In this document: positions 1-42,255 of the stretch, one piece after another
How positions within the stretch are numbered: position 1 is the first letter of the stretch
Layout of the letters: each line of letters begins with the position of its first letter
Assembly (NCBI GenBank): GCA_002792635.1
Contig: PFOR01000016.1
Location: 1-42,255 of the forward strand
Source: Candidatus Pacearchaeota archaeon CG_4_10_14_0_2_um_filter_35_33
GTDB taxonomy: Archaea; Nanobdellota; Nanobdellia; Pacearchaeales; GW2011-AR1
Direction of reading: 5' to 3'
Length of the DNA: 42,255 bases
Program-made: the position numbers and the translations under genes
The notes under the pieces: model-generated
The model's database searches: none
What the model was told of the DNA's origin: nothing
What the model saw: the letters and a program-made list of their open reading frames with translations, nothing else

Positions 1-97
1 AAATTGTAAATCTGTTTATTAGACTAAACCAGCCAGAAAGAAGAAATAAATTTTTTTGAATCTAATAACTCCCACTTACGTTGCAATGTAGGTTTAG

Positions 98-114
98 GGC
101 TTTGTAAAATAAGT
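98..114 (+). repeat. Left arm of a 17-bp inverted repeat bounding the island
   Basis: GGCTTTGTAAAATAAGT, exact reverse complement at 12344-12360. Confidence 0.9.
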
Positions 115-217
115 CAACAAATCAACTTACTTTTTTTACAGAAAGTTCTTTTGTTCTTCTTAGGATATAGTAACTTTAAAGGGGTAAATTTATAAATTAG
201 ATCCAATTAAAATAAAC

Positions 218-1141
218 ATGGTAAAAACACCAAAATTAAGTGTTGTTGTGCCTGTATATGGTCACTTTGATTTAGCGAGGGTATGCATATCTGTTCAGTC
301 AATTTTATCCCAAAGAGGAGTAGACTATGAAGTAATTGTATCTGAACAAGGCGAATATCCGAGATTTACAGAAACTCAAGGGGTGAAGCATATCTTCAGA
401 TATCATAAGCCAAAACCTGATTTGAGTGATTTTAATCCGGGAAATGTGCGTAATAAAGCGGTGGCATTTGCAGCAGGAGAATTTGTGTACACAAATGATG
501 CCGATGTTGTATTTCTTGAGCCACATTATCTTGCTAAATCTGTTGAAGCAATAAAAAATAACCCAGATAGAATTTTGTATAGACCTTTTATGAGGAGACT
601 TCCTTTAGACGAGTTTAGCGAATTTGAGAGAAGGGTTCAAGAGGAAGGAGTTAGTAAAGCCGTCAGCACTCTTAATTTGTTCCAAGAGTATATTGCTACT
701 TTAAATGGAAAACCAAGAAAGATTAGAGTATTCAAAAAAGACAGTATTTATCCTAAAACCTTCACAGCATTTGAAGAAGATTTCCAAAATTACGTTGGTG
801 ATGAGAAAAATAAGGGAAGTGAACCCAAGTTTTGGAATGAAAATAGACATTGCGGAGGAAATTTATTTAGGATGGAGCAGTTTAGAAATGTTGGTGGATA
901 CTCTGAAGAATTCATTAATTGGGGTTGCGAAGACTCTGATTTACAATGGAAGTTTCGTGAAGTTTATGATTTGCAGTTTTTTCCAGAAGGATTAGAAGTG
1001 ATGCATCTTGACCATCCAAAGGGATATTTCTCACCTGATATGTGGGCTCGCAACGAAGAAGTATGTTCACGAAGAATGAAAGAAGGTTTAGAAAAATCAA
1101 TAGAAAATGACAGGAGGAATAGACTGTGGCAGCCTCAGTAA
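218..1141 (+). CDS. Family 2 glycosyltransferase (GT-A fold, galactosyltransferase-like C-terminus)
   Basis: ORF 307 aa; N-term LSVVVPVYGHFD, NDADVVF DxD-like motif, C-term GGYSEEFINWGCEDSDLQWK. Confidence 0.85.
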   Translation: MVKTPKLSVVVPVYGHFDLARVCISVQSILSQRGVDYEVIVSEQGEYPRFTETQGVKHIFRYHKPKPDLSDFNPGNVRNKAVAFAAGEFVYTNDADVVFLEPHYLAKSVEAIKNNPDRILYRPFMRRLPLDEFSEFERRVQEEGVSKAVSTLNLFQEYIATLNGKPRKIRVFKKDSIYPKTFTAFEEDFQNYVGDEKNKGSEPKFWNENRHCGGNLFRMEQFRNVGGYSEEFINWGCEDSDLQWKFREVYDLQFFPEGLEVMHLDHPKGYFSPDMWARNEEVCSRRMKEGLEKSIENDRRNRLWQPQ

Positions 1142-2043
1142 GTGTTATTGTGCCTTTTTATGGAACATCACAAATTCAAAGGTTAGAATTAGTAGCAAAA
1201 TCAATTTTATCCCAAGAAGGAGTTAATGTGGATTTTGTTGTTGCCGGATTGGACAATACCCCAAGAATTAGTCACATATCAGATTTGTTAAAACATCCAA
1301 GGGAGAGTATACCAAATATTGTTAGAACTGGAGGAATTATAAACAATAGATTGCGATTAGCTAAAGGAGAATTTATTTACGTTACTGATGCAGATGTTCT
1401 TTTGCCAAACCAACATTACTTAGAAAGATTAGTTCAAGAATCAGTTGCTAATGAAGTTTCCTTAAAGAGACCTCCAATGAGAAGATTACTAATTCAGGAT
1501 TTTGATTGGTTTTATTCTGAAGTTTCTTTAAAAGGTTTAGAGAATTCTGTTGCATCACTTGATAATTCACAAGAATATATTGTTAAACCGAGAGAAACAG
1601 AAAAACCTACGAGGATTTTTCCAAAATTTGAAAGTGGGCGACAAAAAGTTTTCATTGCTTCAGAATCTGATTTTCAAAAATATGTCTCAGATGAAAGAAA
1701 TAGGGGGTTGGAACCTCAATATTTCAATCAAGATAGACATTGTGGTGCTGTTTTTGCTACTAAAGATTCTATTGAAAGGATTGGAGGATATCATGAAAGA
1801 TTTATTAGTTGGGGCGTGTGGGATGCAGATATCCAATGGAAATTAGAGAACCAAACAGGGATGAAATTAATCCCAAACAGAGAAGAATTTACGGTTATTC
1901 ATTTAGACCATGAAAAAGGATATTTTTCTAAACCAAAATGGGAACATGATAAAAAACTGCAAGAAAAAAGAAGAGCTTTGGGCTTTGAAAAATGTGTTGA
2001 AAAAGATAAGAGAGCTTATTTAGGAGAAGAAAATGACAAATGA
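1126..2043 (+). CDS. Family 2 glycosyltransferase, paralogue of 218..1141
   Basis: ORF 305 aa; VSVIVPFYG, VTDADVLL, GGYHERFISWGVWDADIQWK; overlaps upstream stop. Confidence 0.85.
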   Translation: MAASVSVIVPFYGTSQIQRLELVAKSILSQEGVNVDFVVAGLDNTPRISHISDLLKHPRESIPNIVRTGGIINNRLRLAKGEFIYVTDADVLLPNQHYLERLVQESVANEVSLKRPPMRRLLIQDFDWFYSEVSLKGLENSVASLDNSQEYIVKPRETEKPTRIFPKFESGRQKVFIASESDFQKYVSDERNRGLEPQYFNQDRHCGAVFATKDSIERIGGYHERFISWGVWDADIQWKLENQTGMKLIPNREEFTVIHLDHEKGYFSKPKWEHDKKLQEKRRALGFEKCVEKDKRAYLGEENDK

Positions 2044-2956
2044 ACTTAAAAGAATAAATATAGAATTGACAAGCAGATGCAACTATGCATGCGTGGGCTG
2101 TCCTACTCACGAACTTTTAAGAGGAAAAGGTGTGATAGATTCTGAATTGTATAAATCTATATTCGATGAAACTGGAAATAATCTCGATAGAATATTTTTA
2201 TGGGGATATGGAGAACCTTTACTCCATCCACAAGCGACAGAGCTTATAAGATATGCAGGGAGTTTTTCTACAAAGAAAATTATGAGTACAACAGGGTGGA
2301 GATTTGAAAACTTATCAGATATTAAGGCATTAACTAATCTTGATGAACTTATTGTATCTATCAATGGAATTACTCCAGAAGTATATAAACAACATCAGGT
2401 AAATGGAGATTTGGAGAAAGTGATTCGTGGCTTAGAGAGAGTTGCTCCTGTGCTTGCTAACTCTGATACTCGATTTATAATGCAAACAGTCGCTCATAAA
2501 GGTAATATTGATGAGATTCCTCAAATTGAAGAATTTGCGAGAAAATATGGGTTTGACATGCTTGTAATCAAATCATTTAATGTAATGGACAGAAAACAAG
2601 AAACCTTTGAAAAATTTGTTCCGATTGGAACTCCTTATTCGAGATATCAAAATGGGCTTAACGACTCTCCTAAAAAACCACAAAATGGAGCCTATCCGTG
2701 TGAAGAGTGGATGGTTATTAATTGGGATGGTTCAGTCAATCCTTGTTGCTGGGATTACAAAGGAGAACACAATCTTGGAAACGTCAGAGATGCAGGAGTT
2801 TACGGAGTTTGGAATAACTTAAGAGCTTTAAAACACAGGAGCGAAATAAAAAAAGGAAATTTCTTGGAAATTTGTGTTGATTGTGCTAATAGTAAAACAG
2901 TAGATACCATATCTTTTACAAACAAAGGAGGAAAAGATGTCAAGAAAAGTATTTGA
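2033..2956 (+). CDS. Radical SAM protein with SPASM-like C-terminus
   Basis: CNYACVGC (CxxxCxxC), WGYGEPLLHP; C-terminal CCWDYKGEHNLGNV...CVDCA. Confidence 0.85.
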   Translation: MTNELKRINIELTSRCNYACVGCPTHELLRGKGVIDSELYKSIFDETGNNLDRIFLWGYGEPLLHPQATELIRYAGSFSTKKIMSTTGWRFENLSDIKALTNLDELIVSINGITPEVYKQHQVNGDLEKVIRGLERVAPVLANSDTRFIMQTVAHKGNIDEIPQIEEFARKYGFDMLVIKSFNVMDRKQETFEKFVPIGTPYSRYQNGLNDSPKKPQNGAYPCEEWMVINWDGSVNPCCWDYKGEHNLGNVRDAGVYGVWNNLRALKHRSEIKKGNFLEICVDCANSKTVDTISFTNKGGKDVKKSI

Positions 2957-3869
2957 TTATGAGATTGTAAAAAATAGAGTAAGTGTAATTGTCCCCTTGT
3001 TTGGAGATTTTGATAGAACAAGATTCTATTTGGCTTTGCAATCGTTAGGTAATCAAAAAGGAATAGATTTAGAAGTAGTCATTGCAGAACAATCTGGATC
3101 TCCGTCTATTGATGTGTCTCAATTAGAAATTAACGTTAAATATTTACACGTGCCATCAAACAATCTCGTAGATGGAAAATATTTTAGACCAGGTTTTGTA
3201 AGAAATCTTGCTGCTAAAAACTCAAATGGAGAATACTTATACAATACTGATGGAGATATAATTTTTACAAATCCTAATTTTTTGGTGAATTCGTTGAGAA
3301 TCTTTAAAACTGGATTATATCGACCACCAATGAGAAGATTACCCTTGGAAAATTTTCAAGAGTTCTTTGAAGAAAATATGAAAAATGGACTTGGGAATGC
3401 AATTGCTAACTTAAGTATCGAGCATCCATATTTAGCTACAAGTAAAAAAAATCCTATAAAGATGAAAGTATTTGAAAAGCATGAAGAAGAAAGAAAAAAG
3501 ATTTTTCTTTATACTGAAGGAGATCATAAAAAATATTTAAGTGACCCATCTAATAAAGGAAAAGAGCCAGTATTTTCTACACTACACACTCATGCTGGAG
3601 CAATATTAATGAAAAGAGAACATTTTGAGATAGTTGGGGGATACTGCGAGCAATTTGCTGGGTGGGGATGCCATGATGCAGATTTGCAGTGGAAGCTTAG
3701 AGAAATATTTAAAATTGAAGAGTTTCCAAATGATTCTAAATTTGAAGTATTACATTTAGATCATGAGAGGAGTTACTTCTCTAAAGAAAGATGGTCAAAA
3801 AATATAGAAATACAAAATAGAAGAAGAACGCAAGGGATCATTAAATCAATTGAGGAGGATTTGCAATAA
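2937..3869 (+). CDS. Family 2 glycosyltransferase, third paralogue
   Basis: VSVIVPLFGDFD, NTDGDIIF, GGYCEQFAGWGCHDADLQWK. Confidence 0.85.
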   Translation: MSRKVFDYEIVKNRVSVIVPLFGDFDRTRFYLALQSLGNQKGIDLEVVIAEQSGSPSIDVSQLEINVKYLHVPSNNLVDGKYFRPGFVRNLAAKNSNGEYLYNTDGDIIFTNPNFLVNSLRIFKTGLYRPPMRRLPLENFQEFFEENMKNGLGNAIANLSIEHPYLATSKKNPIKMKVFEKHEEERKKIFLYTEGDHKKYLSDPSNKGKEPVFSTLHTHAGAILMKREHFEIVGGYCEQFAGWGCHDADLQWKLREIFKIEEFPNDSKFEVLHLDHERSYFSKERWSKNIEIQNRRRTQGIIKSIEEDLQ

Positions 3870-4911
3870 AATGCCTACTAGAATTTATCCTTATCTTGGA
3901 GAAGCTAATATTGCTATAAGTGCTCCAGAGAATCTTCTAGAAAGACTAGAAAGAAATATTGAAGAACGTCCTATCAAAGGAGGTTATGAAGGGATAGTTA
4001 AAGTCGAAGAAGGAGAGTTTAGAGAAATAAAAAAAGACAAAACTTTCAAATATGCTTCCGCTAAATCAAATTGCGAATCATCTCTAAAAGGCTATGATTA
4101 TTTTAGATATAATACTTTAGTGCGGACAATTTGGAGAGAAAATGATAAAACATTTCATGTCAAAAACCATCTTCAAGATGATGAAACTGGAGCGCTTAAA
4201 TGTTTTAAAAATATATATTACTCTCTTCCACAGTCAAGAGAGAAATCATTAATTCATTCTTCAAGTATCGATTTAAATGGAAGGGGCATTCTTATAGTTG
4301 GGGGCTATAGATCTGGAAAAACTACTTTAACTTTTAAATTTCTAGAAGAATTAAGTGCAAAATTAGTTGAAGGAGGAAATACTTTAATTTCTTTTAAGAA
4401 TAATCTGAAAGCACATTATTTACCAAGAGTTCTTTATGCGAGACTTTCTACAATTTCTAGTTCTCCTTATTTATATCATTTAATTAAAGATATTAACTGT
4501 TGTGATGCGCAACAAACTATCGACAAAGATGCCTTGGAAAGAATTATTTTATCAAAAGCTTTTCATGTAAACGCAGAATTATGTTTTTCTAGGGAGAAAT
4601 TACATGAGTTATTTGGGAGAAATGTTACCTGTTCGGAAACACATATTAACAGAGTCATATTTCCAGAATATTCGGCAGATGGACCAATTCAAATTTTAGA
4701 TTTGCATTTGGACGAGGCATATAATAGAATTGTGGACAGGGAATTTCCGAAAGATACTTCAATTGGAAAACTCTTACATCAAACAGAAATGTCTCCGCCA
4801 CCTCATTCTTCTATGAAAAAAAAATGGTTTGAGAATTTAAAATTTAAGAAAGTCGTTTTTAGCAGTTGGAATGATTTAACAAGAAGTTTATTGGAGGACT
4901 TATTATCATGA
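3850..4911 (+). CDS. HPr kinase-like P-loop protein
   Basis: SSIDLNGRGILIVGGYRSGKTTLTFKFLEEL resembles HprK-type Walker A context. Confidence 0.6.
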   Translation: MRRICNKMPTRIYPYLGEANIAISAPENLLERLERNIEERPIKGGYEGIVKVEEGEFREIKKDKTFKYASAKSNCESSLKGYDYFRYNTLVRTIWRENDKTFHVKNHLQDDETGALKCFKNIYYSLPQSREKSLIHSSSIDLNGRGILIVGGYRSGKTTLTFKFLEELSAKLVEGGNTLISFKNNLKAHYLPRVLYARLSTISSSPYLYHLIKDINCCDAQQTIDKDALERIILSKAFHVNAELCFSREKLHELFGRNVTCSETHINRVIFPEYSADGPIQILDLHLDEAYNRIVDREFPKDTSIGKLLHQTEMSPPPHSSMKKKWFENLKFKKVVFSSWNDLTRSLLEDLLS

Positions 4912-5891
4912 TTTCAGCAGCGATATTAAAAAAACCACAAAAAGAAGGTGGAGTGATACAAAAAGGGGCAGTAGTTATTTCTCAACCTGATGAAGTCTAT
5001 GGACTAATTCCTGAAATTAAAGATTATTTTTATCTGGTAGAGAGAAGAGGGTGGCGTGGAATGAACACCTCTAAAGAAGCAGATATCAAACTTGTTGAAG
5101 ATTACTCTACTTGGGAAGAAACCAGAAAAAATTTTCCAAATGCTATATTGCTGGATTTAGCCGGAGGAGATTTTGTAGATGTTACAAAATTTAAACCATT
5201 GGATATTGAAAAAAGATATCCAGGGATTCAAATATCTTGTTGGGAAAAATTCAAGCGACACGAACTGTTTGTGCAGGGAACCTCATTGTTGCCACAATAT
5301 AAATTTCTTAAATTTGGACATTTTATTAATAGGGGGACATTAGAGGAAAGATTATTTCGAGGGGAAATAATTAATATGTCTCGCGATTTAGGGGCAAATA
5401 TAGATTTTGCTTATGATAAATTGGAAACTAATGAAGGACTTCCAAATAAATCTAAAGAAATAAATTATCTGATTAATCAATGCTCTGTTGGAATTTTAAC
5501 TACCGAAATAGAGGGTGTTAACAGGTTTAAGATGGAATGCCTCTCTGCTGGAGTTCCGGTAATTGTTCCTTCAGATGTGAGTTTCCCAACAAAGAAACAC
5601 ATTAACGATCAAACTGGTTTATTATATGAACCTACTCCAAATGGTCTAGCCAAGGCTATTAAATACACTTTAAATAATTATCAAACCTTCAAATCGAGAG
5701 AATATGTATTAAATAGTACGGGACATATAAATTCATTAAATAAGTTGAAAAAATCCTTAAACAAATTATGTCGGCGAGATAATCAAATTTATAATTTTGA
5801 TGATATTTATTATGATGGAAGAAATCAAAGTCTTACATGGGATGATAATGTTATAAGCTCAATAAGAGAATCTATAGGGAATTTAAAATGA
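4908..5891 (+). CDS. GT4-like glycosyltransferase
   Basis: C-terminal NRFKMECLSAGVPVIVPSDVSFP...DQTGLLYEPTPNGLAKAI. Confidence 0.6.
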   Translation: MISAAILKKPQKEGGVIQKGAVVISQPDEVYGLIPEIKDYFYLVERRGWRGMNTSKEADIKLVEDYSTWEETRKNFPNAILLDLAGGDFVDVTKFKPLDIEKRYPGIQISCWEKFKRHELFVQGTSLLPQYKFLKFGHFINRGTLEERLFRGEIINMSRDLGANIDFAYDKLETNEGLPNKSKEINYLINQCSVGILTTEIEGVNRFKMECLSAGVPVIVPSDVSFPTKKHINDQTGLLYEPTPNGLAKAIKYTLNNYQTFKSREYVLNSTGHINSLNKLKKSLNKLCRRDNQIYNFDDIYYDGRNQSLTWDDNVISSIRESIGNLK

Positions 5892-6280
5892 AACAAAAAC
5901 CAGAGAAAATAATTTACGATAATCAAAAATTAATTTTGAATAAAATTGTTGATTTTATCAGAACCATTTTGAATGAGAATGTTAAAGAAGCCTACCTTTT
6001 TGGGAGTGTAGTTAATGGAAAATTTGGTAAATATGCCGAGAATTATAAAAGTCATGAAGGCAGTGATATAGATTTAATAGTTTTTATTAAAAATAGAAAA
6101 GTCCCTAATAATTGGAAGTACTTGAATACAGAAAAAACGTTTTGGAAATTATATCGAGCTGGGAAAATAGAAATAAATGGAATAACACACAAGGTAGACG
6201 CTTTAGTTGTAAAAAATGGAGAAGAAGAAATAGCAAGAAAATCAGATATATTTAAAGGGAAGGTATTGAGATTAAAATGA
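5888..6280 (+). CDS. MNT-type nucleotidyltransferase domain protein
   Basis: LFGSVVNGKFG...GSDIDLIVFI (GSxxxG...DxD). Confidence 0.75.
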   Translation: MKQKPEKIIYDNQKLILNKIVDFIRTILNENVKEAYLFGSVVNGKFGKYAENYKSHEGSDIDLIVFIKNRKVPNNWKYLNTEKTFWKLYRAGKIEINGITHKVDALVVKNGEEEIARKSDIFKGKVLRLK

Positions 6281-6903
6281 AATACAATAAAGAGGGGTGG
6301 CAATGCTTTGTTCAAATCGATGAAGATAAGGTAATTAAAAGAATAAAGACAAAAGAAGAAATGTTTTATAGTATAAGAAGACATTTAGAAGCAAATAATA
6401 AATTAGATAAATTGGAAGAAAGGGTTGATAAAATAAATTTAAGCACGATAAATTCGTTAAGAATTATTCAAGAATCAAAAATTCCGAGAAAATATATTGC
6501 AAATGCTAATATCCAAGATAATATCATTGAGCAAGACAAAGTAATCTTACTTGGAGAGAAGATAAATGAATTAATAAGATCTGGAAATGAAAAAGAAGCA
6601 AAGAGATTAATAGAATATCTGATTGATTTTATTATCACCCTTTGGAATTATAAAATTCATGAGAATACCTATAAGTTTTATTCTTGTTATGGCATAGATA
6701 AAAATAATAATATTGTTTTAATCGATTTCTTAGAAATAACTGACGATAGAGAAAAAGTAACAAAGCAGATTATGAACAAAAAATGGAATAAACCAGAAAG
6801 ATATTTTGGTAAAATTGATAAAAAAATATCCGATTACTTTATTGAACTTGCTAATAAAAAATTAACGTTAAAAACTTTTCAAGAAAATTGGAGATTAAAA
6901 TGA
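6277..6903 (+). CDS. Protein-kinase-like-fold (PKL) associated protein
   Basis: ORF 208 aa, overlaps neighbours; YGIDKNNNIVLIDFLEITDD resembles the PKL metal-binding strand. Confidence 0.45.
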   Translation: MKYNKEGWQCFVQIDEDKVIKRIKTKEEMFYSIRRHLEANNKLDKLEERVDKINLSTINSLRIIQESKIPRKYIANANIQDNIIEQDKVILLGEKINELIRSGNEKEAKRLIEYLIDFIITLWNYKIHENTYKFYSCYGIDKNNNIVLIDFLEITDDREKVTKQIMNKKWNKPERYFGKIDKKISDYFIELANKKLTLKTFQENWRLK

Positions 6904-7703
6904 CTTTATTCCAATTAAGATCAAGATTGGAATACATCCCTAAATTATTTTTAGACTTGGGTATTGGAGAAGTTATAGAGATAGAATCATTCAATCAACG
7001 GACTTTCTCTAAAACTTCAAAATTTTTGGTTGTAACTCAAATTGATAAATATTTAGTAAAATTTTATGAAAACATGGAAGTTCCCAAATTTTTAGATTTT
7101 ATAGGATTCTTAAATTCAGTAAATTTTCCTACTAATAGATTGATAACGAAAACCCCTCATAGGCCTTTAGATGTTCCTCCATGCATGGTTTATTCTTTTT
7201 TAGAAGGAGAAGTAAAATCTTTCTTAGATGATAGAGAATTAAGTGACTTTTCACAAATCATTGCTAGATTACATTCAGAAAGTGATAATTTTTACGGAAG
7301 AGATTACTCTTCAAATAATGGGTTAACTCACGGGGATGTCAATCTAACAAACATTATTTATAATGAAATTAATCAACCCTCCATTATTGATTTTGATAAA
7401 ATTAATATTAGAAATTACGTCTATGATGTTGCAAGTTTTTTGTTTTTTAACACATTATCTGATTTGTCTTATGGCAAGGTGAATATTGAGCAAGCGAAAG
7501 ATCGTGGACATGCATTTATCCAAGATTATGAAAATACGAGAGAAATGAAATTGGATGGCAGGCGGATTGCTCAAGCATTAAGATATCAATCAGAACAATT
7601 TCTCAAATATACTCGACAACAACTACGGGAAAAAAGAGTAGATGAGAAGATTATTCAAGGTAGGGTGAATTTAGTTGGAAGAATAAATAATCTATTCCAA
7701 TAG
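6888..7703 (+). CDS. Aminoglycoside phosphotransferase/choline kinase-like protein
   Basis: LTHGDVNLTNIIYNEINQPSIIDFDKINI (HGDxxxxN...IDFD). Confidence 0.8.
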   Translation: MEIKMTLFQLRSRLEYIPKLFLDLGIGEVIEIESFNQRTFSKTSKFLVVTQIDKYLVKFYENMEVPKFLDFIGFLNSVNFPTNRLITKTPHRPLDVPPCMVYSFLEGEVKSFLDDRELSDFSQIIARLHSESDNFYGRDYSSNNGLTHGDVNLTNIIYNEINQPSIIDFDKINIRNYVYDVASFLFFNTLSDLSYGKVNIEQAKDRGHAFIQDYENTREMKLDGRRIAQALRYQSEQFLKYTRQQLREKRVDEKIIQGRVNLVGRINNLFQ

Positions 7704-8606
7704 TTTATCTATATCTTTCAAATGTAAGTATTTTTTATTTGATAATTCTTTTACATATCTTTTTTTAACTTCTTCATTTTCTTCAATTCTTCCATTTAAC
7801 CATTCTGGTTGTTTCCAATCCTTTTCCCAATCCCAATTTATATAGCAAAATGCTTTTACAGCTTGATGAGTTTCGATCCATTTAAAATATGGTTTAAACC
7901 ACTCATCCCAGCTTTCTTTTCCTTTATCAACTCCTATTTTTGCAGGAGAAGATTCGCCTATCATTAGGGGCTTTTTATGTTTTTCTGCTTCTCTTATAAA
8001 ATCCTCTGTAACAACATCCTCATTATCCCTAAAATGTTTAACTCCAAACAAGTCGTTTCCAAACCAATCGACGTATTCATCTCCAGGATAGTACTCCATA
8101 ATTTTTATTATAGATTTTAATCTAGAATCAAATGCTGTGCAAGCGCACCATACAAAAGCTACATTATTACATTTTTCTTCCCTAAATAAATCAACTATAT
8201 GTTTCCATGCAGAAACAAAATCATTTGGATAATAATTATGTGTTGGATTATTAAATTCATAACCTATCCTTAAAAAAACAGGGTTTTTATATTCTTTTAT
8301 CTCTTTTATTAATTCTAAAATCTCTTCGTTATATTTTCCATCAGCGACTTGTTTGCATTGGTCACCCAATTCCTTAATCTTCAAATTTAATCCAATTTGG
8401 AGTATTAATTCTGTTGAAATTTTTTTTGCTTCATTAATCTTTTTTGAAAGCTTCTCTTTAACATCATTTATTCTATTATAAACCATATAAATAGCAGGCT
8501 TATAATCTTCTACTGATTCCCAATATTTCTTAAATTGTTCTGAACTTTGTCCTGCCCCGTGAATAACCTTTCCTGAAGAAGGTTCAAATTTCTGACTGAA
8601 ATACAT
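7692..8606 (-). CDS. Glycoside hydrolase, GH26-like TIM barrel
   Basis: VFLRIGYEFNN...NVAFVWCAC...YVDWFGNDLFG...PLMIGESSPAK. Confidence 0.6.
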   Translation of the reverse strand: MYFSQKFEPSSGKVIHGAGQSSEQFKKYWESVEDYKPAIYMVYNRINDVKEKLSKKINEAKKISTELILQIGLNLKIKELGDQCKQVADGKYNEEILELIKEIKEYKNPVFLRIGYEFNNPTHNYYPNDFVSAWKHIVDLFREEKCNNVAFVWCACTAFDSRLKSIIKIMEYYPGDEYVDWFGNDLFGVKHFRDNEDVVTEDFIREAEKHKKPLMIGESSPAKIGVDKGKESWDEWFKPYFKWIETHQAVKAFCYINWDWEKDWKQPEWLNGRIEENEEVKKRYVKELSNKKYLHLKDIDKLLE

Positions 8607-8645
8607 ATTAATATTAAAAAAGCCATATTTTTAATACTATCTAAT

Positions 8646-9721
8646 ATGAATACACAAAATGTGGAAAAAAAGACAAGCAGAAAAGTTAAAATGAAGAATA
8701 TCATGATTATCTCCTTAAATTCAGGAGGTACGATGGGACATGGAAAGATAATTACTTCTCTAGCTAATTTTCTATCACAAAAAAAGAAACATGTAACAAT
8801 TTTATCAGACATGCATTTTTCAAAGAACTTTAATATAAATAATAAAGTAAAGATAAAAAATCTTAAAAAAATACCTCACATAAATTATACTATTGGGGTA
8901 TGTGCCAATGCAACCAAAAAGACAAAATTTATGAATTTGCTAAAGAGAACAACATTGAATGTGTTATCTTTTCTACATTTTTTGATTTGAATCTTGTTAG
9001 GAAATTCAGAGAGGATAAGATTAAAACTATTCTTATTAGTTATCCGATTAGAGATACTTACAGATTAGCTCTTAAACAAAATAGAGCATATGCTACATTT
9101 GACAGAGTTATCACTCTTTATGAACCTTTATTCAAAGATAAGGAGATGTCGAATGAAATATTGGTAAATCCTCTTAAGATTACAAGTAAAGAAATAGCAA
9201 GTATTGATAAAAAGGACATTTTAGTCACATGTGGTGGTGGAGGTAGACCCTCTTCAAAATTATTTCTGAAAAAAACTTTTTCAGCACTAAAAAAAGTAAT
9301 TAGTAAGGACAAAAATATTAAAATTACAATAATAAAGGGCAACTTAAAATCAAATATTGCTCATGAAAATATTAACTCAATTATATGGACAAAGGATTTT
9401 GGTAGTGTCCTCTCTTCTTCTAAAATTATAATCTCAGAGGCAGGATATTTTACAATGTTAGACTTAATCAATTACAAAAAGAAAGCTATTTTAATTCCAG
9501 GAGAAAGAGTTATAGATAATCAAGAAATCCGAGCATTAAAATTAGAAGGATTAGGAATTGGAAAAGTATTTTTTCCTTTTGAAAAAGCATCAAAACTTTC
9601 TGATTTAATCACTGAGAATTTAAAAGATGAGGATTTGGATGAGGATAAATTCGAAGGAATATTAAGCAAGTTCAATAATTATCCTGACTTAAGTCAAGTA
9701 TTGTTGGAGGAAGTATTATGA
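8646..9721 (+). pseudogene. GT28/MurG-like glycosyltransferase split by a -1 frame change
   Basis: 8646..8990 encodes the N-term (ISLNSGGTMGHGKIITSLANFL), 8900..9721 the C-term (ILVTCGGGG...IISEAGYFTMLDLI); frames 0 and 2 overlap around 8867-8990. Confidence 0.65.
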
Positions 9722-10833
9722 GATTGATGTATATTTGTGGGATGTATGTTCCATCTCATGGGGGCGCGGAAATTAGCGTTTATTCACTCTTAAAGAAATT
9801 GCAAGAAAAATTTGAATGGGAAATTCTTGCAGTTACTGATGAAAGATATGAAAAAACTAAGGATCTTGAAGAGTTTAACAAAGTACCGTTATATACAACA
9901 TCTCATAATAATCGGGAAAAAGAAATTGAAAAAATGATTCTTAAATTTAAACCAGACGCAATCCTTACTCAATTAATGTGGAGTGATGTTGCGCTAAAAC
10001 TTGCCAACAATCATTCTGTTCCTTCAATTATGAGAGTATGTAAAGTACCCCTTGAGTTAAACCTTGCTGAAGGTTCTGAATACGCTCCAACCGCTATTAT
10101 TTCAACTTCTAACTCAGTTAAAAAATATGTTTTAGAGCATTGGAATAGAAAATCAGAAATAATTGAACCCCTTGTTGAAATTGAGAATTACATTATTAAA
10201 AAAGAGAATTTTGACCCATCTAAAAACAATCTTATTTTTATGTTCAATCCTTTACAAAGAAAAGGTGGATCAATTTTTAAAGAAATTGCAAAAAAATTAT
10301 CCTATGAAAGATTTGGGACGGTTCTTGGTTGGTCTTCACTTAAGGACGAGAATATTTCAAATAATTTTTCAAGCAAATACATTAGAAGAATAACTGAATC
10401 TGAAGGTTCCACTTTTGATGGTTCATTGCTAGAATATGTAGAATTTGATGATTGTGACAATGTCGAGATACTTCCTTCAGAAGATGACCCGAGAATCTTT
10501 TATGAACAAATTAAAGTTCTTCTAATTCCCTCCCAGTGGGAAGAAGCATTTGGCAGGGTTGCAATAGAAGCAATGGTAAATGGCATTCCAGTTATTGCAA
10601 GTAATGTTGCAGGACTAAAAGATCCTGTAGGAAATGGAGGGATACTTATTGAGAAGGACAATGTTGATGAATGGATTAATGAAATCTTAAGGTTTGATGA
10701 TAAAAAATATTATAAGAAAATCTCAGATAAGGCTAAAAACTGGGTTAGAGATAATTACTCTGAAAATAACATAGTTAAGGAGACTGAAAGTTTAATTAAA
10801 GATATTGTTAAAGGCTTTACTTCTCAACGATAA
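9718..10833 (+). CDS. GT4 family glycosyltransferase
   Basis: MYVPSHGGAEISVYSLLKKL...IPSQWEEAFGRVAIEAMVNGIPVIASNVAGLKDPVGNGGILIE. Confidence 0.85.
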   Translation: MRLMYICGMYVPSHGGAEISVYSLLKKLQEKFEWEILAVTDERYEKTKDLEEFNKVPLYTTSHNNREKEIEKMILKFKPDAILTQLMWSDVALKLANNHSVPSIMRVCKVPLELNLAEGSEYAPTAIISTSNSVKKYVLEHWNRKSEIIEPLVEIENYIIKKENFDPSKNNLIFMFNPLQRKGGSIFKEIAKKLSYERFGTVLGWSSLKDENISNNFSSKYIRRITESEGSTFDGSLLEYVEFDDCDNVEILPSEDDPRIFYEQIKVLLIPSQWEEAFGRVAIEAMVNGIPVIASNVAGLKDPVGNGGILIEKDNVDEWINEILRFDDKKYYKKISDKAKNWVRDNYSENNIVKETESLIKDIVKGFTSQR

Positions 10834-12040
10834 ACTCGCCTTTAATTCCCAATTCTAAAATCTCTTGAATTACAACACAAATATTATGACATAGGATTTT
10901 TAACAATAATTCATTAATTTGAGCAGTTTTAGTTTTGCTTCTCAAATTATCCTTAAATTTTGTTTTAATCATATGGAAACAAGTCTCGGCATTGCTTCTC
11001 TTGTGATAATGCTCAAGAAATTCGTCGTGCTTGTAAAGGAAATAATGATACATCTTTTTTCAGACAGCACAACCGCCTCTTTTTCCTGTAACATTCTTTT
11101 TGAATGGAATAAAAGGTATTGCTCCGACTTCTTCAATAACCTTAAAGTTTTCTCGTCCGTTGTATGCTTTATCTCCGCTTACTTCATTCATATTAAACAC
11201 TTCAGCAGTTTTCCTAACTAATTCTGCAAGTTGTGGGCTATCGTTTTCTTGTCCTTCTGTTATTTTAACTCCTGTAATAATATTAGTTTTTACTCCAGAG
11301 CATAAATGAGCTTTAAGCCAAATCCTATGTTTTCTTTCTTTACCCCATTTGTAATCAAACCACCTTGCAAATCTGCAAGTTGAAAATCCAGAGCTATCAA
11401 TAGTAAAATCGTTTTCAATTTCTCTTAATGGAGTTGAACTTACAGAGATTAACCCTTTTAGAATTGGTGTTAATTCTTCTTTGTTCATATAATTGCTTAC
11501 GCTCATATAGGTAGGCACGTTCTCAATTAATCCAAACTCTCTCGCTATCTTAACATCAGACATAAAACGCCTTAAACTAAAAGTAGAATATACTTTAAGA
11601 GCAGATGTAAAAATTATTTCTGAAATAGGCAAGTTTGGTCTTCCAAATTTATACTCTGGCTGTTTTACGCCATTGCACAAATCTCTTAACAACTTCATAA
11701 AGATTAATTTTTCGTTGGTTTGTGCTGTGTCGTATGCTTTCCAATCTTGTTTATATGTAACTCTTACGCCTTTTGTAGTTGTAATTTTACCTTCTTCATC
11801 TATTTGTTTCTTAACATAATATTCAACTGCATAGATATGTTTACATTTCTTCTTTCTTAACTCGCAATCGGGACAAGAGCAAACAGGATTTTCTTTATTT
11901 AATCTTACCTTATATGCTTTAAAAGAAGTTTGAGAGCCAATTACCCAAAAATCATTTTTCTTTGCTATTCTTCCTCTTTCAAAGATTAACTTTCCTCGTT
12001 CTTCTCGGCTTAATTTTCTTATATTCATTTCTTGCTTCAT
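10817..12040 (-). mobile_element. IS-type DDE transposase with N-terminal SWIM zinc finger, interrupted by an in-frame UGA
   Basis: ORFs 11060..12040 and 10817..11053 lie in the same minus-strand frame; SWIM CSCPDCELRKKKCKH; DSSGFSTCRF...GDKAYNGREN; C-term KRSNAETCFHMIKTKF. Confidence 0.75.
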
Positions 12041-12140
12041 TTTATCTTATTACCTTACTACTTTAGTACATTACTACTATATAAACATTATGATACTGCA
12101 TTATATATATCTTTAAATACTACTTTACTATCTTAATACT

Positions 12141-12281
12141 ATGGCTGGAAAAATAACTAAAAGTTTCAGAGTAGACCCTAAACTCTGGACAGAGGTGAAA
12201 GTCTATTGTGCACAACATAATATTGATTTATCTTCTTTTTTGGAAGACGCACTAAAAGAGAAACTGAAGAAAGCGAAATGA
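12141..12281 (+). CDS. Short ribbon-helix-helix-like protein (46 aa), divergent from the transposase
   Basis: Hand-translated MAGKITKSFRVDPKLWTEVKVYCAQHNIDLSSFLEDALKEKLKKAK. Confidence 0.55.
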   Translation: MAGKITKSFRVDPKLWTEVKVYCAQHNIDLSSFLEDALKEKLKKAK

Positions 12282-12343
12282 ATTATTGTGATAGAGTATA
12301 TAGTTTATCACTTTAATCAAAAATGACTTTTTTTACAAAAGCT

Positions 12344-12360
12344 ACTTATTTTACAAAGCC
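12344..12360 (-). repeat. Right arm of the 17-bp inverted repeat
   Basis: ACTTATTTTACAAAGCC on +. Confidence 0.9.
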
Positions 12361-12404
12361 TAGGTTTGGTAAAAATTTATAAACAAACATTCTCTAAGGA
12401 AATA

Positions 12405-12578
12405 ATGATAAAGAGATGTGTGTATTGTAGGACAGAAATTTTGGCTGAAAGTGTTGTAGATGTGTGTGATGAATGTGGTTTGGGTGTTTGGGGTGAGAAA
12501 ATGTTTAGCACTATAAAGGAGAATATGCAGGGTGCCAGGGATCGTGGAGACTTGCATCAGGGAAGCGTTACAGGGTAG
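12405..12578 (+). CDS. Small zinc-ribbon protein
   Basis: MIKRCVYCRTEILAESVVDVCDECGLGVWG: two CxxC pairs; internal start preferred over 12366. Confidence 0.55.
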   Translation: MIKRCVYCRTEILAESVVDVCDECGLGVWGEKMFSTIKENMQGARDRGDLHQGSVTG

Positions 12579-12617
12579 GCTGGAAAGCTTTTTAAAGTAC
12601 TATTTTTAGGTAATTGT

Positions 12618-12878
12618 ATGAAAGGCAAGAGAATCAGAGAGAAAGGAAAGATTTCTTTTACGAAATTCTTCCAGAAATTTAATGAAGGGGATTTTGTAGC
12701 AGTAGCTAGAGATTTTGGACAAACAGCAAGCTTTCCAAAGAGAATCCAAGGCAGAACAGGAAAAGTGATAGGAAAGAGAGGAAGGTCCTACATAGTGGAA
12801 ATCAAAGATATAAAAATGCCAAAGCAATACATTATTAAGCCCATTCACCTTAAGAAAATCAAGGTAACTGCAAAATGA
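12618..12878 (+). CDS. rpl21e: Ribosomal protein L21e
   Basis: FNEGDFVAVARDFGQTASFPKRIQGRTGKVIGKRGRSYIVEI. Confidence 0.9.
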   Translation: MKGKRIREKGKISFTKFFQKFNEGDFVAVARDFGQTASFPKRIQGRTGKVIGKRGRSYIVEIKDIKMPKQYIIKPIHLKKIKVTAK

Positions 12879-13177
12879 GAGTTTTGGACTTAAGACCGTT
12901 GCATATGGCAGAAGCGAAAGATTTAGCTGGAGATTTGGAAGAGAAAACTGAACTGAAAGGATATATGAAAAGATTTGGAAAACTTACTAGAAAGAAGGCT
13001 GATGAACTGGCTGATGAAATAAGGAAACTTGATAATCTGAAAATTAAGGAAGAAGATATAGTCAAGATAGTTGATTTCTTGCCTAAGGATGTTGAGGAAT
13101 TAAACAAGATATTCAAAGACATTTCTTTGGATGAAAAGGAGGCAAATGACGTACTTAAGATTGTCGGGAAGTATTGA
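12875..13177 (+). CDS. rpoF: RNA polymerase subunit F (Rpb4-like)
   Basis: Family pattern and synteny after L21e; NLKIKEEDIVKIVDFLPKDVEEL. Confidence 0.85.
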   Translation: MRVLDLRPLHMAEAKDLAGDLEEKTELKGYMKRFGKLTRKKADELADEIRKLDNLKIKEEDIVKIVDFLPKDVEELNKIFKDISLDEKEANDVLKIVGKY

Positions 13178-13719
13178 AAATGAACAAGAAAGACGATTAT
13201 GCAGTTGTATTAGATTACCTGCCTTACGGTTATCCGTTGGATGGAAAAATGAATCCGATAGTGCAAGCTATTGGAGAAACTCATCTTTCTCTACTTCAGC
13301 TGGTTCCTAGTAGGGGGCAAACATTTACCTTAGATGAAAAGGTTTATATAGGTCCGGAGAAGAGAGATAAGATATACTACATACAGGGTAGGCTTCCAAA
13401 AGAGAAGCTTACTGAGACTGCGAAGATCCAACTACAAAAGTTCGTTGAGAAAGTGGTTGCGGAGCAGGAAGAGAAATTTGTTGATTTCTTTAATTCTGCT
13501 CAGGCGATAAATACCAGACTGCATCAACTTGAACTTTTGCCAGGTTTTGGAAGAAAGCATACAAAGGAAGTTGTAGAAGCAAGAGAGCAAAAAACTTTCG
13601 AAAGCTTCGATGACATAAAAACCCGAGTCAAGGGCATCCCAGATCCAAGGAAGGCGATTGAGAAAAGAATTTGGGAGGAAATAATGGATAGGCCTAGACA
13701 AGTGATTTTCATTAAATAA
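13174..13719 (+). CDS. DUF655 helix-hairpin-helix protein
   Basis: DYAVVLDYLPYGYP, LELLPGFGRKHTKEVVEAREQ; synteny after rpoF. Confidence 0.85.
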   Translation: MKMNKKDDYAVVLDYLPYGYPLDGKMNPIVQAIGETHLSLLQLVPSRGQTFTLDEKVYIGPEKRDKIYYIQGRLPKEKLTETAKIQLQKFVEKVVAEQEEKFVDFFNSAQAINTRLHQLELLPGFGRKHTKEVVEAREQKTFESFDDIKTRVKGIPDPRKAIEKRIWEEIMDRPRQVIFIK

Positions 13720-13720
13720 A

Positions 13721-14200
13721 ATGGCAGAAGAAAAGAAAGGAAGACCTGAGGAAAGAGACGAAGTTTTAGTTAGAATTCTTGGCAAGGACATTCCTGCAGA
13801 GAAAAATGTTTTAACGGGTTTAACAAGAATAAAAGGGTGTTCTTGGAGCATGGCAAATGCTACATGCATTAATCTTGGAATAAATAAAAGAAAAAAAATT
13901 AGTGAATTGGAAAAATCAGAGATTGAGAAAATTGAAAAATTCTTAAAGAATCCGGATGTGAAAAATTTTTTAAAAAATAGAAGAAGAGATTTTGATAGTG
14001 GAGAAGACAAACACCTTATGACTAATGATTTGGACTTAAGGAAAGACTTTGATATCAAACGATTAAAGAAAATAAAAAGTTATAGGGGATTAAGACATTC
14101 TTTGAAGTTGCCTGTCAGAGGTCAAAGAACTAGGAGTAATTTCAGGAAGAGTGGGATTGCAGTTGGTGTAAAGAAACCAAAAATGGGTAAGAAGAGTTAA
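13721..14200 (+). CDS. rps13: Ribosomal protein S13
   Basis: VRILGKDIPAEKNVLTGLTRIKG...YRGLRHSLKLPVRGQRTRSNFR. Confidence 0.95.
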   Translation: MAEEKKGRPEERDEVLVRILGKDIPAEKNVLTGLTRIKGCSWSMANATCINLGINKRKKISELEKSEIEKIEKFLKNPDVKNFLKNRRRDFDSGEDKHLMTNDLDLRKDFDIKRLKKIKSYRGLRHSLKLPVRGQRTRSNFRKSGIAVGVKKPKMGKKS

Positions 14201-14201
14201 A

Positions 14202-14717
14202 ATGAAAAAGCAACAGAAAAGATTTGAGAGACCTAAGAAACCATTTGATAGCGAGAGAATTAAAGAAGAAAATAAATTAAAAACGAAATATGGATTAAAA
14301 AATAAGAAAGAGATTTGGAAGTCTGGAGCGAAAGTTAAGTATTATAGAACAAGGGCAAAAAGTCTCATTACTGCTGAGAGAGAAACACAACAAAAATTTT
14401 TTGATAAATTAAATGAAATTGGATTGGGAGTTGAATCTGTTGCTGATGTTTTGGCCTTAACTGTCGAGGATATTTTAAAGAGAAGATTGTCAACGGTTGT
14501 TGCAGGTAAGGGACTTGCGGATACTGCAAAACAAGCTAGGCAAATGATAACCCATAAGAGAATTCTTGTTAAGGGAAAAGTGGTTAATGTTCCTAGCTAT
14601 TTAGTTAAAGTTGAAGAAGAAGACAAAATTAATCTGAAGAAGAAGGTTAAGAAACCTAAGCTGATTGCAGAGATGAAGGAAGAATCTGCTGATAAACAGG
14701 AGGAAAAGAATGAGTAA
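14202..14717 (+). CDS. rps4: Ribosomal protein S4
   Basis: RRLSTVVAGKGLADTAKQARQMITHKRILVKGKVVNVPSYLV. Confidence 0.95.
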   Translation: MKKQQKRFERPKKPFDSERIKEENKLKTKYGLKNKKEIWKSGAKVKYYRTRAKSLITAERETQQKFFDKLNEIGLGVESVADVLALTVEDILKRRLSTVVAGKGLADTAKQARQMITHKRILVKGKVVNVPSYLVKVEEEDKINLKKKVKKPKLIAEMKEESADKQEEKNE

Positions 14718-14916
14718 ATTGAGAGAAGCCTTTGAAGGAGTGCGTGAAAAATATGGGGTTGTAGCTGAAACTGCTACCGGAATTATGGAAAGTTTGGGTG
14801 ATAGTACAGAGGATTCTGAATTAAGAGAGTTTCTGGGCAGGGTTAGATCAGACGCCAGAAGAACTATAAGCTGGGTGGGAGAAGTCACAAAAGTATATAG
14901 GAGGCAATATGAGTAA
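14710..14916 (+). CDS. Uncharacterised 68-aa protein between rps4 and rps11
   Basis: ORF overlaps both the rps4 stop and the rps11 start, consistent with translational coupling. Confidence 0.6.
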   Translation: MSKLREAFEGVREKYGVVAETATGIMESLGDSTEDSELREFLGRVRSDARRTISWVGEVTKVYRRQYE

Positions 14917-15406
14917 AGAAGAAAAAGAAACAAAAGAAAAAAAGATGAAGGGAGAATCTGAACAAACTGAAGAAGGGGAATCTGAGGAAGTGAAGGAAGA
15001 GAGAAAGGAAGTTAAAAAAGAAAAGAAGAAAGATGAAATCGCAGGTATTGCACATATTTATGCTTCTTATAACAATACAATTGTACATGTTACTGATTTG
15101 GCGGGAAACACATTATCGAGGGTTTCTGGTGGGATGGTCACAAAACATTCAAGACTGAAAGCAAATCCTACTACTGCAATGTTCGTTGCAAAAAGAGCTG
15201 GTGAGAGGGCGAAAGATTTAGGGATTACAACATTATATGTTAGATTAAAAGCTAAAACAAATGCCCCTGGAATGGGCCCTGGAGGACATGAGGCTGTTAA
15301 AACATTAGGAAAAGAGGGATTTAGGATAATTGCCATAACTGACACAACTAAATTTCCGAGAGGCGGACCTAAGAAGAAGGGAGGTAAAAGAGGAAGGAGA
15401 GTTTAA
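14909..15406 (+). CDS. rps11: Ribosomal protein S11 with charged N-terminal extension
   Basis: AHIYASYNNTIVHVTDLAGNTLSRVSGGMVTK; C-term PHGGPKKKGG-type tail; ~45 aa Lys/Glu-rich N-term. Confidence 0.95.
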   Translation: MSKEEKETKEKKMKGESEQTEEGESEEVKEERKEVKKEKKKDEIAGIAHIYASYNNTIVHVTDLAGNTLSRVSGGMVTKHSRLKANPTTAMFVAKRAGERAKDLGITTLYVRLKAKTNAPGMGPGGHEAVKTLGKEGFRIIAITDTTKFPRGGPKKKGGKRGRRV

Positions 15407-15448
15407 GGGTCCAAAAACCTTTAAAAGGGAACCTTTCATAAAATTAGC

Positions 15449-16147
15449 ATGGAAGTCATTGAAGAATCTCCTGAGAAATTAATTTTTAGAATGAGTGCAA
15501 ACTATAGCCTTGCTAATGCAATAAGAAGAAGCCTTGATGAAGTTCCTGTCCTTGCTTTTGATGAGGTTGAAATTTTCAAAAATGACTCTGCTCTTTATGA
15601 TGAAGTTCTAGCACATAGAATTGGGCTTGTCCCGTTGGAGACAAATAAGAAAATGAGTGCCAGCACAAAAGTTGACTTAAAACTTAGCAAGAAAGGGCCG
15701 TGCTGGGTTTACTCTGGAGATTTGAAAGGCGGGGCAAAAGTCGTTTATGATAAAATGCCTCTAACATTATTGGAGGAGGGTCAGGAGTTGGAGTTTGTTG
15801 GAACAGCAGTTCTTGGAAAAGGAATGAAGCATGCTAAATATTCACCAGGGTTAATGTATTATAGAGATTTATGGGAAGTTAAATCCTCTAAAAAAGAAGT
15901 GGAAAAGATTATTCAGGATTCTAAAGGTGTTATAAAACCTGAGAAAAAGGGAGGCGGATGGATTTGTGATTTAAATGAAACTGAATTGAATGATATTATT
16001 TCATTAGATAAAGAGGCAGCAGTAGAATCGGGAGAGATGGTTGTGTTTATTGAATCTTGGGGCCAATTGAATGCAAAAGATATTTTGAAGGAAACCATTA
16101 GTGCGTTAGAAAGTAATTTGGCTGAATTTGAAAAATCAGTCAAGTAA
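15449..16147 (+). CDS. rpoD: RNA polymerase subunit D
   Basis: FRMSANYSLANAIRRSLDEVPVLAFDEVEIFKNDSALYDEVLAHRIGLVPL. Confidence 0.92.
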   Translation: MEVIEESPEKLIFRMSANYSLANAIRRSLDEVPVLAFDEVEIFKNDSALYDEVLAHRIGLVPLETNKKMSASTKVDLKLSKKGPCWVYSGDLKGGAKVVYDKMPLTLLEEGQELEFVGTAVLGKGMKHAKYSPGLMYYRDLWEVKSSKKEVEKIIQDSKGVIKPEKKGGGWICDLNETELNDIISLDKEAAVESGEMVVFIESWGQLNAKDILKETISALESNLAEFEKSVK

Positions 16148-16152
16148 ATCTA

Positions 16153-16236
16153 GCGGGGATGCCGGAGCGGTCAAACGGACTGCGTTAAGGCCGCAGTGGC
16201 TTAGTGCCTGCGAAGGTTCGAATCCTTCTCCCCGCA
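16153..16236 (+). tRNA. tRNA-Leu, anticodon read as AAG
   Basis: Acceptor GCGGGGA/TCCCCGC, T-arm GAAGG TTCGAAT CCTTC, long variable arm, anticodon arm CTGCG TTAAGGC CGCAG. Confidence 0.9.
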
Positions 16237-16619
16237 TGAAAAAAATGGAAAATACGAGCAAAACAAAAATCAAGAAAAGGCTGAAAAAGAAAAAGAACCC
16301 TGAAATAGTTGAAACCATTGTTGCTGCAAATAAAAGCAAGACATGGGGCAAGGTTGCTGGATTACTTGCAAAAAGTAGAAAAAATTATTCTGTTGTTAAC
16401 CTTGACAAAATAGATGAAGTTTCCAAAGAAGGAGATACAATAATAATTGTTGGAAAGGTTCTCGGTTCAGGGGATATTAAGAAAAAAGTAAGGGTGTGTG
16501 CTGTAGGATTTTCTAAGGGTGCTGTTGAAAAAATCAAAAAAGCGAAAGGAGAAGCAGTATCTTTATTGGATGAAATAAATAAGAATGTGAAGGCAGAGGG
16601 GATTAAGATTATAAAATGA
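16236..16619 (+). CDS. rpl18e: Ribosomal protein L18e
   Basis: NPEIVETIVAANKSKTWGKVAGLLAKSRKNYSVVNLDKI; start set after the tRNA. Confidence 0.88.
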   Translation: MKKMENTSKTKIKKRLKKKKNPEIVETIVAANKSKTWGKVAGLLAKSRKNYSVVNLDKIDEVSKEGDTIIIVGKVLGSGDIKKKVRVCAVGFSKGAVEKIKKAKGEAVSLLDEINKNVKAEGIKIIK

Positions 16620-17029
16620 AACCGGAAAAAGTGGATTTGGTTATAGACGCTAAAAATGCAACGCTTGGCAGATTGGCTAGTTATTCTGCAAAACGGGCGT
16701 TGATGGGAAAGACGATTGCGATAGTCAATTGTAACGAGGCCCTTGTTGTCGGAAAGCCTAAAATGATTATTAATGAATATAAAGAAACACGGCAGAGAGG
16801 GGGTGCAAGTCTTCATGGTCCTTTCTTTCCGAAATCTCCTGAAAGAATAGTCAAAAGAACTATAAGGGGCATGTTATCTTATAAACAAGCGAGGGGAAAA
16901 GAAGCTTTCAGGAGAATTAAGTGTTACAATGAGATTCCTGATGAATATAAGGATGCGAAAAGGCTTGCTGCTGGAAAAGAAAAGTCTGGAAAAACAATTA
17001 AATTGGCTAATTTAAGCAAGGAAATTTAA
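16616..17029 (+). CDS. rpl13: Ribosomal protein L13
   Basis: VIDAKNATLGRLASYSAKRAL...RGMLSYKQARGKEAFRRIKCY. Confidence 0.93.
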   Translation: MKPEKVDLVIDAKNATLGRLASYSAKRALMGKTIAIVNCNEALVVGKPKMIINEYKETRQRGGASLHGPFFPKSPERIVKRTIRGMLSYKQARGKEAFRRIKCYNEIPDEYKDAKRLAAGKEKSGKTIKLANLSKEI

Positions 17030-17433
17030 TGGATAAGGTAATGGTTGTTTCGGGAAAAAGAAAAACATCAGTTGCTAAAGCAAAGATAAAAGAGGGAACA
17101 GGAAAAGTTTTGTATAAGGGAAAACCATATTCAAGTCTCAGGATGTTACATAGACTTTCTCTGGCTGAACCTATTGAAATTACGAGGCAGGTTTTGGGAA
17201 AATTTAATTTTGATATTGAAGTAACTGTTAAGGGCGGGGGCACAGAATCTCAAATACAAGCAGCCAGATTGGCAATTGCAAACGCCCTTGTTAAGTTTAC
17301 GGGAAATCAAAATCTGAAGGAAGCTATTGTGGATTATGATAGAAATATGCTTATTGCGGATACCAGAAGAAAAGAAGCTTATAAGCCTGGAGACTCAAAG
17401 GCGAGAGCAATGAGACAAAGTTCTAAGAGGTAA
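17029..17433 (+). CDS. rps9: Ribosomal protein S9
   Basis: VSGKRKTSVAKAKIKEGTG...GGGTESQIQAARLAIANALVKF...DSKARAMRQSSKR. Confidence 0.95.
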   Translation: MDKVMVVSGKRKTSVAKAKIKEGTGKVLYKGKPYSSLRMLHRLSLAEPIEITRQVLGKFNFDIEVTVKGGGTESQIQAARLAIANALVKFTGNQNLKEAIVDYDRNMLIADTRRKEAYKPGDSKARAMRQSSKR

Positions 17434-17463
17434 ATTTAGAAACCCCCTTTTGGGAAATTCTGT

Positions 17464-17702
17464 CTAGATTAGATAAGTTACTAATGTTATTACTATTGAA
17501 AAAGTGAGGGATGTCCAACTTTTAGATTTTTCATGTATTTGCGTGTGGTCTAAAATTCCATAAATTATTAGCATTAGTCCTAAAAAAAGTAAAAAAAGAA
17601 AAATATTGCAAAGATTGTGCCTGTCAGAAAATATAATTCGGCAGATATTGTCAAGAGTATTATCTCTAAAATTAATTTTCCTGTTGTTCCATGTCTGTCC
17701 AT
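17464..17702 (-). pseudogene. Small membrane protein, probably frameshifted in a T/A homopolymer tract
   Basis: Minus-strand frame from ATG 17702 gives MDRHGTTGKLILEIILLTISAELYFLTGTIFAIFFFFYFF*; the other frame continues LGLMLIIYGILDHTQIHEKSKSWTSLTFSIVITLVTYLI. Confidence 0.5.
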
Positions 17703-17704
17703 TT

Positions 17705-18511
17705 TTAGAGTCCGTCAAAAGGATTTTTGACTTTCTTTATCTGTTCTGTGGAGATATGGGTGTAAATCTGAGTTGTGTTTAATGACGAATGTCCTAGCAA
17801 TGTTTGAATCATCCTTATGTCTGTGCCAGATTCTAATAAATGGGTGGCGAAAGAATGTCTGAGTGTGTGCGGAGTTACTCTTTTGTTGATGCCTGTTTTT
17901 TCTTTTAGATTCTTTATTATTTTTTGGATGTTTCTTGTTGTTAAGGGTTTATCTTTCGAAAATAAATATTTATTTTCGTCGTGCTTTTTCAAATAATCTT
18001 GGATTTGTTTGGATAATTTTATAGAGATTGTAAATGTTCTGTCCTTGTTACCCTTTCCTTTTCTTACTTTCCCTACATTTTCGTTAAAGTCTATATCTTC
18101 AGGCCTAAGACCTACAACTTCTGAAACTCTAAGTCCTGATGAATATAATACGGAAATTATTAATTTTGATTTTTTTGTTTCAGCATTCTCGATTAATAAT
18201 CTAACTTCGTCTTTTGTTAATACGTCGGGGAGATATTTGTCTTTTTTTGGAATTTTGACATTACTCATGTCTTTTTTTAGAATCTCCTGGAAAAAGAATT
18301 TTATGGATGCAGCGGCAAGCATTATTGTGTTCTTAGATTTATCTTCAAACAAAGTTGATAAGTAATTTTTAACATCTGCCTCCGTTAATTCTGGGGATGA
18401 TTTATCAGCGTGTTTGAGAAATTTGTCTACGAAAAAAGAATAGTTGCGCACCGTTAATGGTGAGAATCCTCTCAACTTCAACTCAGTTTGTAGCTTTTGT
18501 AAATCAGACAT
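17705..18511 (-). CDS. Tyrosine recombinase, Xer/XerA type
   Basis: YSSGLRVSEVVGLRPEDID...HTLRHSFATHLLESGTDIRMIQTLLGHSSLNTTQIYTH. Confidence 0.9.
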   Translation of the reverse strand: MSDLQKLQTELKLRGFSPLTVRNYSFFVDKFLKHADKSSPELTEADVKNYLSTLFEDKSKNTIMLAAASIKFFFQEILKKDMSNVKIPKKDKYLPDVLTKDEVRLLIENAETKKSKLIISVLYSSGLRVSEVVGLRPEDIDFNENVGKVRKGKGNKDRTFTISIKLSKQIQDYLKKHDENKYLFSKDKPLTTRNIQKIIKNLKEKTGINKRVTPHTLRHSFATHLLESGTDIRMIQTLLGHSSLNTTQIYTHISTEQIKKVKNPFDGL

Positions 18512-18559
18512 TTGGCCTCTTTTATGAATTAATTAAAGCGAACGTCTATTTAAAGTTTG

Positions 18560-19015
18560 TTACGCACAAGATTCTACTGGCTTGGCGTCTAGGGGGCATC
18601 CATCTATTGTAATCGAGATAGATGTATAATCATCCAATTGAGCATCATTTAAGAAATACGTTTTGGTTTGTCCTGAAGAGATTACCTTGCAAAAGTTGCA
18701 TGTATAAGCAGAGCCACAACCCCATGATTCACTGTCTTGTTCATTTGTTGCTGTAAACTTGATTTGAGTAATCTCTACATTTTGAAGCTTCCTGATTAAT
18801 TGGACTTCTATTTCTTCAGTTGTTGGATTGTAACAAGCCTTTTCTACTGTTACCGCTGAGGAGAATGCCTTGGTCGCACAATCTACTGCTGGAGAAAGTT
18901 GATTTACTGGATTCATAAATGATGCGTAGAATATAGCAACAGCTGCTAATGTTATAGTTATAATTAAAACAACTGTTATTACTTCTGCAAGGCCTTTTTT
19001 ATTTACAGATGGCAT
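18560..19015 (-). CDS. Archaeal type IV pilin-like secreted protein
   Basis: N-term NKKGLAEVITVVLIITITLAAVAIFYASF: class III signal-like motif; multiple Cys. Confidence 0.65.
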   Translation of the reverse strand: MPSVNKKGLAEVITVVLIITITLAAVAIFYASFMNPVNQLSPAVDCATKAFSSAVTVEKACYNPTTEEIEVQLIRKLQNVEITQIKFTATNEQDSESWGCGSAYTCNFCKVISSGQTKTYFLNDAQLDDYTSISITIDGCPLDAKPVESCA

Positions 19016-20151
19016 GGGTTGTTGTCTCCTAAATTTTCTAAATTGACTGTTGTGGAATCATTATTATCTGATATTGTTAGTTCTGATTCTTGGCCTGTGG
19101 CTGGAGTTGTAATGAAAAAAGAATCTTCGTTTTGATAAATTTTCCCTTTGATTGTTTCACTCCCTTGGACATCGGTTTGTCCATCTGTAAATATATTGAA
19201 AGAAAATCGATTTGATAATGTGTTCTGAGAATTTATATCATAAACATCATATTTAACATCTCCTAGAGTATTTGCACCCGATGAGCAACCTGTTCTTAAT
19301 TCTGTGCTTATTATTTGGAATTTTCCATCGACTTTCTTTCCTTCAATGAAATAATTTCTTTGATCCTTGCAATCATCCTTTTTGAAATCGAAAAGAGCAT
19401 TTCCGGTTATTGCCCCTTTTTCGATAATTGATTCGCTGATTCTTTCAGATAAAAGTTTTTCATTGAATTGGCCAAATGTTAAAGAACGGAGGGTTCTCAT
19501 TATGCTTGCTTCGTGAGATCTTTTATAATCTCCCCTGGAACACCCATTATAGCAGCCGTCGACATCGCTCTCGAATTTATCACATGAAGATTGGCAATTT
19601 TTGGAGCCGAACGGAATTGAAGCAGGGACATATTCTTCTGCCAAATTGGCAAAGACATGACCAAACTCGTGTGCAAAAACTACAATTGGACTGGCTGAAT
19701 TTATGCTCATTACATCCTTATATGCTGAGCTCCTTATACCTGCAGAATAACTATCTACAACTGCAATATAATCATGTGGGCATGAAGATGCTACCTTGAT
19801 TATTTCTTTTTGATAACAAAGCACCGCCACCCCTTGATAGATTTCACAATATTGGGTCGCATCAAAAACACTAGGGGTGATATAATAAAAATTGAAAGAC
19901 TTTTCATTTTCTGAGAAAGGCGATAGACTTAATAGGAGGTCTGAATATTGCTCTGCTTCTTGTTTATTTGAAAAAAACAAAACATTGACTCCTGTTTCTT
20001 CGTTGAATTTTAGAGTGTTACAATCTTTTAGATTAGAGATTGTAGGTTGTGACTGTACTGATAAGCCTCTTGTGAAATAAAAAACGAGTGCTGCTATCAG
20101 TAAAAGTATTGCTATGATTAATACAATATAAATCCCTCTTCTTCCTTCCAT
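19003..20151 (-). CDS. Membrane-anchored zinc metalloprotease (M64-like)
   Basis: N-terminal TM; VVFAHEFGHVFANLAEEY (HExxH). Confidence 0.7.
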   Translation of the reverse strand: MEGRRGIYIVLIIAILLLIAALVFYFTRGLSVQSQPTISNLKDCNTLKFNEETGVNVLFFSNKQEAEQYSDLLLSLSPFSENEKSFNFYYITPSVFDATQYCEIYQGVAVLCYQKEIIKVASSCPHDYIAVVDSYSAGIRSSAYKDVMSINSASPIVVFAHEFGHVFANLAEEYVPASIPFGSKNCQSSCDKFESDVDGCYNGCSRGDYKRSHEASIMRTLRSLTFGQFNEKLLSERISESIIEKGAITGNALFDFKKDDCKDQRNYFIEGKKVDGKFQIISTELRTGCSSGANTLGDVKYDVYDINSQNTLSNRFSFNIFTDGQTDVQGSETIKGKIYQNEDSFFITTPATGQESELTISDNNDSTTVNLENLGDNNPCHL

Positions 20152-20184
20152 ATAATTAGATATTTTTTATCCTTAAATAAGTTC

Positions 20185-20454
20185 TTAATTAATGGTATAG
20201 GAGAGTCCGTAGGCTACTCCTGAAAGAAGTGTTAAATCCCATAAATCTTGTACAATTTCTAAGGAAAAAAGAGCCACTGTATAAAATATTGCATCGCTTC
20301 TACTCTCAAGCCTTCCTTCTTTTCGCAAGTCATTCCACCCTTTTATATAAAAACCGGGAGTAATGGCCTTTAATAGAGTGTCTGTCCTTAGCCCTTCTTC
20401 TGGAAGGGAGTAGTCTTCTCTTGATAAGGTATTTTCTCTTGTGGTATAATCCAT
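20185..20454 (-). CDS. Hypothetical small protein
   Basis: ORF 89 aa with possible TM segment. Confidence 0.45.
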   Translation of the reverse strand: MDYTTRENTLSREDYSLPEEGLRTDTLLKAITPGFYIKGWNDLRKEGRLESRSDAIFYTVALFSLEIVQDLWDLTLLSGVAYGLSYTIN

Positions 20455-20574
20455 CTGTGTTTTTTGAAAGAAGGGTATCTTTTTATACCTTCTGGAATGA
20501 AAACACTTAAAAAGGGTGGTTTTTTGAGTGTTAGATAAAGGATGGGTCTTGCTTGTTCTTTAGGGAAATAATAT

Positions 20575-21036
20575 ATGAAAATTAAGAAAGGCGACAAGGT
20601 AAAAGTTGAATATGAGGGCAAGTTTGAGTCGGGGGAAGTGTTTGATAGTTCCAAGGCTCATGGGAATCCATTAGAGTTTGTAGTCGAATCTGGACAGGTT
20701 GTACCTGGATTTGATAAGGCTATTGATGGAATGGAAAAAGGAGAAGAAAAGGAATTTAAGATTGAGCCAAAAGAAGGTTATGGTGAGCACAAGGACGAAT
20801 TGAAGAAAGAGATTCCAAGAGATATGCTTCCAAAAGATCAAGAGCCAAAAGAAGGCATGATTTTGATGATGCAAGCAGCTAATGGCCAGCAATTTCCTGC
20901 TAAAATAGCTAAGGTGGAAAAGGATAAAATTACCATTGACTTGAATCACCCGTTAGCAGGAAAGAAATTGATATTCAAGGTTAAAGTACTTGAGATAGAA
21001 CATGATAAAGGAGAAGGAATAGAATCAAAAATTTAA
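20575..21036 (+). CDS. FKBP-type peptidyl-prolyl isomerase (SlyD-like)
   Basis: IKKGDKVKVEYEGKFESGEVFDSS...VPGFDKAIDGMEKGEEKEFKIEPKEGYGEH. Confidence 0.92.
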   Translation: MKIKKGDKVKVEYEGKFESGEVFDSSKAHGNPLEFVVESGQVVPGFDKAIDGMEKGEEKEFKIEPKEGYGEHKDELKKEIPRDMLPKDQEPKEGMILMMQAANGQQFPAKIAKVEKDKITIDLNHPLAGKKLIFKVKVLEIEHDKGEGIESKI

Positions 21037-21061
21037 TTCTAATAAATGTAAGGAGGATAAG

Positions 21062-21418
21062 ATGAAAGTTTATGTTGGTAATTTGCCCTTTAGTATAAGA
21101 AATGACAAACTGAAAGAGATTTTCTCTGAGTTTGGCGAAGTAACTGAGGCTGTTGTCATAACTGACAGGTATTCAGGTAGATCTAAAGGATTTGGTTTTG
21201 TTACATTTGCTAACGACGATGATGCCAAGAAAGCCATTGATGGTATGGATGGCAAAGAAGTTGAAGGTAGATCTTTGAAAGTAAACGAAGCAAAACCAAG
21301 AGAAGACAGTGGCTTTAGAAGAGATGATGGGCCTGTTAAGCAGGCAGATGAGCCTAAAGAAGAACCTGAGGCAGAAGAATCTAAAAAGCCTGCTGAGGAT
21401 TTGAAGAAAGCTGCTTAA
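21062..21418 (+). CDS. RRM-domain RNA-binding protein with acidic tail
   Basis: RNP2 KVYVGNLPF, RNP1 KGFGFVTF; C-term E/P/K-rich. Confidence 0.93.
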   Translation: MKVYVGNLPFSIRNDKLKEIFSEFGEVTEAVVITDRYSGRSKGFGFVTFANDDDAKKAIDGMDGKEVEGRSLKVNEAKPREDSGFRRDDGPVKQADEPKEEPEAEESKKPAEDLKKAA

Positions 21419-21457
21419 GTAAAAAAGTTTTTATTTTTTTATTTTATTAATTTTAAG

Positions 21458-23083
21458 ATGAAAAAGAAGAAAAGAAATAATAGAGGTAATAGAAGGAATC
21501 CTAACAAGATTAAGAAGAAAGTTGTTATGGACAGAGAAGTGTTCAAAATTGAGTTGGGAAAAGTTAGTGGTAACCATATTGGAAAAACTATTCTTGTTCA
21601 GGGACTCTTAGAAAGAATTATACAGACTCCTGGACCCACATTATTTGCGTTAAATGATGGAACGGGAAGTTTAATGTTAAAGGGTTTTATCTCTCCAGGG
21701 GAAAGAGCATTTCCCGATATTAATGACGGGGATTGTATTGAAGCTAAAGTTAAACTGAAGGAATATAATGAAGCGTTTGAGGGTGAAATAATGAAGATTG
21801 AAAGTCTTACTGGAGCAAGAAAGGCAAAAGTTAGGCAAAAGATCGATGATGTTTTAAGAGAAAGAAGCAAGGCTAGAAATCCAGGGTTTATGGTTGAATC
21901 CAAGATTTTAGAAAAATTAGAAGATAGGTTTGTTAAGATTGCAACAGAAATAAAGATGGCTGTTTTGCAAAATAGACCTATAATTGTTAGACATCACAAT
22001 GATGCGGATGGTTATGCTTCAGGATATGCATTAGAAAAAGCAATTGTTCCGTTAATAGATAAACACCATGGCGGGGGAAAGAGTGCGTGGGAATTTTTCA
22101 CAAGGGCCCCGTGTTCGGCTCCGTTTTATGAAATAGATGATTCTATCAGAGATACTGCTAATTCGTTGAGAAATGTCGCAAAGTTTTCAAACAAAATGCC
22201 TTTAGTTGTTATTGCTGATAATGGTTCTAACGATCAAGATTTATTTGCGATACAACAAGGAAAGGTTCATGGCATGGATTTCATTGTCATTGATCACCAT
22301 TACTTTGAAAAAGATGTTATTTCTGAAGAGGTCTTGGTTCATATAAATCCTTTTTTAGTCGGAGAGGATGGGCAGAAATTTTCTGCAGGAATGCTTTGCT
22401 CGGAGTTAGCAAGATTTATTTCGGATGTTGAAAATGTTGAACAGATTGCGGCCATGTCTGGAATGGCTGATAGGATTGATATAATGAACCCTGGTGCTGT
22501 TAATCAATATGTTGAGCTGGCTGGAAAACAAGGATATGATAAAAAACTTTTAGCGGATATTGCTACAGTTATAGATTTTGTTTCCGCTAAATTGAGATTC
22601 ATGGAAGCTAGGGAATATATTGAAGTTTTATTTGGAGAACCGAGGGAGAAACAGAAAAAACTTGTCGGATTAATGGCACCTTATATTAAGGATTTGGAAA
22701 GAAAGGGGTTGGAAATGGCAAAGCAAGGGGCAACAACAGAAAAGAAGGGTTCTGTTGTATTACAACTATTGGATATTGAGAATAGCTTGCCTGGATTTGG
22801 TTTTTATCCTAAACCTGGAAAGACTGTTGGAATGTTGCATGATTGGATTCAGAAATCTGGAAAAGATTCCGTTGTTACAATGGGTGTTATGCCCTCAGCG
22901 ATAACAATAAGAGCGACAGATAAAGCTAATTTTTCAGTTCATGAGTTGATTAAGGAAATAGAAAAGAAGCTTCCGGGGGCGTTTGTTAATGGTGGGGGGC
23001 ATAAGAATGCTGGCTCAATTAATTTTGTTCCTGGAAAAAAAGATGATGTTATGAAAGTGGTTAGGGGTTTTGTCGGGAAGTGA
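21458..23083 (+). CDS. Archaeal RecJ-like DHH phosphoesterase with N-terminal OB-like domain
   Basis: RHHNDADGYASG, VIDHHYFEKD, C-term FVNGGGHKNAGSI. Confidence 0.85.
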   Translation: MKKKKRNNRGNRRNPNKIKKKVVMDREVFKIELGKVSGNHIGKTILVQGLLERIIQTPGPTLFALNDGTGSLMLKGFISPGERAFPDINDGDCIEAKVKLKEYNEAFEGEIMKIESLTGARKAKVRQKIDDVLRERSKARNPGFMVESKILEKLEDRFVKIATEIKMAVLQNRPIIVRHHNDADGYASGYALEKAIVPLIDKHHGGGKSAWEFFTRAPCSAPFYEIDDSIRDTANSLRNVAKFSNKMPLVVIADNGSNDQDLFAIQQGKVHGMDFIVIDHHYFEKDVISEEVLVHINPFLVGEDGQKFSAGMLCSELARFISDVENVEQIAAMSGMADRIDIMNPGAVNQYVELAGKQGYDKKLLADIATVIDFVSAKLRFMEAREYIEVLFGEPREKQKKLVGLMAPYIKDLERKGLEMAKQGATTEKKGSVVLQLLDIENSLPGFGFYPKPGKTVGMLHDWIQKSGKDSVVTMGVMPSAITIRATDKANFSVHELIKEIEKKLPGAFVNGGGHKNAGSINFVPGKKDDVMKVVRGFVGK

Positions 23084-23674
23084 TTAGGCTGTTCTAAGCG
23101 ATTTATTCTGGGCTTGAACATAATTATCGGAAACGAACCATCTGTGATTGCTTGGAAGAATATCTGGACCAAACTCTACCGAGGTTTCTCGGTTTCTTCT
23201 TCTCGATTCTTCTTTTCTTTTCCTTTTCTCTACATTGGATTTCATATAATTAAGTCCTCTTTGACAGAACTTCTGAGTTTGAGAGTCAAGACTGCCAAAA
23301 AAGTCCGATGAAATGACTCCTTGATAACCTTTCAATGCTTTGTTTGAACATTTAAAATCTATATAGTGAAATCCCGGGTCCATAATAGCTAAATTGTGTG
23401 CTGCACTTGCCGCATAATCATAGCATGCTGGCTCATCTACTCTCGCAAATATGTCCCTGGTTAAAGGGTATGCTCTTGCAGCAATAATTAAATGGTATGC
23501 TCTTGCAGCAATAATTTTTTGCCACAAGGCCTCTTCAAAATCTTTGGTTTGTTTGGCTTCTCTTCCAGCCATGTCGTGCTCTCTTGCTTCGTCAAAATCC
23601 ATTACTGGAAATTCATATGAGAGCAGAGAAAGAATATTTTCTGGCGTGATTTCTGCTGGAATATTAAGGCGCAT
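23084..23674 (-). CDS. Hypothetical protein containing a 9-aa tandem duplication
   Basis: ORF 196 aa; IIAARAYHLIIAARAYPL from a 27-bp DNA repeat. Confidence 0.55.
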   Translation of the reverse strand: MRLNIPAEITPENILSLLSYEFPVMDFDEAREHDMAGREAKQTKDFEEALWQKIIAARAYHLIIAARAYPLTRDIFARVDEPACYDYAASAAHNLAIMDPGFHYIDFKCSNKALKGYQGVISSDFFGSLDSQTQKFCQRGLNYMKSNVEKRKRKEESRRRNRETSVEFGPDILPSNHRWFVSDNYVQAQNKSLRTA

Positions 23675-23785
23675 AGGTTATGTATGAGGAGACAATTATA
23701 AACTTTATTATATTCTTAGTCTTTTTAAGTTGGAGATGGGGGGTTTCGGCTCCTAAAACTATTTATACTAACATCTCATTCAAGC

Positions 23786-23950
23786 ATGAGGCTTCAAAAA
23801 AGGCCGAGTGGGATATATAATGGAAAGAAATACCATAAGTAGATAATTGCCCTTCCTGAAGTAGAGGTTAATTACGCGGGATTCAAGGAAGGTGGTGATT
23901 TAGAGGTTGATTCTGAAAAAGGGAAGATTTGGCTGAAGAAAAGTCAATTA
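23786..23950 (+). pseudogene. AbrB-like small protein with in-frame TAG
   Basis: Hand-translated MRLQKRPSGIYNGKKYHK*IIALPEVEVNYAGFKEGGDLEVDSEKGKIWLKK; aligns with 26081..26248; 3' boundary approximate. Confidence 0.6.
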
Positions 23951-24286
23951 AAATCCCCTTTCTCCGAACCTTTTCAAGATATCTTTTACCTCATCAATTG
24001 TTTTCTGCTGGTCTTTTTTATCTGACATTCTCACTACTTTTATCAGTAAATCTGTGAGCACAGATTCATCTAATACTTTCAATTTAAATCCATCTGTGAT
24101 AAAATAAAATCTAAAGACCTTGTATCTTAGCTCTTTTAATGCTATTTTGCCTATATTACCAAGAAATTTTCCTTTTTTTGGATTTTTTTCTAAAGAATAA
24201 AGAAGGTTGAAAACTCTGACTGATTCTTTTTTGAATTTCTTGTTTATCTCTGCTTCTAATTTTTCAGAGATAATTACTTTTGCCAT
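23948..24286 (-). CDS. RelE-like toxin
   Basis: ISEKLEAEINKKF...LYSLEKNPKKGKFLGNIGKIALKELRYKVFRFYFI; overlaps the putative antitoxin. Confidence 0.6.
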   Translation of the reverse strand: MAKVIISEKLEAEINKKFKKESVRVFNLLYSLEKNPKKGKFLGNIGKIALKELRYKVFRFYFITDGFKLKVLDESVLTDLLIKVVRMSDKKDQQKTIDEVKDILKRFGERGF

Positions 24287-24480
24287 TTAGCTTTTGCCCT
24301 CTCGAGAGCATCTTTCACGGGGACAAATCCTTTTTCATCCATTAGTAAATCCTGAATCTGTCTTTTCTTGGCACTTTCAAGGATTCTCTCTATTATGTCT
24401 GAATACGTTTCTCCCTTAAGGCCAAATTCTATTATCTTTTCCCTCAATTCTTTTTTGATTGCAATAGTTGTTGTTTCCAT
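24274..24480 (-). CDS. Putative antitoxin of the RelE-like pair
   Basis: METTTIAIKKELREKIIEFGLKGETYSDIIERIL; RHH-like, directly upstream of the toxin. Confidence 0.6.
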   Translation of the reverse strand: METTTIAIKKELREKIIEFGLKGETYSDIIERILESAKKRQIQDLLMDEKGFVPVKDALERAKAKWQK

Positions 24481-24575
24481 GATTTTCTATAAGTTTTATA
24501 GTATTTAAACATTTTTATAAGGATTATAAAATAAGTTAACGAAAGCTTTAAATATGCACTTGGGGTGTATTTGGC

Positions 24576-24848
24576 ATGCATAAACAAAAAACAATTGATG
24601 CAAGAGTAAAATTGGATGATTATACAAACAAAGTTTTAGCCATGCTTAAAGTGAAATATGGTTTAAAGGACAAATCAGAGGCGATAAATAAGTTTGCTGA
24701 AATTTATGGAGAAGAGATAATTGAAAGGGAAGCTAAAGAAGAGTATATGAAAGAGATGATAAAGGGAGTTAATGAGCATATCAAGAAGCACAGATATAAA
24801 GCAATGAAAGACGAAGAGCTTGATGGCTTGTTTGAAGTAAATGTTTAA
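24576..24848 (+). CDS. Putative antitoxin (DUF2683-like)
   Basis: ARVKLDDYTNKVLAMLKVKYGLKDKSEAINKFAEIYG; overlaps the downstream RelE-like ORF. Confidence 0.6.
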   Translation: MHKQKTIDARVKLDDYTNKVLAMLKVKYGLKDKSEAINKFAEIYGEEIIEREAKEEYMKEMIKGVNEHIKKHRYKAMKDEELDGLFEVNV

Positions 24849-25113
24849 GTATGCTTTCTCAGATAAGTTAAAATTAAAAATTTCTAAAATTGTAAAGAAA
24901 GATAAAAAAATTGCTGAGACTATCTATAAGAAAATAAAGCAAATAGTGAATTCTGACGAGGAATCAATTAACCGTTATAAAAATTTAAGATATGACCTGA
25001 AAGATTATAAGAGAGCTCACATAGAAAAGTCATTTGTTTTAACATTTAAGGTTGATATTCCTAAAAATTTTATCCTCTTCTGGGACTTTGACCACCATGA
25101 CAATGTTTACTGA
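24841..25113 (+). CDS. RelE/ParE-like toxin
   Basis: YAFSDKLKLKISKIVKKDKKIAETIYKKIKQI...RYKNLRYDLKDYKRAHIEKSFVLTFKV. Confidence 0.65.
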   Translation: MFKYAFSDKLKLKISKIVKKDKKIAETIYKKIKQIVNSDEESINRYKNLRYDLKDYKRAHIEKSFVLTFKVDIPKNFILFWDFDHHDNVY

Positions 25114-25154
25114 GTTTCTGATAGTTATAAAGAGAAGATTGTGTTACGGAAGAA

Positions 25155-25451
25155 ATGATCCTGGTTTTTGGAAGGTTTAAAAAGAGACTATTTGTGGGTT
25201 TTATTGCGGCTTATGTAAATCTCGCTAGAACTTTAAAGGAGATAACAGAAAAAGAAAGAGGGTTAGAGGCAGGACCCTCCCCGATGGATTTAGCACTTAC
25301 AGTTAGGGAAGACTTAGAAAAGTATAGAGAGATACCAGGGGAGATTAGGCGAATGGTGTCGGAACGTGTTAGATCTTCTGATGATTACGATGTCGAGGTA
25401 GAGGGGGCTATTGAGAACTGGATTAATAGACCGACAAATCCGGAGAGGTAA
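25155..25451 (+). CDS. Hypothetical protein
   Basis: ORF 98 aa only. Confidence 0.35.
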   Translation: MILVFGRFKKRLFVGFIAAYVNLARTLKEITEKERGLEAGPSPMDLALTVREDLEKYREIPGEIRRMVSERVRSSDDYDVEVEGAIENWINRPTNPER

Positions 25452-25494
25452 GATAGTAATTATCGCGAATCCGGGGAAAATCAGGGTTCTTAGG

Positions 25495-26004
25495 TTATTT
25501 TTTAGCAAATCGGTGCTTATGTATCGTCGGTGAGATGTTGTTTTTATAATATCCATCTGGCTTGTAGGATTTGGGAACTTTGAATCCTTTTTGAACTAGT
25601 TTTTCAAATATTTCTTTTTGATAATCTCTGTGATGTAGCATTTTGTGGCAGTTTGGACAGAGGCCTGTTAAATTATCAAGAGAGTTATTTTTATGATTGT
25701 GGTCTAAATGATGAATTTCAACAATTTTGTTAAAACCACAAATAACACATTTATCGATGACTTTTCTATATATCTCCTCTGGAATGTGGTGGTATCTCTT
25801 AGCATTTGAAACCTTAATTTTATCTATGAAGAAAATGGAGGCATAACAACCATTGCAATATCCAAGGGCATGAATCTTTCTCACCTTTTTGCACCTTTTA
25901 CATTCCCTTAATTTTGGTTTCCAGATGAACCTCCTGTAACAATTATGACAAACTCCCTTGGTAACCCTCTTAGCTTCCTTTTTACATTGGGGGCAAATTG
26001 TCAT
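25495..26004 (-). CDS. HNH endonuclease with N-terminal zinc fingers
   Basis: CPQCKKEAKRVTKGVCHNCY, CKRCKK...CNGCY, CVICG...VEIHHLDHNHKNNSLDNLTGLCPNCHKMLHH. Confidence 0.85.
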   Translation of the reverse strand: MTICPQCKKEAKRVTKGVCHNCYRRFIWKPKLRECKRCKKVRKIHALGYCNGCYASIFFIDKIKVSNAKRYHHIPEEIYRKVIDKCVICGFNKIVEIHHLDHNHKNNSLDNLTGLCPNCHKMLHHRDYQKEIFEKLVQKGFKVPKSYKPDGYYKNNISPTIHKHRFAKK

Positions 26005-26080
26005 GGGATATTTAGGGCTCTAAACTATATAAATGTTTCGGGCTCTAAAAATTTAAATAGTATCCTTCACTTTTATTTGT

Positions 26081-26248
26081 ATGAAGATAATAAAAGAGAA
26101 ATCCAGGACATACAAGGATCAGGCGTACTATAAATTTAAAGTTAATCTTCCTGAAATGAAACTCGATGATGCTGGTTTCAAAGAAGGAGATGAATTGGAA
26201 TGTGTTGCTGAGAAAGGAAAGATTGTGTTACGGAAGAAAGAAAATTAA
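26081..26248 (+). CDS. SpoVT/AbrB-like small DNA-binding protein (55 aa)
   Basis: Hand-translated MKIIKEKSRTYKDQAYYKFKVNLPEMKLDDAGFKEGDELECVAEKGKIVLRKKEN. Confidence 0.6.
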   Translation: MKIIKEKSRTYKDQAYYKFKVNLPEMKLDDAGFKEGDELECVAEKGKIVLRKKEN

Positions 26249-26358
26249 CCCGAACTTCTGGGTATGCAGGAATTTTCTGGCAAAAACAGAATGTTTTAGC
26301 ATGAATTGATGCGAACGAAAAGAGAAAAATTTATTGATTGGAGAAATAAAGAATATTA

Positions 26359-26723
26359 TGGTAAGAGGCCCGTTTGGAATTGGATTATCGCAAAAAGACG
26401 TCCTTTGAGGTGGAAGCTCTGGAAGTAGATATAAGAGGCAATCAATAACTAAGTCTCAAAAAAATACAGTATTTGATAAACAGAAAGGTAAATGCTATTT
26501 TTGTAAAAAAAGATTGGGGCTGAGCCATACTCATTACGATCATGTTAAGGAAGTTAGCAGGGGCGGAAAGAGCACAACCTCAAATCTTAGGGTTGTGTGT
26601 GCAAACTGCCACTATGAAAGACATAATAGAGATAAAGCAAAAAAGGCAGATAAAAGAAGTACAAAAGGAAGTACAAAAAAGAATGATATTTTTGGTATGA
26701 GGGGCATAGATTTTGGAATTTAA
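26359..26723 (+). pseudogene. HNH endonuclease, apparently frameshifted near its N-terminus
   Basis: ATG 26359 gives MVRGPFGIGLSQKRRPLRWKLWK*; another frame gives GSRYKRQSITKSQKNTVFDKQKGKCYFCKKRLGLSHTHYDHVKEVSRGGKSTTSNLRVVCANCHYERHN. Confidence 0.6.
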
Positions 26724-26885
26724 GAAAAAGGCCATAATTATCTCGCAAATCCGAGGAAAATAGGGGTTTATGGGTGATTTTTGACTTATTTTAGCGTTTA
26801 GAGACCTCAAAACGGCGTATAAGAGATATTAAACGAAATCGGTATTTTCTTAGGAAAATTTGGTCTTTTTTGACGAATTCTCGCA

Positions 26886-27416
26886 CTAAGCTTGTTTCTT
26901 AGCCCAATCGGGAAGTGCATCAGGTTCGTATGTTTGAGTCTGTTTAATAAAGGCATCTTGGATTTCAGATGGAATTTCTACTAAACCTATAACTCTTTGT
27001 ACAATTGTTTCATCAGTGCAATATCCATAATCGCCTACAATAAGATTTTGCCTATTTGTAAAATAAAATGTTCTAACTGAATAGCCCATTTCTTGAAAAG
27101 TAGTTCCCTCTGTCTTAAAATGTGCTGGTGAGATTATGTCAAAGTGTGGCCTTCTACTCGCACCTATTTCAAAACCTAAATTGCTAAGCCTTTTAATCGC
27201 CAAAATATAGTCGTTTTTTGTGTTTTTTTGTTCAATGTCACTATTAGCTAAAAACCAATCTACCTGTTCCCAAGGCGTTAGTGGTCGTTCGGGTGTTATT
27301 CCTTTTGTTAATCTTCTCCATGTTCTACTATCCCAATCGCTTCTAAATATTGGCCCTCTACTCATAGGCATTTTATTATCAAGGCGGGCAAACAATATTT
27401 CTTCTTCCATGGTCAT
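26886..27416 (-). CDS. Hypothetical protein
   Basis: ORF 176 aa, no recognised motif. Confidence 0.5.
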   Translation of the reverse strand: MTMEEEILFARLDNKMPMSRGPIFRSDWDSRTWRRLTKGITPERPLTPWEQVDWFLANSDIEQKNTKNDYILAIKRLSNLGFEIGASRRPHFDIISPAHFKTEGTTFQEMGYSVRTFYFTNRQNLIVGDYGYCTDETIVQRVIGLVEIPSEIQDAFIKQTQTYEPDALPDWAKKQA

Positions 27417-27501
27417 ATAATAATTTGAGGATATTTAAATCTTTTTAACCCGAACTTCTTGGCATGTGATAAGTTTTTGTTTTTGCTAAAAGGTTTTAGC
27501 G

Positions 27502-27789
27502 TTAATTGAACCTTTTTGGATTGAGGTATTTTGAAGTTAGCAAGATTATTAGGATGGCTATTAGGGTTATTGCTATTGATGTTAGTATGCTTAACGCAGA
27601 TAGGGATGAGGTTGTGAAAATTGATTTTATTATTGATTCTGTTATGTCGAAGACTGTTTGTCTCCAGGTGAATGCGATTGTGAATCCTAGTGTGACAATA
27701 ATTAAGAATTTTATCTGGGATGCTAGTTCTTTTTTGAATTGATTCCCACCTACCAAGTAGCTTTTTGTTTTGTGCTTGAAACGCCTCAT
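27502..27789 (-). CDS. DUF5654-like membrane protein
   Basis: FLIIVTLGFTIAFTWRQTVFD; resembles 28032..28358. Confidence 0.6.
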   Translation of the reverse strand: MRRFKHKTKSYLVGGNQFKKELASQIKFLIIVTLGFTIAFTWRQTVFDITESIIKSIFTTSSLSALSILTSIAITLIAILIILLTSKYLNPKRFN

Positions 27790-27792
27790 CTT

Positions 27793-27951
27793 TTAAGGGG
27801 AGAATAAGGCAAATCCACCTGCTAATTGTAGTAGTCCGAAGACTAATAGGTATAATCCAACAGCCCATCTAAGGATTTTTGGGAAAACTAGGATTGCAAT
27901 GCCTAAGATAATTGCTAAAACGGCGGAAATTGTTAAAGATATTGCAACCAT
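27793..27951 (-). CDS. DUF3096-like small membrane protein (52 aa), absent from the ORF track
   Basis: Hand-translated MVAISLTISAVLAIILGIAILVFPKILRWAVGLYLLVFGLLQLAGGFALFSP. Confidence 0.65.
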   Translation of the reverse strand: MVAISLTISAVLAIILGIAILVFPKILRWAVGLYLLVFGLLQLAGGFALFSP

Positions 27952-28031
27952 ATTGTATTAAAGAGGGTGGGGTTTAAATATTTATGCCGGGCGCGTTCGG
28001 CGCTTCGCGCCTCACCCTTATTGTGACTAAT

Positions 28032-28358
28032 TTATTTGGTTTCATCGGAATTCTGGGCCCATTTTGAGACTATTATTAGGCCTATTGCTCCAAAAATTGT
28101 AACAACAATTACTGTGTAAAGATCGGCAATATAGGGATATTTTTCTATATTTTCTACCTTGGTAAAATGAGTGATTGCTGCAAGAATGAAGTCTTTCCAT
28201 GTTAGTGCTATGACTAAACCAAGAGCAGTGATTAGTGCTGTAGATGTGTGTTTTTTGAATTCTGAGCCAAGCTTTTGGGTTTTTTTTAAGATCCTGATTT
28301 CTTTTTTTACCTGTTTTTCTACCTCTTTTTTCTGGGTCTTTGTCAATTGTTTCGACAT
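28032..28358 (-). CDS. DUF5654-like membrane protein
   Basis: TALITALGLVIALTWKDFILAAI...TVIVVTIFGAIGLIIVSKW. Confidence 0.6.
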   Translation of the reverse strand: MSKQLTKTQKKEVEKQVKKEIRILKKTQKLGSEFKKHTSTALITALGLVIALTWKDFILAAITHFTKVENIEKYPYIADLYTVIVVTIFGAIGLIIVSKWAQNSDETK

Positions 28359-28408
28359 ATCCTGTTAAATGTAAAGAGGTTTTTATATTTTTGCTATATT
28401 GGTTTTTT

Positions 28409-28731
28409 GGACAGGTGTTTGTTTTTTGGATTATTTGAGAAGTTTACCGACGATAAATGCTGTTTAAACAAGTGTTTAAATTTTTTTAATTTGATTAGAA
28501 GTTTTTGCATTATTTTTTGCTGTTTATTGGGTGTTTGTTTTTTATTTTTTTCAAAAAAGTGCTTGTTTTTTATTGTTTGGACAGGTGTTTGTTTGGTAAA
28601 AGGGGTGTTTAAGGATGTTTGTTTTGAAAAAAATAAGATAAACAGGTGTCATTTATGCTATAAAATATATTTGCCATTAGGGGCTTTGAAAAGGATATAT
28701 TTATATACTAGAGCTGTTTTAAACAGGCATG
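28409..28731 (+). promoter_or_regulatory. Upstream cluster of ACAGGTGT motifs and TATA-like tract before gene 28729
   Basis: ACAGGTGT at 28411, 28581, 28642; relatives AAACAAGTGTTT (28467) and AAACAGGCATG overlapping the start codon; TATATTTATATACTA around 28697. Confidence 0.5.
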
Positions 28732-29361
28732 TTTTTTGGACTGTTTGGTAATAAAAGGGTGAAAAAGCTTGAAGATGAAACTAAAAAAAGTTTTCAGGCT
28801 GTAAAAGGTGATTTTGATAGGGTCGGAGTGTGGATTAAACACCTTGATGAGCAAGATAAACAGGTGTTTGATATTCTTGGACAGCTAAAAAGTGATATTT
28901 CGACGATAAAGGATGAACTTGAGGGGCTTAGGGATGCTGTTGAGATTATTGGATCAAGCAAGAAAATTAAACAGGTGTCCAAAAATGAGGCTGTTTATAT
29001 CAAACAACTGGGTGTTGATAGTGTCCAAAAACCTGTTCAAACAGCTGTTCAAACAGGCAATTTTCATCAAATATTGAATGGGTTGAGTTCTAATGAGAGG
29101 CTATTAGTGTTTACTTTAATGAATAGTGAGCTGAAGTTAAGTTATGAGGATTTAGCAAGATTGTTAGGAAAAGAGAGATCTACAATTAGGGGCCAAATAA
29201 ATAGCATAAAACAGAAAAGTGAGGGTCTTATTAGAGAGATTCGGGAGCCAAATGGGAAAAAGAGGGTGTTTGTAGAGGAAGAAATCAAGGAAAAACTGGT
29301 AAAATATGCAAAAGTGAGAGTTGGCAAAGGAAAGAAATTGGGAAAAAAGAAGAAAAAATAG
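28729..29361 (+). CDS. Coiled-coil plus wHTH DNA-binding protein (gene A)
   Basis: Coiled-coil N-term; LSSNERLLVFTLMNSELKLSYEDLARLLGKERSTIRGQINSIKQK; basic tail. Confidence 0.7.
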   Translation: MFFGLFGNKRVKKLEDETKKSFQAVKGDFDRVGVWIKHLDEQDKQVFDILGQLKSDISTIKDELEGLRDAVEIIGSSKKIKQVSKNEAVYIKQLGVDSVQKPVQTAVQTGNFHQILNGLSSNERLLVFTLMNSELKLSYEDLARLLGKERSTIRGQINSIKQKSEGLIREIREPNGKKRVFVEEEIKEKLVKYAKVRVGKGKKLGKKKKK

Positions 29362-29508
29362 AGAAAAAAAGAGTAAAAGTGAGGGGAATTGGAAAAAGAT
29401 GAACAAAAAAGGAGAAATGAGGGGAAAAAGATCCATGGTTCAGGTAAAAGTGAGAGGGAATCGGAGCTAAGGATCAATTCTCTTGAGGGTGATTTGTAGT
29501 GCCTAAGA

Positions 29509-29561
29509 AAGAAATTTGGCTCTTTCCGAAGTCCTTGCAGCCAAATTTGGCCAAATTTCTT
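29509..29561. repeat. Inverted repeat AAGAAATTTGGC...GCCAAATTTCTT with nested palindrome GCCAAATTTGGC
   Basis: Arms 29509-29520 and 29550-29561; palindrome 29540-29551. Confidence 0.7.
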
Positions 29562-29603
29562 TTTAGTGTTAACTGAAGATAATTATTCGGTTACCCGGAT
29601 TAA

Positions 29604-30311
29604 TTAGATATCTCTTAGTTTTTGGATTGTTTCTAAAGACGCGAGTTCCTTAAGATTTTTTGATATTTTTAGGATAATCTTTTTGTTGTTTTCTTTTGTT
29701 TTCTCGACGGGAACTCCTTTCTTTATTATCTTACCTATGTGGTCTCTGATGGATGATTCTGTTATTTGGAGATATTGGGATAGGAGCTGGTAATCGACGA
29801 CAAGGCCTTGTTCTTCTAATTGGTATAATATTGCGAAAACTTTCATTTCTGTGCTCGTTAATGCTTGAAATTTAATACGAACTTCTTCCTTTATTTCATT
29901 AATTGTTTCTATAACTTTTGATGCTTGATTTAGCCTGTTGTCTGTCTGTCGATGTGTCTGTCTGTCTGTCGAAACCCCCTTATTTCTAGTGGAAATAACT
30001 GAATTTGAGCTTTTTACAGCTTCTAGAGGGTAATTAACTGTCGATGTGTCTGTCGATGTGTCGACAGGAAACGAAGGGGTGTCTATATTCGCCTGTCGAT
30101 GTGTCTGTCTGTCTAAGGTTCGTTTAAGCAAATTAAAGCTGACGTTATGTTCCTTTATATTTGCTTTAATTTCTTGTAATTCTTGATTCTGTTTCTCTAT
30201 TAAAGATTTAAGACCTGCTAGTTCAGTTTCTAGGTATTGGTAATTATAATATAAATTGTAAATGTCTTCCTTAGCTTTGTCGAAGGCTTGTCTTATCTTT
30301 TCTGGATTCAT
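29604..30311 (-). CDS. Coiled-coil plus wHTH DNA-binding protein (gene B), carries an internal motif array
   Basis: LTSTEMKVFAILYQLEEQGLVVDYQLLSQYLQITESSIRDHIGKIIKKG; internal DRQTHRQ / DTSTDTST repeats. Confidence 0.7.
   Translation of the reverse strand: MNPEKIRQAFDKAKEDIYNLYYNYQYLETELAGLKSLIEKQNQELQEIKANIKEHNVSFNLLKRTLDRQTHRQANIDTPSFPVDTSTDTSTVNYPLEAVKSSNSVISTRNKGVSTDRQTHRQTDNRLNQASKVIETINEIKEEVRIKFQALTSTEMKVFAILYQLEEQGLVVDYQLLSQYLQITESSIRDHIGKIIKKGVPVEKTKENNKKIILKISKNLKELASLETIQKLRDI
29937..30118. repeat. Intragenic array: four exact copies of CTGTCGATGTGT
   Basis: Copies at 29946-29957, 30038-30049, 30050-30061, 30093-30104, extended by CTGTCTGTC tracts; GTCGAC palindrome near 30062. 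Confidence 0.9.
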
Positions 30312-30335
30312 TGAATTTACCAGGTTTTTATAGAT

Positions 30336-30608
30336 TTAAGGATTATTGTTCTTGAAAACCGTGAATGCTTGATTGGATAGCCTCCATCTTTGCCTGCGTT
30401 TATAATCAAGCCCTTCCGGATTCTTATTGATTTCTGTTACTAGAAATTTTGATTTCAGGTCTTGGAGAAGAGCTTTGACAAACTCTTCGTCCCGGGCTAT
30501 CTCTTGGGCTATATGGGCTGTAAATGCTGATTGAGGAGATATAGAATATAAGTGGTGCAGAATTTGTTCTTGAATCTTGGCTTGCTTCTTGTTAGATATT
30601 TTTGGCAT
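30336..30608 (-). CDS. wHTH-like hypothetical protein
   Basis: ORF 90 aa; QEQILHHLYSISPQSAFTAHIAQEIARDEEFVKALLQDLKSKFLVTEI. Confidence 0.5.
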   Translation of the reverse strand: MPKISNKKQAKIQEQILHHLYSISPQSAFTAHIAQEIARDEEFVKALLQDLKSKFLVTEINKNPEGLDYKRRQRWRLSNQAFTVFKNNNP

Positions 30609-30706
30609 GATATTGGTTGGAATTGAAGTTTATAGATATTCGGTTTTCTAAACGATAGTTTCTTAAATGCTGGCTTCCGGGGATGGCTAAGTGATTTCTA
30701 TTTAAG

Positions 30707-33295
30707 ATGGCTGGAAAAATTGAATATATTGAAGCGTTGGAAAAGAAGGAGGTATCTGGGATTTTGAATCCTTTGGTTAAAGAATGGTTTTTTTCCCGTT
30801 TTTCGGATTTTTCATTGACACAGTTGTATGGGGTTAAGAGGATTTATGATAGAAAGAATATACTTATCTCGGCTCCTACTGGTGGAACTAAGACTTTGAC
30901 TGCCTTTCTTGGCATTCTGAATTATCTTGTTGGTTTGGCATTAAAAGACGAGTTAGAAGATAAGATATATTGTGTTTATACATCTCCATTAAAAGCTTTG
31001 AGTAATGATATTTTTGTTAATCTTGAACAGCCGTTGAAGGAGATAGGAGAATTGGCTGAGAAGAAGGGATTAAAGATGCAGAAAATACGTGTTGGGCTTC
31101 GTACAGGAGATACCACCGCTAGTGAAAGAGCGAAGATGGTTAGAAAGGTTCCGCATATTTTGGTTACAACTCCTGAATCATTATCAATAATCTTAACGAC
31201 ACCTAAGTTTGTTGAGAATTTTAGGGCGGTGGAGTTTGTTGTTGAAGATGAAATTCATGCTATGGCTAATAAGCGTGGAGTCTACTTGTCATTATCTCTT
31301 GAAAGGTTGCATGAAAAGAGTTTGATTGAACCGGTTAGAATAGGCCTTAGTGCGACTATTGCTCCGATAGAGGAAATTGCCCGGTTTTTGGTTGGAAAAA
31401 ACAGGGATTGTTTGATTGCCAAAGTTGAGTTAGTTAGGGATATTGATATAAAGCTTATTAGTCCTGCTGAAGATGTCTTAGAAGCAGAGGACCCAGAGAA
31501 TAAAAAGAAGTTGTATAAGATTTTGGATGAATTAATTGATGAACATAAAACTACTTTGATATTTACTAATACAAGGGCAGCTACTGAAAGGGTTGTACAT
31601 CATCTTGATGATTATTTTCCTGGAAAGTATATTGGGTTGATAGGGGTGCACCATTCTTCAATGAGTAAGAATAAAAGATTTGAGATTGAGGAAAAGCTTC
31701 GGAACGGGAAGTTGAAAGTTGTTGTTTCTTCGACTTCGTTAGAGCTGGGAATTGACATTGGTAGTATTGATTTAGTTGTTTTACTTAGAAGCCCGAAGAG
31801 TGTTGCTCGTGCACTTCAGCGTATAGGTCGTGCGGGGCATCAATTACATGCAAATCCCAAGGGAAGGTTTGTTGTTTTGGATAGAGATGATTTGATTGAA
31901 TCCGGGATTTTGATGAAGAGCATGGTTGAGAAGAAGATTGATGAGGTGCAAATTCCTAAGAATTGTTTAGATGTTTTAGCACAGCAGATATATGGGATGG
32001 CTATTTCAAAGATTTGGAATGCTGAAGAGATGTTGAAAGCAATTAGGAGGAGTTATTGTTATTCTGATTTGAAAAAAGATGATTTTTATGATGTTATTTC
32101 GTATTTGGCAGGGGATTATGCGTTGGAACATAGGAATGTTTATGCTAAGATTTGGTATGATGAAGAAACCAAGGAAATTGGGAAGAGGGGAAAACTTGCC
32201 AGGGTTTTATACATGACTAATATTGGAACGATTCCTGAAGAAGGTTTTATTGAAGTTGTGATTCAGAGCCCCTCTGAAAGACGAGGACAAAGTGTTGGGA
32301 AAATTGATGAAGCTTTTTTAGAGAGGATAAAGAAAGGAGATGTGTTTGTTTTGGGAGGGGGCAAGTATCAATTTATGTTTTCAAGAGGCATGAAAGCTTA
32401 TGTTATTGCTGATGTTTCTAGGACTCCTACGGTGCCCTCATGGTTTTCGGAGCAGTTACCATTGAGTTTTGATGTTGCTAATGATATTGCTCGTTTTAGA
32501 GGATTGGTAAGAGAAAGAATAAAGAAACCTAAGGAGGCGATTGATTTTATTGAGGATTATTTATACATTAATAGGGCTGGGGCGAAGAATATTTACCAGT
32601 ATATTAGAGAACAATATAAGTTTTCTGAAATCCCGGATAACAGGACAATAGTTGTTGAAAAATTTAAAGAGGATAAGGAATATTTGTTATTTCATAGCAT
32701 GGTTGGACGTAGGGTAAATGATGCTTTGGCTAGGGCTTACGCATTTGCAGCTGCCAGATTTAGGATGAGGGATATTGAGATTGGGATTAATGATAATGGA
32801 TTTTTTATAGCTGGTGAGCAGTTGGATGAGAAGAAGATATTAAAAGCGGTTACGGCTGACAAGTTGGATGGAATTCTTAAGCAGGCAATTGAGAAGACTG
32901 ATGTTTTGAAAAGAAGGTTTAGGCATTGTGCGGCTAGGGGATTAATGATTCTTAGAAGTTATAAAGGAAGAACAAAGAGTGTTGGTAAACAGCAAGTACA
33001 TTCTCATTTTCTCTTGGCTGCTGTTAAGAAGATTTCAGATGAGTTTCCTATATTACGTGAGGCGCGGCGGGAGGTTTTAGAAGATTTGATGGATGTTGGT
33101 AATGCGAAGAAGGTTTTATTAAAGTTGGATTCTGGAAAAATGAAGTTTAAGGTTGTTAGAACCCCAATGGTAAGTCCGTTTGGATTGAATTTGATAATGC
33201 AAGGGCATGCTGATTTGATTAAGGTGGAAGATAAGATTAAGTTTTTGAAGAGGATACATCAGTTACATTTGAAAGTGATTGGAGAAGATATTTAG
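30707..33295 (+). CDS. Lhr-type ATP-dependent helicase
   Basis: ISAPTGGTKTLTAF, VEDEIHAM, LSATIAP, STSLELGIDIGSIDLVVLLRSPKSVARALQRIGRAGH. Confidence 0.9.
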   Translation: MAGKIEYIEALEKKEVSGILNPLVKEWFFSRFSDFSLTQLYGVKRIYDRKNILISAPTGGTKTLTAFLGILNYLVGLALKDELEDKIYCVYTSPLKALSNDIFVNLEQPLKEIGELAEKKGLKMQKIRVGLRTGDTTASERAKMVRKVPHILVTTPESLSIILTTPKFVENFRAVEFVVEDEIHAMANKRGVYLSLSLERLHEKSLIEPVRIGLSATIAPIEEIARFLVGKNRDCLIAKVELVRDIDIKLISPAEDVLEAEDPENKKKLYKILDELIDEHKTTLIFTNTRAATERVVHHLDDYFPGKYIGLIGVHHSSMSKNKRFEIEEKLRNGKLKVVVSSTSLELGIDIGSIDLVVLLRSPKSVARALQRIGRAGHQLHANPKGRFVVLDRDDLIESGILMKSMVEKKIDEVQIPKNCLDVLAQQIYGMAISKIWNAEEMLKAIRRSYCYSDLKKDDFYDVISYLAGDYALEHRNVYAKIWYDEETKEIGKRGKLARVLYMTNIGTIPEEGFIEVVIQSPSERRGQSVGKIDEAFLERIKKGDVFVLGGGKYQFMFSRGMKAYVIADVSRTPTVPSWFSEQLPLSFDVANDIARFRGLVRERIKKPKEAIDFIEDYLYINRAGAKNIYQYIREQYKFSEIPDNRTIVVEKFKEDKEYLLFHSMVGRRVNDALARAYAFAAARFRMRDIEIGINDNGFFIAGEQLDEKKILKAVTADKLDGILKQAIEKTDVLKRRFRHCAARGLMILRSYKGRTKSVGKQQVHSHFLLAAVKKISDEFPILREARREVLEDLMDVGNAKKVLLKLDSGKMKFKVVRTPMVSPFGLNLIMQGHADLIKVEDKIKFLKRIHQLHLKVIGEDI

Positions 33296-33435
33296 TATAG
33301 TTATGTTTGAATAAGATAATTGGTTGTATAAGTTGTGGCTGTTAGGTATTAAAGGGTTGAGGGATATAAGATACTGATGACTACTGAAAGAAACGGAGAA
33401 ATTTTTTAGTGGGGGTTGTTATGCCTTCCTGCAAT

Positions 33436-33466
33436 GGGCCGAACCTGTAAGAGATACTGGAAGCCC
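33436..33466 (+). other. Possible structured RNA element in the 33.3-33.55 kb intergenic region
   Basis: GGGC-CGAA-CCTGTA-AGAGA-TACTGG-AA-GCCC folds as a two-part hairpin by eye. Confidence 0.3.
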
Positions 33467-33557
33467 TGTTAAAGAAAGTTATTAGAGGAGAATAATTCGT
33501 AAGGCTGTGTAGGGCCTCTTTAGTTAAATTTAATTAGTCTTTTTCTGGGAAATTAAT

Positions 33558-34271
33558 ATGGAAGTTGAATATGTTGGGAAATGTTTGTTATTAAACATTG
33601 ATGGGAAGAAGATTTTAGTAATTGGAGACCTGCATCTTGGTTATTCTGAAAGTTTGAGGCGTTCTGGTGTTTTAATTCCTGGAGATTCTTTTAAGGAAGT
33701 TGTAAGAGAACTGGGTAAGATAATGGAAAAAACAGGAAATGTCAACGAGATTGTTCTTTTGGGAGATTTAAAACATGAGTTTGGAGGGATTTCAAATGCA
33801 GAATGGAGAGAGATAAAAGAGTTGTTAGATTATTTAAAGAAAAAAGGGAAAGTGATTATTGTTAAGGGAAATCATGATAAAATAACGGAAGTTATTACAA
33901 AACAGAAGGGATTAGGATTAGTTGATTATTATATTATTGATGGGGTCGCATTCGTACATGGCGATAGGAAGTTAGAAGAAAGTGAAATATATGATAAGAA
34001 AATAAAATATTGGGTTATTGGGCATGGGCATCCAGCTATTAAGATTACGGACAATGTTAAGGAGGAAAAGTATAAGTGTTTTTTAGTTGGAAAGTATAAG
34101 AAAAAAGATGTGATTATTGTTCCGAGTTTTTTTGATGTTAATCTTGGAAGTGATCCGAGGGATTTTGATTTGGGTTTGGCTTGGAAGTTTGATTTAATGA
34201 GGTTTGTGGTAAGAGTTATTGAAGGGTTGGATGTGTTGAACTTTGGAGAATTGGGAAAATTGAATTATTGA
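33558..34271 (+). CDS. Calcineurin-like metallophosphoesterase, Lhr neighbour
   Basis: IGDLHLGY, LGDLKHEF, VKGNHDK, VHGD, IGHGHP. Confidence 0.88.
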   Translation: MEVEYVGKCLLLNIDGKKILVIGDLHLGYSESLRRSGVLIPGDSFKEVVRELGKIMEKTGNVNEIVLLGDLKHEFGGISNAEWREIKELLDYLKKKGKVIIVKGNHDKITEVITKQKGLGLVDYYIIDGVAFVHGDRKLEESEIYDKKIKYWVIGHGHPAIKITDNVKEEKYKCFLVGKYKKKDVIIVPSFFDVNLGSDPRDFDLGLAWKFDLMRFVVRVIEGLDVLNFGELGKLNY

Positions 34272-34693
34272 TTTGATTGACGAGTTAATGAAGGGATTCT
34301 TATATGGGATGGTAATCCAAGTTCATCTTGTAGTTGGAGTGCCTTTGGAGCACATTTTCTTAAAATAAAATTGTAAAGGAAGACCGTTGCATTTTTAGGG
34401 ATTTTTTTCTTTTTCCAGGATTTAATAATGTCTTTTGATTCTTCCTTAGATACATTTAGGGTTATTGCTCCCTCAAATAAGATTTGAGCCATAAAATCTT
34501 CTTTCTTTGTAGAAACATCTTTGTAATTTAAAATATGGGTAAATCTTAATTTGACTGCTTCGGTGTCCTTTAAAAGATCTAATTTTTCCTTTGAAATATC
34601 TTGAAATTCTATTTTTGCATCTACATTTATTTGTTTAGAATGTTTTTCTTTGTTCCCTTGTATTTTTGTAAAATTAAATCCGATGACTTGCAT
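34265..34693 (-). CDS. Conserved archaeal protein (possibly SecB-like)
   Basis: ILRKCAPKALQLQDELGLPSHIRIPSL C-terminal pattern. Confidence 0.45.
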   Translation of the reverse strand: MQVIGFNFTKIQGNKEKHSKQINVDAKIEFQDISKEKLDLLKDTEAVKLRFTHILNYKDVSTKKEDFMAQILFEGAITLNVSKEESKDIIKSWKKKKIPKNATVFLYNFILRKCAPKALQLQDELGLPSHIRIPSLTRQSNQ

Positions 34694-34727
34694 TAAGAGG
34701 TTTATAGTTTGGGGTTTATAAAGATTA

Positions 34728-34988
34728 TTACATTAAATCTTCTTCTGAAACTACTACGAAATCACCTATTGCAACAATAGAATTGTAGGGAATTATCATT
34801 TCTTTTTGGGGGGTTATTTCAAGATTAAGGTTTTTTACATAGGCTGTGTGATCTTTTAGAAGCATTTGAATTAGTTCCCCTGTTCTAGTTTCAAAAGTAA
34901 TGTCCTTTACGGTACCTAATCTTTTACCCTCTTTTGTTACAACGAGGCGACCAACGACTTCCCTTAAAGGCTTTTTATCTAAACCCAT
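34728..34988 (-). CDS. PRC-barrel domain protein
   Basis: LREVVGRLVVTKEGKRLGTVKDITFETRTGEL...IPYNSIVAIGDFVVV. Confidence 0.85.
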   Translation of the reverse strand: MGLDKKPLREVVGRLVVTKEGKRLGTVKDITFETRTGELIQMLLKDHTAYVKNLNLEITPQKEMIIPYNSIVAIGDFVVVSEEDLM

Positions 34989-35149
34989 GTTGTGAGTAAA
35001 GAGGCTTTGTATTTAAATATTATGATAATGAAAAGAATTGATTTAGGGCATTTGTTGGATAGTTAAAATAAATTTAAGGACCCTGACCCTTTGATTTCTT
35101 ATGGAAAATATGAAAGGGTTTAAATACTGGAGGTAAACAGGTTTTTTTA

Positions 35150-35296
35150 ATTTTCTTTTTTAAAGTTTATTATATTATATTATATATATTATATTAATTA
35201 TTAATTAATATATGTATTAAAACAAGAACGTTCGTTTAATTTTGTTATTTATATTTTTTAATGAAATGGTTTCCAGTGGAAATAATGGTGTAGGGT
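35150..35296. promoter_or_regulatory. Candidate replication origin: AT-rich tract plus ORB-like palindrome
   Basis: TTATATTATATTATATATATTATATTAATTATTAATTAATATATG tract; TTTCCAGTGGAAA at 35270-35282 followed by TAATGGTGTAGGG; directly upstream of orc1/cdc6. Confidence 0.6.
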
Positions 35297-35413
35297 ATTT
35301 AATGCAAAATTATGCTTTGTTCGACGAAAAAGTGGCATTTGGATAAGAAATAAGGGTTATAAAATAGATAAGTTTATAATGTGATTTGATTTTTCTAAGC
35401 TAGAAAAAAGAGG

Positions 35414-36622
35414 ATGGCACAGAAATTAGATAAAATATTTGATTCTTTTGTTGAAAATAATTTGTTTAAGGATAAGAGGGTTTTACAAACTAATTATACC
35501 CCCGATACTATTCCTCATAGGGATAATCAGATAGAAAATGTGGCTTCTATTCTTGCGCCCGCCCTTAGGGGAGACAGGGTGAGTAATTTGTTTATTTATG
35601 GGAAGACGGGGACTGGCAAGACATTAAGTGTTCAACATGTTACTAATGAATTAATGAAAAGGGTTAGCGATAGCAAAAGTGATAATCTAAAGGTGGTTTA
35701 TATTAATTGTAAGTTAAAAAAGATTGCAGATACAGAATATAGGATTCTTGCAGAAATAATAAATAGTTTAGGCGGCAGCGTTCCTATCACAGGCCTCCCT
35801 ACTGATGCAGTTTATAATAAGTTTGTGGATATGATTGATGATAAGAGGCAAAATGTTATTTTAATTTTGGATGAGGTTGATCAAGCGATTAAGAAAATAA
35901 GCGATAGCTTTCTTTATACATTAACAAGATTAAATAGTGACTTGAAGAATGCACAAATTGGAATAGTTGGCATTAGCAATAGTCTAACGTTTATGGATTG
36001 TTTAGACCCAAGGGTGAGGAGCAGTTTAGGCGAAGAAGAGTTGGTTTTTCCTCCTTATAATGCATTACAATTAATTGATATATTGAGAGAGCGATCTAAG
36101 ACTGCGTTTGTTGATGGTGTTTTAGGTGAGGAAGTTATTTCTAAGTGTGCTGCATATGCGGCCAGAGAACATGGAGATGCAAGAAGGGCTTTGGACTTAT
36201 TGAGGGTTGCAGGGGAACTGGCCGAGAGGACACAAAGCAAAAAAATAGAAGAAAAGCATATTGATGAGGCGAATAGTAAAATAGAAAAGGATAAAATGTT
36301 AGACATTATTGAAAATGAGCCAAGGCAGTTCCAGTTAGTTTTAATGGCTATAATGGATTTGACTGAAGATAAGAATTTTGATAAGATTTATACCGGAAAT
36401 ATTTATAATAAATATCAGGAAATTTGTGAAAAAACTAAGAATGAGATTTTAACACAGAGAAGGATTAGTGATATTATTGCTGAGTTTGACATGTTAGGCA
36501 TTATTAATGCAGACGTTGTGAGTAAAGGAAGGCAGGGCAGGACAAGAGTGATTAAGCTTATGTTATCTGAAAGTTTAAAGAAAAAAGCAAGAGAGATTTT
36601 ACTAGGCAATTTAAATATATGA
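35414..36622 (+). CDS. cdc6: Origin recognition protein Orc1/Cdc6
   Basis: LFIYGKTGTGKTLSVQHV, LILDEVDQ, GISNSLTFMDCLDPRVRSSL. Confidence 0.95.
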   Translation: MAQKLDKIFDSFVENNLFKDKRVLQTNYTPDTIPHRDNQIENVASILAPALRGDRVSNLFIYGKTGTGKTLSVQHVTNELMKRVSDSKSDNLKVVYINCKLKKIADTEYRILAEIINSLGGSVPITGLPTDAVYNKFVDMIDDKRQNVILILDEVDQAIKKISDSFLYTLTRLNSDLKNAQIGIVGISNSLTFMDCLDPRVRSSLGEEELVFPPYNALQLIDILRERSKTAFVDGVLGEEVISKCAAYAAREHGDARRALDLLRVAGELAERTQSKKIEEKHIDEANSKIEKDKMLDIIENEPRQFQLVLMAIMDLTEDKNFDKIYTGNIYNKYQEICEKTKNEILTQRRISDIIAEFDMLGIINADVVSKGRQGRTRVIKLMLSESLKKKAREILLGNLNI

Positions 36623-36628
36623 TGTTAA

Positions 36629-38179
36629 ATGAAGGATGAAATACTTAGTTTGGTTAGGGAGAAGGGTCTTTTATTAGAGAAAGCTTTGTTTGAAGTTTTA
36701 GATAGTTTTGACAGCCTTCAGGATGCTCGTGATTTTTTAGAGGGTTTGGAAAAAGCTTCTGGGAATAAGGTAATTACAGTTTCTAACCTATCTAAAAATT
36801 TTGAATATGTAAAAGAAGTAGTTAATCATTTACCCGGACAGGAGAGAGAAGTCGTGGAGAGATTTCTTGTTAAAGGAGGATTAAATTTAGAGATTACTAA
36901 AGAGAGAGAAGTCGTGGAGACGAAACCGACAAGGAAACTTGACTATAAGGTATTTTATGCTGATGGGAATAATGCTCGGAAGATAGAAGTGAGGGATTTT
37001 GTTTCCCATTTTAGAGTAAGATATCAAGCCTTACAAAGGATTTTAATGGCCCGGCCAGAGGTTCAACAGAATTTGATTTCACTAAATAAATTGGGAGTGA
37101 ATAGAGAAAGCTTTGTTTTTATTGGAATAGTCGCGGAGAAAAGAATTACAAAAAATAAAAATTTAATCATAAAGTTTGAGGACTTGACAGGTGAAATAAA
37201 TGCACTTGTTAAACCAGATAGTGATTGTTTTAAAGAGGTTAATGAATTGCAGATGGATGATGTGGTTGCTGTAAAAGCTTCTGGGAATAAGGAATTAGCA
37301 TTCATTTATAATATTTTTTGGCCTGAATCTATTTTGTTGGATAAAACTAGGTTTGATGAAGAGGTATGCGTTGCATTTTTGTCAGATATTCATGCAGGAA
37401 GTAAGAATCACCTTGGTAAGGAATTTCAGAAATTTATAAATTGGTTGAACGAGGATGAATTGGCTAAGAAAATAAAATATATGTTTCTTGTCGGGGATAA
37501 TATTGATGGCGTCGGTATTTTTCCAGGTCAAGAAAGACTTCTCGAAAGGACTAGTGCTAAGGAGCAGTATGAAATGCTTTCAGAATATTTAAAACAAGTT
37601 CCAAAAAACATAACTATGTTTATGTGTCCGGGACAACACGACGCGGTTAGGGTTCCTGAACCCCAACCAGTTATTGGAAGAGATTATGGGGAGGCTTTGT
37701 ATGATATTGATAATTTGGTTTTGGTTTCCAATCCTGCGATGGTTAAGTTGATGGAAAAGGATAAGGAGTTCAAGGTTTTGATGTACCATGGTGCGAGCAT
37801 TCATGTGTTCATTAATGAAATTGAAGAATTAAGATTGATGAAAGCTCATAAATGTCCGGCCAAGGCTATCAAACATATGTTAAAGAGAAGACATTTAGCG
37901 CCTATGCATGGGGTGGCTCATTCTATTGTTTATGTACCTCATTTGGAAAAAGACCCCTTGGTAATAGAGGAGGTTCCAGATGTTTTATGTATGGGAGAGG
38001 TGCACAGGTTGGATATCGATAGCTATAATGGTGTTAGGATAATTACTGGGAGTTGCTGGCAATCTCAGACAGAATATGAAGAAAAAATAGGGAATGTCCC
38101 AGAAGCATGCAAGGTCTCTATTTTAAATTTAAAGACAGGAGAAATAAAAATTTTAGACTTTAGCGAAGATGAAAACTAA
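36629..38179 (+). CDS. polB: DNA polymerase D small subunit DP1
   Basis: FLSDIHAGS, LVGDNIDGVG, PGQHDAVR, YHGASIH, calcineurin-like DP1 motifs. Confidence 0.93.
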   Translation: MKDEILSLVREKGLLLEKALFEVLDSFDSLQDARDFLEGLEKASGNKVITVSNLSKNFEYVKEVVNHLPGQEREVVERFLVKGGLNLEITKEREVVETKPTRKLDYKVFYADGNNARKIEVRDFVSHFRVRYQALQRILMARPEVQQNLISLNKLGVNRESFVFIGIVAEKRITKNKNLIIKFEDLTGEINALVKPDSDCFKEVNELQMDDVVAVKASGNKELAFIYNIFWPESILLDKTRFDEEVCVAFLSDIHAGSKNHLGKEFQKFINWLNEDELAKKIKYMFLVGDNIDGVGIFPGQERLLERTSAKEQYEMLSEYLKQVPKNITMFMCPGQHDAVRVPEPQPVIGRDYGEALYDIDNLVLVSNPAMVKLMEKDKEFKVLMYHGASIHVFINEIEELRLMKAHKCPAKAIKHMLKRRHLAPMHGVAHSIVYVPHLEKDPLVIEEVPDVLCMGEVHRLDIDSYNGVRIITGSCWQSQTEYEEKIGNVPEACKVSILNLKTGEIKILDFSEDEN

Positions 38180-41100
38180 TTCCCATTTTGCACGTATAAA
38201 AAAGAAAGTTGATGAATATTATAATGTAGCAGAATCTGCACGTAGCAAGGGTTTGGATCCTGTTTCAAAAGTAGAGGTTCCTATCGCAAGCTCCTTGGCG
38301 GAAAAGGCCGTTGGGTTGATATCTGTTATGTATCCCCAATTACAGGATAAAAAGATTGTAAATCGGATATTGGAGCTGGAAAAAAAATATGGTCAATTAA
38401 GTATTTCTGTTTCAATGTTAATTGCCGAGGATATAGCAAAAGAAAAGTATTGTAAATTTAAAGATAAGATTGAGGCAATCGATGCAGGGGTAAGAGTTGG
38501 TTTTTCATATACTACTCTAGGTGTTGTTTCAAGCCCATTAGAGGGATTTACAGGTCTAAAATTAGGTAAGACAAGAGACGGGAGAGATTATTTCAAGGCT
38601 TATTTTTCTGGCCCTATTAGAAGCGCAGGAACCACCGCAGGGTGTGTTGTTTTGATGATTATCGATTATTTAAGAGAAATATTTGGTTATGCTAAATATG
38701 ATCCAAGTGAGGAAGAGGTTAAGAGATATATTACGGAAAATTATGATTATCATGAGAGAGTCACGAATTTACAGTATTTGCCTACGGAAGAAGAGATAAC
38801 TTTCCTTGCAAGGAGGCTCCCTATTCAAATTTCTGGTGAGCCTACTGAACAAAGAGAGGTTTCAAATTACAAGGATTTGGATAGAATTGAAACTAATTTT
38901 ATTAGGGGGGGAATGTGTTTGATTTTTTCTGAAGGTTTAGCACAGAAAGCTGCCAAAGGGTGGCGTTTGTTGAAGGGGGCAAAGGAGAAAGGCTTGCAAT
39001 CTTCGGGATGGAATTGGTTAGATGAATATATTGAATTACATTCTAAGAGGGAAAAGAAGGGGGATGATAGCAGTCCTACTTATATCAAAGATCTTGTTGC
39101 AGGAAGGCCCGTGTTTGGACATCCAGGTTCTTCAGGAAGTTTTAGGTTTAGATATGGAAGAGGAAGAACTTCTGGATTTTCTGCCACTTCGGTTCATCCA
39201 GCAACTATGGCTATTACAGACGGGTTCATTTCTTTTGGAACACAGTTAAAGATAGAAAAACCAACTAAGGGGTGTGCAGTTTCGTCTTGCGAAGGCATAG
39301 ATGGGCCAATTGTTAAATTGAGTGATGGAAGTGTTAGAAAACTCAAGGATTTTGATGAGGCTAAGAAAGTTTATTCTGATGTAGATGAAATAATTTATCT
39401 TGGGGATTTGTTGATGCCTTTTGGTGATGTTGCTAATAGAAACTATGATTTACTTAAATCAGGATATGTTGAGGAATGGTGGGCATTGGAAATGGAAAAA
39501 GCTGGAAAAAAAATAGATGATGAAAAGAATGTTAGTTTTGAAGACGCCTTAAATTATTCTGATAAATTTAACGTGCCCTTACATCCAAATTATATTTTTT
39601 ATTGGACCCAGATAACCTTGAAGGACTTTTATGGGTTGATTGATTGGATTGCTAGAGGTGTTGTCAAAGGAGATGATTTAATCTTACCATTTTCTTCAAA
39701 AAATATGGAACGCTTTGAAAAGGGGAAGAGAACTTTGGAGCTGATAGGTTGCGAGCATAGTATAGGAGTGGAAAATGTTATTGTTAAGGGAAGTGAGGCA
39801 AAATCGCTTTTAACAAATCTAGGATTGGAATTCAAGGAAGGAGATTTGGAAAAAAATGTTGATGAAATTATAAAGAAGATGGATAAAGAAAAAGGCGTTT
39901 TAGAAAATATTAATCTTTTTTCAAGATTTAAAATTAAAGATAAGGCTGGGTCTTTTATCGGGGCAAGAATGGGCAGACCTGAAAAGGCAAAATTAAGAAA
40001 ATTAACGGGAAGTCCACATGTATTGTTTCCCGTTGGTGTTGAAGGAGGGAGATTAAGAAGTGTTCAAGCTGCTTATGAGGTTGGGAGGGTTAAGGCAGAG
40101 TTTCCTAATTATTTTTGTAAAAAGTGTGAAGAAGAAAGCGTTTACCCCAAATGTGTGAAATGTGGCGAGAGTTGCAAGAAAATGCATTATTGTTTTGTTT
40201 GTGGAAGGAGTTCAGATGACAAATGTAAACAGCATGAAAGAGACTCGCAGTATAGGGAGAGGAGAATAGATATTAGACACTATTTTGATGTGGCTAAGAA
40301 GTCTACAGGAGTCCGGTTAGATGATCTGCCCGTCGCGGTTAAAGGCGTTAGGGGGACAAGCTCAGAAGAGCACGATTGTGAAAATCTTGCAAAAGGCTTG
40401 TTGAGGGCCAAATATGACTTGCATGTGAATAAGGATGGCACCATAAGATATGATGTTACTGAAATGCCTATAACTCACTTTAAGTCCGTGGAAATTGGTA
40501 CAAGTATAGAAAAACTAAAGGAGTTAGGATATACTGAAGATGTGAATGGGGCTGAATTGGTTTCTGGAGATCAGACAGTTGAATTATTCCCTCACGATAT
40601 TATTTTACCTTCTTGTCCTGTTACACAAGATGAAAGGGCTGATGATGTGTTTGTGAATGTGGCTAAATTTGTTGATGATGAATTAGAAAAAATTTACAGG
40701 TTACCCAGATTTTTCAATGTTGAAACAAGAGATGATTTAATCGGCACTTTATTTGCTTGCATCGCACCACATATCTGTACCGCAACAGTTGGAAGACTGA
40801 TTGGATTTTCTAAAACCCAAAGTTTGCTCGCAAGTCCCTACATGCATGCAGCCATGAGAAGGGATTGTGATGGAGATGAAGCAGCAGTTATCTTATTGAT
40901 GGATACTCTTGTTAATTTCTCCAGGAAATTTTTGCCCGCCCATAGAGGTGGTACACAGGATGCTCCGCTTGTTTTAAACTTTAAAATTAATGCAGGAGAG
41001 GTTGATGACCAGATACTGGATTTTGATTGTGGCAGTTATCCTTTAGAATTATACGAGTTTTCAGAACAAGGAAAACATTCTTCAGAGGTTAAGATTGAAA

Positions 41101-41603
41101 TGATAAGTGACAGGTTGAGAGATGGAAAAGACCCTTATACAGGAATAGGCTTTACTCATAAAACAGACAATTTTAATAATGGGTGTTTGAATTCATCTTA
41201 TAAGTTTTTACCCACAATGGAAGACAAAGTGAGCAAGATGATGGCGCTTTGTGAAAAAATTAGAGCTGTGGATACAACAGATGTTGCCCGATTGGTTATA
41301 GAAAGGCACTTTATTAGGGATACAAAAGGCAATTTTAGAAAATTTTCAATGCAATCTTTTAGGTGCGTAGGTTGTAATAGCAAGTTCAGGAGACCTCCCT
41401 TAACGGGAAGATGTACTAATTGTGGAGGAAAGATAATATTTACTATTTCCGAGGGCAGTATCATCAAGTATTTAGAAAAGGCCTTGAGATTGGCCAGGGA
41501 TTACCATGTAAGCGAATACCTATTAGAATGTCTTGAGCTGACAAAGAAGGATATCGAGAGCATGTTTGGAAAGGAGAAAGAGAAACAGACTACTTTGTTT
41601 TAA
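38169..41603 (+). CDS. polC: DNA polymerase D large subunit DP2
   Basis: 1144 aa; ARMGRPEKAK, HAAMRRDCDGDEAAVILLMDTLVNFS; Zn-binding Cys clusters; no intein seen. Confidence 0.95.
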   Translation: MKTNSHFARIKKKVDEYYNVAESARSKGLDPVSKVEVPIASSLAEKAVGLISVMYPQLQDKKIVNRILELEKKYGQLSISVSMLIAEDIAKEKYCKFKDKIEAIDAGVRVGFSYTTLGVVSSPLEGFTGLKLGKTRDGRDYFKAYFSGPIRSAGTTAGCVVLMIIDYLREIFGYAKYDPSEEEVKRYITENYDYHERVTNLQYLPTEEEITFLARRLPIQISGEPTEQREVSNYKDLDRIETNFIRGGMCLIFSEGLAQKAAKGWRLLKGAKEKGLQSSGWNWLDEYIELHSKREKKGDDSSPTYIKDLVAGRPVFGHPGSSGSFRFRYGRGRTSGFSATSVHPATMAITDGFISFGTQLKIEKPTKGCAVSSCEGIDGPIVKLSDGSVRKLKDFDEAKKVYSDVDEIIYLGDLLMPFGDVANRNYDLLKSGYVEEWWALEMEKAGKKIDDEKNVSFEDALNYSDKFNVPLHPNYIFYWTQITLKDFYGLIDWIARGVVKGDDLILPFSSKNMERFEKGKRTLELIGCEHSIGVENVIVKGSEAKSLLTNLGLEFKEGDLEKNVDEIIKKMDKEKGVLENINLFSRFKIKDKAGSFIGARMGRPEKAKLRKLTGSPHVLFPVGVEGGRLRSVQAAYEVGRVKAEFPNYFCKKCEEESVYPKCVKCGESCKKMHYCFVCGRSSDDKCKQHERDSQYRERRIDIRHYFDVAKKSTGVRLDDLPVAVKGVRGTSSEEHDCENLAKGLLRAKYDLHVNKDGTIRYDVTEMPITHFKSVEIGTSIEKLKELGYTEDVNGAELVSGDQTVELFPHDIILPSCPVTQDERADDVFVNVAKFVDDELEKIYRLPRFFNVETRDDLIGTLFACIAPHICTATVGRLIGFSKTQSLLASPYMHAAMRRDCDGDEAAVILLMDTLVNFSRKFLPAHRGGTQDAPLVLNFKINAGEVDDQILDFDCGSYPLELYEFSEQGKHSSEVKIEMISDRLRDGKDPYTGIGFTHKTDNFNNGCLNSSYKFLPTMEDKVSKMMALCEKIRAVDTTDVARLVIERHFIRDTKGNFRKFSMQSFRCVGCNSKFRRPPLTGRCTNCGGKIIFTISEGSIIKYLEKALRLARDYHVSEYLLECLELTKKDIESMFGKEKEKQTTLF

Positions 41604-41663
41604 TTATTATATATTAGAGGTAACCAGGAATTTGATACTGATACAAATTGAAGAATATAAAAA

Positions 41664-42191
41664 ATGAATAAATCTAAAGTTTTTTTAACTATCTTGATGG
41701 CTTTTGTTTTTGTAGCAAGTTTTGCGTTTGCGGTCAAGTCAGTTCATGTAGACTCTAATGGTGTTGAGACTGCTTTGGAACAGACATCTTGTACGAAGAT
41801 ACAGGGTGGTGAATTGTTAACAAGCGATAATGCTGTAATTGAAATAGGATTTGACATGCAGGGTTATAATTACCAATGATATATGTTCAATGGAAGTCAT
41901 TACGGATTTGACAGTTATATTGGAAGTGGCACATGGCTTACAAACCATCAGAAGGGAAGTTACATATAGGATAATGAAAATTGTAACTGGGATTACTTTA
42001 TGAAAATTGTTGCTGCATTCAATGTTACCTTAACATAAGGAGTTCGGTATGATGCAGATGGCATTGAGATTGACTCTGAAACTGGGCAATTCGTAATAAT
42101 TCAGCAAGTTGAAAATAACTCTTGTTCGGACGCTAATGGGGCTGCATATCTCGGAGACGCCCCAACTGGATTTGCTTTTTACAACACTTAA
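41664..42191 (+). pseudogene. Secreted protein gene with three in-frame stops
   Basis: Signal peptide MNKSKVFLTILMAFVFVASFAFAV; one 176-codon frame broken by TGA 41877, TAG 41967, TAA 42036. Confidence 0.8.
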
Positions 42192-42255
42192 ATAACCTTT
42201 ATTTTTTCTTATTTCTTATTTTCTTTTTATGTCAAGGTTGCCGATGCAGAAAACC

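Follow-up and report, generated by a model that had tools for sequence, protein, structure and literature searches.

Several described systems resemble one part or another of the locus reported here. In phage lambda, the gene of the origin-binding protein O carries repeated sites for its own product within the coding sequence (PMC6022878). Sulfolobus WhiP is a Cdt1-related winged-helix protein encoded beside oriC3 and specific for that origin (PMC4010727), and at Sulfolobus oriC1 the small non-initiator protein UBP has a motif of its own (ucm) beside the origin recognition boxes (ORBs); UBP is a nucleoid protein with hundreds of sites (PMC12141716). In Haloarcula hispanica, oriC2D comprises 11 intergenic ORBs downstream of cdc6E, off the origin proper, and has a negative regulatory role through Cdc6 titration (PMC3936714). 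In bacteria, the DnaA box and DnaA-trio (BUS) combine a duplex box with a short oligonucleotide repeated in tandem behind it (PMC8287927); the repeats of the trio are trinucleotides, which DnaA binds as a single strand. The common archaeal ORB of DoriC reads TCCA[CG]T[TG]GAAA[TC][GA]AAGGGGT, and Ori-Finder 2 scans intergenic DNA only (PMC4164010), so that an ORB located in a coding sequence would be missed.

We analyzed a window of 42,255 bp (the whole stretch of DNA under study), which is contig 12 of a genome of 777 kb (89% complete), by computation throughout, and compared it with Candidatus Pacearchaeota and other DPANN archaea. All sequences compared are metagenome-assembled, and the class-level genomes are a sample rather than an exhaustive set. 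The following genes are central to this report:

28729..29361, plus strand: gene A (helix 5-77, disordered linker 78-110, winged helix 113-182)
29604..30311, minus strand: gene B, convergent with A and its paralogue (helix 3-69, disordered linker 70-115, winged helix about 153-223)
35414..36622, plus strand: orc1/cdc6 replication initiator gene
36629..41603, plus strand: DNA polymerase D subunits DP1 and DP2

The comparison revealed DNA-level selection on a motif array in each of genes A and B, an ORB in the DNA encoding the linker of B, covariation between the array of gene B and the recognition helix of its product, and linkage of the pair to orc1/cdc6. A preliminary description of this DNA had noticed the two arrays; the ORB, the covariation and the linkage were absent from it. 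Actual binding, a role in replication and the direction of any effect are what we infer from these patterns.

As in lambda O, repeats lie inside the genes; those of A and B are selected as DNA, and for B the covariation argues for self-binding. Unlike lambda O, A and B form a winged-helix paralogue pair on a cellular archaeal chromosome, with an Orc1/Cdc6 box embedded in gene B. The likeness is one of layout. With WhiP they share a winged helix and a gene position near an origin, but they are short coiled-coil/winged helix-turn-helix (wHTH) proteins with intragenic arrays, in contrast to the Cdt1-related protein described. UBP resembles them in being small, in not being an initiator and in having a private motif near ORBs, whereas strict A-type sites are nearly limited to the gene of A itself. 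The likeness to the DnaA-trio is an analogy only: in gene B, too, a short oligonucleotide repeated in tandem comes after a recognition box, but the period is four rather than three nucleotides, and the protein with which the repeat unit co-varies has a winged helix and is no AAA+ initiator. To our knowledge, no DnaA is to be expected in an archaeon.

Orthologues of gene A were found in 67 of 92 relatives, nearly all from its own order and with one copy per genome. Throughout the order B is the tail-to-tail neighbour of A, and the two genes are present or absent jointly. AlphaFold2 models of both proteins start with a long helix and end in a winged helix, with a disordered linker between the two, and the winged-helix domains are homologous (hhalign 96.8%, E 2.5e-10), which bears out the earlier claim of one shared layout (coiled coil plus wHTH). 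A Pfam search assigned neither protein to any family above cut-off, profile searches against the PDB returned coiled coils and generic HTH only, and the nearest folds in Foldseek were all generic winged helices (AbfR2/Lrs14 type and MarR type); such folds fit transcription regulators equally well. Most likely, the paralogues A and B are DNA-binding proteins (coiled coil, disordered linker, winged helix) that would form a conserved module of the chromosomal origin domain.

The preliminary description had placed copies of a motif, ACAGGTGT, upstream of and within gene A, and the positions listed there hold to within one base. All five copies in the window (28411, 28581, 28642, 28860 and 28971) lie at gene A within 568 bp, compared with 0.45 expected, and none of 100 shuffles reached five. 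Measured against the genome, which holds 17 copies in 777 kb, this short segment contains five and the remaining 776 kb only 12. The core is better described as a dyad, ACA-SS-TGT, of which ACAGGTGT is one half and TTAAACAGSTGTTTAA the extended form. Loose 12-mers (3 mismatches allowed) showed no window-wide enrichment, and the signal is thus carried by the strict dyad alone. The sites at gene A are:

28409..28420, plus strand: upstream A-type dyad, GGACAGGTGTTT
28466..28477, plus strand: upstream A-type dyad, AAACAAGTGTTT, with positional counterparts in orthologues
28579..28590, plus strand: upstream A-type dyad, GGACAGGTGTTT, with positional counterparts in orthologues
28640..28651, plus strand: upstream A-type dyad, AAACAGGTGTCA, with positional counterparts in orthologues
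28700..28707, plus strand: TATA box, TTTATATA, 29 bp before the ATG and at the same place in most of 53 orthologues
28721..28732, plus strand: half-dyad over the start codon, AAACAGGCATGT, weak (3 mismatches)
28858..28869, plus strand: perfect coding dyad, AAACAGGTGTTT, read K-Q-V-F
28969..28980, plus strand: coding dyad, AAACAGGTGTCC, read K-Q-V-S
29032..29057, plus strand: double dyad with a 12-bp period in the linker, encoding P-VQT-A-VQT-G (conserved as VQT[AGP]VQT, with GCT, GGT or CCT as the codon of the variable residue)

Two further details of the preliminary description were recovered: the related form over the start codon is present as AAACAGGCATG over the ATG at 28729, and the near-palindrome encoding PVQTAVQT at 29032-29057 as CCTGTTCAAACAGCTGTTCAAACAGG.

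Comparison of orthologues shows that selection acts on the array of gene A as DNA. The linker has the form VQT-x-VQT-x-VQT in 57 orthologues, where x is almost only Ala, Gly or Pro and its codon (GCT, GGT or CCT) supplies the two central S bases of the dyad. These 57 coding sequences contain 177 ACASSTGT dyads, i.e. 3-6 times as many as under a synonymous null (29.1 ± 4.6, max 44) or a codon-permuted null (58.5, max 79). Two frames are used: frame 0 gives T[AGP]V for 127 dyads, and frame 2 gives KQ[VL][FS] for 48. The extended form TTAAACAGSTGTTTAA also recurs upstream of the orthologues, where AACANNTGTT reaches 2.26 per kb, compared with 0.01 per kb in flanking genes. The shuffles, the genome count, the synonymous nulls and this upstream density together led us to reject chance clustering.

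The array would have lost its meaning if orthologues had kept the domains and shed the clusters. Within the order they did not: among 53 orthologues, 50 keep coding dyads, 44 upstream dyads and 42 both; upstream sites fall mainly at -90 to -240, and coding sites mainly at residues 80-110. At class level the picture differs, with many distant homologues of A retaining the domains but lacking an ACASSTGT array. Both the recognition helix of A and the dyad are nearly invariant within the order, and it is the position of the dyads that suggests binding by A. Across the genome, hardly any strict sites occur away from gene A. We rejected a wide regulon, as there are few strict dyads elsewhere and the closest outside pair is inside a membrane-protein gene, not in a promoter.

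Two minor observations concern A-type dyads at other places. In some genomes (L164; G010) extra copies occur up to 3 kb upstream of gene A. The outside pair mentioned above (L005 1501-1550; G000:C10:10381-10432) comprises two such dyads 42 bp apart in the membrane-protein gene, far from A and probably by chance.

Gene B contains motifs of a different kind:

29975..29995, minus strand: ORB (Orc1/Cdc6 box) inside gene B, TTTCCACTAGAAATAAGGGGG, matching the DoriC common ORB (PMC4164010)
29935..29972, minus strand: (GACA)n array, directly after the G-string of the ORB
30038..30115, minus strand: further copies of the gene B motif, of the TGTCGATGTGTC type

The linker box reads TTTCCA-NN-GGAAAT-NNN-GGGGT; it has the dyad (TTTCCA-NN-GGAAA), the G-string (GGGGT) and the proximity to orc1/cdc6 by which an archaeal ORB is recognized. 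In these respects it equals the ORBs of archaeal origins of the oriC1 type dependent on Orc1-Cdc6. In contrast to known ORBs, which have been described and searched for in intergenic DNA (PMC4164010), it is fixed in a coding sequence. ORB plus G4 was present in 62 of 65 order-level orthologues of B, compared with 1.4 under the synonymous null (max 5). The codons follow the box: all 65 orthologues use TCC for Ser and 64 use GGG for the last Gly, whereas the codon in the spacer varies freely. The most distant matches to the B profile (L292-L300), which we did not class as B, contained no ORB. In one single-contig genome (G059) the gene B box is the only one with a GGGGT G-string, the other consensus box lying just upstream of orc1/cdc6; in a second (G068) the ORBs of strict pattern are a pair upstream of orc1/cdc6; and in a third (G132) the gene B ORB is degenerate. 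From the match to the consensus, occupancy of the gene B box by Orc1/Cdc6 is predicted. In some genomes (L063, L059) gene B contains another ORB-like box, TCCANNGGAAATAGAGGGGTT, which precedes the main one by about 40 bp.

The array adjoining the ORB changes across the class while the ORB itself stays constant. The tetramer is GACA in the order to which this genome belongs, whereas the remaining families of the class have AACA, ATCA, TTCA, CTCA or CGCA. We labelled each array by the simple majority of its NNCA words and compared the labels with 108 columns of the C-terminal domain of B. The highest mutual information (1.72 bits, z 13.9) was found for the residue that follows the invariant Arg of the recognition helix, and the second-ranked column (z 11.4) lies three residues before it; within-family permutation gave p values of 0.001 and 0.002, respectively. 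The pairs are (i) SSIRD with GACA, (ii) GCIRT with TTCA, (iii) GCIRG with ATCA, (iv) SG[IV]RS with CTCA or CGCA, and (v) SSIRG with AACA. Though indirect, this covariation argues strongly that B reads the array located in its own gene. In some class-level B genes (L224, L228, L272, L274, L276 and L282) the period of the array is not 4 (AATCATCAAC, GTCAACA), and the helices differ accordingly.

The preliminary description had proposed a repeated design, in which each gene has a private intragenic array, that of A spanning promoter, start codon and gene body. Its substance stands: the wHTH domains are homologous, the genes lie tail to tail order-wide, and the DNA of each linker holds an array that is selected as DNA and differs between A and B. 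The promoter span holds for A but not for B, as no array was found upstream of gene B, and the class-level loss of the ACASSTGT array limits the scheme further.

Wherever A/B and orc1/cdc6 are on one contig, in the order as in the class, the distance between them is 3-33 kb, and by this linkage the pair belongs to the predicted origin domain. A second set of origin-like features lies upstream of orc1/cdc6:

35095..35107, minus strand: ORB-like box of the intergenic oriC candidate
35150..35220, no strand assigned: AT-rich tract, a likely unwinding element of the intergenic oriC
35270..35282, plus strand: ORB upstream of orc1/cdc6, TTTCCAGTGGAAA

This region (35095-35282), in which ORB-like boxes lie on either side of the AT-rich tract, is a candidate for a classical intergenic oriC. 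An AT-rich tract with one or two ORBs is usual upstream of orc1/cdc6, and most of the relatives compared (L164-L183) are similar. Gene B usually has a single ORB and no AT peak, in contrast to an oriC, in which ORBs flank an AT-rich element. The strongest AT tract and the second ORB set make unwinding likelier upstream of orc1/cdc6. Disparity curves of the three single-contig genomes were noisy, and their extrema fell at distances from the locus that ranged, curve by curve, from 0.4 to 80 kb. In G059 the GC minimum is at 466,959 and A at 453,552 (13 kb apart); in G068 only the MK minimum (507,018) is near A (508,819), 1.8 kb away, with the GC minimum at 436,783; in G132 the RY minimum (270,503) is close to cdc6 (270,933) and 16 kb from B. 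GC and other skews therefore do not discriminate between gene B and the region upstream of cdc6 as the start.

The reading we favor, and consider fairly probable, is that A and B constitute an intragenic, self-binding nucleoprotein module of the oriC domain, in which the site of B adjoins that of Orc1/Cdc6 and which acts in or on initiation. A would bind TTAAACAGSTGTTTAA-type dyads on both sides of its own promoter (upstream and in the linker code), and B the tandem tetranucleotide array directly adjoining the ORB within its gene. The composite nucleoprotein would gather B, and probably A, with Orc1/Cdc6 beside oriC, and would act in initiation or control it, serving either as an accessory element of the origin or as a control site that titrates the initiator or works by looping. 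Self-binding would make the expression of both genes self-limiting. Haloarcula oriC2D provides a precedent for control by separate ORBs (PMC3936714): there, as here, ORBs lie apart from the origin proper and close to cdc6, although gene B has one intragenic ORB together with a B-specific array.

A bolder version, which we advance tentatively and regard as possible though doubtful, would place inside gene B a functional site at which replication starts or is licensed, throughout one class of DPANN archaea. The ORB and a tetranucleotide tract read by the encoded wHTH would form this site, box, tract and helix co-evolving as an archaeal counterpart of DnaA box and DnaA-trio, and A would repeat the scheme with its own dyads.

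Among the alternatives, plain autoregulation deserves the most attention, even though we judge it unlikely. Here A and B would be transcription factors with sites in and around their own genes, the operators looping over the promoter, and Orc1/Cdc6 would only repress or sense B, with no role in replication. The dyads of A indeed flank the TATA box (about -90 to -240 on one side, coding residues 80-110 on the other), so looping would be possible; the TATA box about 29 bp before the ATG indicates that the gene A transcript is probably leaderless. The near-restriction of strict sites to gene A and the regulator-type folds also accord with autoregulation. It does not account for gene B, which has no array upstream, and would not lead one to expect a class-wide consensus ORB beside the B array or constant linkage to orc1/cdc6.

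Bacterial parS sites are located near oriC, and A and B might similarly be centromere-binding proteins, the arrays forming a chromosome centromere beside the origin. Site clusters near the origin, the coiled coils and the extra dyads upstream of gene A in some genomes would suit such a role. We nevertheless hold it to be quite improbable: ParA/MinD-type ATPases are present but unlinked to A/B (PF13614 matches fall either on different contigs or at distances of at least about 50 kb), Pfam detected no ParB/CTPase domain in either protein, and the embedded ORB would be left unexplained.

Given repetitive linkers (VQTxVQT, TDRQTDRQ) and a B array that consists of tandem tetranucleotides, the DNA motifs might be by-products of conserved peptides or of slippage in low-complexity microsatellites. 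This is very improbable, since synonymous nulls were rejected for both genes, the A dyad occurs in two frames and in upstream non-coding DNA, the ORB codons are invariant while the adjacent amino acid is free, the linkers are predicted to be disordered, and the B helix covaries with the array; the nulls and the two-frame use led us to reject protein-level repeats as the cause. The layout of lambda O with ori inside gene O (PMC6022878) and the captured origins known in archaea (PMC4010727) bring to mind that the locus might be what is left of a replicon captured from a plasmid or virus and bearing intragenic iterons. This is extremely improbable given a single-copy pair that keeps one position next to orc1/cdc6 across the order and up to the class, although an ancient capture is conceivable, and a scan of viral contigs confirmed no relative.

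Our survey of the open-licence literature, which as negative evidence is weak, found neither a description of any DPANN origin nor the present combination of a class-wide coding ORB, a helix-covarying tetranucleotide array and a paralogue pair with private arrays. DPANN origins are essentially uncharacterized, and the locus supplies a concrete candidate, found class-wide, for a pair of proteins that control an archaeal origin. It suggests that a replication-control element can reside inside genes, out of view of origin finders, and in it the DNA sites embedded in the code of the protein linkers dictate their sequence. The many co-varying helix-array combinations amount to a natural experiment, from which a binding code could be tested in vitro.

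The wider neighborhood includes other genes of interest. An Lhr-type helicase gene is located downstream of A/B, as are orc1/cdc6 and both DNA polymerase D subunits. About 6 kb upstream of gene A (21458-23083) is a replication-type gene for a DHH/DHHA1 family protein with an OB-fold match (RecJ/GAN-like). A small ORF on the minus strand upstream of gene B (30336-30608) has weak matches, below cut-off, to EarA and HrcA-type winged helices, and a small unannotated ORF contains a near-perfect 27-bp tandem repeat (2.1 copies, 23461-23516).

Follow-up and report, generated by a model that had tools for sequence, protein, structure and literature searches.

Archaeal origin recognition boxes (ORBs) are usually described in intergenic DNA beside cdc6. 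Elsewhere, parS within Bacillus subtilis spo0J places the binding site of an origin-linked protein inside a gene near the origin, and Escherichia coli datA titrates the initiator. The common archaeal ORB has been published as TCCA[CG]T[TG]GAAA[TC][GA]AAGGGGT (Ori-Finder 2, PMC4164010), and at Haloarcula hispanica oriC2 a downstream cluster of ORBs has been proposed to exert negative control of the origin (PMC4010727). In Sulfolobus, WhiP at oriC3 and UBP with its ucm motif are additional origin-linked DNA-binding proteins that have dedicated origin motifs (PMC4010727, PMC12141716). The closest match in layout is gene O of lambda, where the repeated binding sites of ori-lambda lie in the codons of a flexible interdomain linker of a DNA-binding replication protein (PMC6022878).

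Here we describe an archaeal locus that combines elements of these systems, found in a 42,255-nucleotide stretch of DNA that was analyzed as a whole (referred to here as the window). Its central gene, gene B, resembles lambda O in having repeated sites within the flexible-linker codons of the presumed binder. The likeness is one of layout: unlike lambda O, gene B resides on a cellular archaeal chromosome, its core is an ORB for Orc1/Cdc6, and no AT-rich element adjoins it, with a separate oriC located 5 kb away. As at archaeal oriC1, the box within gene B conforms to the published ORB and the genes for Cdc6 and polymerase D are nearby; unlike at oriC1, the best-conserved ORB is inside another gene and has a tetranucleotide array attached. 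The gene B ORB also parallels H. hispanica oriC2 as an extra ORB outside the core origin, whereas the Haloarcula cluster is downstream of its origin and has not been reported within a winged-helix gene carrying its own array. Gene B is likewise a candidate for an extra origin-linked DNA-binding protein of the kind represented by WhiP (to which we liken it by description) and UBP, but the WhiP sites and ucm are outside the coding sequence of the protein concerned. In contrast to parS/spo0J and datA, gene B has no homology to ParB or DnaA, and no partner ATPase is encoded at the locus. By analogy, we propose that the gene B site may unite the lambda O arrangement with a control site of the datA or distal-ORB kind. 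A survey of the literature, covering few subscription journals and no bioRxiv preprints, gave no description of such an arrangement in cellular archaea or of the replication origin of DPANN archaea of this group.

Gene B (29604..30311, minus strand) encodes a protein of 235 amino acids with an N-terminal coiled coil, a disordered linker (residues 68-123), and a C-terminal winged helix. An AlphaFold model (AF2; pLDDT of 72.6, falling below 50 across the linker) agrees with the coiled coil and C-terminal winged helix that a sequence-only reading of this DNA had assigned. The Pfam match to HTH_11 (4e-5) is slightly under the cutoff, a sequence search of the PDB gave no match, and the solved structures nearest in fold are winged helices of the MarR type, which is a generic resemblance. 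Orthologues were retrieved from 71 of 96 related genomes, nearly all of them from the order of the source genome, an order of very small, Pacearchaeota-related archaea. A plasmid or viral origin of gene B was considered and rejected, as no plasmid or viral homologue was found; an iteron Rep plasmid replicon likewise finds no match, the protein giving no hit to a Rep-family Pfam model.

The linker codons (29943..30110, minus strand) coincide with an array of DNA repeats, to which the sequence-only reading had drawn attention. Its description proved accurate: on the plus strand, CTGTCGATGTGT occurs exactly at 29946..29957, 30038..30049, 30050..30061, and 30093..30104, with copies lengthened by CTGTC tracts (29935-29970 and 30038-30062 by TRF). 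The start positions modulo 3 are 0, 2, 2, and 0, giving the two reading frames that had been claimed, and gene B on the minus strand reads the copies as DRQTHRQ twice and DTSTDTST once. On that strand the repeat unit is TCGACACAT or TCGACAGACA. Allowing two mismatches, CTGTCGATGTGT has 8 matches in the window against 0.81 expected from shuffles, whose maximum was 4. The exact cluster is unique in the genome (776,861 bases searched), in which sites with at most one mismatch are otherwise found only at C12:28238 and C18:61624. The third copy, together with 30062-30067, forms a perfect inverted repeat, CTGTCGA-TGTG-TCGACAG (30050-30067). Neither this inverted repeat nor the two ORB-like boxes, nor the oriC and cdc6 some 5 kb away, had figured in the sequence-only reading. 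Outside gene B, an ORF spanning 23084-23674 contains a tandem repeat with a 27-bp period (23461-23516; 2.1 copies, 96% match).

The 8-mers of orthologous coding sequences were compared with those of codon shuffles that preserve the peptide. This comparison yielded a frame-locked stretch, TTTCC(ATA/ACT/ACA)GGAAAYRARGGGGTT, that fits the published ORB. With up to four mismatches allowed, the published ORB was matched in all 70 gene B coding sequences (6 perfectly and 14 with one mismatch), compared to 1 of 350 shuffled coding sequences. In whole genomes of the order, a strict ORB pattern gave 67 matches, of which 55 are in gene B, 10 are upstream of cdc6, and 2 are elsewhere; the reversed pattern, used as a control, gave none in 96 genomes. 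In the window, the box conserved in all 70 orthologues (ORB 1, TTCCACTAGAAATAAGGGGGT) is located at 29974..29994 on the minus strand, and the array TTTCGACAGACAGACAGACACATCGACAGACAG (29935..29972, minus strand) touches its G-run end. A second box (ORB 2, TCGACAGGAAACGAAGGGGT; 30061..30080, plus strand) has the opposite orientation and two mismatches to the published ORB. Both boxes fall inside the array. ORB 2 is restricted to the genus of the source genome, where it was seen in that genome and its sister. Only in this genus does gene B contain two inverted boxes; the majority of orthologues have one. The DNA between the two boxes is 62% A+T. In nearly all of the 70 orthologues, the ORB is followed by a GACA-type array.

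Inside the box, codons are chosen almost without exception. Among 68 aligned genes, the box uses GGA at 63 of 63 positions (41% elsewhere in the same genes), GTT at 64 of 66 (42%), CCA at 46 of 46 (26%), and TCG at 15 of 17 (5%). The codons GGG (68/68, compared to 15% elsewhere) and TCC (68/68) are equally uniform, although the TCC count and part of the GGG count are not independent evidence, since both were conditioned by the search pattern; two genes that the pattern missed likewise have TCC at that codon. The reading frame of the box can also change while the DNA motif is kept. In one distant orthologue (L076), the box is in frame 2 and encodes VPQERMGS rather than the STGNEGVP of the others; another gene (L046) contains an identical 20-mer twice, in two frames; and the second box of the source genome is on the strand opposite to that of gene B. 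The genome that encodes L076 (G092) is recorded as 100% complete and gave no match to Cdc6_C, yet it retains gene B and, in its altered frame, an ORB. Because most orthologues conserve the peptide as well as the box, part of the ORB conservation could be peptide driven, but the codon choice and the frame change argue otherwise.

The array is likewise read in several frames. Among the orthologues, GACAGACA occurs in all three frames (93, 71, and 76 copies), and these 240 copies compare with 46 in peptide-preserving codon shuffles; in 62 of 69 genes, the array 3' of the box uses at least two frames. For the GACA array, a reversed-pattern control is an unfair comparison, because the pattern is nearly identical to its own reverse. 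In most genomes the head of the repeat is CCAACA, TCGACA, CCAGCA, TCGGCA, or CAGACA, and in a distant orthologue (L078 of genome G078) the ORB is kept while a CAAT tetranucleotide array replaces GACA. Motif density is 12.6 per kb in the coding sequence, compared to 0.09 upstream of the operon formed by P0003 and gene B and 0.12 in the genome background, and no array motifs were found downstream of gene B. In dozens of genera the arrays are present at gene B, and they do not occur at other places. On the two sides of the box, 5' and 3', the variants are concordant in 54 of 63 genes, compared to 22 by permutation. This agreement could reflect a single binder or repeat homogenization, and uniformity within a gene could also stem from repeat slippage or conversion; a tree-based test of concerted switching gave just two supported independent pairs, too few to decide. 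By eye, the recognition helix of gene B (ESSIRDY) is almost unchanged in most aligned proteins while the array variant varies, and there is thus no sign of binder-site coevolution. Taken with the near-absolute codon choice and the frame change of the box, the cross-frame repetition in orthologues strongly supports the earlier proposal that selection acts on the DNA and not on the peptide alone. Two outcomes that the sequence-only reading had named as counting against it were not seen: orthologues retain the DNA motif, which is not a common one across the genome.

Gene B is linked to a conventional origin. The oriC of the window is intergenic, about 5 kb from the gene B ORB, and consists of two inverted ORBs (35087..35106, minus strand, and 35271..35290, plus strand) around an AT-rich core (35107..35270, 85% A+T) that is a candidate unwinding element. 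It is followed on the plus strand by orc1/cdc6 (35414..36622; Pfam Cdc6_lid, 1e-26; Cdc6_C, 3e-25) and by the DP1 and DP2 subunits of DNA polymerase D (36629..41603). ORB-like boxes upstream of cdc6 occur in both orientations, in untranslated DNA. Gene B and cdc6 share a contig in 43 of the 47 genomes compared, and in 42 of these 43 contigs gene B is 5' of cdc6 on the opposite strand, at a median distance of 6.7 kb (range, 3 to 16 kb). The sole exception to this divergent placement 5' of cdc6 is G010:C5. Skew analysis was contradictory: by each measure (GC and gene-strand-corrected GC3), an extremum at the locus was seen in one of three one-contig genomes, and the genome differed between the measures.

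Two further genes accompany gene B. Directly upstream is P0003 (30336..30608, minus strand), a 90-amino-acid winged-helix-like ORF that has no Pfam match above the cutoff and is a conserved partner of gene B in 67 of 96 genomes. Gene A (28729..29361, plus strand), present in 71 of 96 genomes, is a convergent coiled-coil/winged-helix gene with DNA-level motifs of its own. Palindromic CTGTTCAAACAG and AAACAGGTGT repeats are found upstream of and within its coding sequence (28500-29361), including an array of two copies of CTGTTCAAACAG in its linker codons (29033..29056, plus strand), and the gene A array is unique in the genome. Other repeats were observed at this gene: the palindrome TATCGWCGATA is present in the coding sequence of 18 of 68 gene A orthologues, AAAGTGAG is strongly overrepresented among the orthologues, and AAAAGTGAG repeats occur at the end of gene A and shortly past it (29301-29457).

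As judged by comparison of sequences, the gene B ORB and its species-specific array, set in linker codons, are under DNA-level constraint across an archaeal order, and the same bases appear to have two roles, encoding protein and forming a replication-related control site. A replication-related function is the most likely. Of the functions that the sequence-only reading had put forward, replication control is favored because the conserved center is an ORB and gene B is tied in position to cdc6/oriC. We do not favor simple autoregulation at a promoter, since array motifs are no denser 5' of the operon than in the background. Our main reading, to which we assign a probability of roughly 55%, is that of an accessory Orc1/Cdc6-binding control site near oriC, dual coding within an oriC-linked winged-helix gene. 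Orc1/Cdc6 would very probably bind the in-gene ORB. The winged helix of gene B, as a coiled-coil dimer, would probably bind the abutting TCGACA/GACA array beside Orc1, and binding of the protein within its own gene, as had been suggested, is plausible. On slightly favorable odds, the resulting complex would recruit, bridge, or titrate Orc1/Cdc6 and in this way, as an accessory element, control or aid initiation at oriC. As the array region is not rich in A+T, we regard the site as accessory and not as the origin at which the DNA melts, and we do not call it a complete origin given the 62% A+T between the boxes and the single box in most orthologues. Since a conventional oriC already lies beside cdc6, the gene B box may be dispensable for initiation.

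Other functions would also place selection on the DNA. If the locus were a centromere-like segregation site, the gene A and gene B proteins would load on their own arrays and move or organize the DNA around the origin, while the ORB would couple segregation with replication. Such a site would suit two convergent coiled-coil/winged-helix genes that each have an origin-proximal array unique in the genome, and the source genome does encode SMC and ParA-like ATPases. We nevertheless consider it unlikely, as no ParA/SegA-like gene was found at the locus (AAA_31 matches are on other contigs, with none among the window neighbors tested) and the best-conserved box is of the Orc1/Cdc6 rather than the ParB type. 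More improbable is a gene-regulatory element through which Orc1/Cdc6 or the gene B protein, bound to the coding sequence, would repress or time gene B expression. The site is indeed within the gene of a winged-helix protein, and the gene A motifs are found both upstream of the start and inside that gene; however, a position about 200 to 370 nucleotides into gene B would be unusual for an operator, array motifs upstream of the P0003-gene B operon are as sparse as in the background, and strict ORBs outside gene B are mostly at oriC.

Two explanations dispense with a DNA-binding site, and we give both little credence. The dyad UUUCC-NNN-GGAAA could, judging from its sequence, make a 5-bp hairpin, and the box has the coding orientation in nearly all orthologues, as would suit an RNA-level signal in which dyad and array act in the gene B mRNA. 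This is very improbable given that the source genome and its sister have a second box on the noncoding strand, that similar boxes occur in both orientations in the untranslated DNA upstream of cdc6, and that the matched motif is curated as a DNA site for Orc1/Cdc6. Alternatively, the linker may be a low-complexity product of repeat slippage with no function at the DNA level. The GACA and CAAT tracts do resemble microsatellites, and slippage gives identical DNA read in several frames, but it scarcely fits an ORB that is no repeat, has near-absolute codon choice, and occurs in another frame in a distant orthologue, nor does it fit arrays confined to gene B in dozens of genera.

The accessory control site may itself be part of something larger. 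We would tentatively extend the reading, on odds somewhat below even, to a replication-control center in coding DNA, in which the Orc1/Cdc6 box and array of gene B and the array of gene A, each array read by its own coiled-coil/winged-helix protein, would together with oriC define a new class of origin-linked regulators. If the reading of gene B is true, these archaea would have a second site for Orc1/Cdc6 in addition to the origin next to cdc6, and three uncharacterized winged-helix genes would be tied to the locus. Gene B would also be a clear cellular case of dual coding, with a protein linker and a DNA site selected together across dozens of genera. The locus thereby raises the question of whether Orc1/Cdc6 acts at sites within genes, and with which partner.
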